DNA of 64,000 bases, from contig VGCE01000001.1 of NCBI GenBank assembly GCA_016870155.1, positions 186,001-250,000 on the forward strand, read 5' to 3'. The DNA comes from Actinomycetota bacterium. Its GTDB lineage: Bacteria; Actinomycetota; Thermoleophilia; Miltoncostaeales; Miltoncostaeaceae. Positions 1 to 64,000 of this stretch are shown in pieces. A program made the position numbers and the translations under genes. How positions within the stretch are numbered: the stretch's first letter is position 1; every line of letters begins with the position of its first letter. The notes beneath the pieces were generated by a model. It saw nothing but the letters and a program-made list of their open reading frames with translations, was not told the DNA's origin and did no database searches.

Positions 1-1260
1 CGCCCGATTCAGGAGCAGCGCATGTCCGACGAGGGCCTCGGGCCGCTCTTCCGGGACATCGAGATGCCGCTGATCGGCGTGCTGGTGTCGATGGAGAACC
101 TGGGCGTGGCGATCGACGTGGCGCGACTCGAGGAGATCCAGCGGCAGATGCAGGCGGAGATCTCCGAGCTCACCGAGAAGATCCACGATCTCGCCGGCGG
201 GCCCTTCACCATCGACTCGCCCAAGCAGCTGGCCGAGGTGCTGTTCGAGCGGCTCGGGCTTCCCGCGGGACGCAAGGGCAAGACCGGCTACTCCACCGAC
301 CGGCGCGTGCTGCGCTCGCTCGAGGACAAGCACCCCATCGTGCCGCTGGTCGTGCGCTACCGCGAGCTGGTGAAGCTCGAGGGCACGTACCTGGCCCCGC
401 TGCCGGGGCTGGTTGATCCGGCCGACGGGCGCATCCACACCACCTTCAACCAGACCGTGGCCGAGACCGGCCGGCTGTCGTCCACCAACCCGAACCTGCA
501 GAACATCCCCGTGCGCACCGAGGCCGGGCGCGAGATCCGCGATGCCTTCGTGGCGGGCGAGGGCTTCACCCTCATGAGCTGCGACTACTCGCAGGTGGAG
601 CTGCGAATTCTCGCGCACTGCTCCGGCGAGCCCGCGCTGCGCGACGCCTTCGCCGAGGGCAGAGACGTGCATGCTGCCACGGCGTCAGAGGTGTTCGGGG
701 TGCCCCTTGACGACATGGACCGGGAGGTGCGCGACCGCGCCAAGGCCGTCAACTTCGGGATCATCTACGGCATCTCCGACTTCGGGCTGGCGGAGCAGCT
801 GGGAATTCCCCGTGCCGATGCGCGCGAGTACATCGAGACCTACCTCGCGCGCTATCCGCGGGTGGAGGCCTTCGTGGCGTCGACGATCGCCCAGGCCACT
901 GAGGATGGTTACGTCACCACGCTCCTCGGCCGCCGGCGTGCGATCCCCGAGCTCACCGCCCGCACCCAGCAGCAACGCCAGCTGGGAGAGCGCCTGGCGG
1001 TTAACACCCTCATCCAGGGGTCGGCCGCCGACATCATCAAGATCGCCATGATCTCGGCATATGCGGCCATAGCCGAGTCGGGCACCGGCGCCCGCATGGT
1101 GCTGCAGATCCACGACGAGCTGCTCGTGGAGTGCCCCCCGGACGTCGTCGACCCGGTGCGCGCCATCGTGGTGGACGCCATGACGGACGCCTACGACCTC
1201 GACCCGCCGCTGGCCGTGGAGGTGGGCGTGGGGCCCACCTGGCTCAAGGCGAAGGCGTGA
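1..1260 (+). CDS. polA: DNA polymerase I, C-terminal part (5' end outside window)
   Basis: The reading frame is open from base 1, so the start lies upstream of the window; about 419 codons of the polymerase domain are visible. Family A motifs appear in order: TGRLSSTNPNLQNIP (around 465-510), motif A DYSQVELR (around 583-606), motif B with the O-helix pattern RDRAKAVNFGIIYG (around 730-771) and motif C QIHDELLVE (around 1105-1131). The O-helix carries Phe at the position that discriminates against dideoxynucleotides, as in E. coli Pol I. The enzyme fills gaps and removes primers during replication and excision repair. Its stop overlaps the start of the next small gene in a GTGA arrangement. 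Whether 5'-3' and 3'-5' exonuclease domains are present cannot be seen here. Confidence 0.97.
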   Translation, partial: RPIQEQRMSDEGLGPLFRDIEMPLIGVLVSMENLGVAIDVARLEEIQRQMQAEISELTEKIHDLAGGPFTIDSPKQLAEVLFERLGLPAGRKGKTGYSTDRRVLRSLEDKHPIVPLVVRYRELVKLEGTYLAPLPGLVDPADGRIHTTFNQTVAETGRLSSTNPNLQNIPVRTEAGREIRDAFVAGEGFTLMSCDYSQVELRILAHCSGEPALRDAFAEGRDVHAATASEVFGVPLDDMDREVRDRAKAVNFGIIYGISDFGLAEQLGIPRADAREYIETYLARYPRVEAFVASTIAQATEDGYVTTLLGRRRAIPELTARTQQQRQLGERLAVNTLIQGSAADIIKIAMISAYAAIAESGTGARMVLQIHDELLVECPPDVVDPVRAIVVDAMTDAYDLDPPLAVEVGVGPTWLKAKA

Positions 1261-1472
1261 GCAAGGGGTCCGCCGCGGCCCGCGGGCCCGCCGAGCCCCC
1301 CGAGCCCGGGCTCGACCCCTACCGCGTACTGGAAGTGCACGCCGACGCCCGGCCAGAGGTGATCGAGGCGGCGTTCACGGTGCTGCGCGAGATCGCCTGC
1401 CGCGACGAGGCCGACGGCGCCCGGCAGCTGGTGCGGCTCACCTGGGCCCGACGGGTACTGCTCGATCCCTGA
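1257..1472 (+). CDS. Small J-domain-like protein (71 aa)
   Basis: This GTG-started reading frame overlaps the polA stop by four bases (GTGA), which suggests translational coupling. After a Pro/Ala-rich lead of about 20 residues it reads LDPYRVLEVHADARPEVIEAAF, broken by no stop, resembling helices I-II of a DnaJ J-domain (DPYxxLxVxxxAxxxxIxxAF). The HPD tripeptide that stimulates Hsp70 ATPase is not present, so a co-chaperone role cannot be claimed. It ends 87 bases before rpsA. Function is unknown; a short regulatory or scaffolding protein is possible. Confidence 0.6.
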   Translation: MSKGSAAARGPAEPPEPGLDPYRVLEVHADARPEVIEAAFTVLREIACRDEADGARQLVRLTWARRVLLDP

Positions 1473-1559
1473 TTTCCACTACATTGCCGGGTCCCGCAAC
1501 CCAACCCCGGGTGGCGCATCCCTGCGCGCATCCCGGCCAGCAAGGACAACTACGCGACG

Positions 1560-2837
1560 ATGAGCACCACTGACGACTTGACCAGCATCGACCTGGAGAT
1601 CGACATCGACCCCGACGCCCCCGTCTTCGTTCTCGAGGGCCCCGAGTACATCGAGATCGATGGCAAGCAGGTCCCCAACTACGACATCACGATCCCCGAG
1701 TTCGGCGAGGGCGACGTGGTGAGCGGACGCGTCGTCCGCATCGACAAGGACGAGGTGCTCGTCGACATCGGCTACAAGAGCGAGGGAGTGGTACCGCTCA
1801 ACGAGCTGAGCATCCGCAAGTCGGTCAACGTGTCCGACGAGGTGCAGCTGGGCGAGATGATCGACGCCCTGGTGATGCAGAAGGAGGACCAGGACGGCCG
1901 GCTGATCCTCTCCAAGAAGCGCGCCCGCTTCGAGATGGCATGGAAGCGCATCGAGGCGGCATCCACCGCCGGCGAGACCGTGGAGGGCACGGTCATCGAG
2001 GTGGTCAAGGGCGGCCTCATCCTCGACCTCGGCGTACGCGGGTTCCTGCCGGCGTCGCTGGTGGACATCCGCCGCGTGCAGGACCTCGACGAGTTCATGG
2101 GCCAGAAGCTCGAGTGCAAGGTGATCGAGCTCAACCGCAGCCGCAACAACGTGGTGCTGTCGCGTCGCGCCGTGCTCGAGCACGAACGCCGCGAGGTGCG
2201 CCAGCGCATCCTCGACGAGCTGGAGCCCGGCAAGGTGGTGGAGGGCGTCATCTCCAACATCGTCGACTTCGGCGCGTTCGTGGACCTCGATGGCATCGAC
2301 GGCCTCATCCACATCTCGGAGCTCTCGTGGAGCCACGTCAACCACCCGTCCGAGGTGCTGAACGTGGGCGAGACGGTCACGGTGAAGGTGCTCGACATCG
2401 ACCGCGACCGCCAGCGCATTTCCCTGGGCCTCAAGCAGACCCAGGCCGATCCCTGGCAGAGCGTCATCGAGACCTACCAGATCAACGACATCGTCCCGGG
2501 CACGGTCACCAAGGTCGTCACGTTCGGTGCCTTCGTGGAGATCCACGCGGGCGTGGAGGGCCTCGTGCACATCTCCGAGCTGGCGGAGCACCACGTGGAG
2601 AATCCGCGCGAGGTGGTCAACCAGGGCGACGAGCGCGAGGTGCGCATCATCGAGATCGACCCCGAGCGCCGTCGCCTGTCGCTGTCGCTCAAGCAAGTCA
2701 CGCCGGCACCCGGCGGTGAGGGCGAGCACGACGTGGTCCCGGCCCACGATGATGCCCCTCCCGACGGCGACGCCCCGGCGGCCGCGGTGGTCGACGAGCC
2801 CGCGGGCGACGCTCCCGAGGGCGAGCACGGGGCCTGA
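1560..2837 (+). CDS. rpsA: 30S ribosomal protein S1
   Basis: A 425-residue protein with four OB-fold S1 repeats at about residues 50-120, 135-205, 220-290 and 305-375, each showing the pattern G-x-V-x(5)-G-A/G-F-V followed by GLVHISEL or a variant. The last two repeats (ISNIVDFGAFVDLDG...GLIHISEL and VTKVVTFGAFVEI...GLVHISEL) are the most canonical. The tail is acidic, with Asp-Glu and Ala-Pro runs. S1 binds mRNA leaders and brings them to the 30S subunit. Four repeats is the usual actinobacterial form, against six in E. coli. The ATG is preceded by AAGGAC at a workable distance. The 87-base upstream gap may hold its promoter. Confidence 0.97.
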   Translation: MSTTDDLTSIDLEIDIDPDAPVFVLEGPEYIEIDGKQVPNYDITIPEFGEGDVVSGRVVRIDKDEVLVDIGYKSEGVVPLNELSIRKSVNVSDEVQLGEMIDALVMQKEDQDGRLILSKKRARFEMAWKRIEAASTAGETVEGTVIEVVKGGLILDLGVRGFLPASLVDIRRVQDLDEFMGQKLECKVIELNRSRNNVVLSRRAVLEHERREVRQRILDELEPGKVVEGVISNIVDFGAFVDLDGIDGLIHISELSWSHVNHPSEVLNVGETVTVKVLDIDRDRQRISLGLKQTQADPWQSVIETYQINDIVPGTVTKVVTFGAFVEIHAGVEGLVHISELAEHHVENPREVVNQGDEREVRIIEIDPERRRLSLSLKQVTPAPGGEGEHDVVPAHDDAPPDGDAPAAAVVDEPAGDAPEGEHGA

Positions 2838-3447
2838 CCCGGCCGCGCCCGGGCCGCTCTGCCTCGGTCTCACCGGGGGGATCGGCTCGGGCAAGTCCGA
2901 GGCGCTCCGCGCGTTCGCCGCACGGGGCGCCGCGGTGCTGTCGTCCGATGACGTTGTGCATCGCCTCTACGAGGATCCCGAGGTGATCGGGGCCGTGCGC
3001 GCGCGCTTCGGCGACGCGGTGTTCGCGCCCGGCGGCGGGGTGGACCGGCGCGCTCTCGGGGACACCGCCTTCGCGCACGAGGGCGGTTTGGCATTCCTCG
3101 AGGAACTGCTGCATCCGCGCATCGGCCGGGCACGCGAGGCGTGGGTGGCCGATCAATGCGCACACGTGCCGGCGCCTCCCCTGCTCGTGTGCGAGGTGCC
3201 CCTGCTCTTCGAGGCTGACCTGGCCGATCGCTTCGATGCGGTCGTCGTGGTGACGGCATCCGACGATGTGCGCCGCCGCCGCGTGGAGGATCGCGGGCAG
3301 GACTTCGCGGGCCGCAGCAGCCACCAGATGCCCGAGGCCGACAAGGTGGCGCGCGCAGGCATGGCCTTCGTGAACGACGGGAGCATCGCCGAACTCGAGG
3401 CCTGGGTGGACGCGGTGATGGCCCGGTACGCGTCAGGCGGTGGGTGA
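2752..3447 (+). CDS. coaE: Dephospho-CoA kinase
   Basis: This enzyme phosphorylates the 3'-hydroxyl of dephospho-CoA in the last step of coenzyme A synthesis. The P-loop GLTGGIGSGKSEALRAF begins near base 2866, followed by the family's DDVVHRLYEDPEV, the LLHPRI segment and LLVCEVPLLFEADL. The start is unclear. No ATG, GTG, TTG or CTG lies in frame between the end of rpsA (2837) and the P-loop. The nearest starts are the tandem ATGs at 2749 and 2752, about 85 bases inside rpsA, which would add about 38 poorly conserved residues before the P-loop. The stop overlaps the next gene by TGATG. Confidence 0.93.
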   Translation: MPLPTATPRRPRWSTSPRATLPRASTGPDPAAPGPLCLGLTGGIGSGKSEALRAFAARGAAVLSSDDVVHRLYEDPEVIGAVRARFGDAVFAPGGGVDRRALGDTAFAHEGGLAFLEELLHPRIGRAREAWVADQCAHVPAPPLLVCEVPLLFEADLADRFDAVVVVTASDDVRRRRVEDRGQDFAGRSSHQMPEADKVARAGMAFVNDGSIAELEAWVDAVMARYASGGG

Positions 3448-4061
3448 TGGCGCGGCGTCGCAGGCGCAGGTCAGGTGGTCGGCGCATCCTGGGGCTGCTG
3501 CTGTTGGTCGCGTCGCTCGTCGCACTCGGCCTCGCCGTGCACCAGGGCAAGCCGTCCTGGTATGCGCGGTGGTGGTACCCGCTCGAGCACGACCGGGCGA
3601 TCAACCGTGATGCCCGTCTGAACGGTCTCGACCCGGCCCTCGTGGCGGCCGTGGTGTGGCGTGAGAGCGACTACGACCCGCAGGCGGTGTCGCCCAAGGG
3701 CGCGGTGGGCCTGATGCAGTTGCTGCCGTCCACCGCCCGCTTCATCGAGTCGCAGGACGATTCGCCCCCGGGGAACGCCAGGGACATCAGGGATCCGGAG
3801 GTGAACATCAGCTACGGATCGTGGTACCTGCGCCACCTCATCGACCTGCACGACGGCTCGGTGCCGGCAGCTCTCGCGGCCTACAACGCGGGGCCCGAGA
3901 ACCTGAGGAAGTGGCGCGCCGACGCGACCTCCAAGGGCACGGAGCTGCGTGTGCCAGAGGATGTCCCGTTCGCGGAGACCCGCGAGTACGTGACCGACGT
4001 GCTCGACGCATGGCCGTTGTACCGGCAAGCGTACGGCGAGCGCCTCGGCCCTGCGTCCTGA
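3447..4061 (+). CDS. Soluble lytic transglycosylase-like protein (SLT, GH23)
   Basis: A 204-residue protein with an Arg-rich N-terminus, one hydrophobic segment at about residues 13-32 (ILGLLLLVASLVALGLAV), then an SLT domain. The catalytic Glu sits in VVWRESDYDPQAVSPKGAVG, followed by GLMQLLPSTA and AALAAYNAGPENLRKW, the three hallmark blocks of the family. It should be anchored outside the membrane and cleave the MurNAc-GlcNAc bond in peptidoglycan with formation of anhydro ends. ATG 3447 overlaps the coaE stop; a GTG directly before it (3444) is the alternative start. Confidence 0.93.
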   Translation: MARRRRRRSGGRRILGLLLLVASLVALGLAVHQGKPSWYARWWYPLEHDRAINRDARLNGLDPALVAAVVWRESDYDPQAVSPKGAVGLMQLLPSTARFIESQDDSPPGNARDIRDPEVNISYGSWYLRHLIDLHDGSVPAALAAYNAGPENLRKWRADATSKGTELRVPEDVPFAETREYVTDVLDAWPLYRQAYGERLGPAS

Positions 4062-4075
4062 GCTGCCCGGAGGGC

Positions 4076-4354
4076 CTAGATGACCACGCTCCACGGTACC
4101 GCGCGCCAGTCGGTGATGAGGCCGGCCTCGTAGTACGGGTCGCGCAGGACGTACTCGCCGACTTCCTCGGGCTCGCACGGGGCGAACACGATCGCCGCGC
4201 CCGTGACGGGGTCGCCGAGCGCGCCCGCCATGACCACGCGGCCCTCCTCCTTCAGGCGGGTGAGGTTGGCGAGGTGCGCCTCGCGGTATGGTGCACGCCG
4301 CTCGAGGATGTCCTCGACGTAGTCGTACATCAGGAGGAAGTGGGTCTCGGGCAT
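4076..4354 (-). CDS. YciI-like protein
   Basis: A 92-residue protein with the dimeric ferredoxin-like YCII fold: an N-terminal strand THFLLMYDYVEDI, then the helix region REAHLANLTRLKEEGRVVMAG, then GAAIVFAPCEPEEVGEYVLRDPY split over strand-helix-strand. The family contains putative His/Asp active-site residues and some members are dehydrochlorinases or shield reactive metabolites, but for this copy the substrate is unknown. GAGGAG lies just upstream of the ATG. It is convergent with the transglycosylase gene, 14 bases from its end. Confidence 0.8.
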   Translation of the reverse strand: MPETHFLLMYDYVEDILERRAPYREAHLANLTRLKEEGRVVMAGALGDPVTGAAIVFAPCEPEEVGEYVLRDPYYEAGLITDWRAVPWSVVI

Positions 4355-4409
4355 CGGGGCTCCTCGGTCGCTGGGCGATCCATCCTCCCACACGCCACCG
4401 GGAGGCGGC

Positions 4410-5027
4410 ATGGGGTCAAGCGGTGCGGGTGACCTGACGCATGGCATCACGAGCGCGTCGCTGTGCGACGCCATGGCACGGCTGCACGGCCATCGCTGCC
4501 ATGCGGTGGGGCTCATTCCGGCTCGCGCGGGCCAGGTGACCGCAGGCGCCGCGGCTACCGTCCGGTTTGGTCCGCGCAGGGACGATGTTCCCGACCACGA
4601 CCTCGCGGCGGCGGCGGAGCGGGCCATGGCGGACGTGCCCGAGGGGGCGGTAGTGGTGATCGCTGCACCCGATGCCCCGGGCGAGGCCGTCGCCGGGGGC
4701 AAGAAGCTCGCCGCCCTCGAGGAGCTCGGAGCAGCCGGGGTGATCGCGTGGGGGTCGATACGCGACCGCGCCGAGGCGGCGGCCTACCGCAGCGGGGTGT
4801 GGGCCCTTGGGGAGACCCCACGCGCGAGCGGGGACCTGCTGCAGGTAATCGAGGTGGGTGGCCTGCTCACATTCGGCGGCATCACCGTCGCGCCGGGAGA
4901 CTGGGTGTACGTGGACGAGGCAGGCCTCATCGCGGTGCCGTGGGACGAGCGCGCGCAGGTGGCCGACGCGGCGCGGTCGATCGAGGCCGATGACGCCGAC
5001 GCCGTCAGGCGCATCCGCCGGGGCTGA
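4410..5027 (+). CDS. RraA-like / demethylmenaquinone methyltransferase-like protein
   Basis: A 205-residue protein of the RraA fold. It shows the N-terminal T-x-S-x-x-DA stretch (ITSASLCDAM), the central GGKKLAALEELGAAGVIAWG segment and the PGDWVYVDEAGLIAVP block typical of the family. Some members are HMG/CHA aldolases, others bind RNase E as inhibitors; the name menG is historical. Here GSIRDRAE matches the G-x-x-RD motif that holds the oxaloacetate or pyruvate in aldolase members, so an aldolase or decarboxylase role is possible. The substrate is not predictable from context, because the neighbours are unrelated. Confidence 0.8.
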   Translation: MGSSGAGDLTHGITSASLCDAMARLHGHRCHAVGLIPARAGQVTAGAAATVRFGPRRDDVPDHDLAAAAERAMADVPEGAVVVIAAPDAPGEAVAGGKKLAALEELGAAGVIAWGSIRDRAEAAAYRSGVWALGETPRASGDLLQVIEVGGLLTFGGITVAPGDWVYVDEAGLIAVPWDERAQVADAARSIEADDADAVRRIRRG

Positions 5028-5036
5028 GCGCAGGTA

Positions 5037-5486
5037 TCAGGCCGGGAGGGTGCCGGCGGCAACCCAGGCCTCGACCACCCGCCGTATATAGGCGCCGGGG
5101 GGCGGGGCGGTGAGGTCGGCGCCGGGCAGCATGCGCCTGATCTCGTCCGCGTCGACCTGCGGCCAGCCGAAGGGGTCGTCGGGCGCGGTCACCCGCAGGT
5201 GGCGCTCGCCGGGCGGATCGGGCAGTCGCACCACCATGCGGGCATCGTGCATCCCGCCCGCGCGCAGGCACTCCTGCGCGGCCGGCAGCGCATATCCTGG
5301 GTAGGTGAGGATTCCCGGGCCGTAGTAGGCATCAGCGGGGTCCGCCACGAGCAGCGCCCAGTCGAGTTCGGCGATAATCGCCACGGGGCCCTCGGGCGTT
5401 TCCCAGGCGCGCACGTGCGCCAGCCCGTCGTTACCGAGACGGGTGGAGAAGGGGACGAGGGCGTTGATCACCGGGCCGTCACTCAC
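5037..5486 (-). CDS. Hypothetical protein (149 aa)
   Basis: A GTG-started soluble protein of 149 residues that I do not recognise. It has no signal peptide, membrane segment or metal-binding motif. It is rich in Pro, Asp and aromatic residues (for example DAYYGPGILTYPGY) and ends with a helix-like stretch RRVVEAWVAAG. Codon use matches the neighbours. It faces away from the cysteine-dioxygenase-like gene, sharing a 112-base divergent intergenic region, so the two might share control. Confidence 0.65.
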   Translation of the reverse strand: MSDGPVINALVPFSTRLGNDGLAHVRAWETPEGPVAIIAELDWALLVADPADAYYGPGILTYPGYALPAAQECLRAGGMHDARMVVRLPDPPGERHLRVTAPDDPFGWPQVDADEIRRMLPGADLTAPPPGAYIRRVVEAWVAAGTLPA

Positions 5487-5598
5487 AGCATGAAAACGTA
5501 GCCGCCCTCACAATCCGCTGGTGGCCGTACCGGAACCGGGAGGCCCCCGCGGGGCGAGGGCGTAGTGTCGTGCAACGGCACACCGACAGGAGGGAATC

Positions 5599-6159
5599 GT
5601 GTCCACCACCGCCGGCCCGCGTCCCTCGTGGCCGATCCCTGAGCCCAAGTGGCCCTTTCCCGAGCTTCCCGAGGGGCTTGCCTTCCTCGCCGGCATCGAC
5701 CGGCAGCTGCACGCGCCCGCACTCGCGGACATCAGCCGCCGCATCGTCGAGAGCGGCCTGTGGCGCGAGTACGTGGCCGTGTGCGAGGAGTACCGCGATT
5801 ACCGGCTCGTTTTCGAAAACGACTACGTGGACATCTGGGTGCTCTCATGGCTGCCGGGACAGGAGACCGGGTTCCACGACCACGACATCTCCGAGGTGGG
5901 CATCTGCGTGGCCGCGGGGGCCATCGAGGAGCATCACATGCACATGTACCAGCCCGATACGAGCCATGTGGTCCGCCCTGGTGAGACCCAGGAGGGCCCG
6001 TTCGGGTATATCCACCGCGTGGTGCACAGCGAGGGACACCCCGCCATCTCGGTGCACTCGTACTCACCGCCTCTCGCCTGGGTGGGCCAGTACCGCGAGA
6101 ACGGCGGCCAGTTGGTGCGCCTGCGCCAGCCCGGCCGCACGAGGCTCGCGCCCAGCTAG
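5599..6159 (+). CDS. Cysteine dioxygenase-type cupin protein
   Basis: A 186-residue cupin of the type I cysteine dioxygenase family. The iron-binding pattern is visible as FHDHDISEVGICVAAG (H-x-H) and, later, a third His in YIHRVVHSEGHPAISVHSYSPP, which aligns with the GxHRVxN...VSLHxYSPP signature of thiol dioxygenases. It should oxidise a thiol (cysteine, mercaptopropionate or similar) to a sulfinate; the Arg that anchors a carboxylate cannot be assigned with certainty, so the substrate is open. The GTG start is preceded by AGGAGG. The 3' end overlaps the convergent MurD-like gene by four bases. Confidence 0.85.
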   Translation: MSTTAGPRPSWPIPEPKWPFPELPEGLAFLAGIDRQLHAPALADISRRIVESGLWREYVAVCEEYRDYRLVFENDYVDIWVLSWLPGQETGFHDHDISEVGICVAAGAIEEHHMHMYQPDTSHVVRPGETQEGPFGYIHRVVHSEGHPAISVHSYSPPLAWVGQYRENGGQLVRLRQPGRTRLAPS

Positions 6160-7424
6160 CGCCGCCCTCCCGCCGTCTCGCGCTCGCCTCCCGCCGCCTC
6201 GCGCTCTTCAGGCGTGAGCGGGAACATCGGGCTCACCAGCACGGTGCCGCCGTCGGGGCAGAGGCCGATGGCCACCTCCAGCGCCTGCGCGATGTCATCG
6301 GCCTGGGCTGCGGGAACCACACGCGCCGCCATGCGGGCACGGGCCGGCCCGAACGTGACCACCGCCCGCGCGCTGGCCTGCGCCATCAAGAGCACTCGGG
6401 CCATGAGATCCGATTCCTCGGGGCTTGCGTGGACCGGCTGCCCGCCTGCGGCGTCATCACCGCCGAGCACCACCACGAGGGGCTCGGCGGCAAAGCGCTC
6501 GAGCGCCGCCTGCACCTTCATCGGGGTCGCGGCCATGGAGTCGTCCACGATCGTGATGCCCCGAGGGCCGCGCCGCGGGGCCTGCCGATGGGCCACCGGT
6601 TTCAGGTCGGCCAGGGCATCACCCACATGATCGGGGTGCATTCCCAGCGCCAGCGCAGCAGCGCTCGCTGCGAGCGCTGCGCGCAGCGGGGGCCCCGTGA
6701 GCGCGGTATCCGCCTCACGCGTGGCATCGCCTGAGCGCAGGTGCACCCCAGTGCCCTGCGAGAACGCACCGCGCTCGGCGGGTTCGGCGCCGAACCCCCA
6801 GCGCGTCCCGCGCACCGGGCCGAGCAGTGCGATGGCCTGCGGGTCGTCGGTGGGCAGCACCACGGCGTCGTCATCAGCGAGATCGGCGACGAGCCGCCTC
6901 TTGGCGGCCACGTAGGCGTCGAGCCCGCCATGTAGCTCCAGGTGGTCCGGCCTGATGGTGGTGACCACCGCCACATCGGGATGCACGTGGTCCATATGAC
7001 ACAGGTGGGTAGAGGTGAGCTCCGCCACGGTCACGGTGCCGGGTACGGGAGCGTTGAGCTGCGCGGCCAGGGAGTGATCGGGCCATGCGTTGCCCGAGCG
7101 TGCGGTGGACGAAATGGCCACGGGCACGCCGCATGCCGTGAGGATGTGCTCGAGGGCCCGGCAGGTGGAGGTCTTGCCCGCCGATCCGGTGACGCCCACC
7201 ACGGGGCGAGGGACGCCGTCGAGGATCAGCTCCGCCAGGACGGTCACGCCGCATCCCTCCGCGCGCGCCTGCAGCACGGTGGGATCGGTCTCGGCGGTCC
7301 ACTCGTCCACCACCACCAGAGCCACGGGGTCGTCCCCGCCATCGACCACCTCGTAGCCCTTGCGCCGCAGGATTTCGCGAGCGACATGCGCGTCCGGACC
7401 AGAGGTGGCGATCCGGACGCGCAC
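6156..7424 (-). CDS. MurD-like Mur ligase family protein
   Basis: A 422-residue protein with the three-domain Mur ligase layout. An N-terminal Rossmann-like region is followed by the ATP-binding loop GVTGSAGKTSTCRALE (about residue 77), the DHLELHG segment, AYVAAKRR with the Lys expected to be carbamylated, then AHRQ and the C-terminal DDSMAATP that stands in for MurD's NDSKATN. These ligases join an amino acid to a UDP-MurNAc or similar carboxylate using ATP. It lies outside any mur/fts cluster, directly 8 bases after a recombinase-like gene, so it is probably a paralogue rather than the housekeeping murD. Some signature residues differ (Asp-Asp-Ser, Ala for Lys), so the substrate may differ. 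Confidence 0.75.
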   Translation of the reverse strand: MRVRIATSGPDAHVAREILRRKGYEVVDGGDDPVALVVVDEWTAETDPTVLQARAEGCGVTVLAELILDGVPRPVVGVTGSAGKTSTCRALEHILTACGVPVAISSTARSGNAWPDHSLAAQLNAPVPGTVTVAELTSTHLCHMDHVHPDVAVVTTIRPDHLELHGGLDAYVAAKRRLVADLADDDAVVLPTDDPQAIALLGPVRGTRWGFGAEPAERGAFSQGTGVHLRSGDATREADTALTGPPLRAALAASAAALALGMHPDHVGDALADLKPVAHRQAPRRGPRGITIVDDSMAATPMKVQAALERFAAEPLVVVLGGDDAAGGQPVHASPEESDLMARVLLMAQASARAVVTFGPARARMAARVVPAAQADDIAQALEVAIGLCPDGGTVLVSPMFPLTPEEREAAGGERETAGGRR

Positions 7425-7432
7425 GGGTCGGG

Positions 7433-8002
7433 TCAGCCCCGGGGAATCGGCCGTGCCGCCATGGCCGCCACTACGTCGGCATCGTCGGCGATGGTGAGGT
7501 ACCGGGCCACCGACGACTGCGGGCGAATGCCCAGCTGCGACTCGATGATCTCGGTGGGGATGCCCTCGCCCGCCATCTCGGCCGCGCAGGCATAGCGGAG
7601 TCCCATCGCGTGCACCCGGCCCGCGAGGCCGGCGCAGGATCCCAGGCCGGGGAGGAGCTCGCGCACGTGGGCCGGGCTCAGGGGCTTTCCCTGCAGCGCT
7701 GGGGTGAAGGGTCCGTCGCCGGTGAGCGCGCTCTCGGCACGGCGGTCAATCCAGCCACCGAGCTCAGCGGCGACCGGGTCGTCGAGGCCCGCCACGCGGT
7801 CCCCCACCGTGAGAGCGCGCCGGTCGAGGTCCACGTCGCCCGGCCTGGGGGCAAGCGCCTCGCCCGGCCTGAGGCCCGCGCGCCGGGGGAGCCTGATGAG
7901 GGCACGGTTGCGGCGACCGGTGCTCGCCTGCTCTGACGACGAGCGGAGCACGGCGAGCGCCTCGGCGGCGCTGATGGGCGGCTTCTGGACGGCGAGGGCC
8001 AT
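7433..8002 (-). CDS. Degenerate tyrosine recombinase-like protein (catalytic domain only)
   Basis: A 189-residue protein resembling the XerC/D catalytic domain without a core-binding domain. Arg I is present in RAGLRPGEALAPRPGDVDL and the terminal Tyr in ARYLTI, but the H-x-x-R box reads MGLRYACAAEM (Met where His is expected) and the LGH box reads LGI. Two catalytic histidines therefore appear lost while the frame stays open. It may bind DNA without recombining it. ATG 8002 is chosen for its upstream GGAG; an in-frame GTG at 8047 would add 15 residues. It is cotranscribed with the MurD-like gene 8 bases downstream. Confidence 0.65.
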   Translation of the reverse strand: MALAVQKPPISAAEALAVLRSSSEQASTGRRNRALIRLPRRAGLRPGEALAPRPGDVDLDRRALTVGDRVAGLDDPVAAELGGWIDRRAESALTGDGPFTPALQGKPLSPAHVRELLPGLGSCAGLAGRVHAMGLRYACAAEMAGEGIPTEIIESQLGIRPQSSVARYLTIADDADVVAAMAARPIPRG

Positions 8003-8106
8003 GGACTCCGTGATGGTTACGTGGTTTACCGGGCGCCGATGCAACACCTTATGAAAGCACCGACGGTGCGCCGTCCGGTGGAGGAAACCGCCCGATTTTG
8101 TGAAAT

Positions 8107-8142
8107 CGCCCCGCCGGACCCCATGAGGCGCCCGGCGGGGCG
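8107..8142 (-). terminator. Hairpin, likely terminator of the DUF308 gene
   Basis: An 11-bp perfect stem (CGCCCCGCCGG at 8107-8117 with its complement at 8132-8142) and 14-base loop lie six bases after the DUF308 stop. On the minus strand the stem is followed by ATTTC rather than a long U run. An adjoining short palindrome, CGATTT-TGTG-AAATCG at 8093-8108, overlaps its edge and sits upstream of the recombinase-like gene, where it could instead be an operator. Confidence 0.5.
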
Positions 8143-8147
8143 AGGGG

Positions 8148-8699
8148 TCAGCGCCCGATCGCCTTCTTGGCCACCGACGACATCAGCACGAGGCCGATGC
8201 CGTCGAACAGGAACTGGATGCCGACCAGCAGGCCGATGGCCCATGCGGCAGAGCTGGGCCAGTCCGCGGCGATGAGGATGCCGAGGAGAATGGCGAGGAT
8301 GCCGCCGAAGGCCAGCAGCCCACGACCCCCGCCGCCCGTGTCGCCGATGGCGGCGACAACGCGCACCACGCCCATCACGATGAAGACGATGGCGATGACG
8401 GCCGTGAGGCCCACCGTGGCGTCGATGGGATTGAAGAGGATCCACAACCCGCCGATGAGCAGGAGGACCGACAGGATGATGCCGATTACCTTCCACCCGC
8501 CGGTCGCGCCACTGCCGATCGCGGCGAACAGCCAGGCCACCGCCAGGACGATGACGAGGATGCCGACGAGGATCGCGATGCTCACCGATGCCACCTGCGG
8601 CACGGCAATCGCGATGATGCCGATGATGATCGCGAGGATCCCGGCCCACATCATGCCGTTGGCAGACTGCCGAAGATCCTCAGTTGGTCCCGTTCCCAT
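8148..8699 (-). CDS. DUF308 (HdeD-like) membrane protein
   Basis: A 183-residue protein with about six hydrophobic segments, in three helical hairpins: MMWAGILAIIIGIIAIAVP, VSIAILVGILVIVLAVAW, then two pairs split by the polar stretch GDTGGGGRG. Short-loop repeats like these define the DUF308/HdeD family, whose E. coli member is linked to acid resistance but whose mechanism is unknown. The ATG at 8699 was preferred to longer alternatives because the upstream translation lacks membrane-protein character and AAGGAC lies about 10 bases upstream. It has its own transcription unit with a hairpin downstream. Confidence 0.85.
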   Translation of the reverse strand: MGTGPTEDLRQSANGMMWAGILAIIIGIIAIAVPQVASVSIAILVGILVIVLAVAWLFAAIGSGATGGWKVIGIILSVLLLIGGLWILFNPIDATVGLTAVIAIVFIVMGVVRVVAAIGDTGGGGRGLLAFGGILAILLGILIAADWPSSAAWAIGLLVGIQFLFDGIGLVLMSSVAKKAIGR

Positions 8700-8766
8700 G
8701 GGGCGGAGTCCTTCCGTTGTGGGCGATCTCACGGTGATCTTCGCAATCGCGCCGGGGGAGTCCTGC

Positions 8767-9555
8767 CTAGTGCTGGCAGGCCTCGCAGGCCCATGCACGG
8801 CGCCCCGCGATGTCCCAGCAGGCCACCGGCGACCCACAGGAACGGCACTCACGCTGGCGATAGACATACGTGCGCTCGCCACGGGGGATCTTCGACTTCG
8901 GCACGCCGGCGTCCTCGGCGGTCACGGTGACGATGCGCCCGGCGCGCTCACCATCAGCCAGCATGCGGCACACGGTGGCCCACAGGGCATCGAACTCATC
9001 GCGCGACAGTGACCGGCCCTCGCGCGCAGGGTGGATGCCCAGCACGTGAAGCGCCTCGGCGCGGTAGACGTTTCCCACGCCGGCCATCACCGACTGGTCC
9101 ATCACGAGGGCACCGATCTCCCGGCGGCTGCGCGAGATGCGCTGCCAGGCGCGGTCGGGGTCTGCGTCCGCCCGGAGCGGGTCGGGGCCCAGCCGGCCGA
9201 GCAGGCGGGCCTCATCATCGGAGTCGATCAGCCCGCACGCCGTGGGCCCGCGCAGGTCAATGGCAGCACCGGGCGCCACCAGACGCAAGCGGATCGCCCC
9301 GCGGGGTTCGGGGACGTGGCCCGTGTGCGTGAAGAAGCGTCCGAACAACCCGAGGTGGACATGCAGCAGCAGGTCGTCCTCGAACCGGTAGAAGAGGTGC
9401 TTCCCGTAGGCCTCGATGTCCTCGAGCAGCCTGCCGTCGAGCGCTCCGGCGCCATCCGAGAAGCGCCCCTGCGGCGATGTGGCTGCCAGGCGCTGGCCGG
9501 CGAGGACCTCCCGCTGCTTGCGCGCTGCCCGGTGGATGGTGTGGCCCTCGGGCAT
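8767..9555 (-). CDS. nei: Endonuclease VIII-like DNA glycosylase (Fpg/Nei family)
   Basis: A 262-residue base-excision repair enzyme. It begins with MPEGHTIHR, where Pro2 and Glu3 are the catalytic residues exposed after Met removal and His5 follows the actinobacterial Nei1/Nei2 type. It contains the helix-two-turn-helix region ALVMDQSVMAGVGNVYRAEAL and a C-terminal zinc finger with C-x2-C near CRSCGSP and C-x2-C near WACEACQ. It removes oxidised bases, chiefly pyrimidines, and nicks the abasic site. It is the last gene of a minus-strand set with a beta-lactamase-like protein and CtaG; one base separates it from the preceding gene. Confidence 0.93.
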   Translation of the reverse strand: MPEGHTIHRAARKQREVLAGQRLAATSPQGRFSDGAGALDGRLLEDIEAYGKHLFYRFEDDLLLHVHLGLFGRFFTHTGHVPEPRGAIRLRLVAPGAAIDLRGPTACGLIDSDDEARLLGRLGPDPLRADADPDRAWQRISRSRREIGALVMDQSVMAGVGNVYRAEALHVLGIHPAREGRSLSRDEFDALWATVCRMLADGERAGRIVTVTAEDAGVPKSKIPRGERTYVYRQRECRSCGSPVACWDIAGRRAWACEACQH

Positions 9556-9556
9556 G

Positions 9557-10744
9557 TCAGGTCCTCAGGGCGGCCCGCGCCACCTCGGCGCCGATCGCCC
9601 GCGCAGCGGCGAGGTCGGCCTGCCCGGCGCGCTGGGTGAGCACCACCATGATGATCGGGCCCCTGCGGGTGTACGCGATGGCCGCGCCGTGCTGCTCGTG
9701 CTTTCGCCACCCGTTCTTCTCGGCGATCGGGGTGCCGGGGGGCAGCCCGCCGGTGAACAGCGACGCGTTGGCCCCTACCTGGTCGGCCGTGAGCAGCAGG
9801 CCGAGGAGCATCCGGGCACGCAACGGGTCGATGCCCGTCTGCCGTCGCCCGGAGGGGGTGGGAACCGCGGCTGCCTGCAGGGAGAAGAGCATGCGTCCCA
9901 TGTCGCGCGCCGTGGTGTGGCGGTTGGACCACGTGGGCGCGCTCACCACGCCCCCGGCCGGGAGCCGCGGCTGCAGCTCGTCTTCGATCAGGTAGCAGCC
10001 GGGGTAGGTGCTCTGACGCGCCCCGAGGCGACGCAGTCCGTCGGCCGCCGCGGCATCGGGGCCCGACCCGCAGCCCGATCCCACTGCATCGACCAGGCGG
10101 TTGGCCGCCTTGTCGTCGCTTCGGCGCAGCGTCTGCACCACATCGGGCCACGCGGCGTCCGTCCACGGACGGCTACCCATGCGCATCACCGCGCCCGCGG
10201 CCAGGGGCAGCTTCACCAGGCTGGCGGCGGGGAACTGCGCATCTGCGTTCCACCCCGCGGCATGGCCATTCCAGAGCCTCTGCACCCAGATCGAGTTGAC
10301 GCCCGCGTGCGATGCGGCGATGCGGGCGAGGGCGGCCCCGAGAACCGGGTCGCGGCGCGATCCGGGCTTCGCCACCTGGCCGGATAGCGGGAGAAGGTAC
10401 ACACCCTCGCTGGCAACGCGCGCGACCACGCGGTCGCCCGGCCCCCGCATTACAACCGTGACTCCGCGCACGCCTACCGGCCCCGACACCCGGGCCCGGA
10501 CCATGCCCCCCGCGAGCGCGCCCGTGGAGAGCGCACCCCGGCTCGACACGGTGGCCTGAGTGGCCGATCCCGGTGCCACTGCGACCACCTGACCGAAGAA
10601 CGCCTCGCCGGACACCGGTCGCAGGGGGATCGGCGCCGACATGGCGCCCGGTGCCGCGAGGATGATGTGGGTGAATCCGGCCACGGCAGCTCCGATCGCG
10701 AAGGTGATGCCCGGGCGCCGGCGCACTGCGGCCCGGCTGCCCAT
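9557..10744 (-). CDS. Secreted beta-lactamase-like serine hydrolase
   Basis: A 395-residue protein with an N-terminal hydrophobic segment (signal peptide or anchor, about residues 13-33), a Thr/Val/Gly-rich beta region, and from about residue 150 a class A beta-lactamase/transpeptidase fold. Nucleophile motif S-x-x-K is SLVK, the S-D-N-like motif is SDD in RRSDDKAANRL, and the KTG equivalent is KNG in AEKNGW. The Glu166 equivalent of true class A enzymes is not evident. It could be a D,D-peptidase-like envelope enzyme rather than an antibiotic-resistance enzyme. Its ATG overlaps the ctaG stop by one base (TGATG), implying coupling. Confidence 0.8.
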   Translation of the reverse strand: MGSRAAVRRRPGITFAIGAAVAGFTHIILAAPGAMSAPIPLRPVSGEAFFGQVVAVAPGSATQATVSSRGALSTGALAGGMVRARVSGPVGVRGVTVVMRGPGDRVVARVASEGVYLLPLSGQVAKPGSRRDPVLGAALARIAASHAGVNSIWVQRLWNGHAAGWNADAQFPAASLVKLPLAAGAVMRMGSRPWTDAAWPDVVQTLRRSDDKAANRLVDAVGSGCGSGPDAAAADGLRRLGARQSTYPGCYLIEDELQPRLPAGGVVSAPTWSNRHTTARDMGRMLFSLQAAAVPTPSGRRQTGIDPLRARMLLGLLLTADQVGANASLFTGGLPPGTPIAEKNGWRKHEQHGAAIAYTRRGPIIMVVLTQRAGQADLAAARAIGAEVARAALRT

Positions 10745-11757
10745 CAGTCGAGCCCGGTGCGTGTGTGAACGGAAACGTTTTCGCGTGCTGCGAGCGCCAC
10801 CAACTCGCCGTCGAAGGTGGCGCGGCGAACCTCATCCTCCGGCACGCCGGCCTCCATCAACCGCTGCTCCAGGCCGCGCTCGGATGCGTGGCGGAAAAAC
10901 AATACGGCGATGGCGACGAACGTGATGGCGCAGTGGGCGAGGATCATCACGGTGCCGGCATTGGCCTGGTCCTGCAGGGCAGAGAAGCCGAACGCCGCTG
11001 CGCCCGCCTCGTGCGACGTGTAGAAGGGCGTGCCCGAGAACCAGTAGACGTTGGCAATGCCCACGCCCGCGAACCAGATGCCGATCATGTAGACGCACTT
11101 GGCACCGGTGCGGAACCACGCCGGGGGGTCGACGAAGCGATCGGTTACTGGTGCCCACATGATCACCCCGGCGCCGAACACCGCCGCCTGCTGCAGCACC
11201 CACACCCAGGGGCGCACCAGTACCTCGTGGTGGATGTCGGGCACCAGCCATGCGATGGTGCATGCGAGCCAGATCGCGAAGGCCACCAGGGGATGCAACA
11301 CCACGGCGAGTACCGGGCGACGTTGGCGGGTACCGCGCTGCGCCCGCGGGATCGCCAGCAGGATCAGCAGCGGCGCCAGGGCACCGATGAGCACGTGCTG
11401 CAGCATGTGCGCCGACAGGAGGCCGCCCTGCGCCACCACCGCCACGGGCGCGCACACCGACAGCACCAGCACCGCGGCGCCCGACCACAGGAATGCCGTG
11501 CGGCGTCCGGCCTCGTCGGCCGAGCCCTGCCACGAGGGAGACGTGCGGATTCCCAATGCAAGGGCCGCGATCAGCGCCAGCAGCAGCCCGGGTAGCACCC
11601 AGAGCGACCACCAGCTCTCCGACTGCACCCTGCCCAGTGCACCCTCATAGCCGCTCCAGAACTCGCTGGCACCGCCGGTGGCGCCCGCCACGACAATGGC
11701 GATGGCGACGATGGAGGCGCAGACCAGCGCGATGAGGATCCAGCGGGCCCGAGTCAC
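10744..11757 (-). CDS. ctaG: Cytochrome c oxidase assembly factor CtaG (caa3-type)
   Basis: A roughly 337-residue membrane protein with about eight hydrophobic segments and the caa3_CtaG family features: His-rich SAHMLQHVLIGALAPLL, PDIHHEVLV, and a TSHEAG stretch followed by DQANAG and the MILAHC helix. The family helps insert copper into the CuA/CuB sites of caa3 oxidase. The start was placed at GTG 11757, just before the first membrane helix (RWILIALVCASIVAIAIVV); a second GTG nine bases upstream is equally possible. It opens a three-gene minus-strand unit and diverges from the S4 gene with only 39 bases between starts. Confidence 0.88.
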   Translation of the reverse strand: MTRARWILIALVCASIVAIAIVVAGATGGASEFWSGYEGALGRVQSESWWSLWVLPGLLLALIAALALGIRTSPSWQGSADEAGRRTAFLWSGAAVLVLSVCAPVAVVAQGGLLSAHMLQHVLIGALAPLLILLAIPRAQRGTRQRRPVLAVVLHPLVAFAIWLACTIAWLVPDIHHEVLVRPWVWVLQQAAVFGAGVIMWAPVTDRFVDPPAWFRTGAKCVYMIGIWFAGVGIANVYWFSGTPFYTSHEAGAAAFGFSALQDQANAGTVMILAHCAITFVAIAVLFFRHASERGLEQRLMEAGVPEDEVRRATFDGELVALAARENVSVHTRTGLD

Positions 11758-11796
11758 TGACCGCACGCTATCGCGCCCATGCCGTAACGTCAGCGC

Positions 11797-12009
11797 GTGC
11801 GTGAGGTCCAGATCACCGGGAACATGATCCGGCTCGGCCAATTGCTCAAGCTGGCGGGGCTTGCGTCGGGTGGTGGCGACGTGAAGGCGATCCTCGCCGA
11901 TGGGGTCGTGGTGAACGGCGAGCCCGAGCAGCGTCGCGGCCGCCAGCTCCACGACGGCGACGTGATTCATGCGGCCGGAGATCAACTCAGGGTCACAGCG
12001 CGCACCTGA
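11797..12009 (+). CDS. S4-domain RNA-binding protein (YbcJ/YaaA-like)
   Basis: A 70-residue protein that is almost entirely one S4 RNA-binding domain: IRLGQLLKLAGLASGGG, then AILADGVVVNGE and LHDGDVI. This layout matches the small YbcJ/YaaA family, which binds structured RNA; in some bacteria a relative (RqcP) works in ribosome quality control. The start is a GTG 39 bases from the divergent ctaG start, with no strong ribosome binding site, so a leaderless transcript is possible. Confidence 0.85.
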   Translation: MREVQITGNMIRLGQLLKLAGLASGGGDVKAILADGVVVNGEPEQRRGRQLHDGDVIHAAGDQLRVTART

Positions 12010-12059
12010 CCGGGACGAACGGCCTGCCGCGCGACGCCGCGCGGTGGGAGAATACGGCT

Positions 12060-13196
12060 GTGGCGGATATCGGGCACACGGCGATCGGCGCGTGGAGCGG
12101 TGGCAGGGTGATGCACTACGGCGAGCCGCTCGACGACGCCCGGCTCCAGGCCCTGCTTCGACCCGGCGACGACATCTGCACGGTGGTGACGGCGGACGTC
12201 TATGCCGAGGGCGAGGCCGACCGCATCGTGGGCCGCGCGGTGCAGGGGCTGCCGCGCGATTCGTACTGCATCGCGTCGGCGATCGGCCACGACTTCGTCA
12301 ACGGCGTGCGCCAGGGGTCGAGCGGGTTCCCGCGCTTCACCAACCCCGCGCTGCGCGGCGAGGACCAGTACCGCGCTTACCTGTTCGGCGCGCTCGAGGC
12401 CAGCCTCGAGCGGCTGGGCACCGATCACGTGGACCTCGTGATGCTGCACAACCCCGATCGCGTCGGCTACACGAACGAGACGGTGTGGCGGGCGATGGCC
12501 GACCTGCGCGCGGAGGGGCTCGCCCGCATGATCGGCGTCGCGCCCGGTCCCGCCAACGGCTTCACGCTCGACCTGATCGGCTGCGTCGAGGTGTACGGCG
12601 ACGAGATGGACTGGGCCATGGTCATCCTCAATCCGTTCGAGCCGTGGCCCGGCATGATGGCCCTCCCGGCACTCGCGCAGAAGCAGGTGAAGGTGCTGGC
12701 CCGGGTGGTGGACTACGGCGGCATCTTCCACGGCGACCTGCCCGATGAGGACGCCCTGGTGGAGGGTGATCACCGCAAGTACCGGCCGGCCGGATGGGTG
12801 GCCTCGGGACGCGAGCGGCTCGCGCAGATCTCGCCGATCGCGGAGCGGCACGGCCTGACCCCGCTGCAGCTGGCGGCCCAGTGGACCCTCGCGCAGCAGG
12901 GCGTCTGCAGCGTGGTGCCCACCTTCATCCAGGAGGCGGGGGAGGGGCACAAGACGGTGGAGGAGCAGCGCAGGGAACTGGCCAGCACGCCCACCGAGAT
13001 CGTGCTCTCGCCCGAGGACATCGCCGAGATCAACCGGCTCGGCGACAACCGTGGCTGCATGGTGCTGAAGGGCGGCACGCCCGCGCACGTGGGCGAGCCG
13101 ATGCCTGATTCGTGGCCCATGGCGCCGGACCTCGAGGACGTCGCGACGCGCTGGGGCATCGCGCCCGACCGCGACCTGGTGAAGACCGCGGACTGA
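12060..13196 (+). CDS. Aldo/keto reductase-fold protein with altered active site
   Basis: A 378-residue protein with the TIM-barrel layout of aldo/keto reductases: TADVYAEGEADRIVGRA, the SLERLGTDHVDLVMLHNPD segment and a late QLAAQWTLAQQGVCSVVP strand-helix. The catalytic tetrad looks incomplete. Tyr (DVY) and His (MLHNP) are there, but the Asp five residues before the Tyr is Val, and the Lys usually found in a VATK-like strand reads IASAIG. NADPH-dependent reduction is therefore uncertain. GTG start with GGGAG about 12 bases upstream. The gene stands 53 bases before a multicopper oxidase, possibly cotranscribed. Confidence 0.75.
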   Translation: MADIGHTAIGAWSGGRVMHYGEPLDDARLQALLRPGDDICTVVTADVYAEGEADRIVGRAVQGLPRDSYCIASAIGHDFVNGVRQGSSGFPRFTNPALRGEDQYRAYLFGALEASLERLGTDHVDLVMLHNPDRVGYTNETVWRAMADLRAEGLARMIGVAPGPANGFTLDLIGCVEVYGDEMDWAMVILNPFEPWPGMMALPALAQKQVKVLARVVDYGGIFHGDLPDEDALVEGDHRKYRPAGWVASGRERLAQISPIAERHGLTPLQLAAQWTLAQQGVCSVVPTFIQEAGEGHKTVEEQRRELASTPTEIVLSPEDIAEINRLGDNRGCMVLKGGTPAHVGEPMPDSWPMAPDLEDVATRWGIAPDRDLVKTAD

Positions 13197-13248
13197 CGTC
13201 GCGGCCGAAGATGTATTTTCCCGGTGTTTCCCGACCCGGGAGTTTCCG

Positions 13249-14709
13249 ATGCCCAGGCCCCCGATGAAGAAGCGTGCGATGGCGGCGATGGTGATCGTTC
13301 CCGCCGTGGCGGCGGGAACCCTCGCCGTGGGCCTGTCGGTGGCGGACTCGCAGGGCGGGCTCGGCGGAGAGCCCATCACGGGCCAGCCGCTCGTGGAGCC
13401 CCCGGTTCTGAGGTCGCGTGACGGCCGCCTGGCGGTCACGTTCGACGCGCGCAACTCCATCGTGAGCATCGGCGGACGCAAGGTGGGCACCTCGGCCTAC
13501 AACTCGATGGCCCCCGGCCCCACGCTCGAGGTATTCCGCGGGGACTACCTGCAGATCACGAACAAGAACGACCTCCCCGCGCAGCCCACCAACCTGCACA
13601 CGCACGGCCTGCACGTGTCGCCCAAGAAGCAGGGCGACAACGTGTTCGTGAACACGCCGAGCGGCGCCACGTTCACCCACAAGTACGACATCCCCGAGGA
13701 TCACATCCCGGGTGAGTACTGGTACCACCCGCACCGCCACATGTTCGTGAACCAGCAGGTGGGCGCGGGCATGGCCGGCATGATCGACGTGCGCGCGAAC
13801 ACCCCCGAGGAGCGCGAACTCGACCGCTACCGCACCCGCCTCATGGTGTTCCAGCAGTTCCAGGTGGACAACGGGCAGGTGGTGGGGGGCCAGAAGTCCA
13901 CGGCGCCCACCTACACCTACGTGAACGGCCAGCTCAAGCCCATGGCGTCGCTGCGCCCCGGCGAGATCCAGCGCTGGCGGCTGGCCAACCTGCAAGCCGG
14001 TTCCTTCATCCGCCTCGCGGTGCCCACGGGCATGAAGGCCTGGCTCATCTCCACCGACGGCAACCCCACCAGCCGGCCCATCCCGGTGGGCGACATGCTC
14101 ATCCCGCCCGCCGGCCGCCGCACCATCCTGGTGCGGGCGCAGTCGGCAGGCGACCTCACGGTGCAGAACATCCCGTGGGGCGCGGGCTTCCAGGCCGTGC
14201 CGCAGCAGGACCTGTTCACCGCGCGCGTGGGCGGCACGCCCGTGGTGGGCGCGCAGTTGCCCGCGCTGCGGACGGTGATGCCCGACCTGCGCGGGGAGCC
14301 CGTGCACAACAGCCGCACGGTGCAGTTCTCGATGGGCACCCCGATGCCGGGAAGCACGGCGCCGAACTTCGTGATCAATGGGATGAACTACGACCAGTGG
14401 GGCAACAAGAACCTTGCGGCGATGAAGCTGAACACGGTGGAGGAGTGGACCCTCACCAACACCACCGACGAGTACCACCCGTTCCACATCCACATCCAGC
14501 CGTTCCAGGTGGTTTCGATCAACGGCCAGCCGGTGAGCGGGGTGGACTACCGCGACACCGTGCCGATCCCGCCGATGGTGAACGGCGTGCCCGGCAAGGT
14601 GGTGATCCGCCAGAAGTACACCGACTTCACCGGCCGGTTCGTGGTCCACTGCCACATCCTCTTCCACGAGGACAACGGCATGATGGCCCCCGTGCAGGTG
14701 GTGAAGTAG
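13249..14709 (+). CDS. Multicopper oxidase
   Basis: A 486-residue exported protein: charged N-terminus and hydrophobic stretch (about residues 10-30) as signal, then three cupredoxin domains. All four copper-ligand blocks are visible: NLHTHGLH, YWYHPHRH, HPFHIHIQPF and HCHILFHEDNGMM, the last holding the type 1 Cys and the axial Met. It should oxidise a phenolic, metal (Cu+, Mn2+) or similar substrate outside the membrane and reduce oxygen to water. Substrate cannot be told; no Met-rich insert typical of CueO is seen. GGGAG precedes the ATG. A short inverted repeat (CGCCCT...AGGGCG) follows the stop. Confidence 0.93.
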   Translation: MPRPPMKKRAMAAMVIVPAVAAGTLAVGLSVADSQGGLGGEPITGQPLVEPPVLRSRDGRLAVTFDARNSIVSIGGRKVGTSAYNSMAPGPTLEVFRGDYLQITNKNDLPAQPTNLHTHGLHVSPKKQGDNVFVNTPSGATFTHKYDIPEDHIPGEYWYHPHRHMFVNQQVGAGMAGMIDVRANTPEERELDRYRTRLMVFQQFQVDNGQVVGGQKSTAPTYTYVNGQLKPMASLRPGEIQRWRLANLQAGSFIRLAVPTGMKAWLISTDGNPTSRPIPVGDMLIPPAGRRTILVRAQSAGDLTVQNIPWGAGFQAVPQQDLFTARVGGTPVVGAQLPALRTVMPDLRGEPVHNSRTVQFSMGTPMPGSTAPNFVINGMNYDQWGNKNLAAMKLNTVEEWTLTNTTDEYHPFHIHIQPFQVVSINGQPVSGVDYRDTVPIPPMVNGVPGKVVIRQKYTDFTGRFVVHCHILFHEDNGMMAPVQVVK

Positions 14710-14713
14710 CGCC

Positions 14714-14974
14714 CTAGAACGAGGGCGGCACCTCGTAGCGGCCCGGCGACAGGCTCCGCCAGCTCGCTGACCACCTCGGGGAACCAGTGGTCCTCGGCGA
14801 AGGCAGACAGTGTTTGTCGCGGCGCGGAGCGCAGCCGCCCCCCGACTTCAAGAGCTGAATCTCAGCCTGAGTTGCCTTGGCGTCTCCGAGGCGGTCGAAG
14901 GTCTTGGAGCGATGTTGACCGCCTTGGAGCCAGCGCACTCGCCACTTGTTTGGGCCACGCCGTTCGGTGCTCAT
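14714..14974 (-). pseudogene. Tyrosine recombinase (phage-type integrase) N-terminal remnant
   Basis: From ATG 14974 the minus strand encodes MSTERRGPNKWRVRWL, then a GGQHRSKTFDRLGDAKATQAEI stretch broken by no stop; this is the Arm-type (AP2-like) DNA-binding domain at the start of many actinophage integrases. After about 45 residues the frame loses sense, while the neighbouring frame around 14740-14810 reads AFAEDHWFPEVVSELAEP, like the start of a core-binding domain, so a frameshift is likely. The catalytic domain is missing; the remnant stops at the multicopper oxidase 3' end. It reads away from tRNA-Thr at 15310-15382, consistent with an old tRNA-targeted element. Confidence 0.7.
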
Positions 14975-15174
14975 CGCGCTTGGGCAACCTCGGGGTAAGT
15001 GCGGTTTCCCCAAGACGCGTATAACGCCCATAGCGTCGGAAACAACAATGCTCCCTAAGCGGGAGCTTTTGAAGGGAATGTTCTGAGGTAGTCGATCACC
15101 CCATGGGCACCTCGGATAAGCGGGTAGCAGGGGACCGGCGACGGCCCCTGCGCGCATCTCGTTCTGTACACGCG

Positions 15175-15198
15175 AAAAGGGCTCCAGATGGAGCCCTT
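15175..15198 (-). terminator. Rho-independent terminator downstream of tRNA-Thr
   Basis: A perfect 9-bp stem AAGGGCTCC / GGAGCCCTT (15177-15185 and 15190-15198) with an AGAT loop. On the minus strand the stem runs into TTTT followed by CGCG, as expected for a terminator of minus-strand transcription. It lies about 110 bases past the tRNA-Thr 3' end and ahead of the integrase remnant. Confidence 0.75.
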
Positions 15199-15309
15199 CG
15201 TCGTTCCCGGGTGCAGATGCATGCGCCCGCAAGTATGAACGGGGGGCGAAAACCCCTTGAGACCGTCCTTGAGGCCCTACTTCAGAGCCAACTGCAGAAC
15301 TATCCCGAG

Positions 15310-15382
15310 AGCCGACGAGCGGATTCGAACCGCTGACCCCTTCATTACGAGTGAAGTGCTCTACCAGCTGAGCTACGTCGGC
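15310..15382 (-). tRNA. tRNA-Thr (anticodon CGU)
   Basis: The minus strand folds as a full cloverleaf: acceptor GCCGACG / CGTCGGC, D-arm GCTCAGCTGGTAGAGC, anticodon stem CTTCA / TGAAG with loop CTCGTAA (anticodon CGT), and T-loop GGTTCGAATCC. The discriminator is U and CCA is not encoded. It decodes ACG. It is the probable attachment target of the neighbouring integrase remnant. Confidence 0.96.
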
Positions 15383-15419
15383 AAGGCGAGCGGCACTCTA
15401 GTGCAAAGCCGGCGGCTGC

Positions 15420-15872
15420 CTAGCCGTCCGCCCGCACCACGAAGCGCTCGGCCTTGAGGCGCGAGAGCCGGAAGCCGTGGCCGTCGTCGCTGCGGCACTC
15501 GAGGGCCGTCACCCGGCTCGTGCAGGTGAAGGGGCCCCGCTCCCACGTGACCCCGTACTTGATCGTGCGGATGCCCTTGCCGCCCGGCGGGGGAAGCGCC
15601 GTATCACCATGGCAGGTCCAGCGCGCGCGGCCCGTCTCGCTGAGCGAGAGCGAATCGCCGTATTTAAGCGGGCAATTGGCGGGCTTCTTCGGGCGGGAGT
15701 AGGTGAAGGTGCGGATGTCGCACCTCAGCACGGTCACGCCCTCGGTGTCCGACGCGATGCAGCCGATGTTGCGCGTGGGGGTGGTGAACTGCTCGACGGT
15801 GCCCGCCATGGCCGTGCCCGCGAGGGCCAGCGATACCACGAGTAAGGCCGGGGCGAGGTACCTCAAGCGCAT
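15420..15872 (-). CDS. Secreted DUF6636-like protein
   Basis: A 150-residue protein with a clean signal peptide (MRLRYLAPALLVVSLALAG, cleavage near AMA-GT). The mature part follows the DUF6636 pattern: TPTRNIGCIAS, TVLRCDIR, YGDSLSLSETGRARWTCHGD, TWERGPFTCTSR and GHGFRLSR, with six cysteines likely paired outside the cell. The family is abundant in actinobacteria and has no known function. It sits four bases after the holB stop on the same strand, so it may be the last gene of the tmk-holB transcript. Confidence 0.83.
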   Translation of the reverse strand: MRLRYLAPALLVVSLALAGTAMAGTVEQFTTPTRNIGCIASDTEGVTVLRCDIRTFTYSRPKKPANCPLKYGDSLSLSETGRARWTCHGDTALPPPGGKGIRTIKYGVTWERGPFTCTSRVTALECRSDDGHGFRLSRLKAERFVVRADG

Positions 15873-15876
15873 GCCG

Positions 15877-16995
15877 TCAAGGTAGCGCGAGCCCGCCCGG
15901 TGACCGGCGCGGGGGGTTCCCACCACCCCGCAGCACGGCGAGGCGGTCGAGCAGCCCCTCCATCCACAGGTCGGCGAGGGGATTGAGTCGGAAACCGGCC
16001 CGCGTGCGCTGTATCTCGTACAGCCGGGCCTCGATCTCGACCTGACGCTCCGGGTGGGCCAGGGCGCGCAGCCTCTCCAGCAGGTCCTCATGGCGCACGG
16101 CATGCTCTGCGCCCACGGAGACGGCCAGCGCATCGGCGTGCACCGCGGCAGTGCCATCCAGCACGTGGCCCCAGCCTTCGGTTACCAACCTGCGGCGCTC
16201 GCGGCGCTCCTGGTCCTCGGCGTTCTTCGCCGCGGTCTTCCCGCCCCGCTTGCCCTCGAGCACCGCGGCCTCGCCGCGCAGGCGCTCGAGCTCCTCGGAC
16301 GGATGCTCGGCCGCGGCGGCCTCCATGGCCGCCTGGATGTCGTGCACCAGCGCTGCACCACCCGCAGCGGCCTCCAGGCTCGCCATTCCCAGATCAGTGC
16401 CCAGGCCCCGAAGGCGGCGCTCGAATGGCCCCAGCTGCAGCGCCAGCAGTCCGTCGGCCCGGGCCAGGGCCCGGGCCTGCGCAGGCAGCTCGCCACGTGC
16501 CTCGAGCTGGCCGGCGATCACCTGCCACCCCGGGGTGCGGAACGGCACCAGCATGCAGCGCGACCGGATGGTGGGGATCAGATCGGTGAGGTGATCGGTG
16601 ACCACGATGACGTGAGAGAGGGGAGGGGGCTCCTCGAGCACCTTCAGGATGCGATCGGCACCTTCCTGCGGCCGCAGCCGCTCCGCGCCGTCGATGATCA
16701 TCACGCGACGGGCGCCGACCACGGGGCGCGATGCAAGGTCGGCGAGCACCGGCTCGAGCTCGTCCTGCAGTCGGATGGTGGTGCCCGACGCGCTGACCGT
16801 GGAGATATCGAGCGACTCATCCGCGGGGTCGTGGGGCCTGCCGGGATCCACGAGGGCCCAGGCCATGGCGCGGGCAGCGCGGCGCTTGCCCGAGCCGCGC
16901 GGGCCATGCAGCAGCATCTGTTGCGGTGGCGAGCTCCTCGCGGCGCTCGCCGACAGGATTCGCTCGGCCAGGGGCTGGCCGGGGACATCCACCAT
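15877..16995 (-). CDS. holB: DNA polymerase III delta' subunit
   Basis: A 372-residue AAA+ clamp-loader subunit. It shows MLLHGPRGSGKRRAARAMA (a P-loop with Arg where Ser/Thr binds Mg-ATP, so ATP binding is doubtful, as in other delta' subunits), VMIIDGAERL in the Walker B place, KVLEEPPPLSHVIVVTD and IRSRCMLVPF, the sensor 1 SRC motif. It helps the gamma complex open the beta clamp. The zinc-binding cysteines of E. coli delta' are not seen. A Lys/Glu-rich stretch at about residues 245-270 is predicted helical. The ATG overlaps the tmk stop by one base (TGATG), a pairing common in bacteria. Confidence 0.92.
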   Translation of the reverse strand: MVDVPGQPLAERILSASAARSSPPQQMLLHGPRGSGKRRAARAMAWALVDPGRPHDPADESLDISTVSASGTTIRLQDELEPVLADLASRPVVGARRVMIIDGAERLRPQEGADRILKVLEEPPPLSHVIVVTDHLTDLIPTIRSRCMLVPFRTPGWQVIAGQLEARGELPAQARALARADGLLALQLGPFERRLRGLGTDLGMASLEAAAGGAALVHDIQAAMEAAAAEHPSEELERLRGEAAVLEGKRGGKTAAKNAEDQERRERRRLVTEGWGHVLDGTAAVHADALAVSVGAEHAVRHEDLLERLRALAHPERQVEIEARLYEIQRTRAGFRLNPLADLWMEGLLDRLAVLRGGGNPPRRSPGGLALP

Positions 16996-17606
16996 CAGAG
17001 CGCGCTCACCACCGTGGCCATCACCCTGGCGTGCACCTCGTCGAGCGTGCCCTGGGCCGACACCAGGTGCACGCGGTCGGGATACAGGCGCGCGACCTCG
17101 CGGTACCCCTCGGCCACGCTCTCCTGCAGCGCCTCGCCCTCGCCCTCGATGCGGTCCACGCTGCCCCGCCCCGAGCGGCGATCCACGGCGGCAGCGGCCG
17201 GCAGGTCGAGGATGATCGTGAGGTCGGGCATGGTGCCCCCGATGCCCGGTGCGTTGACAGCCGCTACCTCGTCGATGCCCAGACCGCGCGCCGCGCCCTG
17301 GTATGCCAGCGATGAGTCGAGGAAGCGGTCGGCCACCACCCACGTGCCCAAGGCGATCGCGGGCTCGATGACGTCGACCACGAGCTGGCTGCGCGCTGCC
17401 GCGAACAGGAGGGCCTCGGCCCATGGACTCATGGCATCGGGCCCGAGCACCACGTCGCGCACCGCCTCGCCGATAGGGGTGCCGCCGGGCTCGCGCACGT
17501 GGATCACCTCATGGCCCCGATCTCGCAGGGCGTCCGCCAGCATCACCGCCTGCGTGCTCTTGCCCGATCCGTCGACGCCCTCCAAGGAGATGAACGTGCC
17601 GGTCAC
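16995..17606 (-). CDS. tmk: Thymidylate kinase
   Basis: A 203-residue kinase that converts dTMP to dTDP. The P-loop is SLEGVDGSGKSTQA, followed by the DR motif in WVVADRFLDSSLAYQG and the lid region RRSGRGSVDRIE; the Arg in the P-loop of eukaryotic enzymes is absent and the lid carries Arg residues, the bacterial (type II) form. The GTG start overlaps the stop of the upstream small membrane gene by four bases and its stop overlaps holB, so the three are probably cotranscribed and coupled. Confidence 0.97.
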   Translation of the reverse strand: MTGTFISLEGVDGSGKSTQAVMLADALRDRGHEVIHVREPGGTPIGEAVRDVVLGPDAMSPWAEALLFAAARSQLVVDVIEPAIALGTWVVADRFLDSSLAYQGAARGLGIDEVAAVNAPGIGGTMPDLTIILDLPAAAAVDRRSGRGSVDRIEGEGEALQESVAEGYREVARLYPDRVHLVSAQGTLDEVHARVMATVVSAL

Positions 17607-17788
17607 GGGTGCGCCTCGAGAAATACCGCCACCAGGACGAGCACCGCGGTCCCCGCCATCAGCGCCCAGCCAAGGGCGCGCGCGCCCTGCGACCGGCCAC
17701 GGCCGGTGTCAGACGCCGGCATGTCGGTGGCGAGGCGCGCAAGGACATCGGGCAGCGGGCCGTCGGGGCGCTCGTCGTCGCTCGTCAC
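17603..17788 (-). CDS. Small single-pass membrane protein (61 aa)
   Basis: A GTG-started protein of 61 residues: an acidic, Pro-rich N-terminus (TSDDERPDGPLPDVLARLA), a basic turn and a C-terminal membrane helix ALGWALMAGTAVLVLVAVFL. No family recognised. The four-base GTGA overlap with tmk argues that it is translated. The same frame stays open upstream of the GTG, but that part lacks a clear start and coding character. Confidence 0.55.
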   Translation of the reverse strand: MTSDDERPDGPLPDVLARLATDMPASDTGRGRSQGARALGWALMAGTAVLVLVAVFLEAHP

Positions 17789-17891
17789 TTGCGCGCGACC
17801 GGGGCATCGTGGATGCTCCCCCGCGACCGCGAGGCAAGGACACGCATGACGACCCGTCGACATGAGGCCTGCATCGGGGGCGAGGCTAGCA

Positions 17892-18821
17892 GTGGGTAGT
17901 GGCGCGCCTGCCCTCGTCACGGGCGGGGCCGGGTTCATCGGCTCCACGCTGGCAGACGCGCTCGTGGCCGACGGGCGCCAGGTGCACGTGATCGACGACC
18001 TCTCGACCGGTCACATGCGCAATGTGCCGTCCGAGGCCGTGCTGCATGAGGTCGATATCCGCGACGCCGCCGCCATGGCTGGCATCGCCGAGCGATCGGG
18101 CGCGCCGGTGATCTTCCACCTCGCAGCACAGGCCGACGTGCGCAAGGCCATCACCGATCCGGCCTTCGACGCTGACGTGAACATCAATGGCACGCTCTCG
18201 GTGCTCGAGGCCTCACGGGTCCACGGCGCGCGCGTGGTGTTCGCTGCCACGGGGGGAGGGTCGTACGGCGAGTACCCGGGGCTGCCCATCCCCACGCCCG
18301 AGACGGCCGAGCCCCGGCCAATGTCTCACTACGGACAGAGCAAGCTGGCCGGGGAGGGCTACTGCGGGCTCTACGCGCGGCTCTACGGCATCGCCACCAC
18401 CCGCCTGCGGCTGGGCAACGTGTACGGCCCGCGTCAGGATCCCCACGGCGAGGCCGGCGTGGTGGCCATCTTCTCGGGCCGCATCATCGACGGCGAGCCG
18501 GTGACGGTGTTCGGCGACGGCCTGCAGATCCGCGACTACGTGTACGTTGACGACGTGGTGGAAGCCTTCATGCGCGCAGAGCGCGGCCCCGATGAGCTCA
18601 CGGCCAACATCGGGACGGGACGCGAGGTGTCCGTGCTCGACCTCGCGCGCATTCTGGGCGCCGCCGACCCCCAGTTTGCCCCGGCGCGAACCGGGGAGCT
18701 GCAGCGCAGTTGCCTCGATCCCGCCCTGGCCGCCGAGGTACTGGGCTGGACCGCCACGGTGACGGTGGAGGATGGCCTGCCGCGCACTCTCGAGGCCATC
18801 CGCGAGGCGCGCTCGGCCTAG
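17892..18821 (+). CDS. UDP-glucose 4-epimerase-like NAD-dependent sugar epimerase
   Basis: A 309-residue extended short-chain dehydrogenase. NAD-binding loop TGGAGFIGSTLADAL, then HLAAQADVRKAI, the SYGEYPG segment and catalytic Y-x-x-x-K in HYGQSKLAGE; LRLGNVYGPRQDP and RDYVYVDDVVEAF complete the GalE-like set. It should interconvert or modify nucleotide sugars such as UDP-glucose/UDP-galactose; the exact sugar is not determinable. GTG 17892 is preferred because GAGG lies six bases upstream; ATG 17862 would add ten residues. The 3' end overlaps the convergent PHP-like gene by four bases. Confidence 0.88.
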   Translation: MGSGAPALVTGGAGFIGSTLADALVADGRQVHVIDDLSTGHMRNVPSEAVLHEVDIRDAAAMAGIAERSGAPVIFHLAAQADVRKAITDPAFDADVNINGTLSVLEASRVHGARVVFAATGGGSYGEYPGLPIPTPETAEPRPMSHYGQSKLAGEGYCGLYARLYGIATTRLRLGNVYGPRQDPHGEAGVVAIFSGRIIDGEPVTVFGDGLQIRDYVYVDDVVEAFMRAERGPDELTANIGTGREVSVLDLARILGAADPQFAPARTGELQRSCLDPALAAEVLGWTATVTVEDGLPRTLEAIREARSA

Positions 18822-19627
18822 GCGCCGCCGCGGGGCAGGGGCACCAGGCGAGGGGGACGAACCGGCTCGCCGGCCGCGATGCGGCGGGGTCCGGTGTTGA
18901 GCATCCAGTCCACCTCCTCGCGTGGCCGTCGCGTGACGCCCTCAAGCGCGGTGAGCACGCCCCCGAAGTCGAGCGCGTGCCCGGTGGGCGACGGCTCGTC
19001 AGATGCCACCACGGTGACCATGCCGTTACGCAGCAGGTCGAACGCCGTGCGCTCGGCCCGGGCTCCGTGCAGGCCCGACAGGCTTCCCGCGCCGAGCTGC
19101 ACGAGCGCCCCCCGGCCGAGCAGGTCGCGAAGGCGGTCTTTGGAGGCCTGTACCGACGCCGCGCGCTCCGGATGCGCGATCACCAGGTTGATGCCCCCCA
19201 TCTCCAGTCCCTGCATGAGGTCCGCGAGCCCGAGGGGCCACCCGGCCGGGGGAAGAGCGACCACCAGCCAACGCCCACCGCCCCCCGCCGTGGCGCGCGC
19301 GATGAGGTCGGGGGAGAGCCCGGCCACCCGCTCGATGGGAACGACCGCCCCAGGCAGCAGATCAAGGGCGATGGATCGGTCGGCGAGTGCGGTGGCGAGG
19401 TCGGCACGGGCCGCGTCGGCAGCATCCATGTCGGCAGCGGCATCGTCGCCCACGATGGCGGGCGCCACCGCCGACCCGACCCCGGCGCGCACCAGCGCCT
19501 CGGCGGCCGCCACGGCCTCGGGACGGCCCGGCGTGGCCGCGTGGATACCCGGGAGGATGTGGGCGTTCAGGTCAAGCACGGCGCGGGACACTACCGGGGT
19601 GACGTCATCCCCGCGCCGCGCTACCAT
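18818..19627 (-). CDS. CpsB/YwqE-like PHP phosphatase homologue with degenerate metal site
   Basis: A roughly 269-residue protein resembling the tyrosine-phosphatase branch (CpsB/YwqE) of the PHP fold. The opening LDLNAHILPGIHAA matches D-x-H-x-H-ILPGxDDG but has Asn for the first His and lacks the Asp pair. AHPERAASVQ keeps the HPER motif, while VVASDEPSP replaces the SDAH metal motif. Catalysis is therefore doubtful, although fold and frame are preserved. Genuine members dephosphorylate capsule-regulating tyrosine kinases. The start is uncertain: ATG 19627 is used, but GTGs closer to LDLNAH are possible. tRNA-Ala begins 13 bases away on the other strand. Confidence 0.65.
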   Translation of the reverse strand: MVARRGDDVTPVVSRAVLDLNAHILPGIHAATPGRPEAVAAAEALVRAGVGSAVAPAIVGDDAAADMDAADAARADLATALADRSIALDLLPGAVVPIERVAGLSPDLIARATAGGGGRWLVVALPPAGWPLGLADLMQGLEMGGINLVIAHPERAASVQASKDRLRDLLGRGALVQLGAGSLSGLHGARAERTAFDLLRNGMVTVVASDEPSPTGHALDFGGVLTALEGVTRRPREEVDWMLNTGPRRIAAGEPVRPPRLVPLPRGGA

Positions 19628-19639
19628 CCGCCACCGTGT

Positions 19640-19712
19640 GGGGCATTAGCTCAGTTGGGAGAGCGCCTGGATCGCACCCAGGAGGTCAGCGGTTCGAATC
19701 CGCTATGCTCCA
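19640..19712 (+). tRNA. tRNA-Ala (anticodon CGC)
   Basis: Full cloverleaf: acceptor GGGGCAT / ATGCTCC (with one G-U pair), D-arm GCTCAGTTGGGAGAGC, anticodon stem CCTGG / CCAGG with loop ATCGCAC (anticodon CGC), T-arm with GGTTCGAATCC, discriminator A, no encoded CCA. It decodes GCG. A terminator hairpin follows immediately. Confidence 0.96.
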
Positions 19713-19715
19713 TGG

Positions 19716-19740
19716 AGTCCCTGCATACCGGGGCTTTTTG
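19716..19740 (+). terminator. Terminator of tRNA-Ala
   Basis: Stem AGTCCC / GGGGCT (six pairs, one G-U) around loop TGCATACC, followed by TTTTTG. It lies four bases past the tRNA and 35 bases before the ETF-QO start, separating the two transcripts. Confidence 0.7.
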
Positions 19741-19774
19741 TGCCACTCGACCCGTTCAAGGTGACCTTCCTGCG

Positions 19775-21469
19775 ATGAGCACGATTCCTGCCGAGTACCC
19801 GCCGCGACACCGTCCGTCCGACTACGTCATCGCCCCGGAGGCGGGCGAGGACGAATACATCGAGGTCGGCGTCCTCTTCGTCGGCGCAGGCCCGGCCGGC
19901 CTGGCCGGCGCGATTCGCCTGGGCCAGCTGATGGCCGAGGACGAAGAGCTGATGGAGGCGCTCGGCGAGGTGCCGATCGCCATCGTCGAGAAGGGCAAGG
20001 GCCCCGGCTCGCACCTGCTGTCGGGGTCGGTCATGCGCCCCGGACCCTTCAAGTCGCTCTTCCCGGACGCCGCGCCCGGCGAGACCCCCGGCGTGTTCGA
20101 GGAGGTCCACAAGGAGTCGGTGTACTTCCTGCGCAAGGGCTCGAAGATCCGCATCCCCACCCCGCCGTTCCTCCACAACGACGGCAACTGGGTCGTGTCG
20201 ATCAGCCAGCTCTCGCGCTTCATGGCCGAGCAGGCGGAGGAGTTCGGGGCCTACATGCTCCCCGAGACCGATGCCCAGCAGTTGCTGGTGCAGGACGGCC
20301 GCGTGGTGGGCGTGAAGACGGGCGACAAGGGTCGCGGCCGCGAGGGCGAGGAGCTCTCCACCTTCGAGCCGGGCGTCGAGCTGCGCGCGAAGGTCACCGT
20401 CATCTGCGAGGGCACCCAGGGCCACCTGGCCGGCGTTCTGCGCAAGCACTTCGAGCTCGACCAGGACACCACGCAGATCTACGAGATCGGCGTGAAGGAG
20501 GTCTGGGAGGTCGACAAGCCGCTCGACCGCGTCATCCACACCATCGGCTGGCCCCTGCGCATGGGCGCGAAGTGGCGCGAGTACGGCGGCACGTGGATGT
20601 ACCCCATGGGCGGCAACATGGTCTCGATCGGCATGGTCGTGGGCCTCGACGCCCTCGACGCCAACATCTCGGTGCACGACCTGCTGCAGCAGGCGAAGAC
20701 GCACCCCCTCTTCAGGGGCGTTCTCGAGGGCGGCCGTCGCGTCGCGTGGGGAGCCAAGACGCTCCCCGCCGGCGGCATCTACGGCCTGCCCAGCCGCTTC
20801 CACGTGCCGGGCGCGGTGCTGTGCGGAGACTCCGCGGGCTTCCTCAACGCCGCGGCGCTCAAGGGCGTCAGCTACGCCATGAAGTCCGGCATCATCGCCG
20901 CCGAGCAGGTGGCCGAGTCGATCAAGGACGGCACGGTGGAGGAGACCACCGGCCTCTGGAACTACGACGAGGCCATCAAGGACTCCGAGGTGTGGAAGGA
21001 CCTCTGGAAGGTCCGTAACTTCCGCCCCTCGTACCAGAAGGGCTTTATCTACGGCGGCATGGTCACCGGCATGATGGTGGCGACCGGGGGCAAGCTGCCG
21101 AAGCAGGTCAGCATCAAGGCCGATAAGGACGAGCCGGTCAGCATCGGCCCGGACCGCGACTACCCGAAGGCCGACGGCGAGTACATCTTCGACAAGCTGT
21201 CGTCGGTGTTCCTCAGCGGCAACAAGACCCGCGACGACCAGCCGAACCACATCCGCATCCGCACCGACGTGCCCAAGGAACTCGCGGTGGCCTGGGAGAG
21301 CATGTGCCCGGCCAAGGTCTACGAGATCGTGGATGGCTCCGAGAACAACGGCACGGTGCACGTGCGCATGAATAACCCGAACTGCATCCAGTGCGGCGCC
21401 ATCACCGCCAAGGGCGGCCAGCTGACGCCGCCCGAGGGTGGCAGCGGGCCCGAGTACACGCTCACCTAG
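19775..21469 (+). CDS. Electron-transfer flavoprotein:ubiquinone/menaquinone oxidoreductase
   Basis: A 564-residue flavoprotein that passes electrons from ETF to the quinone pool. It has the FAD loop VLFVGAGPAGLAGAIRL (about residue 32), the SGSVMRPG segment, YPMGGNMVSIGMVVGLD, the second FAD block LCGDSAGFLNAAALKGVSYAMKSG split at its natural Gly, and a C-terminal iron-sulfur domain. Cluster ligands normally are C-x(n)-C-x2-C-x2-C. Here Cys511 (MCPAKVYE), Cys537 and Cys540 (NCIQC) are present, but residue 543 is Ile in CGAITAK, so one [4Fe-4S] ligand is missing. Length and all other blocks are normal. No ETF genes are nearby. It starts after the tRNA-Ala terminator and ends convergent with the carbonic anhydrase gene. 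Confidence 0.92.
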   Translation: MSTIPAEYPPRHRPSDYVIAPEAGEDEYIEVGVLFVGAGPAGLAGAIRLGQLMAEDEELMEALGEVPIAIVEKGKGPGSHLLSGSVMRPGPFKSLFPDAAPGETPGVFEEVHKESVYFLRKGSKIRIPTPPFLHNDGNWVVSISQLSRFMAEQAEEFGAYMLPETDAQQLLVQDGRVVGVKTGDKGRGREGEELSTFEPGVELRAKVTVICEGTQGHLAGVLRKHFELDQDTTQIYEIGVKEVWEVDKPLDRVIHTIGWPLRMGAKWREYGGTWMYPMGGNMVSIGMVVGLDALDANISVHDLLQQAKTHPLFRGVLEGGRRVAWGAKTLPAGGIYGLPSRFHVPGAVLCGDSAGFLNAAALKGVSYAMKSGIIAAEQVAESIKDGTVEETTGLWNYDEAIKDSEVWKDLWKVRNFRPSYQKGFIYGGMVTGMMVATGGKLPKQVSIKADKDEPVSIGPDRDYPKADGEYIFDKLSSVFLSGNKTRDDQPNHIRIRTDVPKELAVAWESMCPAKVYEIVDGSENNGTVHVRMNNPNCIQCGAITAKGGQLTPPEGGSGPEYTLT

Positions 21470-21494
21470 GCGGTAAGCCGCCCCGGCGCGGTGC

Positions 21495-22016
21495 TCATGT
21501 GAGGGTCGTGGCCCCCGCGGCGTGACGCGCTGCGTTGGCTACGTAGCGCCGCGCCTGGGCCGCCAGGCCGTCGCGCTCCTCCTGCGTGAGATCGCGGCGA
21601 ACCTTCGCTGGCACTCCCACCACCAGTACGCCCTCGGGAACCTCCATGTCCTCGGGCACCAGTGCATGGGCACCGATGATGCTCTGGCGCCCGATCGCGG
21701 CGCCGTTCAGCACCGTGGCGCCGATGCCGATCAGGCACTCGTCCGCCACCGTGCAGCCATGCACCGTGGCGCGGTGCCCGATGCTCACGCGATCGCCCAC
21801 CACGCAAGGCATGCCGGGATCGGCATGCAGCACGGCGCCATCCTGCACGTTGGTGTCATCGCCCACGGTGACCGCCTCGATGTCGCCGCGAATCACCGCA
21901 CAGGGCCATACCGACGACCGCGCACCGAGCGTGACCCGGCCGATCACCACGGCGGCCTCATGCACGAAGGCCCCGGGTGCGATCTGCGGAATGTCCCCGC
22001 CGAGTCCCTGAATCAC
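21495..22016 (-). CDS. Gamma-class carbonic anhydrase-like hexapeptide-repeat protein
   Basis: A 173-residue left-handed beta-helix protein. Hexapeptide repeats run through residues 15-135. The three zinc/iron His ligands of gamma carbonic anhydrases fit VLHADPG and GHRATVHGC. It belongs with the YrdA/PaaY/CaiE group; many members hydrate CO2 weakly or act as thioesterases on CoA esters. The C-terminal helix, starting near RRDLTQEERDGLAAQA, packs on the next subunit in known trimers. A small inverted repeat (GGCGG-TAAG-CCGCC at 21469-21482) in the convergent gap may serve as a two-way terminator. Confidence 0.88.
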   Translation of the reverse strand: MIQGLGGDIPQIAPGAFVHEAAVVIGRVTLGARSSVWPCAVIRGDIEAVTVGDDTNVQDGAVLHADPGMPCVVGDRVSIGHRATVHGCTVADECLIGIGATVLNGAAIGRQSIIGAHALVPEDMEVPEGVLVVGVPAKVRRDLTQEERDGLAAQARRYVANAARHAAGATTLT

Positions 22017-22127
22017 GTGGCAATCCTCCCGATTTGGCGTAACGGGGCAGGAGCCCCGCGGCGATCGTCGTAGGTGCGCGATAAGGTTGTCATGTAGGCA
22101 TTTAAACCCGTCACCGAGGAGCGAACC

Positions 22128-22616
22128 ATGCGCCGAGCACTCACCATCGCAGCCGCCGTGATCTCATCCGCCGGCCTCGTGGCGCTCGGTGCGGGCTGCG
22201 GCGGCGGCGAGTCCGCAGCCACTCCGGCCGACGCTACGACAATCGAGAATCTCGCTCCCCAGACCGACTCGCAGGGCAAGACCATCCCTGCCCCCGGTGC
22301 GGATTCGGGCGCTGGCGGCATGGAGACGTCCGCTGACGCCGGTGGGGCCGACGCCGGAGCGGCCGGTGGTGGGGCGACTGGCGGTGCCGCTGGTGACGTG
22401 GCCGCAGGCAAGACGGCCTTCGAGGCCGCGTGCCAGGGCTGCCACCCTGCCGGTGGCACGCAGGCCGGTTCCGGCCCGCAGCTCACGGGAACCAAGCTCG
22501 ACGCCGCTGGCGTGAAGTACCAGATCGTCAACGGGAAGGGCGCCATGCCCGGGGGACTGGTGAGCGGCGCCGACCTTGACAACGTGGTCGCATACGTGGA
22601 GAGCATCAAGCAGTAG
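22128..22616 (+). CDS. Class I cytochrome c, lipoprotein
   Basis: A 162-residue exported haem protein. The signal ends in a lipobox (LVALGAGC), so Cys24 is probably lipidated and tethers the protein outside the membrane. A 65-residue Gly/Ala/Asp-rich linker follows. The cytochrome domain has one CQGCH haem site and a Met in GKGAMPGG as likely sixth ligand, and ends with the VVAYVESIKQ helix. It likely shuttles electrons between quinol oxidation and a terminal oxidase. GAGGAG lies ahead of the ATG. A strong hairpin ends the transcript 25 bases past the stop. Confidence 0.93.
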   Translation: MRRALTIAAAVISSAGLVALGAGCGGGESAATPADATTIENLAPQTDSQGKTIPAPGADSGAGGMETSADAGGADAGAAGGGATGGAAGDVAAGKTAFEAACQGCHPAGGTQAGSGPQLTGTKLDAAGVKYQIVNGKGAMPGGLVSGADLDNVVAYVESIKQ

Positions 22617-22640
22617 CCGCCCGGCGATGCCCGGGGGCGA

Positions 22641-22671
22641 CGAGGCCCGGCGCCCCGCGCGCCGGGCCTCG
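22641..22671 (+). terminator. Strong hairpin terminator of the cytochrome gene
   Basis: A perfect 12-bp stem (CGAGGCCCGGCG at 22641-22652, complement at 22660-22671) with loop CCCCGCG, followed by TTCC. It falls between the cytochrome stop and the serS Shine-Dalgarno, so it also marks where serS coding cannot yet have begun. Confidence 0.75.
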
Positions 22672-22695
22672 TTCCATTCCGGGGGAGGAGGACCT

Positions 22696-23961
22696 CTGCT
22701 CGACCTGCGCCTGATACGCCGTGACCCCGATCTCGTGCGCGCCGCCCTCGCGCGCCGGGGTGACGCCACCGCTCTCGATGATGTGCTGGCCCTTGATGCC
22801 GACTGCCGCGGCCTGCGCGCCGCTGTGGAGGAGCGCCGGGCCGAGGGCGCCCGCATGGCCAAGGAGATCGGCGCCCTCAAGAAGCAGGGGCATGATGTGC
22901 CGCCTGAGCATGAGGCCGCCGCCCGCGCCCTGCGGGAGCAGACCTCCGCAGACGAGGAGGGGCTGCGCGAGGCCGAGGCCCGGCGCGACGCCCTCATGCT
23001 CGCGCTGCCCAACATCGCCGAGGACGCCGCCCCGGACGGCGGCGAAGAGGATGCCCTGGAGATCCGCCTCGTGGGCGATATCCCGGTGTTCCCGAATGGC
23101 GCGAAGGACCACGTAGAGCTCGCCGCGGGCTTCGGCGGCCTTGACCTCGAGCGCGCCGCCCGCACGTCGGGAGCACGCTTCGCATACCTGATGGGTCCTC
23201 TCGTGCGCGTGCAGATGGCACTGGTGTCGTGGGCGGTGGATGTCGTGTCGTCCGAGGGCTTCACGCCGGTCATCCCGCCGGTGCTGGTGCGCGAGGAGGC
23301 GCTGGTGGGCACGGGGTTCTTCCCGGCCGACCGGTCCGCCGTATACGCCACCGCGGATGACGACCTCTACCTGGTGGGCACATCCGAGGTGCCGCTCGCG
23401 GCGCTGCACCAGGACGAGATCATCGATGAGGCCGACCTGCCCCTCCGCTACGCGGGCATCTCGTCATGCTTCCGGCGCGAGGCCGGGGCCGCGGGTCGCG
23501 ACACCCACGGCATCTTCCGCGTGCATCAATTCGACAAGGTGGAGATGTTCTCGTTCACCACGCCCGAGGAGTCCGCGGCGGAGCACCTGGGAATCCTCGG
23601 CATCGAGGAGCGCATCCTGCAGGATCTGGGGATCCCGTACCGCGTGGTGGACGTCGCGGTGGGTGATCTCGGGGCATCGGCGGCACGCAAGTTCGACTGC
23701 GAGGCCTGGATGCCCGGGCAGGACCGCTACCGCGAGGTCACCTCGTGCTCGAACTGCACCGACTACCAGGCGCGGCGTCTCAAGGCGCGCACCAGGCGTG
23801 GCAGGGAGACCATTCCGGTGCATACGCTCAATGGCACGGCGGTGGCCGTGGGCCGAACCCTCATCGCCATCCTCGAGAACCACCAGCGGCCCGATGGCAC
23901 GGTCGCGGTGCCGGAGTGCCTCAGGGCGTACGGAGCGCCCGAGGTGCTGGGCCCGGCCTGA
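22696..23961 (+). CDS. serS: Seryl-tRNA synthetase, probable CTG start
   Basis: A 421-residue class II synthetase that charges tRNA-Ser. It begins with LLDLRLIRRDPDLVRAALARR (first residue Met if CTG initiates), exactly matching the usual MLDxRxIRxxPDxVR opening. An antiparallel coiled-coil arm spans about residues 30-100. Motif 2 is SSCFRREAGAAGRDTHGIFR, motif 3 TAVAVGRTLIAILEN. No ATG, GTG or TTG occurs near the conserved start. CTG 22696 follows GGGGGAGGAGGACCT, an excellent ribosome binding site. The only conventional in-frame start nearby, ATG 22627, would require translating through the cytochrome terminator hairpin and adds 23 non-conserved residues. Two bases separate the stop from the kinase gene. 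Confidence 0.93.
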   Translation: MLDLRLIRRDPDLVRAALARRGDATALDDVLALDADCRGLRAAVEERRAEGARMAKEIGALKKQGHDVPPEHEAAARALREQTSADEEGLREAEARRDALMLALPNIAEDAAPDGGEEDALEIRLVGDIPVFPNGAKDHVELAAGFGGLDLERAARTSGARFAYLMGPLVRVQMALVSWAVDVVSSEGFTPVIPPVLVREEALVGTGFFPADRSAVYATADDDLYLVGTSEVPLAALHQDEIIDEADLPLRYAGISSCFRREAGAAGRDTHGIFRVHQFDKVEMFSFTTPEESAAEHLGILGIEERILQDLGIPYRVVDVAVGDLGASAARKFDCEAWMPGQDRYREVTSCSNCTDYQARRLKARTRRGRETIPVHTLNGTAVAVGRTLIAILENHQRPDGTVAVPECLRAYGAPEVLGPA

Positions 23962-23962
23962 T

Positions 23963-24796
23963 ATGGGCGGGTCCGGTCCCCACGGCGCCGTGGCCGTGGT
24001 GGGCCACGTCGAGTGGGTCACCCATGTCCTCGGCACGCTCCCGGCGCGCGGTCATATCGCCGACCTCGTGGATCCGCTCGAGGAGCCCGCAGGGGGTGGG
24101 GGCGTCGCCGCGTGCGCAGCGGCCCGCCTTGGCGCCACCGTCACCCTCTTCACGGCGCTCGGGCACGACGCCGCCGCCCAGCGGGCCCGCCGGCAGATTC
24201 ACGACCGAGGCATTGAGCTGCTGGCCGCAGCGCGCGCCGGCGCGCAGACGCCCGTGTTGTCGATCACCGCGCCCGACGGGGAGCGCACGATCATGGTGGT
24301 GGGGCCTCGCATGCAGCCCACCGCGGCTGACCCGCTGCCATGGGAGCGCCTGGCACGAATGGGCGCCGCCTACTACGCCGGTGAGGACCCTGGCAGCCTG
24401 CAGTTGGCGAGGAATGCCCGGTACCTCGTGGTCACCGCCCGACGCCTCGACGACCTGCGCGCTGCGGGCGTGCGGGCAGACGTGCTGGTGGCCAGCGCGA
24501 GCGACCCCGCAGAGGACCCGTCAGGCCTGCCCGAGGCCCTGGCCCCCGGCGCGGTCATCGTCACCGACGGTGGGCGCGGGGGCACCATCTTCGAGCACGG
24601 GCGCGCGCCGCGGGCGTATGCAGCCGCGGAGCCGCCGGGACCGGTGGTCGACTCCTACGGGTGCGGCGACTCCTTCGCCGCGGGCATCGCGGTGGGCCTG
24701 GCGCGCGCGCTGTCGCTGGACGACGCCGTCGCCCTCGGCGCGACCATCGGGGCCGCGTGCACCACGTGGCGCGGCGGCATCGGGCCGCGGCCGTGA
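23963..24796 (+). CDS. PfkB-family carbohydrate kinase
   Basis: A 277-residue ribokinase-fold protein, shorter than most (about 300). The N-terminal glycine pair and GGGGVAACAAARLGA (PfkB region 1) and the C-terminal VDSYGCGDSFAAGIAVGLARAL (PfkB region 2, with Asp as catalytic base) are clear; ALAPGAVIVTDGGRGG forms the ATP-binding strand. Substrate is not determinable; sugars, nucleosides and hydroxymethylpyrimidines are all used by relatives. The gene begins one base after serS ends and is likely cotranscribed with it. Confidence 0.87.
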   Translation: MGGSGPHGAVAVVGHVEWVTHVLGTLPARGHIADLVDPLEEPAGGGGVAACAAARLGATVTLFTALGHDAAAQRARRQIHDRGIELLAAARAGAQTPVLSITAPDGERTIMVVGPRMQPTAADPLPWERLARMGAAYYAGEDPGSLQLARNARYLVVTARRLDDLRAAGVRADVLVASASDPAEDPSGLPEALAPGAVIVTDGGRGGTIFEHGRAPRAYAAAEPPGPVVDSYGCGDSFAAGIAVGLARALSLDDAVALGATIGAACTTWRGGIGPRP

Positions 24797-24859
24797 CGCA
24801 CACCCCGGAGCCGTCAACGGCGTCGGGCCCGGCGGGCGCGCAGCTGCGAGCCGGGTGAT

Positions 24860-25882
24860 TCAGCCTTCAGGCGGCCAGGCCTCCCCGGGCCCCGGGAGCT
24901 GCTTGCCCGCGGTGAGGATGCGCTCGCGGCCCGGGTCCATGGCCTCGTAAGGCCGCACTACGGGGGCGCGCCACGTGACGAACGACTGGCACGCGGCGTC
25001 GGCGTCGTCCTTGTTCTGCGCGATTGCTTCGCTCAGCGCGTGGGCGTCACCGAGGCCGATGCCGGACGAGATTCCGGTCTCGGGGCCGAAGAAGTGCGCC
25101 GAGTCACCGATGAGGACGATGCCGGGCTTCCACCACTCGGGCGTGGTGAGCAGCTCGGGCTCGGAGTAGCGCACCTGGTCGATGCTGTCGAGGCCCTCCA
25201 CGCCGAGCGACGACTCGGGGAGGAGTCGCGACCACATCTCCTTGATGGCGTCGAGCCCCGGGGCCAATGCCGCCTCGGCGCCGACCCGCTTGCACGAACG
25301 CCAGCCGCCTGATCCCTGAGGCCACGAGAGGTGGCCGATGTGGCCGCCGTCCGACATGTACGCCATCGAAAACGACGTCTCGGATGGGCTGGTGCTCATC
25401 CAGCTGAGCTCGCCCTCCGGCAGCTGCGTGAGCACCGCCTCCATCCCCGCCATCTCGCGCACCCGCGACTGCTTGCCATCGCACGCCACCACGAGGTCCG
25501 ATGGGATCTCCACGTCGCCGTCCGGGCCCTCGGCGATCACGGCCACCACGCGGCCGTCGCCATCGAACACGAGGTCCTTCACGGAGTGCTCGTACAGCAC
25601 GGGAAGGTCGCGGGCGATCGCGTGGATCACCTTCCCAACCTCCACGCACACGGCCACGGCCGAGGTGCCCTGCGGCGCGATCTCGCGCCCCTCCGGCCAC
25701 ACCTCGTCGAGCACGCCGATCTCCTTGAGGGGCTCATACCCCTGGAAACCGAGCATGTAGCCGCGGGGGATGTACGCCCCCTCCGGCATGCGCTCGATCA
25801 CGACCGGCTCGACGCCCCGGGCGCGCAGCAGGCGCGCGAGGGTGAGGCCGACCATTCCCCCACCTGCGATCACAACGTTCAT
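24860..25882 (-). CDS. FAD-dependent monooxygenase (PHBH type)
   Basis: A 340-residue flavoprotein hydroxylase. FAD loop MNVVIAGGGMVGLTLARLL at the N-terminus, the DG motif in VVACDGKQSRVRE and the late GDSAHFFGPETGISSGIGLGD that closes over the flavin. Relatives hydroxylate aromatic or polyketide rings using NAD(P)H and O2. The start (ATG 25882) puts the Rossmann strand at residue 1, as in the family. The gene follows the methyltransferase gene on the same strand with 10 bases between, so the pair may modify one small molecule, though no pathway genes are nearby. Confidence 0.88.
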   Translation of the reverse strand: MNVVIAGGGMVGLTLARLLRARGVEPVVIERMPEGAYIPRGYMLGFQGYEPLKEIGVLDEVWPEGREIAPQGTSAVAVCVEVGKVIHAIARDLPVLYEHSVKDLVFDGDGRVVAVIAEGPDGDVEIPSDLVVACDGKQSRVREMAGMEAVLTQLPEGELSWMSTSPSETSFSMAYMSDGGHIGHLSWPQGSGGWRSCKRVGAEAALAPGLDAIKEMWSRLLPESSLGVEGLDSIDQVRYSEPELLTTPEWWKPGIVLIGDSAHFFGPETGISSGIGLGDAHALSEAIAQNKDDADAACQSFVTWRAPVVRPYEAMDPGRERILTAGKQLPGPGEAWPPEG

Positions 25883-25892
25883 GGCCGCAATG

Positions 25893-26645
25893 CTAACGCG
25901 TGGCGATGTAGGTGAGGTTTTCCTCGCGCCCCACGCGCGACCCATCGCCGAGCCATCCGTCCTGAACGGCGATGACATCCGCCCCTCCGAGCCTGATCGC
26001 CGCCTCCACGTCGCGGTGCGCCATCCAGTTCATGCGGATGGGATCGAGGCCCAGGCGGTCGTAGAGCGTGCGCTCCGGCACCCGGGCCACGCGCAGGCCG
26101 TGGTAGGCCCGTCGCCGCCACTGGATGCGCTGGCGCAGGGGCATCGATGCCGGCATCTGCACCACCATCGCCCCGCCCGGGGCGAGGATGCGGGCCATAT
26201 CGCGCAGGTACGACGAGATCACCGCGCGGTCGGGCACGTGCTGCAGCACGATGAACGACACCACGAGGTCGAACTGCCCGTCGGCGAATGCGCGCAGGTC
26301 GGGGGCATCGTTCACCAGCCACTCGCAGTTCGGCCTGTCGGCGTTCATCTCGCGCGCCCGTTCGATCATCGCCGCGCTGATGTCCACGCCGACGGCGCGA
26401 CCGAAGGAGGGGGAGAGGGCCCGGGTGATACGACCCACGCCGCACCCGAGCTCGAACGAGGCATCGCGTCGCGCGGGGACCGCGAGGGCCTCGCAGGCGG
26501 CCATGATGCGCGCGGCGTCGGCACTCCCGGTGGCGAGGAAGGCCTCCACGTCCCACTCGCCGTGCTTGGCATCGGGCGCGCTCAGTATGGCGTAGAGGGG
26601 ATCGATCTCCCCCAGCGCCTCCCAGTCCCTCCGGTGCCCGGCCAT
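25893..26645 (-). CDS. Class I SAM-dependent methyltransferase
   Basis: A 250-residue protein with a methyltransferase core: motif I FELGCGVGRITRALS, acidic end of strand 2 in AVGVDISAAMIERA, NDAPDLRAF, then FDLVVSFIVLQHVPD and RILAPGGAMVVQMP, the usual small-molecule methyltransferase order. The C-terminal 60 residues hold basic stretches (RQRIQWRRRAYHG). Acceptor unknown. ATG 26645 is chosen; a GTG nine bases upstream is the alternative. It sits 10 bases before a flavin monooxygenase on the same strand. Confidence 0.85.
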   Translation of the reverse strand: MAGHRRDWEALGEIDPLYAILSAPDAKHGEWDVEAFLATGSADAARIMAACEALAVPARRDASFELGCGVGRITRALSPSFGRAVGVDISAAMIERAREMNADRPNCEWLVNDAPDLRAFADGQFDLVVSFIVLQHVPDRAVISSYLRDMARILAPGGAMVVQMPASMPLRQRIQWRRRAYHGLRVARVPERTLYDRLGLDPIRMNWMAHRDVEAAIRLGGADVIAVQDGWLGDGSRVGREENLTYIATR

Positions 26646-26719
26646 CTCGCTCACGCCGTGACTGTACGCGCAGCTCCGGGCACGAACCCGCGCATTACGG
26701 CACATTCCGCGACGTAGGG

Positions 26720-27322
26720 TCAGCTGGTCACGCCCGGCGTCGGGCAGCGCTTGCGCACCAGGACGACGCGTTCCTTCGAGCTCGCATTTCCGCCGGTGGG
26801 CGTGAACGTGGTTCGCACCGAGGGCAGCACGCTGCTGCCGCACTTTCGCGGAAGGGCGCGGGCAGCAACGCGGCAGATGAGGATCACCGTCCCGGCCGAG
26901 CTTGACCGATGCGAGGACGAGCAGGCAACGCCCTTCGCTCCGCGCACTCGGCCAACCTGTGCCGCCCGTCCCGCGCCGGGTACGCGCACCACCGTGGTGA
27001 TCACGCCGCCGCTGACACGGCTCGACCGGACCGACAAAGACTTGGATGACTCAGGCAACAGGCCACGAACCGGGGGCGGTGATACCGCTCGCGGTGATGG
27101 CGCCGGCGACGTTGCCACCCCCGGCTTCGCACAGCCTCCACCGAAGGAGGAGGCCGGGGTCGGATAGCCGGTCCAGGTGCCGGAGTTGGCGGTAAGCGTC
27201 GCATGCACCTGCGCGGTGCCGGAGATACTCGGATGGGAGGTGTTTGACGGCGCCGAGGCCGAGGCACCGGTGCCATAGGCCACGGAGGCGATGAGGCCCG
27301 GTGCGGTGACCAGCAACCGCAT
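26720..27322 (-). CDS. Secreted protein with an Ig-like 'PSISGTAQ' unit, possibly rearranged
   Basis: A 200-residue protein with a signal-like start (MRLLVTAPGLIASVAYGTGASA). Residues 30-55 carry HPSISGTAQVHATLTANSGT followed by WTGYPTP, one unit of a repeat widespread in secreted actinobacterial proteins. The middle (about residues 65-110) is low-complexity Ser/Pro/Arg and reads as if out of frame. The last part, with GTVILICRVAARAL, TTFTPTGGN and a final Lys-Arg-Cys, resembles the usual C-terminal domain of such proteins. A pair of compensating frameshifts or an internal deletion is therefore possible. No close functional family recognised. Confidence 0.5.
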   Translation of the reverse strand: MRLLVTAPGLIASVAYGTGASASAPSNTSHPSISGTAQVHATLTANSGTWTGYPTPASSFGGGCAKPGVATSPAPSPRAVSPPPVRGLLPESSKSLSVRSSRVSGGVITTVVRVPGAGRAAQVGRVRGAKGVACSSSHRSSSAGTVILICRVAARALPRKCGSSVLPSVRTTFTPTGGNASSKERVVLVRKRCPTPGVTS

Positions 27323-27484
27323 CAGCTGGGGTGGTGGAGGAGCGATCGCTGTCTCCGGTCAGCTCGATCTGCCCGCTTGCCCGGCAGGCGGAAAAAATCT
27401 GAACAGCATGCTTGGGGATGAACTGATCGGGCAAGCGCAACCGCCGACCCCCGCATGTGGAACGGGGACCGGCGGGGATTCCAG

Positions 27485-27572
27485 CGGAGGGGGAGGGATT
27501 TGAACCCCCGGGCCGGGGTTGCCGGCCAGTGGTTTTCAAGACCACCGCATTCGACCGCTCTGCCACCCCTCC
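27485..27572 (-). tRNA. tRNA-Ser (anticodon UGA)
   Basis: Class II tRNA on the minus strand: acceptor GGAGGGG / CCCCTCC, anticodon stem GTGGT / ACCAC with loop CTTGAAA (anticodon TGA), a long variable arm rich in GGCC, and T-loop GTTCAAATC. Discriminator G, no encoded CCA. It decodes UCA and other UCN codons. It is divergent from the next tRNA-Ser, 44 bases away. Confidence 0.96.
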
Positions 27573-27616
27573 GCGGCGCACCATACCGGGGCGCGCGAAT
27601 CACTACGATGCCGCGC

Positions 27617-27706
27617 GGAGAGGTGCCTGAGTGGTCGAAAGGGGCCGCCTGCTAAGCGGTTAACCGGGGTCAACCCGGTTCGAGGGTTCAAATCCCTTCC
27701 TCTCCG
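27617..27706 (+). tRNA. tRNA-Ser (anticodon GCU)
   Basis: Class II tRNA: acceptor GGAGAGG / CCTCTCC, anticodon loop CTGCTAA (anticodon GCT), long variable arm AACCGGGGTCAACCCGGTT, T-loop GTTCAAATC, discriminator G, no encoded CCA. It decodes AGC/AGU. Confidence 0.96.
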
Positions 27707-27710
27707 TGCC

Positions 27711-27752
27711 GGGGTGGGCCCCGGAGCCCCTGCGGGATCCATGGCCCACCCC
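27711..27752 (+). terminator. Long-loop hairpin after tRNA-Ser(GCU)
   Basis: A perfect 10-bp stem GGGGTGGGCC / GGCCCACCCC (27711-27720, 27743-27752) with a 22-base loop directly follows the tRNA and precedes the 3' end of the convergent SnoaL-like pseudogene. There is no U run, so termination is only a guess; it could act on both strands. Confidence 0.4.
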
Positions 27753-27766
27753 CGCCGTCCCCCGCC

Positions 27767-28159
27767 TCAGGCCAGCGACGCGTCGGTGTGGTGGAGGACC
27801 AGCCGCCAGCCATCGTCCTCTCGCCGGAACCCGTTGGTGGCGCGATGCGTCAGGTTGACGGGGGCACCATCGATCACGTGATCGATGCCGTGCTCCGTGC
27901 AGACGGTGTATCCCATGTCGGTGGCCTCGACGGTCCGGAGGTCTGACAACTCGACGCGGCCGAAGATCTATAGGGCGGCCTGCGCGGTGAAGGCCTCCAC
28001 CTCGGCGTCCCGGCCCGTGATGAAGCCACAGAACGACCCCGCGTACACCACGTCGTCGGCCTCAGACCACATCTTCAAGACCGCCTCCGGGTCGCCTCCC
28101 GGCATGAGGTTGGGCGAGCGGTACAGCTCGTCATGGGAGCACGCCAGGGATTCCCTCAA
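27767..28159 (-). pseudogene. SnoaL/NTF2-like protein gene interrupted by an in-frame TAG
   Basis: One frame encodes an NTF2-like protein in two halves. The first half, from TTG 28159 (with GGAG six bases upstream), includes MPGGDPEAVLKMWSEADDV and GFITGRDAEVEAFTAQAAL. A TAG at 27968-27970 follows, then the frame continues as IFGRVELSDLRTVEATDMG, HRATNGFRREDDGWRLVLHH and stops at 27767. Both halves match SnoaL-like proteins (DUF4440-type: W..AD, G..G.......F, ...VWRREDGGWRIVHHH), so a single nonsense mutation, or a base-call error, has broken an otherwise complete gene of about 130 codons. Its start overlaps the preceding gene by 29 bases, as in an operon. Confidence 0.75.
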
Positions 28160-28457
28160 CAGGGCTCCTTCCGAGCGATGTCGCTGTTGCTGTATGGAAG
28201 AGGGTGCATTCGGCGAGCCGCTCCTCGGGGGCTGTTGCGAAATCCCCGTCGATACCGACAAGGGCCGGCATGAGCGTCTCGGCCGCAAAGGTCTCGAACG
28301 CGGCGCGCGACTCCCGCACCGCGCTGATCAGCCATCCGCCATCGGTCGGGCCCGCCGGGCTCAGGAGCCGGTCCGGCGGCAGTGCGCGATCCGCATGCAC
28401 GGCCTCGAGCACCTCGGCATGCTGCTCCGCGGTGCCGCCCGGATAGAAATGGGTCAT
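28131..28457 (-). CDS. Small dimeric alpha/beta-barrel-like protein
   Basis: A 108-residue protein beginning MTHFYPGGTAEQHAEVLEAVH and continuing with GPTDGGWLISAVRES and ETLMPAL, the layout of an actinobacterial family of small ferredoxin-fold proteins related to ABM monooxygenases and YCII-like proteins (H-F-P-G-G-T-x-x-Q ... GW ... W/R-S-x-x-x-F). Function unknown. The last 25 residues, which overlap the next gene, are not conserved-looking. It is followed by the interrupted SnoaL-like gene, and the pair may once have acted together. Confidence 0.65.
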   Translation of the reverse strand: MTHFYPGGTAEQHAEVLEAVHADRALPPDRLLSPAGPTDGGWLISAVRESRAAFETFAAETLMPALVGIDGDFATAPEERLAECTLFHTATATSLGRSPVEGIPGVLP

Positions 28458-28669
28458 GGGAGAAGCCCCGGTTGCCCCACGGGTCACGGCTCGGTCGCAG
28501 GCATCACGGTCGGTACGCCGGGCGTACACTGACACCGACCGTGACGGCCAGCGCATGGGCTACCATGCAAGCGGCCAGTGAACGGCAGCGAACCCGCACA
28601 TAGCCCGGCCTCCTCGGCCGCCGCCCCCGTGGCGGACGACGAGCCTCCGTCTTTCAGTAGGCGCGCCCG

Positions 28670-30007
28670 ATGAGCACCGGGCTGCAGGTCGTGCTCCTGC
28701 TGCTGCTCGTGGGGTGGACCGCCTTCTTCGTGGCGGCCGAATACGCCTTCATCGCCGCGCGGCCCACGCGCATGCGCGAGCTGACGGAGGCCGGCAGCAA
28801 GCGGGCCGCGCGCGTGGTGGCGATCCAGGAGAACCCGACCCGGTTCATCTCCGCGATCCAGGTGGCCATCACCTTCAGCGGCCTTGCCATCGGTGCGGTC
28901 GGCGAGCCCGCCGTGCGCGGGCTCGTGCAGGACGTCTTCGGCCCGCTCACCTCGTCGCTGGGCCAGGGCCTCGTCACCGTGCTCAGCGTGATCATCGGCT
29001 TCGCCATCATCATCGCCATCACGGTGGTGCTGGGGGAGATTGTGCCCAAGGCGCTCACGCTGGCTCGCACGGAGGGCGTCGCGCTCGTGGTGGTGGGCCC
29101 CGTGCGGGTGTTCACCGCCATCGTCTACCCGTTCGTGTGGCTGCTTGAGCGCCTCTCGGCAGTAACGCTGCGCCTGTTCGGGCTTCGGGGGGACATCCAC
29201 CTCGGGCGTGGGCACACGGAGGAGGAACTCCGGATGATCCTCGCGGCCTCGTATGAGGAGGGGGTGCTCGAGGCGGAGGAGTCGGAGATGCTCGACCGGG
29301 TGTTCGACTTCGCCGACACCGAGGTGCGACAGGTGATGGTGCCCCGCCCCGACGTGGTGATGCTTCCCATCACCTCAACCGTGTCCGAGGCGGCCGCCCT
29401 CGTGGATGAGCACCCCTACACCCGCTACCCCGTGTACGGAGACGACCAGGACGACATCCGCGGCGTCATCCACATCCGCCAGCTGTTCGAGGCCATCACG
29501 GCGGGGGACCTCGACATGTGGATCGATGACCTGGTGCGCGACGTCCAGCGGGTTCCGGAGACCAAGAACCTCGACGACCTGCTGCGTGACTTCCGGCGCA
29601 CCAAGAGCCACCTGGCCGTGGTGGTTGATGAGTACGGGTCGCTGGCAGGCGTGGTAACGCTGGAGGACCTCATCGAGGAGGTCATGGGCGAGATCGAGGA
29701 TGAATTCGATGTGCCCGAGCGGGACATCGTGCGCACCGGGGGAGGGCAGGCGTTGGTAGCCGGTTCGGTGCCGCTCGACGACTTCAACGAGGTATTCGGC
29801 ACACAGATCGACGACGAGGACTTCAACACGGTGGGCGGCGCGGTTTTCCACGGCATGGGACGTGTTCCCGACGTGGGCGATGTGGTGGAGGCGCACGGCC
29901 TCGTGTTCACGGTGCTCGAGCTCGATGGATCGCGCATCCTGCGCGTGAGGGTCGATCCCGTGCAGGCCGACAGCATTCGCGAGGGCGCAGCCGACCCCGG
30001 CGAGTAG
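28670..30007 (+). CDS. CNNM/CorC-type membrane protein with CBS domains (hemolysin family)
   Basis: A 445-residue protein in three parts. Residues 1-190 form a DUF21/CNNM membrane domain (helices starting at LQVVLLLLLVGWTAFFVAAEY, then two to three more, with a VLGEIVPKALTLAR signature). Residues 205-325 hold two CBS domains (VMVPRPDVVMLP; AVVVDEYGSLAGVVTLEDLIEE cut between the two blocks). Residues 345-430 form a CorC_HlyC transporter-associated domain (GTQIDDEDFNTVGG). Relatives export Mg2+ or Co2+ and sense nucleotides through CBS. The old name hemolysin C is misleading. The 210 bases upstream hold no gene. Confidence 0.93.
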   Translation: MSTGLQVVLLLLLVGWTAFFVAAEYAFIAARPTRMRELTEAGSKRAARVVAIQENPTRFISAIQVAITFSGLAIGAVGEPAVRGLVQDVFGPLTSSLGQGLVTVLSVIIGFAIIIAITVVLGEIVPKALTLARTEGVALVVVGPVRVFTAIVYPFVWLLERLSAVTLRLFGLRGDIHLGRGHTEEELRMILAASYEEGVLEAEESEMLDRVFDFADTEVRQVMVPRPDVVMLPITSTVSEAAALVDEHPYTRYPVYGDDQDDIRGVIHIRQLFEAITAGDLDMWIDDLVRDVQRVPETKNLDDLLRDFRRTKSHLAVVVDEYGSLAGVVTLEDLIEEVMGEIEDEFDVPERDIVRTGGGQALVAGSVPLDDFNEVFGTQIDDEDFNTVGGAVFHGMGRVPDVGDVVEAHGLVFTVLELDGSRILRVRVDPVQADSIREGAADPGE

Positions 30008-30054
30008 CGCAGGCTCTGATACCTTCACCGCCGCGCCGCGCTCCGCGCGGCCCC

Positions 30055-30128
30055 GCGCCAGTAGCTCAGTCGGATAGAGCGTCGGTCTACGAAACCGAAG
30101 GTCACAGGTTCGAATCCTGTCTGGCGCG
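30055..30128 (+). tRNA. tRNA-Arg (anticodon ACG)
   Basis: Cloverleaf with acceptor GCGCCAG / CTGGCGC, D-arm GCTCAGTCGGATAGAGC, anticodon stem TCGGT / ACCGA with loop CTACGAA (anticodon ACG, wobble A presumably edited to inosine), T-loop GGTTCGAATCC, discriminator G, no encoded CCA. It decodes CGN codons. Confidence 0.96.
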
Positions 30129-30377
30129 TCGCAGCGGCACAGCCGTACGTCGCGCCGCCGCTCCACATGCACACGACGCGTGGCACCTGGCCCGCCCTCC
30201 CGTTTCCCCATGCGGGGGAAGGGACTTCCGATGAGCACGACGATCCTCTTCGGGCTTCGCCCTGATCGTGGCGTTGCCGTCTTTCGCGTCGTACCAGCGT
30301 GAGGAGGAGATGAAGCCCGACTCGAGGGCGAAGGGCGAGATACCGCGTGACGCGCCTGCGGCCGGGGAGGTCTGGGG

Positions 30378-30535
30378 GTGGGCATCGACGGATCCGCCGA
30401 GGGGTACGCAGCCCTGCGGTGGGCGGTGAGGGCAGCCGCCCGGTGGCATTCGAGCGCATGTTCTCCGGCTCGGTGAGCCATTACGTGTCCGTGCATGCCC
30501 GCCGGCCGGTCCTCATCGTGCGCGAGCGCCGATAA
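30378..30535 (+). pseudogene. Universal stress protein gene with a large internal deletion
   Basis: Two ends of a UspA-type protein lie almost side by side in different frames. The first, at about 30378-30442, reads VGIDGSAEGYAALRWAVRAAA, the ATP-binding N-terminal strand and helix of this family. The second, at about 30440-30535, reads FSGSVSHYVSVHARRPVLIVRER, the C-terminal G-S-V-S...H...PVLIVR segment, and ends with TAA. The roughly 90-100 residues between them are gone, so the gene cannot be functional. The rest of the 413-base gap between tRNA-Arg and the cyclotransferase gene shows no other feature I can support. Confidence 0.75.
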
Positions 30536-30542
30536 TACGGGC

Positions 30543-31355
30543 GTGCCGACGAATCGGAGCGCTCCCGCGGTCGTCCTCGCGGTCTTCGCCGTAGCCGCCG
30601 CGGGCATCCTCGCCACCACGGCGGCGGCGAAATCGGCGCCAACCGTGCGCTGGGAGCTGCTTGAGGCGCGGCCGCACGACCCCTCCGCGTGGACGCAGGG
30701 GCTCGTGGCACACGGCGGCGTGCTCATCGAGAGCACGGGCAATTGCTGCCCGGCCTGGTCGGGCCGGTCGTCCCTCAGGCGCGTCGACCCCCGCACGGGC
30801 GGCGTGCTGGCGCGGCGTCGCATCCCAAACCCGATCTACACCGAGGGGGTGACGGTCCTCGGAGGCTCGATTTGGCAGCTCACGTGGACCGACGGCCGGG
30901 TATTTCGCGCATCGGCCTCCACCCTCCAGGGCGCAGGCTCCGTCGCATATGCCCGCGATGGCTGGGGGCTGACCCGGCAGGGGTCCCAGCTCGTGGCGAG
31001 CGACGGCTCGTCACGGCTCTACTGGTTGTCGGTGCCGAGCCTGCGAACCACGAGGACCGTCACGGTGCGCGATGCAGGCGGCCCCGTGGCGTCCCTCAAC
31101 GAGCTCGAGATGCTTGACGGGGTGATCTGGGCCAACCTCTGGCAGCAGGACCGCATTGCGCTCATCGACCCGGGAAGCGGCACCGTGCGCGGATGGCTCG
31201 ACATGTCGTCGCTGCGCACTCGCATCGGATCGGGTGAGGTTCTCAACGGAATCGCCCGCGACCCCGAAACCGGCCACGTGATTGTCACCGGCAAGCTGTG
31301 GGATCGCATGTTCGTGATCCGGCTCGCCGAGCCCGTGCCGCCCGCTACCCGATGA
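30543..31355 (+). CDS. Glutaminyl-peptide cyclotransferase-like beta-propeller protein
   Basis: A 270-residue exported protein of the bacterial/plant-type glutamine cyclotransferase family (five-bladed beta-propeller). After a signal segment (APAVVLAVFAVAAAGILA) it shows AWTQGLVAHGGVLIESTG, IYTEGVTVLGGSIWQLTW and the late NELEMLDGVIWANLWQQDRI, LNGIA, the blocks that line the catalytic pore. It forms pyroglutamate from N-terminal Gln of peptides. Starting at GTG 30543 places the signal peptide right at the N-terminus. It starts eight bases after the universal stress protein remnant. Confidence 0.87.
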   Translation: MPTNRSAPAVVLAVFAVAAAGILATTAAAKSAPTVRWELLEARPHDPSAWTQGLVAHGGVLIESTGNCCPAWSGRSSLRRVDPRTGGVLARRRIPNPIYTEGVTVLGGSIWQLTWTDGRVFRASASTLQGAGSVAYARDGWGLTRQGSQLVASDGSSRLYWLSVPSLRTTRTVTVRDAGGPVASLNELEMLDGVIWANLWQQDRIALIDPGSGTVRGWLDMSSLRTRIGSGEVLNGIARDPETGHVIVTGKLWDRMFVIRLAEPVPPATR

Positions 31356-31593
31356 TGCGCCAAAACCTGGGCTCGAAGGGTGCGGGGTCGTGCACCTCGT
31401 CGTGCACGGGGTCCATGCGCACGTGGCCCTCGACCTGGAGCCGCAGCAGCACCGCGATGAAGTCGTCACCGCTGATGTCCACGCCGTCGCTCCTCACGCG
31501 CTCGTAGAGGAAGGACTCACGCAATGGCTCAGCGGACGCCCGCAAGTGCCACAGGATCGCGGCCTGCGCCTCGTCACCCCGTTCGGCTCCCAT
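31345..31593 (-). CDS. Hypothetical small protein (82 aa), winged-helix-like
   Basis: An 82-residue soluble protein. The order helix (AAILWHLRASAEPLRESFLYERV), helix (DDFIAVLLRLQVEG) and a short basic wing-like end (HVRMDPVHDEV) suggests a winged helix, but no family was recognised. Codon use is typical for the window. It overlaps the convergent cyclotransferase gene by 11 bases. Confidence 0.55.
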   Translation of the reverse strand: MGAERGDEAQAAILWHLRASAEPLRESFLYERVRSDGVDISGDDFIAVLLRLQVEGHVRMDPVHDEVHDPAPFEPRFWRIIG

Positions 31594-31681
31594 TCGCCGA
31601 TGCTATCGCCGCGGGCGCGGCTGCGGACGAGGACGTGGGCGGGGGCGCGACTCCGGCGCATGCTCGACCGATGGGGGTTTC

Positions 31682-32400
31682 ATGAGCATCCGCCTGGCAG
31701 TCGTTCACGCCGACGACCTCGGCATGGACCGCGCCGACCACCCCGCAGATGGCCGCCGGCTCGAGCTCGAGGTGGACCTCGCGCGCGAGTCCGGCGTGCT
31801 GGATGGCCCGGGGGTGGTGATGCTGGCAGCGCCCGGGCCGATGCCCGATGAGCAGCTCGCCCCCATGTTTGCACCGGCGTTCATCCGCGCTATCGAGGTG
31901 TTCGGCGCCAGGCCCGTTCTGACCGCGGCTCGTGAGGCCTGCCAGTGGGGCGTCACTCCCGACGTGCAGCCCTACGCGCACATCCACCGCGAGTCCGCTC
32001 GCCTCGCGGCGGCGGCGTCGCTGGCGGGCCGCATGGTGGGGGAGGGGCGCGCCGTGCAGGCGATCGTGCCGGCCGGCGCCGCGCATCACGGCCTTCCGCA
32101 CAAGCGGAACGGGTTCGGCGTGTAGAACCCCACCGCCGTGGCGGTCATGGCCCTCGAGTCAGCCAGCATCTGCCGCGTCGCATATGTGGACCTCGATGTC
32201 CACCACGGCGACAGGACGCAGGGGGGTTCTTCTGGAATGACCCCGACGTGTTCACGGAGTCTGTGCCCGAGAGCGGGAGGTACCGGTTCCCCAGCAGCGG
32301 CTTCGCGGAGGATATCGGCGGCCCCGATGCCCCCGGCTCGGCGGTGGACCTCGCCCTGCCGCCGCAGGCCGGGCACGACGCCTCCCGGCGGAGGCTACGG
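31682..32400 (+). pseudogene. Histone deacetylase/acetoin-utilisation family gene, broken
   Basis: The frame opens with MSIRLAVVHADDLGMDRADHP and includes the zinc-enzyme block VPAGAAHHGLPHKRNGFGV, where a TAG at 32123-32125 replaces the conserved aromatic of GF.VYN. Translation past it continues with NPTAVAVMALESASICRVAYV and DLDVHHGDRTQ, then a run of six G (around 32219-32224) shifts the frame; the next frame resumes FFWNDPDVFTESVPESGRYR and GFAEDIGG. The order equals that of AcuC/class II deacetylases, minus the C-terminal third. At least one nonsense change and one frameshift make it a pseudogene. Bases 32400-32690 contain a further open stretch (GWLTEVAPPDLSGTLAAA...) that I cannot assign to this or any family. 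Confidence 0.75.
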
Positions 32401-32690
32401 TCCCTGCAACGCGCCGCCGCGGATGGGGGCCATGCTCATGGCGCGCATGGCGGGGGTTGACCTACCGGCAGAACTCCCCGCTGCCCGGGGCGCCATCGCC
32501 CGCGCAGCCGCATGCGGCAACCCGGCCACCGGCTGGCTGACCGAGGTCGCGCCACCCGATCTCTCGGGAACCCTCGCTGCTGCACCCGCCGTGGAGGAGG
32601 CCATCCTGGCCACCCGGGAGGCCTCGCCGCTGCTGCGCTCGCGGCGCCTGGTCCACAAGGACATCGGCGCGCCCGGGCGAACTCGCCCAC

Positions 32691-33596
32691 GTGGCAAAGA
32701 CGAATCAGACGCGGCCCGAGCTCGCCCGTGAGATGGCCCTGCGCGGCAGCATCAAGCCCGGCTACGACGTCTTCATCATCATCGTCACGGTGCTGTCCAT
32801 CGTCAACTGGGTCTTCCTGATACTTCCGATGGACGACCCCAGGGATGTCGAGGACCTGCTGCTCTTCATGGAGCCCCTCTTCAGCGTGATCCTCTTGGGC
32901 GACTTCTTCTTCCGGCTCAAGCTGGCGAAGGGCAAGCGGCTCCACTACCTCGGTCGGGGCGGCGGGTGGATGGACTTCCTCGGCAGCCTCCCGTTCGGGC
33001 GCGTGCTGCGCCTGTTCCGCCTGCTTCGGGTGATCCAGGGCTTCAACGAGTTCGGGTGGCGCAACACGGTCCGCTGGTTCGTCGCCAGTCGGGCCCAGGG
33101 CACGTTCTTCCTGGTGCTGGCCTTCCTCATCGTGGTACTCGAGGGCGGCGGCGTGCTGGTGCTGTGGTTCGAGTCCGGCCAGCCGCAATCGAACATCGAG
33201 ACCGGTGGCGAGGCACTCTGGTGGGGCGTGGTGACCATCACCACCGTCGGCTACGGCGACTTCTACCCGGTCACGCCCGGTGGCCAGGTGGTGGCCACGA
33301 TCATGATCTTCTCAGGCGTCGCGGTGATCTCAATCTTCACGGCGTGGGTGGCATCGACGTTCCTCACGCCGGGCTCGTCCTCCACGGGCGCCTCGGCATC
33401 TCCCAGCACCACGCCGGCCCCCGGCACGGCTGGCATGGCGGCAGGGGCCGCTGCCTGCGCAACGCCTGCGCCCGGCGCAGCCACCGAGGACGCCTCACAG
33501 ATCATCGCCGACCTGCGCGCGCGCCTCGATCAGCTCGAGAGCATGGTCGACGGCGGCGGGGGGCGCAGCGGTCGAACGGGCGGCCAGCAGGGCTGA
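32691..33596 (+). CDS. Voltage-gated-like potassium channel
   Basis: A 301-residue membrane protein with the six-helix ion-channel plan. Helices begin at YDVFIIIVTVLSIVNWVFLIL, then FMEPLFSVILLGDFFF; an Arg-spaced S4-like helix follows (RVLRLFRLLRVIQGF), then FFLVLAFLIVVLEGGG, the pore loop with selectivity filter TTVGYGD, and the S6 helix VATIMIFSGVAVISIFTAWV. The C-terminal 85 residues are a Ser/Thr/Ala/Pro linker and a short coiled coil (IIADLRARLDQLESMV) that could assemble the tetramer. No RCK domain is present. The GTG start lies in the tail of the broken deacetylase region. Confidence 0.92.
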   Translation: MAKTNQTRPELAREMALRGSIKPGYDVFIIIVTVLSIVNWVFLILPMDDPRDVEDLLLFMEPLFSVILLGDFFFRLKLAKGKRLHYLGRGGGWMDFLGSLPFGRVLRLFRLLRVIQGFNEFGWRNTVRWFVASRAQGTFFLVLAFLIVVLEGGGVLVLWFESGQPQSNIETGGEALWWGVVTITTVGYGDFYPVTPGGQVVATIMIFSGVAVISIFTAWVASTFLTPGSSSTGASASPSTTPAPGTAGMAAGAAACATPAPGAATEDASQIIADLRARLDQLESMVDGGGGRSGRTGGQQG

Positions 33597-33611
33597 ACCG
33601 GGCGCGTGCGA

Positions 33612-34382
33612 CTAGCCGTTGCGGCGCCGGTACTGCCGGGTGGCCAGCGGGATCATCACGGCCGCTATGCCGATCATCCACGCGAGTGTCAACCAGACGT
33701 AGTTGCCCACCGGCTGGTCGAGGAAGAGCGCGCGCACGGCGTTGACCACGATGGTGAAGGGTTGGTTGTCGGCGAATACCTGAAGCCATGTGGGCATGGA
33801 GTCGGTGGGCACGAACGCCGAGCTCGCGAAGGTGAGCGGGAACAGCCAGATGAAGCCGGCCGACTGAACGGCCTCCACGGTCTTCATGCTGAGCGCGATC
33901 ACGACGCCGATCCACGAGAACGCGAACGACGTGAGCAGCAGCAGCAGGAAGGCCAGCACCTGAGCGGTGATCGACCCCTCGGGGCGGAAGCCCACGAGCA
34001 GGCCGACGATGTACATGACCATCACTACCGCGAAGTTGCGCACCAGGTCGGAGACCGTGCGGCCCACCAGCACGGCCGAGCGCGCCATCGGCAGCGACCG
34101 GAAGCGGTCGATGATGCCGCGACGGAGGTCCTCGGCGAGTCCGATCCCGCTGGCCACCGCGCCGAAGGCCACGGTCTGCGCGAAGATGCCCGGCATCAGG
34201 TAGTTGACGTAGCTCTCGCCGGGCGTGGCGATGGCCCCGCCGAAGACGTACCGGAACAGCAGCACGAACATCACCGGCTGGATCAGCGCGAAGATCAGCA
34301 CCTCGGGGATGCGCGGCAGCTGCACCAGCTGGCGCCAGAGGATGATCCCCGAGTCGCGAACGGCGCGGGCGGGAGCGGTCAC
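33612..34382 (-). CDS. ABC-2 type exporter permease (DrrB-like)
   Basis: A 256-residue integral membrane protein with about six helices and the ABC-2 family features: an N-terminal amphipathic stretch, VLIFALIQPVMFVLLFRYVFG, YLMPGIFAQTVAFGA, the conserved EDLRRGIIDRFRSLPM coupling loop and PTWLQVFADNQPFT before the last helices. It pairs with the adjacent ATPase, overlapping its 3' end by four bases (ATGA). The closest type is the daunorubicin-resistance DrrB group, which exports lipophilic compounds; the cargo here is unknown. Confidence 0.92.
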   Translation of the reverse strand: MTAPARAVRDSGIILWRQLVQLPRIPEVLIFALIQPVMFVLLFRYVFGGAIATPGESYVNYLMPGIFAQTVAFGAVASGIGLAEDLRRGIIDRFRSLPMARSAVLVGRTVSDLVRNFAVVMVMYIVGLLVGFRPEGSITAQVLAFLLLLLTSFAFSWIGVVIALSMKTVEAVQSAGFIWLFPLTFASSAFVPTDSMPTWLQVFADNQPFTIVVNAVRALFLDQPVGNYVWLTLAWMIGIAAVMIPLATRQYRRRNG

Positions 34383-35470
34383 GGCCGCCTCGCCGGGCGG
34401 CCGGGCTGCGGACGCGTGGGGGGCTCGCCCTCGCCGTGGCCATGCCCGTCCCCCTTGCCGGCATCACCGTCCCCGTCATCGACGCCGCCCGCATCGCGGG
34501 CCACGTCGGCGTCGTCGACGGTGCGTCCGGTGATGGCCAGGAACACCTCGTCCAGCGTGGGGCGGTGCAGGCCGAGGTCCTCGGTGGTGATGCCGGCATC
34601 GGCGATCGCCCCGGCCACGCTGGCCAGCGCCACGGCCCCGTCGCTGACGGCGGCGCGCACCCGGCGGCGCTCGACGTCGACGAACACCTCGTCGGCGGCG
34701 AAGCGCGCAACGATTGCGCGGGCTGACTCGAGGTCGGCCGGGTCCACCACGGCGACCTCCAGCCCCTCGCCGCCAACGCGCGCCTTCAGCTCGGCAGGGG
34801 TGCCCTCGGCGATCACCCGGCCGCGATCGATCACGGCGATGCGCTGGGCGAGCCGGTCGGCCTCCTCGAGGTACTGGGTGGTGAGGAGCACCGTCGTGCC
34901 GTCGTTGACCAGTTCCTGGATGACGCCCCACATCGTGAGGCGGCTGCGCGGATCGAGACCGGTGGTGGGCTCGTCGAGGAACAACACGGGCGGACGCGAC
35001 GCCAGGCTCGCCGCCAAGTCGAGCCTGCGGCGCATTCCACCGGAATACCCCTTCGACGGGCGGTCTGCGGCATCCACCAGGTCGAACTGGGCGAGCAGGT
35101 CGGCGGCCCGCGACTTGGCCTCGGCCCTGCGCAGGCCGGAGAGCCGCCCGAACATCACGAGGTTCTCGCGGCCCGTGAGGTACTCATCCACGGCCGCGTA
35201 CTGGCCCGCCAGCCCGATATGCGCGCGAACGGCGGATGCCTGGCGCACCACGTCGAGGCCGTCCACGAGGGCGGTGCCCTCATCGGGGCGCAGCAGCGTC
35301 GCGAGCACCCGCACCACCGTGCTCTTTCCGGCCCCGTTCGGGCCGAGCAGGCCGTACACCATGCCGCGCGGCACCCGCAGGTCCACGCCGTCAAGGGCCT
35401 GCGTCTTGCCGAACGCCTTCGTCAAGGCATGGGCCTCGATGGCAAGGGGGGCGGGGGATAACGCGGCCAT
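34379..35470 (-). CDS. ABC-2 type exporter ATP-binding protein (DrrA-like)
   Basis: A 363-residue ATPase. Walker A GPNGAGKSTVV, Q-loop in GLAGQYAAVDE, signature YSGGMRRRLDLAASL, Walker B PVLFLDEPTTGLDPRSR and switch His in LLTTQYLEEADRLA (Gln where His is common, as in the DrrA group). A C-terminal DrrA-type domain follows (DLGLHRPTLDEVFLAITGR), and then an unusual tail of about 40 residues with Asp/Gly and a GHGHGEGE patch that might bind metal. It is translationally coupled to its permease. Confidence 0.93.
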   Translation of the reverse strand: MAALSPAPLAIEAHALTKAFGKTQALDGVDLRVPRGMVYGLLGPNGAGKSTVVRVLATLLRPDEGTALVDGLDVVRQASAVRAHIGLAGQYAAVDEYLTGRENLVMFGRLSGLRRAEAKSRAADLLAQFDLVDAADRPSKGYSGGMRRRLDLAASLASRPPVLFLDEPTTGLDPRSRLTMWGVIQELVNDGTTVLLTTQYLEEADRLAQRIAVIDRGRVIAEGTPAELKARVGGEGLEVAVVDPADLESARAIVARFAADEVFVDVERRRVRAAVSDGAVALASVAGAIADAGITTEDLGLHRPTLDEVFLAITGRTVDDADVARDAGGVDDGDGDAGKGDGHGHGEGEPPTRPQPGRPARRP

Positions 35471-35529
35471 GGGGCGACCCTACCGTTAACCCTCACGATT
35501 CGTCGTATCGCGCATACATTTGTCGGGCG

Positions 35530-35883
35530 ATGGATGAGCACGACCGCCTCGACCTCGATCCAGCCCTCTTGGAGGATGCCCGCGCGACCCTCGCGCTGGC
35601 CGTCTCGTGCAGCGCCGCGAAGCTTGCACGCACCTCGGCGCTGGAGGATGCCCTGGGCATCGCCTGCCTCGGGGACGGCGCCGAGTTGCTCGGGGCCCCG
35701 GGAGAGCCGGGGCTCGCATGGCCCTCCGCGCTTGCGGAGGGGGCCCTTCGCGAGGCCGCCCGCAGGGTGATCGAGGAGGCATCCCTCCACACGGAGGACC
35801 AGCCGCCTGAACGCGCGGAGTGGTGGGACGACCAGTCCGCGCGCGCCGAGAGGATCCTCTCGGCGATGTCCGCCCGCTTCTAG
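35530..35883 (+). CDS. Hypothetical acidic protein (117 aa)
   Basis: A 117-residue, mostly helical, acidic protein with no signal or membrane helix. It starts MDEHDRLDLDPALLEDARAT and has two cysteines in AVSCSAAKLA and GIACLGDG. No family recognised. It stands between the divergent ABC ATPase and the convergent glutathionyl-hydroquinone reductase gene, three bases from the latter's end. Confidence 0.6.
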   Translation: MDEHDRLDLDPALLEDARATLALAVSCSAAKLARTSALEDALGIACLGDGAELLGAPGEPGLAWPSALAEGALREAARRVIEEASLHTEDQPPERAEWWDDQSARAERILSAMSARF

Positions 35884-35886
35884 CTC

Positions 35887-36774
35887 CTACCAGCTCGCCA
35901 GGGCCTCGGGGCCAAGGCGACTGCGCCCATGGGGCACCTCGAGATCCGGCCCCTCCGACGCCGGGACGATGCCCGACGGATTGAGCCGCCTATGGGTGCG
36001 GTAGTAGTGCGCCTTGATCTGGTCCATGGCGATGGTGCCCATCACGCCCGGCACCTGCGCCACGTCGCGCACGAAGCCCACGAGCGCCGGGGAGTCGGCG
36101 ACAAGCCGGGCATTGCACTTGAAGTGAGTGTGGTAGACCGGGTCGAAGCGCACGAGGGTGCTGAACAGCCGGATGTCGGCCTCCGTGAAGCGATTGGCCA
36201 CGAGCCAGCGCTGCTCCATGAGGAGTCCCTCCACCAGCGCGAGGCCGCCTGCGAGGTCGGCCACCGCCTCGTCGTAGGCATCCTGCGTGGCGGCGAAACC
36301 GGCGCGGTAGACGGCGTTGTTGACGTCCCGGTACACCGATGCGTTCGTGGAATCGATCTGGTCCGCCAGTTGTGGGGGGCGCAGCACCGGGGCCGGCAGT
36401 GCGAGATCGCCGAACGCGCGGTCGAGGATGCGCAGGATGTCCTCCGACTCATTGTTGACGATCGTGCGGGTCTGGCGATCCCACAGAACCGGAACCGTCA
36501 CACGACCGGTCCAGGATGGGTCGGTGGCCGCATAGGCCTCCGCGAGGAACAGGAAGCCGTTGATGGGGTCCTCGGACCAGCCGGGGCCGGCGCGAAATGC
36601 CCAGCCGCGGTCATCGCGAATGGGGTCCACCACGGTCATCCCCACCACGTCCTCCAAGCCCTTGAGCCGGCGTGCGATCACCACGCGATGCGCCCATGGA
36701 CACGCCAGGGACACGTAAAGGTGATACCGACCCGCCTCAGGGGGGTGGTTGCCGCCCGGCGCGATGGTGCCCAT
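35887..36774 (-). CDS. Glutathionyl-hydroquinone reductase-like (ECM4/YqjG GST); true start unclear
   Basis: A protein of 295 residues as drawn, with the Xi-class GST features: RYHLYVSLACPWAHRVVIARRLK with catalytic Cys in CPW (broken here by nothing), then GRVTVPVLWDRQTRTIVNNES and an all-helical C-terminal domain. It should reduce glutathionyl- or related thiol-hydroquinones; in an actinobacterium the thiol may be mycothiol or another. ATG 36774 is the only conventional start. However, the frame upstream (36775-36835) still encodes SGRFVRQQSAF, which matches the conserved G-x-F-x-R-x-x-S-x-F of this family, and no ATG, GTG, TTG or CTG precedes it before a hairpin at 36833-36856. The real start may be non-canonical or lost. 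Confidence 0.87.
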   Translation of the reverse strand: MGTIAPGGNHPPEAGRYHLYVSLACPWAHRVVIARRLKGLEDVVGMTVVDPIRDDRGWAFRAGPGWSEDPINGFLFLAEAYAATDPSWTGRVTVPVLWDRQTRTIVNNESEDILRILDRAFGDLALPAPVLRPPQLADQIDSTNASVYRDVNNAVYRAGFAATQDAYDEAVADLAGGLALVEGLLMEQRWLVANRFTEADIRLFSTLVRFDPVYHTHFKCNARLVADSPALVGFVRDVAQVPGVMGTIAMDQIKAHYYRTHRRLNPSGIVPASEGPDLEVPHGRSRLGPEALASW

Positions 36775-36832
36775 GAAGGCCGACTGCTGGCGGACGAAGC
36801 GACCCGAGGCGTCCGTCTCGGCCCCGAACTGC

Positions 36833-36856
36833 GGCGGGGCGCTCGCGCGCCCCGCC
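36833..36856 (-). terminator. GC-rich hairpin between the zinc-finger and GST genes
   Basis: Perfect 9-bp stem GGCGGGGCG / CGCCCCGCC with loop CTCGCG, 28 bases past the stop of the upstream minus-strand gene. No U tract follows. It is probably a weak or Rho-assisted terminator, or a structure that limits translation of the next gene. Confidence 0.4.
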
Positions 36857-36883
36857 GTGCCATGCGAAGTGTCGGCCGTCGTC

Positions 36884-37312
36884 CTACGCGGCGAGCATGC
36901 TGGGGGCGTGCTGCTGCCGGGCCTTCTCGATGTAGCGGTGCGACGGGCAGTAGTCGCTGCCGGTCACCGGAACCCGCTGGCACGCCTTGCCCTTGCGGTT
37001 CGTGGCACGGCACCGCAGCAGGTCGGCGGAACCGCGCTCGGCAACCTCGGCGTCGAGGAACTCGAGCGCCCGGCTCATGTGCAGTTCGATGGCGTCGTAG
37101 GCCAGCAGCTGGGCGGAGACGGGGAAGAGGGCTCGCACGTCTGAGAACAGCGCGGCGGCCGGGCGCGCGAAGCGACGATGGTCTCGCGCGAGGCGCTCGA
37201 TGTTCCGCTCGCATGCGGAGAGGAGAAGGCGCTGGGCCAGGTCGGGTCGCAACTGATTCCTCAGAAGGTGCGGCTGGAGGTCCCGGTAGATCGCACGTGA
37301 GAAGCGGTACAT
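36884..37312 (-). CDS. Hypothetical protein with C-terminal zinc-knuckle-like motif
   Basis: A 142-residue soluble protein. The N-terminal 95 residues are helical and Arg-rich (MYRFSRAIYRDLQPHLL, then SACERNIERLARDHRRFA). The C-terminal part has CRATNRKGKACQRVPVTGSD followed by YCPSH: a C-x(10)-C-x(9)-C-x2-H arrangement likely to hold zinc, seen in small actinobacterial and phage proteins. No function is known; nucleic-acid binding is a reasonable guess. ATG 37312 is preferred for GAGG about 10 bases upstream; an earlier in-frame ATG (37363) would add 17 polar residues. Confidence 0.65.
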   Translation of the reverse strand: MYRFSRAIYRDLQPHLLRNQLRPDLAQRLLLSACERNIERLARDHRRFARPAAALFSDVRALFPVSAQLLAYDAIELHMSRALEFLDAEVAERGSADLLRCRATNRKGKACQRVPVTGSDYCPSHRYIEKARQQHAPSMLAA

Positions 37313-37459
37313 GGCGTTATCCTCGCTCGGTTGCTCTGACTCACTGCTGTTTAAATCCAACACGCTTGTCCATGTTCTGTCAAGGTTTCGTCGTCAAGGA
37401 AAATGCCGCTTGGAGCAGGTAAGTAGCGTCCCGCCCATCGCTTAGGCCGTGCATCTGCG

Positions 37460-37657
37460 CTACCCGGGGTCGGGTGGGGTGGGAGCGGCGTCCAGAGCCG
37501 CCGCCGCCGCCATCTCGGCGCGCATGCGCGCCTCCGCGAGCTCCACGGGCTCCGGTCCGCACATGCGGCAATACCGGCGTCCGGTGACGCCGTCCACGCG
37601 TACCTGCGGGCAGGTATCGGGGTCGTCCCAGAGGCACGACAGGGCGCTCATGACCAT
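37460..37657 (-). CDS. Small Cys-containing hypothetical protein (65 aa)
   Basis: A 65-residue protein with four cysteines in SCLWDDPDTCPQ and RYCRMCGPE, a spacing that would suit a single zinc ribbon, then an Ala-rich helix and a Pro-rich end. Not recognised. It diverges from hslR with 54 bases between the starts. The second Met (37651) could be the true start. Confidence 0.5.
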   Translation of the reverse strand: MVMSALSCLWDDPDTCPQVRVDGVTGRRYCRMCGPEPVELAEARMRAEMAAAAALDAAPTPPDPG

Positions 37658-37711
37658 GCGGCGATTCTGTCAGAGGCGGCTCGCGCGCGCCGGGATGGGA
37701 CAATTCCCGTC

Positions 37712-38116
37712 ATGGAAGATGGGCCCGCACGGGTGAGGCTGGACAAGTGGCTCTGGGCAGCGCGCTTTTTCAGGACGAGGGCTCTGGCCACGGAGGCCGT
37801 CCACGGTGGCCGCGTGCACGTGAACGGGCAGCGCGTGAAGCCAGCGCGCGACGTGCGCGAAGGCGATGAGGTGCAGGTGATGCGGCCGGGCTCGCCGGCC
37901 ACCGTGGTGATCGTGCGGTGCATCTCAGGTCGCCGGGGGCCCGCCAGCGAGGCCCGGGCGCTCTATGAGGAGACGCCCGAGAGCCTCAAGGCCCGCGAGA
38001 CGGCCCGCCTCGTGCGCAGGGTGGTGCCGCCGCCTCCGGGTGCCGACCTCGGCGCACGGCCCACCAAGCGCGACCGGCGCAGGTTCGACGACGCCCGCAG
38101 GCGGTCGCGCGGCTAG
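37712..38116 (+). CDS. hslR: RNA-binding S4 domain protein, heat-shock protein 15-like
   Basis: A 134-residue protein: S4 domain at residues 8-65 (VRLDKWLWAARFFRTRALAT, GGRVHVNGQRVKPARDV, REGDEVQV) and a basic C-terminal tail rich in Arg, as in Hsp15. Hsp15 binds stalled 50S subunits carrying peptidyl-tRNA and helps recycle them. It is the second S4 protein of the window (the other is at 11797-12009). Confidence 0.9.
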   Translation: MEDGPARVRLDKWLWAARFFRTRALATEAVHGGRVHVNGQRVKPARDVREGDEVQVMRPGSPATVVIVRCISGRRGPASEARALYEETPESLKARETARLVRRVVPPPPGADLGARPTKRDRRRFDDARRRSRG

Positions 38117-38123
38117 GGAGGCG

Positions 38124-38321
38124 CTACCGGCCGGCGCCGTGCAGGTACGTGATGTCCCGGTCGGGCGGGTTGATCAGCGCCTGGCGGCGATCCTCGATTG
38201 CCTGCGCCCATGGCTCCTGGATGACAGGCCAGCGATCGAGCACCTGCTCGTTGCGCATGTACCACAGCAACTCGGGCCTGGTGCGATCACGAGCCGTGTG
38301 GAAGCCGGGATCCTCCGCCAT
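38124..38321 (-). CDS. Hypothetical small protein (65 aa)
   Basis: A short soluble protein starting MAEDPGFHTARDRTRPELLWY and ending with DITYLHGAGR, rich in Trp, Arg and Pro. No family or motif recognised. The frame stays open upstream to 38399, but that part has less coding character. It is convergent with hslR, eight bases from its end. Weak evidence; it could be chance. Confidence 0.35.
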   Translation of the reverse strand: MAEDPGFHTARDRTRPELLWYMRNEQVLDRWPVIQEPWAQAIEDRRQALINPPDRDITYLHGAGR

Positions 38322-38440
38322 GAAACAAAGATGCCCGGCCCGGGTCGGCTTGGTAAGGGGGTTCGGTCCCCCCACTCGCCGGAAATCATCGTTATGCACG
38401 CTTATGCCCGGGCGAGCCCGCGCATGCGAGGCTCGGCCCG

Positions 38441-38926
38441 GTGCCCCGCCCCACCTTGTCCGTCCAGGCCGGAGGCCTCGGGAAGGGCCTCGTCGTCGCG
38501 GGCCTCCTCACGACCGGCGCCGGCAGTCGCCGCGACAATCACGCCAGGGCGGCGGCGCATCGGCAACGGCAGTCGATGCCCGTGGTCATCAAGCCGCTCA
38601 ACCCGGGCACGGCAGCGGCGGGATCCGTGGTCGCGTGCGCGACGATGCACGCCGGCCCCGTGATCATCGGGTGCGGCTCCGGGTGCGGGTCCGGGAGCAC
38701 GGCCTGCCTCACGCTCTCATCGGTGGCCCCAGGGCAGCGCGTCAACCGGACGCTCACCGTGCGAGCCGTCACCGCCCGGCAGCTCACGCGCGCCATCACG
38801 GGGACCGCGCGGGCCGACGCACTGGCGAGGGCGACCGCCCGGCCCGCGCGGGTGGGCCTCCTGCCCGCCGTCGGCCGTCCGCGGGTCACCGGCCAGGCCC
38901 CTACTGCACGGGGACCGCTGCGATGA
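38441..38926 (+). CDS. Doubtful open reading frame (161 aa)
   Basis: This frame fills the 500-base stretch between the small gene at 38124 and htpX. It encodes a Gly/Ala/Thr/Arg-rich protein. The opening GGLGKGLVVAGLLTTGAG and later MPVVIKPLNPG recall P-loop amide-ligase or dethiobiotin-synthetase proteins, but no complete Walker A (GxxxxGKS/T) is present and the rest has no recognisable order. It also overlaps the 3' end of htpX by 26 bases. It may be a decayed gene or an accidental frame; nothing else was found here. Confidence 0.25.
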   Translation: MPRPTLSVQAGGLGKGLVVAGLLTTGAGSRRDNHARAAAHRQRQSMPVVIKPLNPGTAAAGSVVACATMHAGPVIIGCGSGCGSGSTACLTLSSVAPGQRVNRTLTVRAVTARQLTRAITGTARADALARATARPARVGLLPAVGRPRVTGQAPTARGPLR

Positions 38927-39833
38927 ACGACCGGTCGAGCGTGAAGCCGCCGGCCTCCTCAAGCGCCCGGATGCGATCCTCGAGCGGCGGGTGGGTCTGG
39001 AACAGGCCTCCGAGCGATCCCGTGAGCCCTCGTCCCTTCACCAGCGGCGACTCGATGTACAGGTGGGCGGTCGCCCGGCCCACGTGCGACACCTGGCGGG
39101 TATCGGCCTCGAGCACCGCGAGCGCGCGCGCCATGCCCTCGGGATCGCCCGTGATCTCGGCGGCGGTGGCGTCGGCCAGGTACTCCCTGCGACGCGAGAG
39201 CGCCATCTGGATCATCGCCGCGCCGATCGGCGCCAGGATCAGCGCGACGATCACGCCGACCAGGGCCAGCGGATTGTTGCCGCTGTTGCGGCCTCCCCCG
39301 AAGATGAAGACCCTGAGCAGGATGTCGGAGAGGATCAGCAGCATGCCGGCCAGCACCGATGCCAGGGCCATCAGGCGGATGTCGCGGTTCCTGACATGCG
39401 CGATCTCGTGGGCCATCACCGCGCGCAACTCGCGCGGCCCCATGATCTCGAGGAGGCCCGTGGTGGCCGCGACGTAGGCGTGCTTCGGATCGCGCCCGGC
39501 GGCGAAGGCGTTGGGCGCGGGGTCCTCGATGATGTACACCGCCGGCGTCACGGGGAGGCCCGCCCCGACCGCGGCGCCCTCGACCGCCTGCCACAGCTCG
39601 GGGTGCTGCTCACGCGTTATCGGGTGCGCGCCCGCGAGCGATGCCACCACCTTCGCGGCCGCGAACCACATGAACAGGCCGTAGGCGATCAGTGCGATGC
39701 CCACCACCGACAGCACGCCGATGTCCACGAACGGGTAGACCGCGAGCAGGATGATCGCGATCAGGGCGACGAACAGCAGCAGGAGCAGAAGGGTCCTCCA
39801 CCGGTTCGACCGGATCTGCTGCTGGAGCGTCAC
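38901..39833 (-). CDS. htpX: Membrane metalloprotease HtpX (M48)
   Basis: A 310-residue membrane protease. Two N-terminal helices (TLLLLLLFVALIAIILLAV; VVGIALIAYGLFMWF), then the zinc motif AVMAHEIAHVRNRD, two further helices, and the third ligand Glu in RREYLADATAAEITG. It degrades misfolded membrane proteins. It starts (GTG) directly after the lemA stop, a pairing seen in many bacteria. Confidence 0.94.
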   Translation of the reverse strand: MTLQQQIRSNRWRTLLLLLLFVALIAIILLAVYPFVDIGVLSVVGIALIAYGLFMWFAAAKVVASLAGAHPITREQHPELWQAVEGAAVGAGLPVTPAVYIIEDPAPNAFAAGRDPKHAYVAATTGLLEIMGPRELRAVMAHEIAHVRNRDIRLMALASVLAGMLLILSDILLRVFIFGGGRNSGNNPLALVGVIVALILAPIGAAMIQMALSRRREYLADATAAEITGDPEGMARALAVLEADTRQVSHVGRATAHLYIESPLVKGRGLTGSLGGLFQTHPPLEDRIRALEEAGGFTLDRSFIAAVPVQ

Positions 39834-40400
39834 CTACCGATCGAAGGAGACCTGCGGTGCAGCCCGCACGGCCTCGTCCTCCTCCTCGAAGAAGTCGGCC
39901 TCCGAGAAGTCCCCGAAGTTCTTGATGACGTTGCTGGGGACGGTGCCCTGCGTCGCGTTGTAGGTGGCCACCGTGCTGTTGTAGTAGCGACGAGCCGCCG
40001 CCAGCATCTCCTCGACGTTCGCGAGCTCGGTCTGCAGCTGCAGGAAGTTGGCCGAGGCCTTGAGGTCGGGGTAGTTCTCGGCCACCGCGAAGAGGCCGCC
40101 GAGTGCCTGCCCGAGCAGCGTGTTGGCCGCCCCGGTCTCTGCCACGCCCTTGGCGTCCATCGCCTGGGTGCGGGCCTCGGTGACCTTCTGGAACACCCCG
40201 CGCTCGTGCTCGGCGTAGCCCTTCACCGCCTCGACGAGGTTCGGGATCAGGTCATACCGGCGCCGGAGCTGCACGTCGATGTTCGCCCACCCCTGCTGTA
40301 CCTCCACCCGCAGGCGCACGAGGCGGTTGTACATCGAGAAGATCCAGATGATCAGCAGGATCACCACGACGACGATGATGAGGATCAGCCACCAAGACAT
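39834..40400 (-). CDS. lemA: LemA family protein
   Basis: A 188-residue protein with an N-terminal membrane anchor (LILIIVVVVILLIIWIF) and a cytoplasmic helical bundle carrying the family blocks YNRLVRLRVEVQQGWANIDVQ split at Val, LRRRYDLIPNLVEAVKGYA and YNATQGTVPSNVI. Function unsettled; it is commonly found beside htpX, as here, suggesting a shared role in membrane protein quality control. The C-terminus is acidic (FFEEEDEAV). Confidence 0.93.
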   Translation of the reverse strand: MSWWLILIIVVVVILLIIWIFSMYNRLVRLRVEVQQGWANIDVQLRRRYDLIPNLVEAVKGYAEHERGVFQKVTEARTQAMDAKGVAETGAANTLLGQALGGLFAVAENYPDLKASANFLQLQTELANVEEMLAAARRYYNSTVATYNATQGTVPSNVIKNFGDFSEADFFEEEDEAVRAAPQVSFDR

Positions 40401-40444
40401 GCAGGTATCCTTTCACGCCTGCGCGCACCACGCAGGCGAATGGG

Positions 40445-41257
40445 TCACGCGGGGACAACCCGCCCGCCCTCGGGGTCGCCGGCCGCGCATAGATCCGACA
40501 GGGCGTCGGCGATCTCGTTGATGCGCCGGCCGCCGACGTCGTACGTGGCAACGCCCTGCACGTCCCGGACGATGCGGCTCTCGAGCACCGTGGAGATCAC
40601 CAGGGCACCGTCGGCCTCGGCCAGGTCCTGCACCCGGCGATCGCGCACGTGCAACGTGGTGACCTCGCCGATCAGTCGCCGCGTGATCGAGTCGAGGATT
40701 CCCGTGTCGAGCGACGGGGCCACCAGGTCGTCGCCCTCGAGCCACACGAAGCTCGCCACCGGGCACTCGAGCATTCCCCCGTCGTCGGCATCGATGAGCA
40801 GGGCCGTGTCGGCCCCGGACTCGCCCGCCAGGCGAGCTGCCTGCATGTTTGCGGCGTAGCTCAGGGTCTTCGAGGCGATGAGCAGCGGGGTCACCCGGTG
40901 TGCGACCGGCAGCACCGACCATCCATCGGGCGCAGGCGGGAGCAGGGCCTCCTCGCGCAGCACGCGGTGTCCGCTGCGGGTGAGCATCACGCGCAGCGCG
41001 CAGTCCGGGGCGGACGTGAGGCCGGAGAAGCGCTCGATCTCGTCCCGGATCAGGACGCGGTCGAACGTGAGCCGCACCATGTCGGCCGACCGCTCCATGC
41101 GGTCGAGGTGGGCCTCGAGCGTGCGTGCGCGGTTGCCGTAGAGGCGCAGCCCCTCGAACACCCCGTCGCCTCGCACCAGCCCGTCATCGAGGGGCACCCG
41201 GGGCACCTCCCCCGCCCCCATCAGCACACCATCCACCATCACGCGCATGCCGCCCAT
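40445..41257 (-). CDS. PLP-dependent class IV aminotransferase/lyase
   Basis: A 270-residue fold type IV enzyme of the branched-chain aminotransferase / 4-amino-4-deoxychorismate lyase / D-amino-acid aminotransferase group. It has DDGLVRGDGVFEGLRLYGNR, the PLP Lys in IASKTLSYAANMQAAR, and ECPVASFVWLEGD in the place of EGTxSNxF; a LDSITRRLIGE block follows (G-ITR). Which of the three reactions it performs is not decidable by eye; the SKTLSY motif and short length lean to lyase (PabC-like). ATG 41257 is used; ATG 41248 is an alternative. Confidence 0.82.
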   Translation of the reverse strand: MGGMRVMVDGVLMGAGEVPRVPLDDGLVRGDGVFEGLRLYGNRARTLEAHLDRMERSADMVRLTFDRVLIRDEIERFSGLTSAPDCALRVMLTRSGHRVLREEALLPPAPDGWSVLPVAHRVTPLLIASKTLSYAANMQAARLAGESGADTALLIDADDGGMLECPVASFVWLEGDDLVAPSLDTGILDSITRRLIGEVTTLHVRDRRVQDLAEADGALVISTVLESRIVRDVQGVATYDVGGRRINEIADALSDLCAAGDPEGGRVVPA

Positions 41258-41388
41258 GCGCCGATTCTCGCGCAAAAACGGGAAATCCGCATTACGGGAG
41301 GTCCGGCATGCGCGAAACCGGCGAGGAGCAGGTCCGCCGCGGGGTGAAAGGAACTTCCGTGGCAACGTGGTCCAAGGCCTCGGCTAGC

Positions 41389-42315
41389 ATGCGCGGTCGC
41401 ATGCCACTCTCGCCGCCTCTCGCGGTCACGGGCCTCGCGTGCGCGGTATCCCTCGCGCTCACGGCCCCGGCCCTCGCGCAGCAGGTCCCCGCGCCCGGCG
41501 CGCCCCCGCCCTCACAGCCTCCTGCCGGTGGCCCGGCCCCGGAGCCGACGACGCCGGCCCCAACGACGCCGGCCCCCACGACGCCGGGGGGCCCTCCCGT
41601 GCCGCAGCCGGTGGCGCCTCAGGCTCCGCAGCCCGACGCCGGCCGCGCGGGCGACCTGCGTCCCGGCGCGCGCGGGGGATCCGTGGCCAGCCTGCAGCGC
41701 GCGCTGCGCACGCGCGGCATCAGGGTGAAGGTCAGCGGCACCTACGACGCCCGCACCCGGGCCGGGGTGCGCACCCTTCAGCGGCTCATCGGGGTACGAC
41801 CCACGGGCATCGCCAACGCGTCGCTCCTGAAGAGGCTCGGGGTCACCGTGCGGTCGGTGGCCACCACGCCCGGCCCGCAGCCGGATCGCGCCCCCGAGGA
41901 GTCGTTCGACGAGTACCCGGTCCCCGAGCCCGACGACGCCACGCCCTCGGCCGCCGGCTTCATCTGGCCCGCGAACGGCGTGGTGAGCTCGCCCTTCGGC
42001 CCCCGATGGGGGCGCATGCACGAGGGGCTCGACATCGCGGCCCCCGCCGGGCGGCCGATCCGCGCCGCGAAGGCCGGAGTGGTGCTGGGCGCATCGGCCG
42101 AAGGCGCATACGGCAACCTCGTGGTGATCGACCACGGCAACGGCGAAACCACCCGGTACGGCCACATGAGCGCATTCCGCGCGGCGAAGGGCGAGGTGGT
42201 TCCCATCGGCCACGTGATCGGCCTGGTGGGCAGCACCGGACGGTCCACCGGCAACCACCTGCACTTCGAGATCCGCATCAACGGGGTCGCGATGGACCCC
42301 CGCCCCTACCTCTAG
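41389..42315 (+). CDS. Secreted M23 (LytM) endopeptidase with peptidoglycan-binding domain
   Basis: A 308-residue exported protein: signal peptide (LAVTGLACAVSLALTAPALA), a Pro/Ala/Thr repeat linker (TTPAPTTPAPTT), a PG_binding_1 domain (about residues 90-145, SLQRALRTRGIRVKVSGTYD), and an M23 domain with HEGLDIAAPAG (H-x3-D), VIDHGNGETTRYGHMS and NHLHFEIR (H-x-H), the zinc ligands of active LytM enzymes. It should cut peptide cross-links or stems in the wall. The tract of near-identical codons in the linker is a short internal repeat (about 41535-41590). ATG 41401 is an alternative start. Confidence 0.92.
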   Translation: MRGRMPLSPPLAVTGLACAVSLALTAPALAQQVPAPGAPPPSQPPAGGPAPEPTTPAPTTPAPTTPGGPPVPQPVAPQAPQPDAGRAGDLRPGARGGSVASLQRALRTRGIRVKVSGTYDARTRAGVRTLQRLIGVRPTGIANASLLKRLGVTVRSVATTPGPQPDRAPEESFDEYPVPEPDDATPSAAGFIWPANGVVSSPFGPRWGRMHEGLDIAAPAGRPIRAAKAGVVLGASAEGAYGNLVVIDHGNGETTRYGHMSAFRAAKGEVVPIGHVIGLVGSTGRSTGNHLHFEIRINGVAMDPRPYL

Positions 42316-42740
42316 GCGTCCTGCCTGAGAGCGTCGGTGGTGGCGTTGGGCAGCACGATGCCCAGCGTGTACCAGTCGCCCCGTACGCCACCGGTACGGA
42401 AGTCCGACAGCCCGGCACGCCGGGCCTCGTCGTCCGGGTAGATCATCACGAGCGCCGAGGGACGGCGCCGGAGGCCCTCTGCGAGTTCGTCCGGCAGCCC
42501 CAGGACCACCTCCATCTTTACCTCCACGGGCGCGGTCATCGACGCCACGGCCACCAGGTCGTCCCCGCGCCTCTCCACGCGGGCGGTGCCCTTGGTGCCG
42601 TCGGCGTCGTCCCACAGGGGCGCGAGGCCGGCATCCGCGTCGCGATCCACCCGTCCATGCACCAGCGCCGGTGACTCCGGGCGCTGCATCAGGATGATAT
42701 CCGGGTTCCCGAGGGTGAGGCGAATAAGCTCATCGCTCAT
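42312..42740 (-). CDS. Hypothetical protein (142 aa)
   Basis: A 142-residue soluble protein that I do not recognise. It starts MSDELIRLTLGNPDIILMQR and looks like a mixed alpha/beta fold, with alternating hydrophobic strands (LVAVASMTAPVEVKMEVVLG) and a helix (PDELAEGLRRRP). No motif suggests catalysis. Its 3' end overlaps the convergent M23 gene by four bases. It diverges from the next hypothetical gene. Confidence 0.6.
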   Translation of the reverse strand: MSDELIRLTLGNPDIILMQRPESPALVHGRVDRDADAGLAPLWDDADGTKGTARVERRGDDLVAVASMTAPVEVKMEVVLGLPDELAEGLRRRPSALVMIYPDDEARRAGLSDFRTGGVRGDWYTLGIVLPNATTDALRQDA

Positions 42741-42794
42741 GGGGCAACAATAGACGCGCGCACCGTGCGCGTTGCGGACGTCTAACGTGCGCGC

Positions 42795-43742
42795 ATGGCC
42801 GCCGCACCGGATGACCGTGACGCCCTCGAGGCGATCCTCGGGCACCCCGTCGACGTGGTGCTCCCGCCCACTCCCGAGTGCGCCGCCCAGGTGGCGGTGT
42901 CGCGCACGCAGGACCCCGTCCGGGTTCGCGCAGCGTGGGTCTCGGAAGATGGCCAGGTGGTGGCCCGGCTCGGCTGCCCGCCGGGAGTGCCGAGCCCGGT
43001 GCGCCCCATCATCGCCTCGGTGTGCGAGGTATCCGCCGAGGGCGTGACCGATCGCCTGCTGCTGGGCCGCGCTGCGCCGGGTGTGTCGGTGGCGCGGGCC
43101 GGAACGCCCGACCACGACGCCGTGGACGTGCCGGTGCACGCCCACGGGGTGATCGCCGGGCGGCTTCCCCCCGGGCCGGTACCGGCGGCCGTGGATGCCA
43201 TCGCGCCCGACGGGGAGTCCATCGGGCGCCTCATGGACTCCGGCATCACCGAGATGGCGCTCGTGGCTGGGCGCATCGAGGGTCGCCTGGGCGCCACGCA
43301 CGGCATGGCCGCCGGGTTCGGCGCGGGCAGTACCGTGGCGGGCCTTGAGGTGGCCCAACTGGAGGCAGGCTACGACGCGCTGCTGCCTGCGTGGCTGCCC
43401 GATGGGTTCGCGATGACCACCGTGCGCGTGGAACCCGAAGCCCCCTACCCCTTCGCCCCGCCTTCCATCGCGATCGCCTGGATGCCCGCCGACGGCGACG
43501 CCCGCGTGCTCCTGCGCCAGTGCCCCGGCCCCCTGGCGTCGCCCGAGACCCCCGACGGGCGTGGCGTGGAGGTCGACGTGGGAGGCGTGCCGGGCGTCAT
43601 GCGCGCCCGGGGCATGGCGTTCCTGGTCTGGGAGCGCGGCGATCGGGCGTTCGGCCTGCAGGTGCGCGGCACCGGCGATCCCGCGGCCGATGCCATGGCC
43701 ATCGCGGCGTCCATCCCGGCGACCCCCGACGCGATGCCTTAG
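42795..43742 (+). CDS. Hypothetical protein with DUF4367-like C-terminal domain
   Basis: A 315-residue protein, apparently cytoplasmic. The C-terminal half (LPAWLPDGFAMTTVRVEPE, then VDVGGVPGVMRARGMAFLV and a final DAMAIAASI helix) matches DUF4367-type domains often attached to anti-sigma-like proteins, but no membrane helix is present here. The N-terminal half contains LEAILGHPVDVVLPPTPEC and a run of short beta strands; not recognised. It begins a plus-strand group with the universal stress protein nine bases downstream. Confidence 0.6.
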   Translation: MAAAPDDRDALEAILGHPVDVVLPPTPECAAQVAVSRTQDPVRVRAAWVSEDGQVVARLGCPPGVPSPVRPIIASVCEVSAEGVTDRLLLGRAAPGVSVARAGTPDHDAVDVPVHAHGVIAGRLPPGPVPAAVDAIAPDGESIGRLMDSGITEMALVAGRIEGRLGATHGMAAGFGAGSTVAGLEVAQLEAGYDALLPAWLPDGFAMTTVRVEPEAPYPFAPPSIAIAWMPADGDARVLLRQCPGPLASPETPDGRGVEVDVGGVPGVMRARGMAFLVWERGDRAFGLQVRGTGDPAADAMAIAASIPATPDAMP

Positions 43743-43751
43743 CCTGCAGGT

Positions 43752-44180
43752 ATGGCGGAGCCCTATGCCCACATCGCCTGCTGCCTGGACGGCTCACCTG
43801 CCGGCGACGCGGCGCTCGCCGCCGCCATCCGCACCCGCTCCCTGGGCGACGGCGCGCTCACCCTCGTGCATGTGCTGGAGCCCGGCATCAGCACCTATAC
43901 GGGGTACCGGCCGGACGAGATCACCGACGACCTGCACGACGCCCGCTCGTGGATGGAGCAGATGGTGGCCATGGCACCGGGGTCGCAGGGCGTGCTGCTT
44001 GAGGGCCACCCGGCCACCGCCACGGTGGAGTGGGCGCGCGAGGCCGGGGCGGACCTGCTGGTGGCGGTGCGCCACCGCGGCGCGGTGGAGCACCTGCTGC
44101 TGGGCAGCTTCGCGCAGCACCTGGCCTACAACTCGCCCTGCACGGTGATGCTCGTGCATCCGCCGGGGGCCGGCGGGTAG
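43752..44180 (+). CDS. Universal stress protein (UspA family)
   Basis: A 142-residue Usp domain. N-terminal strand HIACCLDGSPAGDAALAAA, and the C-terminal nucleotide-binding block VAVRHRGAVEHLLLGSFAQH continuing to NSPCTVMLVHPP. The usual G-x2-G-x9-G-S/T loop is only partly kept (first Gly pair replaced), so ATP binding is uncertain. It differs from the deleted Usp copy at 30378-30535. The second SepF gene follows 53 bases downstream. Confidence 0.86.
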   Translation: MAEPYAHIACCLDGSPAGDAALAAAIRTRSLGDGALTLVHVLEPGISTYTGYRPDEITDDLHDARSWMEQMVAMAPGSQGVLLEGHPATATVEWAREAGADLLVAVRHRGAVEHLLLGSFAQHLAYNSPCTVMLVHPPGAGG

Positions 44181-44233
44181 GAGCGGGGCCCCCGGCGGCG
44201 AAGGAGGACGCGGAACCACTATCTGGAGGGACC

Positions 44234-44587
44234 ATGGCCGTCCACGCTCTCCCCGCCCCTGTGCGGGTCCACATGCTCAGCCCGCTCACCTTCAATGACG
44301 CCCAGGAGATCGGCGACCAGGTGAAGGCGGGATCCCCGGTGTTCCTTGACCTGCGCTCGGTTGACCGCGAGCTCGAGGAGCGCCTGCGCGACTTCTGCGC
44401 CGGCCTGGCAGCCGCCCTCGAGGGCTCGGTGAACGACGTCGCCCAGGGCATCGTCTTCATCGCGCCGCACGGCGTCAGCGTGTCCCGCGGCGAGGTGCAG
44501 TCGCATGCGCCCTCATCGCACCGTGACTCCTACTATGACGCCATGGACGCCGATGTCATGCCGCTGTTCAGGAGTATGTCCGCCTGA
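44234..44587 (+). CDS. SepF-like cell division protein (second copy)
   Basis: A 117-residue DUF552/SepF-domain protein: VHMLSPLTFNDAQEIGDQVK, then SPVFLDLRSVDRELEERLRDF and a VNDVAQGIVFIAPHGVSVS block corresponding to the FLLTP strand. It has no N-terminal amphipathic membrane-targeting helix of the full-length SepF and a short polar C-terminal tail. SepF tethers FtsZ to the membrane. The housekeeping copy is at 63623-64000; this one is shorter and lies with a Usp gene and a DCC oxidoreductase, its stop overlapping the latter's start. GGAGGG precedes the ATG. Confidence 0.83.
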   Translation: MAVHALPAPVRVHMLSPLTFNDAQEIGDQVKAGSPVFLDLRSVDRELEERLRDFCAGLAAALEGSVNDVAQGIVFIAPHGVSVSRGEVQSHAPSSHRDSYYDAMDADVMPLFRSMSA

Positions 44588-44949
44588 CCCCGTCCCTGCA
44601 GCCGCTGGTCGTCATCTATGACGGCGACTGCAGGTTCTGCCGTGCCTTTGCCCAGATCGCCCGGCGGGTCGCCCGCCCGCCGGGCATCAGGCTCCTCCCC
44701 TTCGACGACCCGCGCGCGGCGCGCATCCTTGAGGTCGTGCCCGAGGAGGTGCGGCATATGTCCGTGCACGCCGCTGACTCCCGGGGCCTGGCGTCGGCCA
44801 CCGAGGCCTTCCGGCTGATACTCACGCGCCTTCGCGGCGGACGGTTGCTGCTCGCCACCGGCGTGCATCGCGTCTACCCCGTGGTGGCGCGCAACCGCAG
44901 CCTGATCGGGCGCTTCGTGCCCGACCTCCCGCGGCCTCCGGTCGCCTAG
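44584..44949 (+). CDS. DCC-family thiol-disulfide oxidoreductase (DUF393), probable CTG start
   Basis: A 121-residue protein of the DCC family, named for its YDGDCRFC motif, here at residues 12-19 (Cys16 and Cys19), followed by LLPFDDPRAARI and the HRVYPVVARNRSLIGRFV end. It likely forms a small thioredoxin-like fold with a redox-active C-x2-C. The first ATG in frame (44737) lies well past the CxxC motif. CTG 44584 overlaps the sepF-like stop in a CTGA arrangement and is preceded by AGGAG nine bases upstream, so a CTG start with translational coupling fits best. Other CTGs at 44596 and 44605 are less well placed. Confidence 0.82.
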   Translation: MTPSLQPLVVIYDGDCRFCRAFAQIARRVARPPGIRLLPFDDPRAARILEVVPEEVRHMSVHAADSRGLASATEAFRLILTRLRGGRLLLATGVHRVYPVVARNRSLIGRFVPDLPRPPVA

Positions 44950-45005
44950 GGCCTGACCCCAACCGCAAGGCGCCACCGCCGGCCAGCGCCGAGGCCGGCG
45001 TGCGC

Positions 45006-45500
45006 CTAGCCCCGCCCGGGGTGGCGACGCGCCACGTAGTCCTCCACGAACAGCAGGCTGTCCCCCGCCCTGCGCACCACCTGCAGCAGCTCGCCCATGG
45101 TGGCGACCTCCTCCACCTGTTCGGTCACGTACCACTGCAGGAATGCCTCGGTGGCCGGGTCGCGATGCTCGCGCGCCAGATGCACGAGCTCGTCGATCCA
45201 GCGGGTGACCTGCTCCTCCTGCGCCAGTGCCGCCCCCACCAGCGCCTCGACCGACTCGAAGGCGCTCATGGGCGGTTCCCGGCCCGGTATGTCCACCGGA
45301 CCGCCGGTGTCGAGGACATACCGGAAGATCTTCATGGCATGGCCGTGCTCCTCGTCGGCCTGCCGTGCGAAGAAGCCCGATAGCTCGGGCAGGCCCTCGC
45401 CCTCGAGCCACGCCGACATCGCGAGGTACTGGAAGTGGGCGGCGAACTCGCGCCCCATCTGGGTGCAGAGGGCCATGCGGACGGTGTCATCGGGCGTCAT
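45006..45500 (-). CDS. Ferritin
   Basis: A 164-residue four-helix-bundle ferritin without haem-ligand Met evidence. Ferroxidase-centre residues can be placed in QMGREFAAHFQYLAMSAW, DEEHGHAMKI (E-x2-H) and QEEQVTRWIDELV, and the fourth helix contains EAFLQWYVTEQVEEV. It stores iron as ferric mineral in a 24-subunit cage. It is a single-gene unit facing the DCC gene. Confidence 0.93.
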   Translation of the reverse strand: MTPDDTVRMALCTQMGREFAAHFQYLAMSAWLEGEGLPELSGFFARQADEEHGHAMKIFRYVLDTGGPVDIPGREPPMSAFESVEALVGAALAQEEQVTRWIDELVHLAREHRDPATEAFLQWYVTEQVEEVATMGELLQVVRRAGDSLLFVEDYVARRHPGRG

Positions 45501-45567
45501 AGGACGTTTTTTCTCCGGATCGGGTTGCCCCGAGTGTATGCGGGCACGGACAGGGCGTGCGTCGCGA

Positions 45568-45828
45568 TCAGGTGTTCGGGTCGCGGCCCTCGGCGCGAAC
45601 CCGCTTGGCCCGCTCGGCGCGCGTGGCGCCGACGATGATCACCGTGAGGGGAGCCGCCCAGAAGATTCCGTAGAGGAACCCGCGGCCGCTGGGCTGGTTC
45701 AGCAGCGCGATGTGCGCGAGCCACAGGACGATGGTGGACACCACGAAGGTGACGACGATCTGCACGCCCACGTGCAGGTCCTCCCACTTGCTGAGCGCGG
45801 ACGGCCGTTCGTTCACCGGCGGGAGCAT
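45568..45828 (-). CDS. Small two-helix membrane protein (86 aa)
   Basis: An 86-residue protein with two hydrophobic helices, VGVQIVVTFVVSTIVLWLAHIA cut by no charge and FLYGIFWAAPLTVIIVGA, between a polar N-terminus and a basic C-terminus (TRAERAKRVRAEGR). No family recognised. It shares a 23-base divergent gap with the M32 carboxypeptidase start. Confidence 0.65.
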   Translation of the reverse strand: MLPPVNERPSALSKWEDLHVGVQIVVTFVVSTIVLWLAHIALLNQPSGRGFLYGIFWAAPLTVIIVGATRAERAKRVRAEGRDPNT

Positions 45829-45851
45829 ACGCCCCCGGCTAGCGTGAGCGC

Positions 45852-47342
45852 ATGCATCGCGATGACGGCTGGCGGCAGGTCGCCGACTGGATGGGCACGC
45901 TTGCCGACCTCGATGGCGCTGCCGCTGTGCTCGAGTGGGACCGCGAGACCATCATGCCCCCGGGGGCGGGCGAGGCGCGGGGCGCCCAGCTGGCCACGCT
46001 CGCCGGCCTGCGCCACCGTCACCTGCTCGATCCATCGGTGTCGGAGGCCATCGACGTCGTCGCGCAATCGGATGACCCCTGGCAGGCCGCGAGCGCACGA
46101 ATTGCGATGCGCGAACGCGCCCGGGCCGAGCGGGTTCCCGAGTCGCTGGTCACCGCGCTGGCCGAGCAGTCATCGCGCAGCGTGGCCACGTGGGGCGAGG
46201 CCCGGCCGACCAGCGACGTGGCCGCATGGCTGGCCGAGCTCGCGCCGCTCGTGGACCTCACGCGCGAGCAGGCCGCGGCCCTCGCCGACGGCGGGGACCC
46301 CTACGACGCCCTCATCGACCTGTACGAGCCGGGCACCACCTACGCCATGCTCGACCCCGTGCTCTCGGACCTCGCCGAGCGCGTGCGCCCCCTGGTCGAC
46401 TCGCTGGCCGGCGCCGGCGGCCCGGCGCTTCCCGCGGGGCCGTGGGATGACGCCTCCCAGATGGCGCTGGCATCCGACATCGCCCGCGACATCGGCTTCG
46501 ACGGCCGCCGTGGGCTGGTCGGGCGCACCGCGCATCCGGTCACGATGGGACTCGGCCCAGGCGATACCCGGCTATCCACCCGGGTGGACATCGCAGAGCC
46601 CCTGTCCTGCATCATGGCCGTGCTGCACGAGGGCGGGCACGCGCTCTACGACCAGGGTATCCCCGAGCACCGTCGGCGCACGCTGGCCGGCGACGCCCCC
46701 TCGCTCGGTGCGCACGAGAGCCAGTCGCGCTTCTGGGAGAACCACGTGGGCCGCTCCCCGGCGTTCTGGGAGCGCCTCGCGCCCTCCCTCGCTGCGGCGT
46801 TCCCCGAGGCCGCGGCCGGGCTCGTGCCCGACGACTACGTGCGCGCGCTCAATCGCGTGGAGCGCCGGCCGATTCGCGTGGAGAGCGACGAGGTCACCTA
46901 CGACCTGCACATCGTGGTGCGCACCCGGCTCGAGAGGGCGATCATCACGGGCGAGATGGAGCCGGCCGACCTACCCGATGCCTTCGACGCCGGCCTCACG
47001 GAATTGCTGGGGGTCACGCCGGCCACCCCGGCGCAGGGCGCCATGCAGGACATCCACTGGGCCGCCGGGATCTTCGGGTACTTCCCCACCTACACCCTCG
47101 GCAACCTGTACGCGGCCCAGCTTGCCGATGCCGCCGAGGCGCGGGTGGGACCCATCGACGAGGTGCTGACCGAGGAGGGACCCGGGCCCCTTCTGGCGTT
47201 CCTCCGCGACGCGGTGCATGCCCACGGCCGCGTGATGGAGACTCCCGAGCTCATGAGGCAGGCCACGGGCAGCGACCTGTCGGCCGACCCCTTCATCGCC
47301 CACCTCGAGCGCACCTATTCGCCGGCGTCCTCGCTGCCGTAG
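45852..47342 (+). CDS. Carboxypeptidase Taq (M32 metallopeptidase)
   Basis: A 496-residue, mostly helical zinc carboxypeptidase. Zinc motif HEGGHALYDQG (HExxH with the family's Gly), followed by GAHESQSRFWENHVGRS, which supplies the third ligand Glu and is a hallmark of M32, and later DIHWAAGIFGYFPTYTLGN. It removes C-terminal residues from peptides in the cytoplasm. Its 3' end overlaps the convergent apt gene by 28 bases. Confidence 0.94.
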   Translation: MHRDDGWRQVADWMGTLADLDGAAAVLEWDRETIMPPGAGEARGAQLATLAGLRHRHLLDPSVSEAIDVVAQSDDPWQAASARIAMRERARAERVPESLVTALAEQSSRSVATWGEARPTSDVAAWLAELAPLVDLTREQAAALADGGDPYDALIDLYEPGTTYAMLDPVLSDLAERVRPLVDSLAGAGGPALPAGPWDDASQMALASDIARDIGFDGRRGLVGRTAHPVTMGLGPGDTRLSTRVDIAEPLSCIMAVLHEGGHALYDQGIPEHRRRTLAGDAPSLGAHESQSRFWENHVGRSPAFWERLAPSLAAAFPEAAAGLVPDDYVRALNRVERRPIRVESDEVTYDLHIVVRTRLERAIITGEMEPADLPDAFDAGLTELLGVTPATPAQGAMQDIHWAAGIFGYFPTYTLGNLYAAQLADAAEARVGPIDEVLTEEGPGPLLAFLRDAVHAHGRVMETPELMRQATGSDLSADPFIAHLERTYSPASSLP

Positions 47343-47854
47343 GTGACCAGCGAGAGCACGTCGTAGCCCTGCAGGCGCTCCCGGCCCGGCAGGAACGTCA
47401 ACTCCACCACGAACGCCACGCCGACCACCTCGGCGCCGAGCTCCTCGACCAGTTGGCACTTGGCGGCCGCGGTGCCGCCGGTGGCCAGCAGGTCGTCGTG
47501 CACCAGCACGCGCTGGCCGGGGCGGATGGCGTCGCGATGAAGTTCGAGCACGTCGGTGCCGTACTCGAGGTCGTACTCGCGGCTGATCACCTCGTAGGGC
47601 AGCTTGCCGGGCTTGCGCGCGCAGGCGAAGCCGGTGCCCAGCGCGTGGGCGATGGCGCCACCCAGGATGAATCCACGGGCCTCGGCGCCCAGCACCACGT
47701 TCACGCCGCGCTCGCGGGCCCATCCCGCGATGCCATCCACGCACGCGGCGAGCCCCGCCGGGTCCTCGAACAGCGGCATGAGGTCGTAGAAGAGGATCCC
47801 GGGCTTCGGGTGATGCGGGATGCGACGGATCGCTCCGTCGATGTCGAAGCTCAT
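47315..47854 (-). CDS. apt: Adenine phosphoribosyltransferase
   Basis: A 179-residue purine-salvage enzyme that makes AMP from adenine and PRPP. Adenine-side block RRIPHHPKPGILFYDLMPLF, the FACARKPGKLPYE loop, and PRPP-binding motif RVLVHDDLLATGGTA. All positions are standard except Met in DLMPLF (usually Ile/Thr). It ends the minus-strand block; the MerR gene is 11 bases upstream. Confidence 0.94.
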   Translation of the reverse strand: MSFDIDGAIRRIPHHPKPGILFYDLMPLFEDPAGLAACVDGIAGWARERGVNVVLGAEARGFILGGAIAHALGTGFACARKPGKLPYEVISREYDLEYGTDVLELHRDAIRPGQRVLVHDDLLATGGTAAAKCQLVEELGAEVVGVAFVVELTFLPGRERLQGYDVLSLVTYGSEDAGE

Positions 47855-47865
47855 GTGGCCCCCGC

Positions 47866-48603
47866 CTATGCGGTGGGAATGGACGAGACCACGCGACGCA
47901 GCTCCTGGACGAGGATCAGGTCGCGCACGTGCGATGCCAGGGCGGCGAGCGACTCCAGCGACTCCACCGACTCGGCGCGCCGCTCGCGATTGGGCGACCG
48001 CAATCCGGTGGACAGCACCTGCTCGAGCAGCCCGGCCTCGCGCTCGGCCGCCATCTTGAGCGTGCGCAGGTGGCGCGGCTCGAGCCCGTAGGCCCGCAGC
48101 TCCACGGCGGCCTTCACCAGCTCGAGGTCGGTGTCGTCCAGGGCGTCGGTGCCGCTGATCAGCCCGTACTGGCCGAGGCTGCGCACGAGGTCGGCATCGG
48201 CCCCCGATGCCGAGAGCACCTCCACGATGCCGTGCCGCCTGCCTTCACGCGCTGCGGTGAGGTTCTCGCCCCTGAGCCGCCGCGACTGCTTGGCCGCGGC
48301 CACGGCGCCGGTGCGCATGGAGTCGAGCTCCTCGCGGATCACCTTGAGCGGCAGGAACTCATCGCGTTGCAGGCGCAGGATCGTTCGCAGGCGCTCGACG
48401 TCCTTGGGCCCGTACACCCGATACCCGCCGGTGGTGCGCCGCGGGGTGACGAGGTCGCGGTCCTCGAGGTAGCGGATCTTCGAGATGGAGAGATCGGGGA
48501 ATTCCGGTCGCAGGGCGTCGCACACGGCGCCGATCGTCATGCCGGCGGCATGCCCGTCATCGTCCGGCCCGAGCAGCTCGGTCTGGACGCCCGTGCCCGT
48601 CAT
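47866..48603 (-). CDS. MerR-family transcriptional regulator (FtsR-like)
   Basis: A 245-residue regulator. N-terminal winged helix with SISKIRYLEDRDLVTPRRTTGGYRVYG read in two helices and a wing, then RLRTILRLQRDEFLPLKVIREELD. The C-terminal 140 residues carry helices (MAAEREAGLLEQVLSTGL) and a second conserved region found in the actinobacterial FtsR group, which activates ftsZ in corynebacteria; that role is inferred from similarity in layout and from the FHA neighbour. Its ATG overlaps the FHA stop by four bases (ATGA). Confidence 0.85.
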   Translation of the reverse strand: MTGTGVQTELLGPDDDGHAAGMTIGAVCDALRPEFPDLSISKIRYLEDRDLVTPRRTTGGYRVYGPKDVERLRTILRLQRDEFLPLKVIREELDSMRTGAVAAAKQSRRLRGENLTAAREGRRHGIVEVLSASGADADLVRSLGQYGLISGTDALDDTDLELVKAAVELRAYGLEPRHLRTLKMAAEREAGLLEQVLSTGLRSPNRERRAESVESLESLAALASHVRDLILVQELRRVVSSIPTA

Positions 48604-49055
48604 GCGATGAACACCAGCCGGAACTTGCCCACCTGCACCTCGTCGCCGTCGGCGAGGATCTGCGGGGCCTCGAGCACGCGGCGGTTCACGTACGTACCGT
48701 TGGTGCTGCCGTCGTCCACCAGGACGAAGCCCGCAGGCTCCTCGCGCACCTCGGCGTGCGCCCGCGACACCGTGATGTCGTCCAGGAAGATGTCGCACTC
48801 AGGCGAGCGTCCGATGGTCGTGACCTGCCCCATCAGCGAGAAGAACTCCCCCGTGCGGCCGCCCTGCAGCCGCACGGCCAGCGCCGGACCGAGACGCGGC
48901 ACGGGGCCGGGTGGGGTGGCTCCGAGCTCCGCCGGGGCCTCGATCGGCCCGGTCGTCTGGGTCTGGCTTGCCGGGTCGGGGAGGGCGCCACCGCACGACC
49001 CGCAGAAGCGGTCGCCGTCGGGGCGCGCTGCGCCGCAGGTGGGGCACGTCACCAC
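48600..49055 (-). CDS. Zinc-ribbon FHA-domain protein (GarA-like)
   Basis: A 151-residue protein: an N-terminal double zinc ribbon half (CPTCGAARPDGDRFCGSCGG), a Pro-rich linker and an FHA domain with TTIGRSPECDIFLDDITVSRAH and DDGSTNGTYVNRR, all phosphothreonine-contact residues present. The plan resembles GarA/OdhI, which bind 2-oxoglutarate dehydrogenase and are switched by Ser/Thr kinases, but those have an N-terminal phospho-threonine tail in place of a ribbon. GTG start. It is cotranscribed with the MerR gene, as in other actinobacteria. Confidence 0.87.
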   Translation of the reverse strand: MVTCPTCGAARPDGDRFCGSCGGALPDPASQTQTTGPIEAPAELGATPPGPVPRLGPALAVRLQGGRTGEFFSLMGQVTTIGRSPECDIFLDDITVSRAHAEVREEPAGFVLVDDGSTNGTYVNRRVLEAPQILADGDEVQVGKFRLVFIA

Positions 49056-49136
49056 TGGTCACTCCGATGTGAGGCGTGTGCGGACACGGGACTCCCGGTT
49101 GAGGGCGGTCCACAATAGTCGCGCCGGGGTAAACCC

Positions 49137-49709
49137 TCAAGTAGTGGTTGAGGTTACCTCTCCTGCACGTTGCGCCCGTGCGCGGCCCACTGCGATCGCC
49201 ACGTAGTTCACGAACGTCAGCACCGAGAGCCCCACGGCGCACCAGAACACGGTGTCCACCCACGTGGCCGAGATAGCCAGGCCCACTCCCACGCAACCCA
49301 TGTTGAAGCCCGACGATACCTTCCCGGCGAAGTCGATCTCCATGAGGATGCCCCGTCGCGCGAGCCAGGCGAACCCGGCGATCGACGCCACGTCACGCAC
49401 CAGGATGATCGTGGGCGCGGGCCATGGGAGGCGCGCCAGCAGCAGCAGCCCCACGAGCCCCACCACCATGAGCAGGCGGTCGGCGAGGGGGTCGAGGATG
49501 CGCCCGAGGGGCGTGCGGGCATCGAGTAGCGCCGCCAGTCGGCCGTCGATGAGGTCGGTGATCGCGATGGCTCCGAAGAAGATCCCCAGCGGGAACGACG
49601 GTCCATCGGCCGTGGCGCACCACGCCAGCAGCACCGGCAGGCATGCCAGGCGCGCCATCGTGATCGCGTTGGGGAGCCACCTCAGGCGGCGCTTGATGCC
49701 AGCGCTCAT
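49137..49709 (-). CDS. pgsA: CDP-alcohol phosphatidyltransferase (PgsA-like)
   Basis: A 190-residue membrane enzyme with about five helices. The CDP-alcohol motif is DLIDGRLAALLDARTPLGRI followed by LDPLADR: all four Asp and both Gly residues are kept, but the Arg of the D-x2-DG-x2-AR signature is Ala (GRLAAL). It probably makes phosphatidylglycerol phosphate from CDP-diacylglycerol, supplied by cdsA further upstream. A related cardiolipin or inositol-phosphate synthase is possible. tRNA-Pro lies 15 bases upstream on the same strand. Confidence 0.85.
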   Translation of the reverse strand: MSAGIKRRLRWLPNAITMARLACLPVLLAWCATADGPSFPLGIFFGAIAITDLIDGRLAALLDARTPLGRILDPLADRLLMVVGLVGLLLLARLPWPAPTIILVRDVASIAGFAWLARRGILMEIDFAGKVSSGFNMGCVGVGLAISATWVDTVFWCAVGLSVLTFVNYVAIAVGRARAQRAGEVTSTTT

Positions 49710-49722
49710 ACCTGGTCTGAAT

Positions 49723-49798
<76 letters not shown>

Positions 49799-49833
49799 AT
49801 GCGTCGCGGACACTAGCACGGGGGTACCGGCCC

Positions 49834-51585
49834 TCAGCCCGCCGCGAGGCCGGCCCAGAGAGCCCTGATGGCCTCTGCGGCTCCGTCCAGCGCGATCTCC
49901 GACTTCTCGCCCGTGCGCCGCACCATCACCTCGAGCGGGCCGTCGGGCAAGGTCCTCTTCCCCACCGTCACCCGCACCGGGCAACCCAGCAGGTCGGCCT
50001 CCACGAACTTCTCGCCGGGTCGCAGGCCCGGGCGGTCGTCCAGCAGCACCTCAAGCCCGGCGTCCGACAGCGCGGTCCACAGCGACGCGGCGAACCCGTC
50101 CTGCGGGCTTCCGGGATTGCCGATCAGCACGATGTGCACGTCGAACGGCGCGATGCCCGTGGGCCAGATGATGCCGTTCTCGTCGTGCCCCTGCTCGATG
50201 GCCGCCATGGCCACGCGGGCGGGCCCGATACCGTACGAGCCCATCACGATCACCCGCTCCGTGCCGGCCTCGTCGAGGTACGTCGCGCCGAGCGGCTCGG
50301 AGTACTTCGTGCCGAGCTTGAAGATATTGCCGATCTCGATCACCGGGACCAACTCGAGCGCGCCCTGCCCGTCTACCGACTCCTCTCCCTCGAGCACCGT
50401 GCGGATATCGGCGGTCTCGGCCTGGAAGTCGCGGCCCAGCATCACCCCGCGCAGGTGGAATCCATCGCGGTTGGCACCCGTGACGTAGTGGCCGTTGACC
50501 AGCGTGGAGTCGGCCACGATGCGCACCCGGTCGCCCACGCCGATCGGCCCCAGCGACCCCGGGTCGGCGCCGAACCACTCGCGGATCTCCTCGGGGTGCG
50601 CGGCACGATGCTCGCCGATGATGTGGGCGACCTTCTTCTCGTGCACTTGGTGCTCTCCCCGCACGATCGCCAGCACGGGGCCGCCATCGGTCACCAGCAC
50701 CACGCTCTTGGCGAGCGTCGAGGGGTGCTGCCCGGTGAACCCGGTGAGCTCCTCGATGGTGCCGATGCCGGGGGTGGCGAACTCCTCGGGCGCCCCGGGG
50801 TCATCGCCGAAGTCGGGCTCACGGGCAACCGACACCGCGAGTTCCACGTTCGCGGCATATGAGCCGCTGGGCGTGCGTGCGACCACATCCTCGCCCGAGG
50901 GGCTCGGCGCCATGTACTCATGCGCACCGCTGCCGCCCATCATCCCCACGTCGCTCTCGACGCGGTACCACACGAGCCCCGCGCGATCGAAGATGCGCGC
51001 GTAGGCGTCGGAGTGCGCCGTGTACGACCTCTCGAGGCCGTCGGCATCGGCGTCGAATGAGTAGGAGTCCTTCATGGTGAACTCCCGCACGCGCAGCATG
51101 CCGCTCTTGGGCCGCGGCTCATCGCGGAGCTTGGTCTGGATCTGGTACCAGCTCTGGGGCAGGTCGCGGTACGAGCGAAGCTCGCGTGCCGCGTGCCACG
51201 TGACGATCTCCTCGTGCGTCATGCCGAGCACCATCGGCCTGCCGCCGCGGTCTTCCAGCCGGAATTGCTCCGGCAGCCCGTAGCGCCCCGTCGCCTCCCA
51301 GATCTCGGCCGGGTGCATGACGGGCATGAGCAGCTCCTGCGCGCCGATGCGGTCCATCTCCTCGCGGATGATGGCCTCCACCCGCTGGATCACCCGCAGG
51401 CCCATGGGCGTCAGGGTGTACAGCCCCGCGGCCAGCTGGCGCACCAGCCCGGCGCGCACCGACAGCTTATGGCTCACGGCCTCGGCATCGGCCGGGTCCT
51501 CGCGCACGGTGGGCCAGAAGCGGCCGTCGAGCTTCCACGAACCCCGGTACGGGGATTCCGGCATGCGCCAGGCGTCGTCGCTCAT
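49834..51585 (-). CDS. proS: Prolyl-tRNA synthetase (bacterial type with editing domain)
   Basis: A 583-residue class II synthetase. Motif 1 near [21 protein letters not shown], motif 2 [20 protein letters not shown] read as R-D-E...R-E-F, an INS editing domain at about residues 225-405, motif 3 [16 protein letters not shown] and the anticodon-binding domain at the C-terminus. The INS domain deacylates Ala-tRNA-Pro. The ATG overlaps the ispG stop by four bases. tRNA-Pro follows 35 bases downstream. Confidence 0.96.
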
Positions 51586-52814
51586 GCCCGCGCCCCCGCG
51601 GGCGCGTAGTGCGCCTGCACGTACTGCTCGACCATCGCGATGAAGTCCTCCGCCAGGGTGGGACCCTCGAGGGTCGCGACCTTCTCGCCGTCCACGTACA
51701 CCGGGGCGCGCGGCTCCTCGCCCGTGCCCGGCAGGCTGATGCCGATGTCCGCGGCGCGGCTCTCGCCGGGGCCGTTGACGATGCAGCCCATCACCGCCAC
51801 GTGCATGTCCACCACGCCGGGGCGCTCCGTGCGCCACACGGCCATGCGCTCGTCGAGGTGTGCCTGGATCGTCTGGGCAAGATCCTGGAACACCGATGAG
51901 GTGGTGCGCCCGCAGCCCGGGCAGGCGGTGACCTCTGGCCGGAACGACCGCAGACCCAGGCTCTGGAGGAGATCCAGGCATGTGCGCACCTCGACGGTGC
52001 GATCGCCGCCCGGCTCGGGCGTGAGGCTGGCGCGGATGGTGTCGCCGATGCCGTCCTCCAGCAGTACCGACAGCGCGGCCGTGGTGGCGATGATTCCCTT
52101 GGCCCCCATCCCCGCCTCGGTGAGCCCAAGGTGCAGCGGGTAGTCGCACCGCTCTGCCAGCGCCCGGTACACGGCCACCATGTCCGGCAGGCGGCTGACC
52201 TTGCATGAGATGATTATGCGGTCGTGCGGCAGGCCGATCTCCTCGGCGGCCTCGGCCGACGTGAGGGCGCTGGCCACCATGGCCTCGCGCAGCACGTCGT
52301 CCGCCGACGCCGGATCGGCGCGGCGGGCGTTGTCCTCCATCAGGGCGTCGAGCAGCTCGGGGTCGAGCGAGCCGGCGTTCACGCCCACGCGCACCGGCTT
52401 GCCGTGGTCGATCGCCACCTCGATCATCGTGGCGAAGTTGGCGTCGTGCCGGGCGCCGCGCCCCACGTTGCCGGGGTTGATGCGGTACTTCGCCAGGGCG
52501 TCGGCGGTGTCGGGGAACTCCCGCAGCAGCGTGTGGCCGTTGTAGTGGAAGTCGCCCACGATCGGCACCTCGACCCCGTGCACGTCGCGCAGGCGCTCCA
52601 CGATCTCGGGTACCGTGGCGGCGGCCTCGCGGTTGTTCACCGTGATGCGCACGATCTCCGAGCCCGCCTCGGCGAGCTCGGCCACCTGGGCCGCCGTTGC
52701 CACGGCGTCCTTGGTATCGGTGTTGGTCATCGACTGGACCACCACGGGGTTGCCGCCACCCACGGGGACGTCGCCCACGCGGCAGACCGCGCTCATGCGT
52801 CGGGGCGTCTCCAC
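51582..52814 (-). CDS. ispG: 4-hydroxy-3-methylbut-2-en-1-yl diphosphate synthase (flavodoxin)
   Basis: A 410-residue [4Fe-4S] enzyme of the MEP isoprenoid pathway. It opens with [21 protein letters not shown] split at Asn, contains the TIM-barrel segment [11 protein letters not shown] and NPGNVG, and the cluster ligands in TACPGCGRT and a later Cys in [12 protein letters not shown]. It is the bacterial two-domain form. GTG 52814 gives the standard N-terminus; ATG 52796 would shorten it by six residues. Coupled to proS by an ATGA overlap. Confidence 0.96.
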
Positions 52815-52844
52815 GGGCCGGGAGTGTAGCGGGCCGCGCAGGGC

Positions 52845-53936
52845 CTACTGCAGCCGGAAGCCCTCGCCCGTGAGCCGTACGACGTCATTCGAGAGCGCGA
52901 AGAAGAACACCAGCAGGATGACCGCCCACCCGACCATGGCGGACCGCTCGTACACCTTCGTACTGATCGGCGAGCCCTTCAGCTTCTCGAGCACCGCGAA
53001 CAGGATGTGCCCGCCATCGAGCGGGAATATGGGCAGCAGGTTGAAGATGGCCAGCACCAGGCTGATGATCCCGATGAAGTAGATGATCGCCAGCAGGCCG
53101 TCGTCGGCGACCTGGTCGTACACCGCGCCGATGGCCACGACCGACCCGACCTGCTCACGGGCCTCGTCGCTGGTGAACAGGCTGCCGATGCCCTTGGCGT
53201 TGGCCTCGATGAGGTACCACGTCTCGGCTCCTGCAGCGGAAACCCCGCCCATCACCCCGCGGCCGTTTCGCTCACCCGTCTCGATCCTCTCGAACTGCAC
53301 GCCCAGTCGCCCCACCTTCTCGCCCGCGACGTCCTGCGCCACCGGCACCACCTCGCGCGTGGTGATGACTCCGTCGCGCTCGTAGCGCACGTCCACCGCC
53401 GTCCCGGCGCTCGCTTGCAGGGTGCCGATGGCCTTCGCGAAGCTCTGCTCGGTGTCCGTGGAGATTCCGTCCACTGAGACGATGCGGTCCCCGGGGGCGA
53501 TGCCGAGGGCGCTGGCGGGGCTGCCGGCCGTGACCTGCTCCACCACGTTCGTCGGCTGCACGATCGGCCGACCGATGCCGAGCACCACCGCGAAGCACAG
53601 GAACGCCACCACCAGGTTCACGAACGGGCCCGCGAAGATCGTGGCCACCTTCTTCCAGGTCTTCGCGGCGTAGTAGGCGCGCGGCACGACCTCGGGCGGG
53701 AGTTCCTCGTCCCGCGTCATGCCCGTGATCTTCACGTAGCCGCCCAGGGGCAGCCATCCGATGCCGTACTCGGTCTCCCCGCGCCGGAACTTCACGAGCG
53801 GCCTGCCGAAGAAGATCGAGAACTTCTCCACCCGCATGCCGCACCACTTCGCCACCACCATGTGACCCGCCTCGTGCACGAGCACGAGGAACATCAGGAT
53901 CAGCACGAACGCGACGATGTTCCAGCCGAGGCTCAT
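52845..53936 (-). CDS. rseP: Site-2 intramembrane protease RseP/RIP1-like (M50)
   Basis: A 363-residue zinc protease within the membrane. HEAGH motif in LVLVHEAGHMVVAKW of the first helix, one PDZ domain (about residues 125-200, ASALGIAPGDRIVSVDG), and the third-ligand block NLLPIFPLDGGHI. It cleaves anti-sigma factors or leftover signal peptides. Its ATG overlaps the dxr stop (ATGA), a conserved actinobacterial order. Confidence 0.95.
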   Translation of the reverse strand: MSLGWNIVAFVLILMFLVLVHEAGHMVVAKWCGMRVEKFSIFFGRPLVKFRRGETEYGIGWLPLGGYVKITGMTRDEELPPEVVPRAYYAAKTWKKVATIFAGPFVNLVVAFLCFAVVLGIGRPIVQPTNVVEQVTAGSPASALGIAPGDRIVSVDGISTDTEQSFAKAIGTLQASAGTAVDVRYERDGVITTREVVPVAQDVAGEKVGRLGVQFERIETGERNGRGVMGGVSAAGAETWYLIEANAKGIGSLFTSDEAREQVGSVVAIGAVYDQVADDGLLAIIYFIGIISLVLAIFNLLPIFPLDGGHILFAVLEKLKGSPISTKVYERSAMVGWAVILLVFFFALSNDVVRLTGEGFRLQ

Positions 53937-55036
53937 GCGGCACCCGCCACGGCCACCGTGGCCTCGCGGGCGGCCTCGTCCGCCGCCAGGACGGCGTCGA
54001 GGGAGTCCGCCGGGCCCGCCTGCACCGACTGCAGCGCATGATCGACGCGGCGCGGGATGTCCATGAATCCGATGCGCCCGTCGAGGAACGCCCCCACTGC
54101 CACCTCGTTCGCCGCGTTGAGGATCGCCGGAGCGGTGCCGCCCGCCTCGCCCGCCGCGCGCGCAAGCCGGAGGCACGGGAACGCCTGCTCGTCGGGCCGC
54201 TCAAACGTGAGGGCCATGCCGACCAGGTCCATCTGCGGGCGCTCCGGCGGCGCCTCGGGCCACCTGAGCGCATGGCCGATGGGCACGCGCATGTCGGGCG
54301 GGCCCATGTGCCCGAGGATGCTGCCGTCGTCCAACCGCACCATCGCGTGGATGATCGACTGCGGGTGCACCACCACCTCCACCCGGTCGTAGGGCAGGTC
54401 GAACAGGTGATGGGCCTCGATCACCTCGAGGCCCTTGTTCATGAGGGTGGCCGAATCGACGGTGATCTTCGCGCCCATGTCCCACGTGGGATGCGCCAGC
54501 GCATCGGTGGCGGTGACGCCCTCGAGGTCGGACGCCGCACGCCCGCGGAAGGGTCCGCCGGATGCCGTGAGGATCGCCCGGGCCACGCGGTCGCGGGGCA
54601 CGCCTTCCATGAGCTGGAAGAGGGCCGAGTGCTCGCTGTCGACGGGCACCAGTCCGGCACCCGTGCGCGCGCGCGTCGCGGCCACCAGATCGCCGCCCGC
54701 CACCAGCGACTCCTTGTTGGCCAGCGCCACCGGGATTCCGCGCTCGAGGGCCGCGAGCGTCGGCGGCAGCCCAGCAGCGCCGACGAGGGCGTTGAGCACG
54801 ATGTCGGGCTCACAGGCGTCGATGAGGTCCGCGAGGTCGGCGGTGTGCTCCACCGTGCCGCCCCCCGCCGCCGCCGCGGTTGCGGTGATGCCGCGCGCGT
54901 CGGCCTGGACGGTCATCTCCCCCGCCCGCGAGCCGCAGGCAAGGCCGACGCACCGCATGTCCGCCGCGCTATCGATCACGTCGAGGGCCTGCACTCCGAT
55001 GGAACCCGTTGACCCGAGGATGAGGACGCGCTTCAC
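53933..55036 (-). CDS. dxr: 1-deoxy-D-xylulose 5-phosphate reductoisomerase
   Basis: A 367-residue NADPH enzyme of the MEP pathway. NADPH loop LILGSTGSIGVQALDVI, catalytic-loop residues in DSEHSALFQL, KITVDSATLMNKGLEVIEAH and the lower domain HPQSIIHAMV. Metal ligands (Asp, two Glu) are in place. It lies with ispG, uppS and cdsA, so lipid-carrier synthesis is grouped here. A 59-base gap separates it from the M42 peptidase gene upstream. Confidence 0.97.
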   Translation of the reverse strand: MKRVLILGSTGSIGVQALDVIDSAADMRCVGLACGSRAGEMTVQADARGITATAAAAGGGTVEHTADLADLIDACEPDIVLNALVGAAGLPPTLAALERGIPVALANKESLVAGGDLVAATRARTGAGLVPVDSEHSALFQLMEGVPRDRVARAILTASGGPFRGRAASDLEGVTATDALAHPTWDMGAKITVDSATLMNKGLEVIEAHHLFDLPYDRVEVVVHPQSIIHAMVRLDDGSILGHMGPPDMRVPIGHALRWPEAPPERPQMDLVGMALTFERPDEQAFPCLRLARAAGEAGGTAPAILNAANEVAVGAFLDGRIGFMDIPRRVDHALQSVQAGPADSLDAVLAADEAAREATVAVAGAA

Positions 55037-55095
55037 GGGTGCGAAGGTATCACCGCAGCCAGTCCCCCCGTCGGTGCGCGGCGCGGTGCGACCGC

Positions 55096-56142
55096 TCAGG
55101 CGATCAGGTCCTGGGCCGTCTCGCAGAACGCCGCCACGAGTGCCGATGAGGCTGCGAGGTCGCGCGGGTCGCAGGTCTCCACCACCTGGTGCACGTAGCG
55201 CGTGGGAATGGACACGCAGCCGGCCAGCGCGCCGTCGCCGGCCAGTTGCAGCTCGCGGGTGTCGGTGCCGCCGCGGGTCATGACCTCCACCTGATACGGG
55301 ATGCCCCGCTCATCGGCCACGCGCTCGAGGTGATCGATCACCACGCGCGGCACGATGACGCCCGAGTCGTACGCCTTGATGGCCGCCCCGTCACCCACGG
55401 TCGACACCCGCTCGTGCGGCTTGGCCCCGGGGCCGTCGTTGGCAAGGGTGATGTCGATGGCGAGGCCGATGTCCGGGCGCATGCGCTGCGCCGCCACGCG
55501 CGCACCACGCAGTCCCACCTCCTCCTGCGTGGTGGCCACGGCCACCACCTCGCACTCGTGGTCGCCCAGCCGGCGCATGGCCTGGATCATCACGTAGAGG
55601 CCCGCGCGGTTGTCGAGGCTCTTGCACGTGACGAGGTTCCCCAGCCGCGCGAGCGTGCGCTCGCGGGTGACGGGGTCGCCCTTGCGCACGATGTCGCGCA
55701 CCTCGTCGGCCGGCAGCCCGACGTCGATGTAGTGGTCGTCGGGCCCCGGCAGTGCCTTGCGCTCCTCGGGGCTCATGATGTGGATGGGCTTGGCTCCCAT
55801 CACCCCGAGAAGGTCCTCCCGCCCGTGCACGATCACCCGCTGCGCCACCTTGGCCTTGGGGTCGAACCCGCCCAGGGGCACCACGCGGATGAATCCGTCG
55901 TCGTCGATGTGCGTGACCATGAAGCCCAGTTCGTCCATGTGGGCGGCCAGCATCACGCGGGGCCCTCCCCTGCCCTTCCTCACCGCTGCCACGCTGCCCA
56001 TGGGGTCGACCGAGACCTCGTCCGCATGGGGCCCGAGCTCGGCGATGACCACCTCGCGGATACGCTCCTCGCGCCCCGGGGCACCCGGTGCCTCGCACAG
56101 GCGGGTGAGAAGGTCGACGTCGAAGCTGGGCGTGTCGGTCAC
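55096..56142 (-). CDS. M42 glutamyl-aminopeptidase-like (FrvX/PepA-type) metallopeptidase
   Basis: A 348-residue dinuclear metal aminopeptidase. Ligands are in LAAHMDELGFMV (H, D), CKSLDNRAG (bridging D), TTQEEVGLRGAR (catalytic E and ligand E), GLAIDITLAND and PTRYVHQVVE (last H). Such enzymes form large tetrahedral shells that trim peptides. The GTG overlaps the cdsA stop by four bases, so it is coupled to lipid genes in a place where dxr usually follows cdsA directly. Confidence 0.92.
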   Translation of the reverse strand: MTDTPSFDVDLLTRLCEAPGAPGREERIREVVIAELGPHADEVSVDPMGSVAAVRKGRGGPRVMLAAHMDELGFMVTHIDDDGFIRVVPLGGFDPKAKVAQRVIVHGREDLLGVMGAKPIHIMSPEERKALPGPDDHYIDVGLPADEVRDIVRKGDPVTRERTLARLGNLVTCKSLDNRAGLYVMIQAMRRLGDHECEVVAVATTQEEVGLRGARVAAQRMRPDIGLAIDITLANDGPGAKPHERVSTVGDGAAIKAYDSGVIVPRVVIDHLERVADERGIPYQVEVMTRGGTDTRELQLAGDGALAGCVSIPTRYVHQVVETCDPRDLAASSALVAAFCETAQDLIA

Positions 56143-56927
56143 AGCACGATCCAGGTGGTGAGGAAGTATCCGGCCAGCGAGGCGAACAGCAGCGAGTCGA
56201 AGCGATCGAGGATTCCGCCGTGCCCTGCGAGGATCTTGCCGGAATCCTTCACGCCGATGTCCCGCTTGATCATCGACTCGAAGAGGTCGCCGAGGTAGGC
56301 CGAGAGGCACAGGGCGAGGCCGATGACGATCGACTGCCACCACTTGATCCAGTCCATGTACAGGCCCGCGAACCACACGGCGGCGGTTCCCACCACCAGG
56401 CCCCCGGCGAAGCCCTCCCATGTCTTGTTGGGCGATGTGCGCGGGGCGATCCTGCGGCGTCCCCACAGGCGCCCCGAGAAGTACGACGCGGTGTCGAACA
56501 CCCACACCGCCACCAGCAGGTTGATGATCGCCCCCGCGCCATCGGGCAGGTCGCGCGTGAGCACCAGCACGCCCGCCGGGAGTGCGATGTACATGCCCCC
56601 CATCAGCACCAGTGCCACGCGGCCAGTGATGCCCGCGCGATCGGGCAGGGTGAGTGCCGCGATGCCCGCGAGGAACAGCCCCGCGGCCAGCGCGAACAGC
56701 AGCGCCCTCTCCGGAGGTGATGCCGCCCACGCCAGAACCACGCCCAGGAGCACCGTGGCGTACCCGGCCCACTGCAGGTGCCGGGGCACCCCCGTGAGCA
56801 GGTAGAACTCGACGAGGGCGGCGAGGCCCACCACGAGCGCGAACGCCGCGAACACCGGGCCGCCAAAGTAGACGGCCGCGATGATCACGGCGATGCCCGG
56901 AATCGCTATGGCGATGCGGCTCATCAT
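56139..56927 (-). CDS. cdsA: Phosphatidate cytidylyltransferase (CDP-diglyceride synthase)
   Basis: A 262-residue integral membrane enzyme with about eight helices. The family signature KDSGKILAGHGGILDRFDSL (S-x(8)-DR-x-D-S) is near the C-terminus, preceded by RTSPNKTWEGFAGG. It makes CDP-diacylglycerol for phosphatidylglycerol and related lipids. ATG 56927 overlaps the uppS stop (ATGA), with a second ATG right behind it. Confidence 0.95.
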   Translation of the reverse strand: MMSRIAIAIPGIAVIIAAVYFGGPVFAAFALVVGLAALVEFYLLTGVPRHLQWAGYATVLLGVVLAWAASPPERALLFALAAGLFLAGIAALTLPDRAGITGRVALVLMGGMYIALPAGVLVLTRDLPDGAGAIINLLVAVWVFDTASYFSGRLWGRRRIAPRTSPNKTWEGFAGGLVVGTAAVWFAGLYMDWIKWWQSIVIGLALCLSAYLGDLFESMIKRDIGVKDSGKILAGHGGILDRFDSLLFASLAGYFLTTWIVL

Positions 56928-57682
56928 CGGGCCCCGAATCTCCTGGTGCGCCTGGCGTACTCCTCGAACGCCGCGCGAAGGTCGTCGGGCCCGAAGTCGG
57001 GCCACATGCGATCCGAGAACACCAGCTCGGCGTAGGCCGACTGCCACAGGAGGAAGTTCGACAACCGCTGCTCCCCGCTGGTGCGGATGATGAGCTCAAG
57101 GTCGCGCATGTCGGGCGCGTACATGTAGCGACCGAACTCCTCGTCGGGGGCGTCGGGGGAGGCCTCGGCCGCGAACCTGCGCGCGGCGTCGACGATCTCG
57201 CCGCGCGCGCCGTAGTTCATCGCGATGAACAGGCGCATCCGGTCGTGGCCCGCCGTCATGGCCTCGGCCTCGGCGATCTTGGCGCGCAGGTCGTCGCCCA
57301 GCTCGTCGAGACGCCCGATGAACCGGATCGACACCCCCTCCGCGTCGAGGTCGGGCACCTCGCGGTCGATGAGCTCCGAGAACAGCACCATGAGGTCATC
57401 CACCTCGCTCGGCGGACGGCTCCAGTTCTCGGTGGAGAACGAGAACACCGTGAGGTCGCGCACGCCCATGTCGCCCGCGGCGCGCACCACGCGGCGCAGG
57501 GCCTTGGCGCCGGCACGGTGGCCGGCGGACGGCGGCAGGCGCCGGCGACGGGCCCAGCGGCCGTTGCCGTCCATGATGATGGCCACCGATTCGGGCACCG
57601 CGGCTCGCGGGACCTCGGACCGGCGGGAGGGGCGGGTGCCGAGCGCGATGCGCGCGGCCCGCAGGCGCGAGAGGAGCGCCAT
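56924..57682 (-). CDS. uppS: Isoprenyl (undecaprenyl) diphosphate synthase
   Basis: A 252-residue cis-prenyltransferase. The P-loop-like VAIIMDGNGRWARRR with catalytic Asp, HRAGAKALRRVV, FSFSTENWSRP and the C-terminal IRTSGEQRLSNFLLWQ with the conserved R-x-S-G-E are all present. It makes the C50-C55 carrier for wall synthesis. An N-terminal basic stretch of about 30 residues precedes the core. The ATG shares its A with the frr stop (TGATG); a GTG just before it is possible. Confidence 0.95.
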   Translation of the reverse strand: MALLSRLRAARIALGTRPSRRSEVPRAAVPESVAIIMDGNGRWARRRRLPPSAGHRAGAKALRRVVRAAGDMGVRDLTVFSFSTENWSRPPSEVDDLMVLFSELIDREVPDLDAEGVSIRFIGRLDELGDDLRAKIAEAEAMTAGHDRMRLFIAMNYGARGEIVDAARRFAAEASPDAPDEEFGRYMYAPDMRDLELIIRTSGEQRLSNFLLWQSAYAELVFSDRMWPDFGPDDLRAAFEEYARRTRRFGAR

Positions 57683-58236
57683 CACACCTCCATGATCTCG
57701 GCCTCCTTGCGGGCGAGCATCTCGTCGACCGCCTTAACCTCTGCATCGGTGGCCCTCTGCACCTCGTCCTGCGCGCGCGAGAGATCGTTCTTGGACACCT
57801 CTCCGTCCTTCTCGGCGCGCTTGAACTCGTTGAGCACGTCGCGCCGCACGTTGCGCACCGCCACGCGCGCCTCCTCGGCCATGCGGTGGGCCACCTTCAC
57901 CAGCTCCTTGCGGCGCTCCTCGGTGAGCTGCGGCAGGGTCAGGCGGATGACGTTGCCGTCGTTGCTCGGCGTGAGCCCGAGGTCGGACTCGTGGATGGCC
58001 CGCTCGACGTCGGGGATGAGGGTCGCGTCGAAGGGCTGCACGGTGATGAGCCGCGGCTCGGGCGCGTGGATCTTGGCCAACTGCGGCAGGGGGGTCGGGG
58101 CGCCGTAGGCGTCCACCTGGATACGGTCGAGCAGGGTGGTGCTGGCGCGGCCGGTGCGAAGCGAGGCGAACTCGCCGCCGAGGTTCTTCACGGCACCCTC
58201 CATGCGACGCCTGGCGTCGTCGATCCGCTCCTTCAT
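57682..58236 (-). CDS. frr: Ribosome recycling factor
   Basis: A 184-residue protein: three-helix bundle plus small beta domain. Conserved blocks LRTGRASTTLLDRIQVDAYG (kept to twenty residues), PLPQLAKIHAPEPR, VIRLTLPQLTEERRKELVKV cut at the end, and DEMLARKEAEIMEV. It splits post-termination ribosomes with EF-G. GGAGG lies close ahead of the ATG; pyrH ends 11 bases upstream. Confidence 0.97.
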   Translation of the reverse strand: MKERIDDARRRMEGAVKNLGGEFASLRTGRASTTLLDRIQVDAYGAPTPLPQLAKIHAPEPRLITVQPFDATLIPDVERAIHESDLGLTPSNDGNVIRLTLPQLTEERRKELVKVAHRMAEEARVAVRNVRRDVLNEFKRAEKDGEVSKNDLSRAQDEVQRATDAEVKAVDEMLARKEAEIMEV

Positions 58237-58247
58237 GGTGCCTCCCC

Positions 58248-58997
58248 TCAGGGCCCGTCCGGCCCGCTCACGATCGTGCCCACGTGCTCTCCGCCGAGCA
58301 GGCGGGCGATGTTTCCCTCGTCCTGCATGTTGAAGACCAGCAGCGGCAGGTCATTGTCCATGCACAGCGTGAGCGCGGTGGTGTCCATCACATGCAGGCC
58401 GCGCTCGATGACCTCCATGTGCGTGATGCGCGTGATCAACTCGGCCGAGGGGTCCTCCCGCGGGTCAGCCGTCATCACGCCCTCCACGTTGTTCTTCGCC
58501 ATGAGGATGCACTCGGCGCCGATCTCCAGCGCGCGAAGCGCGGCCGTGGTGTCGGTGGTGAAGAACGGGTTGCCGGTGCCCGCGGCGAAGATCACCACCC
58601 GCTTTTTCTCGAGGTGCCGGATCGCCCGGCGACGGATGTAAGGCTCCGCGACCTCCTGCATGGCGATGGCCGACTGGATGCGGGTGGGCACGCCGAGCTT
58701 CTCGAGCGCGTCCTGGATCGCGAGCGCGTTGAGCATGGTGGCAATCATGCCCATGTAATCGGCGGTGGCGCGATCCATTCCGCTGGCCGCGCCGATGACG
58801 CCCCGGAAGATGTTCCCGGCGCCCACCACCACCGCGACCTCCACGTCGCGGTCAGTGGCCCCCTTGACCACGCGGGCCACCGCCGCGATGCGATCGGGGT
58901 CGATTCCATACCCCTGCTCGCCCATCAGCGCCTGGCCCGAGAGCTTCAGGAGCACCCGGGCCCAGGCGGCATCAGCGGGCTGGTCGCTACTCGCCAA
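58248..58997 (-). CDS. pyrH: UMP kinase
   Basis: A 249-residue amino-acid-kinase-fold enzyme making UDP. It has [34 protein letters not shown], the [19 protein letters not shown] block and [20 protein letters not shown] cut at the Asp pair. TTG 58997, overlapping tsf by 11 bases, gives the typical 13-16 residue lead before the VLLKLSG strand; GTG codons right at the strand would be too late. The downstream frr gene follows after 11 bases. Confidence 0.94.
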
Positions 58998-59595
58998 GCT
59001 GGTAGACCGTGAACCGCCGGATGGTGATGTTCTCGCCGAGCTCCGATGAGGTCTTCGCCCGGAGCTCCTCCATGGTGCGCTGCTTCTTCTCGGTGGCATC
59101 ACGGAAGAACGGCTGCTCGAGCAGGCAGATCTCGCCCAAATGCTTGGCCAGCTTGCCCTCCACGATCTTCTCGCGGGCGTTCTCGGGCTTGTCCTTGGCC
59201 TGCTCGGCGTACACCTCGCGCTCGCGGGCCTTGTACTCCTCGGGGACGTCATCCACCGACACATAGATGGGCTTCATGGCGGCCACGTTCAGGGCCACGT
59301 CGCGCGCGAACTGCTGGAAGCGGTCGGTGCGGGCCACGAAGTCGGTCTCGCAATTGACCTCAACGATCACGCCAAGTTGGCCACCCTGGTGGATGTAGCT
59401 GGCGATCGTGCCCTCGTTTGCGTCGCGGCCCGACCGCTTCGCGGCGTCGGCGAGGCCCTGCTTGCGCAGCAGGGTGGCGGCCTCCTCGAGGTCACCACCC
59501 GACTCGGTGAGCGCCTTCTTGCAATCCATCATGCCCGCTCCGGTCTTCTCGCGAAGTTCCTTCACGAGGGCGGCCGGGATCTGCGCGGTGCTCAT
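58987..59595 (-). CDS. tsf: Elongation factor Ts (short form)
   Basis: A 202-residue factor that reloads EF-Tu with GTP. N-terminal UBA domain [19 protein letters not shown] with [20 protein letters not shown], then [21 protein letters not shown] broken between strands, and a single dimerisation region. About 200 residues is the short type seen in thermophiles and many actinobacterial relatives, compared with 280 in E. coli. Its ATG overlaps the rpsB stop by four bases. Confidence 0.96.
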
Positions 59596-60668
59596 GAGTG
59601 CTCCTCCTCGCTGATGATGGCCTCGGCCACGATCTCCTCGGCCATCGCCTCGGCAGCCAGGTCGGAAGCCGCCTCCTCGAGCACGCCCTCGGCATCGGCC
59701 ACCTCCACGGTCGTGTCCACCTCGCCCGCGGCGGCAGGCCCCACGGCGACCTGGCCGGCCACCCCGGCGGCCTCGGCCACCTCCACGGCGGCGACCAGGT
59801 CGGCCTCGGCCTCCTGCACCACCTCTGCGGCAGCCATCGCCACGGCGGCGTCGGCCTGCTCCACGGCGGCCACCTCGTCGGCAGCGGGGCGGGCGGCGTC
59901 ACGCTCTGCGCGCGCGGCGTCGGGGTCGCCGGCGGCCCGGGCCGCGGCGGCAGCCGCCCGGGCCTCCTCGTACCCGCCCTGCGGGTCGAGGCCCTTGCCC
60001 TCGCGGATGCCGTCGGCGATCACCGACAGCACGAGCGAGCACGAGCGGATGGCATCGTCGTTGCCCGGGATGACGTAGCTGGCCTCATCTGGGTCGCAGT
60101 TGGTGTCAACGAGGCCGATCACCGGGATGCCCAGGCGATTGGCCTCGCGCACGCCGATGGCCTCCTTCCTGAGGTCCACGATCACCACGGCGTCGGGGCG
60201 GCGCTGCATCTCGGCCACGCCACCGAGGTTGGCCTCGAGCTTCACCAGCTCGGCCATGGCCGCAAGGCGCTCGCGGGTGGGCAGCAGTTCCAGCTGGCCG
60301 CCGGCCTTCTGCGCGCGCAGCTCGTGAAGACGCCGGATGCGCAGGCTGATGGTCGACCAGTTGGTGAGCAGGCCACCGAGCCAGCGGTGCGACACGTACG
60401 GCATGCCTGCGCGGATCGCCTGCTCGCGCACGGAGTCCTGGCACTGCTTCTTCGTGCCCACGAACATCACGGTGCCGCCGCGCTCGGCGACGTTCCGCGC
60501 GAAGGCGTGGGCGCGCTCGAGCAGGTCGAGGGTCTGCTCGAGGTCGATGATGTAGATGCCGCTGCGCTCGCCGAAGATGAACCGCTTCATCTTGGGGTTC
60601 CAGCGGCGGGTCTGGTGCCCGAAGTGAACTCCGGACTCCAGAAGCTGCTTCATTGTGACGACGACCAC
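59592..60668 (-). CDS. rpsB: 30S ribosomal protein S2 with long acidic Ala-rich tail
   Basis: A 358-residue S2. The first 250 residues are standard: [53 protein letters not shown] and [14 protein letters not shown]. After about residue 245 there is a roughly 110-residue extension made almost only of Ala, Glu, Val and Asp ([17 protein letters not shown]-type repeats), probably disordered or helical at the ribosome surface. GTG 60668 is taken as start because AAGGAG sits nine bases upstream and the VVTMKQLLE opening is normal for the family. Confidence 0.96.
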
Positions 60669-60713
60669 GCGTCGCGTCTCCTTGCTCGGTTTCAGGTGGA
60701 ATGCCCGTGCGCC

Positions 60714-60752
60714 GTCGCGGGGAACCGGATGATCCGGTCACCGCCCCGCGAC
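60714..60752 (-). promoter_or_regulatory. Large stem-loop in the rpsB upstream region
   Basis: A perfect outer 9-bp stem (GTCGCGGGG at 60714-60722, complement at 60744-60752) encloses a second perfect 7-bp palindrome ACCGGAT-G-ATCCGGT (60724-60738). It lies 46 bases before the rpsB GTG and 57 bases after the rluD stop. No U run follows on the minus strand. It may be the end of the rluD transcript or a leader structure where S2 controls its own operon. Confidence 0.5.
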
Positions 60753-60808
60753 CTCACGCGCCCGGGGTAGGGTGTGACATGACGGCCGTTGGCGACCGGG
60801 TGCGAATA

Positions 60809-61741
60809 CTAGCCGTCCCCGGCCGCCCGGGCACGCGCAGCGGCGAACGCCGCCTCCAGGTCGTGCGGGAGCGGGCTCTCGAACGCCAGGTGATCACCGG
60901 TCGCGGGGTGATCGAACTCCAGGCGGTATGCGTGCAGGAACTGCCGTCCCAGGCCGTGGTCGGGTCGCCCCCGTCCGTACACGGGGTCGCCGAACACCGG
61001 GTGCCCCGCGCTCTCGAGATGCACGCGCACCTGGTGGGTGCGGCCGGTCTCGAGCCGTGCCTCCACCATCGCGAGCGGCCCAACCTGCTCGAGTCGGCGG
61101 AAGTGCGTGACGGCATCCCTACCCCCGTGCGCGAGCACGGCTTGGCGGGTGCGCCGGCGCGGGTCGCGCCCGACCGGGCGATCAACCGTGAGGGCGGGTG
61201 GGAAGTCCCCGTGCACGAGCGCCAGGTAGCGCCGCCCGATCTGGCGGTCGCGCATCATGCGCGACAGGCGACGGTGGGTTCGCTCATCCCGGGCCACCAG
61301 CAGCAGCCCCGAAGTGCCCCGATCGAGCCGATGCACGATGCCGGGGCGCTCGGGGTCCGGTCCCCCACCGGCGCCGGCACCGACGAGCCCGTGCACCAGC
61401 GTCCCCGAGGAATGCCCGCGCGAGGGATGGGTCACCATGCCCGCCGGCTTGTCTACCACCAGCAGGCGGTCGTCGGCGAAGACCACCGGCACGCCGAGGT
61501 CCTCGGCCTGCAGATGGCGCGCCTGGTGGTCGGGGGGCAGCGCGGCCTCCACCACGTCGCCCACGGCCAGCGCATGCCGCTTGGCGCGCACCTCGCCGTT
61601 CACGGTCACGGCCCCGGCCTCGATCAGGCGCTGGGCCTCGGCGCGGCTCTCGATCCTCTCGGCCCCTGCCAGCACGGCGTCGAGGCGGCGCCCCTGGTCC
61701 TGTGTCCCGGCCACGAGCCGCAGGCGCCGCTCGTCAGTCAT
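60809..61741 (-). CDS. rluD: 23S rRNA pseudouridine synthase, RluD-type
   Basis: A 310-residue enzyme: N-terminal S4 domain (RRLDAVLAGAERIESRAEAQ read to the helix end, VTVNGEVRAK) and an RsuA/RluD catalytic domain with the Asp in GIVHRLDRGTSGLLLVAR, preceded by VVDKPAGMVTHPSRGH. RluD modifies helix 69 of 23S rRNA. Other members of the family (RluC, YlyB) cannot be excluded. The ATG overlaps the lspA stop by eight bases; lspA-rluD is a common pair. Confidence 0.93.
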   Translation of the reverse strand: MTDERRLRLVAGTQDQGRRLDAVLAGAERIESRAEAQRLIEAGAVTVNGEVRAKRHALAVGDVVEAALPPDHQARHLQAEDLGVPVVFADDRLLVVDKPAGMVTHPSRGHSSGTLVHGLVGAGAGGGPDPERPGIVHRLDRGTSGLLLVARDERTHRRLSRMMRDRQIGRRYLALVHGDFPPALTVDRPVGRDPRRRTRQAVLAHGGRDAVTHFRRLEQVGPLAMVEARLETGRTHQVRVHLESAGHPVFGDPVYGRGRPDHGLGRQFLHAYRLEFDHPATGDHLAFESPLPHDLEAAFAAARARAAGDG

Positions 61742-62255
61742 CGCCTGCCGACAGCACGATGGCGAGCACCAGCAGGATCGCGCCGCATGTGATGGCGATG
61801 TCGGCCACGTTGAACGGCGGCCACGGACCAATGGCGATGAAGTCGGTCACGCCGTCCCGGCCGGCGCGGTCGATGAGGTTGCCGATGCTGCCGCCGAGCA
61901 GCAGGCCTCCGCCGATGGGCACCAGGCGGTGCTGCCCGGCGTAGGCCACCAGCACGATCGCGATGACCCCGATGGCGACCAGCGTGAGTATGGCGATCAG
62001 GCCCGTGCTGCCCGAGAACAGGCTGAATGCGATGCCGGTGTTGACGGTGTGCACGAAGTCGATGCCCGGGAGGACGTCCACCACCTCACTCTGGGCGATG
62101 GTGGCGCGCACGATCACCTTCACGAGCTGGTCGAGCACCACCACCGCGAGCGCGATCAGCGCCATCAAGCGGTAGCGCTGGCCGGCCTCCCGCTTCAAGC
62201 GGCGGGAGATCACGTCGGGCAGCGCCTCACGCGGCGTGCGCCCCGACCCGGTCAT
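61734..62255 (-). CDS. lspA: Lipoprotein signal peptidase (signal peptidase II)
   Basis: A 173-residue membrane aspartyl peptidase with four helices. Catalytic Asp residues are in GGSIGNLIDRAGRDGVTDF and FNVADIAI; the N-in VHTVNTGIAFSLF block is standard. It removes signal peptides from lipoproteins such as the cytochrome at 22128-22616. The ATG overlaps the DUF167 stop by four bases. Confidence 0.96.
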   Translation of the reverse strand: MTGSGRTPREALPDVISRRLKREAGQRYRLMALIALAVVVLDQLVKVIVRATIAQSEVVDVLPGIDFVHTVNTGIAFSLFSGSTGLIAILTLVAIGVIAIVLVAYAGQHRLVPIGGGLLLGGSIGNLIDRAGRDGVTDFIAIGPWPPFNVADIAITCGAILLVLAIVLSAGDD

Positions 62256-62572
62256 GCGATCTCGCGGGCCAGCGCCGACAGCCGCGCCTCGATGCCGACG
62301 GCATCGCCGTCAATCTCGATGAACTTGCGTGCGCCGGAGGAACCGCGCCTCATGCGCACGGCCGAGGGGCGCACCCCGGCCGCATCGGCGAGGTATGCGC
62401 ACAGCGCGGCATTGGACTGGCCCTTGTGGGGCGCGGCGGCGATCTGGATGCGCACGGCCCCGTCCTGAACGCCCACGGCCGCCGTGCGCCGTGAACGGGG
62501 CACGGCCTTCACTGCCACCACAACGCCGCCGTCGCGGCGGGTGACCCACTCGGGTGCCCCGGTGCCGCTCAT
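62252..62572 (-). CDS. DUF167 (YggU-like) protein
   Basis: A 106-residue protein of the YggU/DUF167 family: VVVAVKAVPRSRRTAAVGV, VRIQIAAAPHKGQSNAALCA and SGARKFIEI with the R-x-K-x-I core. Structure-only family; function unknown but usually next to yggT and proC, as here. Overlaps both neighbours by ATGA junctions. Confidence 0.9.
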   Translation of the reverse strand: MSGTGAPEWVTRRDGGVVVAVKAVPRSRRTAAVGVQDGAVRIQIAAAPHKGQSNAALCAYLADAAGVRPSAVRMRRGSSGARKFIEIDGDAVGIEARLSALAREIA

Positions 62573-62841
62573 AGGAGGTCCAGCACCCGCACGACGACGG
62601 CGTTGATCACGTACAGCACGATCAGCGCCACGATCGGCGAGAGGTCAAACATCCCGAGCGGCGGGATCACCCTGCGAAAGGGGCGCAGGTACCAGTCGGT
62701 GCTCTCGTGGAAGAAGCGCCACAGCGCACCGGTTACCCGACCCGCGGGGGCAGCGGGGACCCAGGAAAGCAGGATGCGGATGACCAGCACCACGAGGAAC
62801 ACCGTGAAAACCGCGTTGACATAGTCGACGACGAGCGACAT
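62569..62841 (-). CDS. YggT-family membrane protein
   Basis: A 90-residue protein with two membrane helices: VFTVFLVVLVIRILLSWVP and DLSPIVALIVLYVINAVVV, and the family loop YLRPFRRVIPPLGMFDLSP. YggT proteins sit with sepF in gram-positives and may help place division or photosystem components. It follows proC by six bases. Confidence 0.92.
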   Translation of the reverse strand: MSLVVDYVNAVFTVFLVVLVIRILLSWVPAAPAGRVTGALWRFFHESTDWYLRPFRRVIPPLGMFDLSPIVALIVLYVINAVVVRVLDLL

Positions 62842-62847
62842 GTGGCC

Positions 62848-63618
62848 CTAGAGCTCGGCGGCACGGGCAGCGGCTGCCCGCACGGCGGCGGCGATGGCAT
62901 CTGCCGTGCCGCGCTCGTCCATGGCCGCGATCCCCGCCGCCGTGGTGCCGCCCGGCGACGTGACCCTCGCCTGCAGGTCGGACGGGTCGGTCCCGTCGGC
63001 CAGCAGCGCGGCGGTGCCCGCGAGCGCGCCCTGCACCAACGCACGGGCCACGGACGACGGCAGTCCCTCGGCCTCGGCGGCCGCCTCCATGGCCGCAGCG
63101 AGGTATGCGAGGAACCCCGGTCCGCTACCGCCGATCGCCGTGGCCGCGCCGAACAGGGCCTCGTCGATCACCACCACGGCCCCGAGGGGCTCGAGCAGCG
63201 CGTTCACCCTCGCTTCCCCCGCCCCGTCGAGGCCCTGCGTGGCCATGGCCACCACGCCGGCGCCGTGGGCCACCGCGAGGTTCGGCATCAGGCGCACGAC
63301 CGGATGCCCGGGGGCGGCCTCGGACAGGCGCTCGGTGGGCCAGCCTGCGGCTACCGACACCAGCACGGCACCGGGCGCCATGCGGGGCACGACGTCTGCC
63401 AGTACCTCGGCGAGGTCCTGGGGCTTGACGGCCACCACCACGATGTCGCATGCCGCGGCGTCGCCGGCATGCACGCCATGGCGCGCGGCCACCTCCTGTG
63501 CGCGACCGGGCTGCAGGTCTTCCACGACGACGCGGGCGTGTGGCGCCAGGCCGGCGGCCATGGCGCCGCCCATGGCGCCCACGCCCACGACGCCGATGTC
63601 GGGGGCAGGGCGGCTCAC
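62848..63618 (-). CDS. proC: Pyrroline-5-carboxylate reductase
   Basis: A 256-residue enzyme for the last step of proline synthesis. The Rossmann loop is IGVVGVGAMGGAMAAGL, VVVAVKPQDLAEVL and VVRLMPNLAVAHGAG follow, and the C-terminal VTSPGGTTAAGIAAM holds substrate and dimer contacts. The Met-Pro-Asn block is standard. GTG 63618 lies five bases after the sepF stop and puts the Rossmann strand near the N-terminus. The sepF-proC-yggT order is common in gram-positives. Confidence 0.94.
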   Translation of the reverse strand: MSRPAPDIGVVGVGAMGGAMAAGLAPHARVVVEDLQPGRAQEVAARHGVHAGDAAACDIVVVAVKPQDLAEVLADVVPRMAPGAVLVSVAAGWPTERLSEAAPGHPVVRLMPNLAVAHGAGVVAMATQGLDGAGEARVNALLEPLGAVVVIDEALFGAATAIGGSGPGFLAYLAAAMEAAAEAEGLPSSVARALVQGALAGTAALLADGTDPSDLQARVTSPGGTTAAGIAAMDERGTADAIAAAVRAAAARAAEL

Positions 63619-63622
63619 GGGA

Positions 63623-64000
63623 TCAGTACTGGTTGAAGAAGCCCTTCTCGAGAAGGCGTGCCCGCTCCTCCGCAGATACCTCGACGTTTCTCGGCGTGAG
63701 GAGGAACACCTTGTCGGCAATGCGGGACATGCCCCCGTCAAGGGCGTAGGTGAGGCCGCTGCCGAAGTCGATCAGGCGCTTCGACAGGTCCATGTCGGTG
63801 GTCTGCAGGTTCAGGATCACCGGGACGGAGCGCTTGAACTTGTCCGCGATGTCCTGCGCGTCATTGAAGCTGCGCGGGATGATGAGCGAGACCTCAACGC
63901 CGCGGGATGACCCGCGTCCTTCGCCGGCACCGCCCACGGAGCGCAGGTTGCGCGAGGGCGACGGCACTCCTGGATCGGAGTAGATGTCGTCGAAGTCATC
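63623..64000 (-). CDS. sepF: Cell division protein SepF (5' end outside window)
   Basis: The frame is open to base 64000, so the start, with the membrane-targeting helix, lies beyond the window; 125 codons are visible. After an acidic, Ser/Gly-rich linker it shows the SepF core SLIIPRSFNDAQDIADKFKR, VPVILNLQTTDMDLSKRLID and KVFLLTPRNVEVS, ending with the RARLLEKGFFNQY tail. SepF anchors FtsZ filaments to the membrane. This is the normal genomic copy beside proC-yggT; a shorter second copy is at 44234-44587. Confidence 0.94.
   Translation of the reverse strand, partial: DDFDDIYSDPGVPSPSRNLRSVGGAGEGRGSSRGVEVSLIIPRSFNDAQDIADKFKRSVPVILNLQTTDMDLSKRLIDFGSGLTYALDGGMSRIADKVFLLTPRNVEVSAEERARLLEKGFFNQY

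Follow-up and report, generated by a model that had tools for sequence, protein, structure and literature searches.

The gene for a DCC1-like thiol-disulfide oxidoreductase that follows a sepF-like gene in an uncultured aquatic bacterium is very probably translated from a CTG codon, by reinitiation after sepF, and comparative analysis suggests that CTG serves repeatedly and heritably as a start codon within the genus and is selectively kept at this gene. The genus lies within the order Miltoncostaeales of the Thermoleophilia. The source genome (G000) is a draft of 16 contigs (1.81 Mb, 97.8% complete, 71% GC), and the window, the 64,000-nucleotide stretch to which the coordinates below refer unless a contig is named, lies on contig 1.

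The sepF-like gene (44234..44587, plus strand) starts with ATG, has GCC TGA as its last codons and scores 62.6 bits against the SepF domain profile PF04472 (Pfam cut-off 27). The DCC1-like gene behind it (44584..44949, plus strand) scores 40.5 bits against PF04134 (cut-off 27.8) over profile positions 1–111 of 113, and its CxxC lies near the N-terminus in the active-site motif YDGDCRFC (44617..44640, plus strand). A universal stress protein is encoded upstream of the pair, with a ferritin on the opposite strand (both Pfam assignments). The DCC frame runs from an upstream in-frame stop at 44536-44538 to 44949 and contains no ATG or GTG, as the original prediction held, and no TTG ahead of the GTG at 44737..44739 (plus strand). 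This earliest canonical start is codon 52; relatives do not conserve it as a start, and it opens an ORF of only 70 amino acids that begins beyond both cysteines. The proposed alternative was likewise reproduced in its coordinates: a CTG at 44584-44586 overlaps the sepF stop at 44585-44587, the two sharing TG within a CTGA at 44584..44587, and a Shine-Dalgarno (SD)-like AGGAG lies within sepF codons at 44570..44574 (plus strand), separated from the CTG by 9 nucleotides and with duplex energies of -5.5 to -6.9. Read from this CTG, the gene comprises 121 codons plus the stop, and the predicted N-terminus is (M)TPSLQPLVVIYDGDCR.

The arrangement is best appreciated by comparison across the 15 genomes of the genus that carry the gene, a set that includes the source genome; the relatives are MAGs found by sequence, under the labels Miltoncostaeales or Thermoleophilia, and they share ancestry, so that genomes are not to be counted as independent events. 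In all 15, a CTG stands exactly 33 nucleotides before YDG(D/N)CRFC and overlaps the sepF TGA, giving the conserved stop-start overlap expected of a coupled gene pair, and in all 15 the protein measured from this codon has a length of 121 codons. No canonical start occurs within the first nine codons in 13 of the genomes, and in 12 there is no ATG, GTG or TTG before the motif that is compatible with the conserved N-terminus. The AGGAG is only partly conserved, with four of the 15 genomes having neither AGGAG nor GGAG. Variable columns of the alignment fall at codon positions 1, 2 and 3 in the ratio 76/49/118, a pattern that indicates a protein under purifying selection. Outside the genus, the nearest two relatives compared do not have the DCC gene behind sepF, and there it starts with ATG or GTG. 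Homologues starting at ATG elsewhere, which would have counted against the original prediction, were found in part only: in two relatives an ATG lies three codons downstream of the CTG, yet the CTG is kept in both. Some members of the genus are titled Bifidobacterium breve or Acidobacteria in public MAG records and are evidently mislabelled.

It is worth considering whether the CTG is simply a by-product of the way sepF ends, with the real DCC start elsewhere, either at a near-cognate codon (CTG at codon 5 or 8, ATC at codon 10 or 11) or at whichever canonical codon is nearest in each genome. All genomes compared end sepF with GCC TGA, GCC is the commonest alanine codon, and two relatives do have an ATG at codon 4. 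We nonetheless regard this explanation as unlikely, since none of these codons is shared by all 15 genomes: the codon 5 CTG is found in nine, the codon 8 CTG in eight, and the first canonical codon wanders from codon 4 to codon 83, with later canonical codons falling beyond the CxxC in most genomes. The CTG at codon 1 is the only candidate common to the whole set. Moreover, GCG, GCA or GCT in place of GCC would leave the sepF alanine intact while turning the DCC start into GTG, ATG or TTG, respectively. Among the 34 four-fold-degenerate sites of sepF and DCC at which the amino acid is invariant, the C of the CTG is the one that shows zero changes on the tree; the remaining 33 show 1–7 changes each (mean 3.6), and every other alanine column varies at its third base. 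Alanine codons before TGA vary freely across the genome (GCC 82, GCA 75, GCG 57), so the invariance of GCC in sepF does not reflect a rule of stop context. Because every synonymous change at this position would create a canonical start and none has occurred, the CTG itself, and with it its weakness, seems to be kept by selection; the evidence is modest, as the test rests on one site and the empirical chance of the result is about 1 in 34. The proposal that the DCC gene starts at this CTG and is coupled to sepF thus gains support from the comparison.

Two further explanations carry much less weight. In most genomes some 15 codons ahead of the CTG are also open in the DCC frame, and a -1 ribosomal frameshift near the sepF stop could join the two frames into a SepF-DCC fusion protein. 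This is very improbable, given that the aligned junctions display no visible conserved slippery heptamer, that the CTG starts of rplJ and serS described below have no such partner gene, and that related genera have a separate DCC gene with an ATG or GTG start and no sepF upstream; a +1 frameshift of the prfB type was rejected as requiring the wrong frame. Hardly conceivable is a DCC gene that is 5′-truncated and decaying or has lost its start through an assembly error. Although the window does come from a draft genome of 16 contigs, 15 separately assembled genomes agree with one another, and the constant length of 121 codons and the purifying substitution pattern exclude the 5′-truncated pseudogene that had been raised as a danger to the original prediction.

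CTG starts appear to recur in the genus, in several essential genes. In the source genome, serS (serine–tRNA ligase; 22696..23961, plus strand) scores 434 bits with TIGR00414 (NCBIfam) when read from CTG, its residue 2 aligning to profile position 2. The CTG at 22696 is preceded by GGAGGAGGA and follows a strong SD in a purine-rich region (GGGGGAGGAGGACCT, 22681..22695, plus strand; duplex -11.3). The serS start is CTG in eight genomes and GTG at the same codon in eight others. For rplJ, which encodes L10, the start is CTG in 18 of 19 genomes and ATA in G008, and the CTG lies after a very strong SD, GAGGAGGTGAGGAA (also given as gaggaggtgaggaa). Both dnaJ and rarA have CTG in at least eight genomes, the counts being lower bounds from exact-pattern matching. 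For def and for a GNAT gene, CTG in the source genome corresponds to GTG in its sister G008, and SD-led CTG codons within CTGA overlaps also occur at ribAB and at a probable metX. Exchange between CTG and a canonical start is therefore seen at serS, def and the GNAT gene; at the DCC gene there is none, the CTG being invariant in the 15 genomes.

Several additional features were recorded at these and other loci. Second serS loci occur in G012 and G004, and the second copy in G012, which has GTG, resembles that of G001 and G006, suggesting mixed bins. At rplJ, the overlap is ATAG in G008 (ATA with TAG) and CTGA in the 18 others; in both cases a stop overlaps a near-cognate start, with the same other frame. 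A mini-ORF there (GTG AGG AAC TGA) is unlikely to be a coupling partner, as its GTG coincides with the SD, and a search for an L10 leader family at rplJ gave no Rfam match. An SD conserved ahead of infC (caggagggg) precedes a CTG that opens a nine-codon frame, whose terminal TAG overlaps the infC GTG start; this frame, seen on contig C2 of G000 near 96,811 (minus strand) and on contig C3 of G008 near 102,749, could encode a leader peptide. An alpha/beta-hydrolase-like gene on contig C12 of G000 (scan position 28787, minus strand) has ATA as its sole SD-placed start (aggaggtgacccc-ATA), and more ATA, ATC and ATT start candidates were listed.

The genome-wide scan for SD-led CTG that had been suggested as a check was carried out in G000 by locating codons where coding usage turns on, with no ATG, GTG or TTG within 10 codons, and scoring them for an SD. 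CTG codons at such boundaries are SD-led in 21 of 171 cases (12.3%; 6.7 expected, p=4.5e-6), a 3-fold enrichment over the base rate of 3.9% for all other codons; the rates for ATG, GTG and TTG are 22.8%, 13.2% and 20% (7/35), and CTC is SD-led in 4/168. Subtraction of the background leaves about 14 CTG cases, compared with about 68 for ATG, 34 for GTG and 6 for TTG. In a test that partly overlaps this one, candidate overlaps of the -4 type without a nearby canonical start had C before TGA in 17/388 cases, versus 9/718 for TAG and TAA stops (p=0.0014). These results claim counts above expectation, and not every individual entry is real: candidates h14 (which lies within an epimerase), h17, h22 and h29 were judged false or unclear. 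The tests covered G000 and half of G008, both inside the genus; the scanned half of G008 showed neither an overall CTG excess nor a CTGA excess, and the use of CTG may thus vary within the genus. Together with rplJ, serS, dnaJ, rarA and def, the enrichment in G000 supports the suggestion that CTG initiation is used repeatedly in this genome.

Other approaches were set aside. Extension of protein-level alignments proved unsuitable as a sign of upstream starts, as overlapping upstream genes yield conserved out-of-frame translations, and codon-position tests were used instead. Counting first starts only within alignments produced many false cases (smpB, for example), direct tabulation of start substitutions was too noisy and mainly recovered serS, and counts of SDs by codon that did not exclude neighbouring starts were distorted by second codons, AGC for instance.

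The initiation machinery of the source genome, whose inspection had also been proposed, appears ordinary. The initiator tRNA (G000:C3:104606-104679) has a CAU anticodon and the usual GGG/CCC anticodon stem, which led us to reject a special initiator tRNA, and IF3 is present as a full-length ORF of ordinary length (IF3_C, 123 bits). Accordingly, neither a relaxed initiator tRNA nor a missing IF3 was found in the source genome, nor was a dedicated CUG initiator tRNA; 16S was looked for in the assembly and not found. There are four CAT tRNAs in all, two of them similar elongator types 2 kb apart (G000:C3:17899-17972 and 20048-20121), one with a mispaired D-stem.

It is informative to examine these observations in light of known systems. 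Proteogenomics of Deinococcus deserti reportedly revealed several starts other than ATG, GTG or TTG in one genome. CTG initiation is known in bacteria, as a very rare event, and what would be new here is its conserved use across a genus; the literature searched, which covered few subscription papers, held no description of a CTG-started rplJ or of recurrent CTG starts in Miltoncostaeales. In termination-reinitiation at ATGA, post-termination ribosomes can move by one base and use the overlapping codon (Huber et al. 2019, PMC6728339), and the sepF-DCC pair resembles the systems described there in its 4-nucleotide stop/start overlap, frame relation and co-directed neighbours. It differs in having CTG rather than ATG, and a search of that paper's text gave no CTG, GTGA or TTGA. 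Starts switched to CUG have been counted in 2 of 61,358 AUG and 1 of 5,080 GUG cases (PMC5622118), although counts of this type depend on annotations in which CTG is seldom permitted. As in those rare cases, CUG takes the place of AUG, GUG or UUG; unlike them, the present examples involve several essential genes in one genus and are conserved across species. In E. coli, initiation complexes formed on CUG are unstable (PMC11497404). In a selection in M. smegmatis with an SD, CTG barely initiated (0.03%) and was not enriched (PMC4633059). The present genus shares with mycobacteria its high GC content, actinobacterial affiliation and many GTG starts, but differs in that CTG is apparently used.

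From the sequence patterns we infer the following course of events. A ribosome that terminates sepF at the TGA would move back one base and reinitiate on the overlapping CTG with the ordinary fMet initiator tRNA, the weak SD inside sepF assisting in some species. A weak CTG in this position would make DCC synthesis low and dependent on SepF, and selection probably retains it for that reason, since it limits DCC output and couples it strictly to SepF. The genus as a whole would use CTG in two settings: in CTGA overlaps (dnaJ, rarA, ribAB, def and DCC) and after strong SDs (rplJ and serS). At rplJ, where a very strong SD precedes the weak start, we speculate that this start may serve L10 control, by analogy with the weak AUU that controls infC in E. 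coli. A broader proposal, to which we give somewhat less than even credence, is that CTG is a regular fourth start codon in the genus, at least as frequent as TTG and retained in essential genes as the species diverged, and that at CTGA overlaps and rplJ selection favours it over ATG, GTG and TTG, so that a near-cognate start would hold coupled or autoregulated translation at a heritably low level.

Common gene finders accept only ATG, GTG and TTG as starts, and so in these genomes they would shorten or overlook genes such as rplJ, serS, dnaJ, rarA, def and ribAB. The CTG of rplJ in 18 of 19 genomes and the non-drifting CTG of the DCC gene offer a clear, testable case for selection maintaining weak start codons. 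They also raise the question of how CUG initiation is possible in this actinobacterial lineage with an initiator tRNA and IF3 that look ordinary, when CUG hardly works in mycobacteria.
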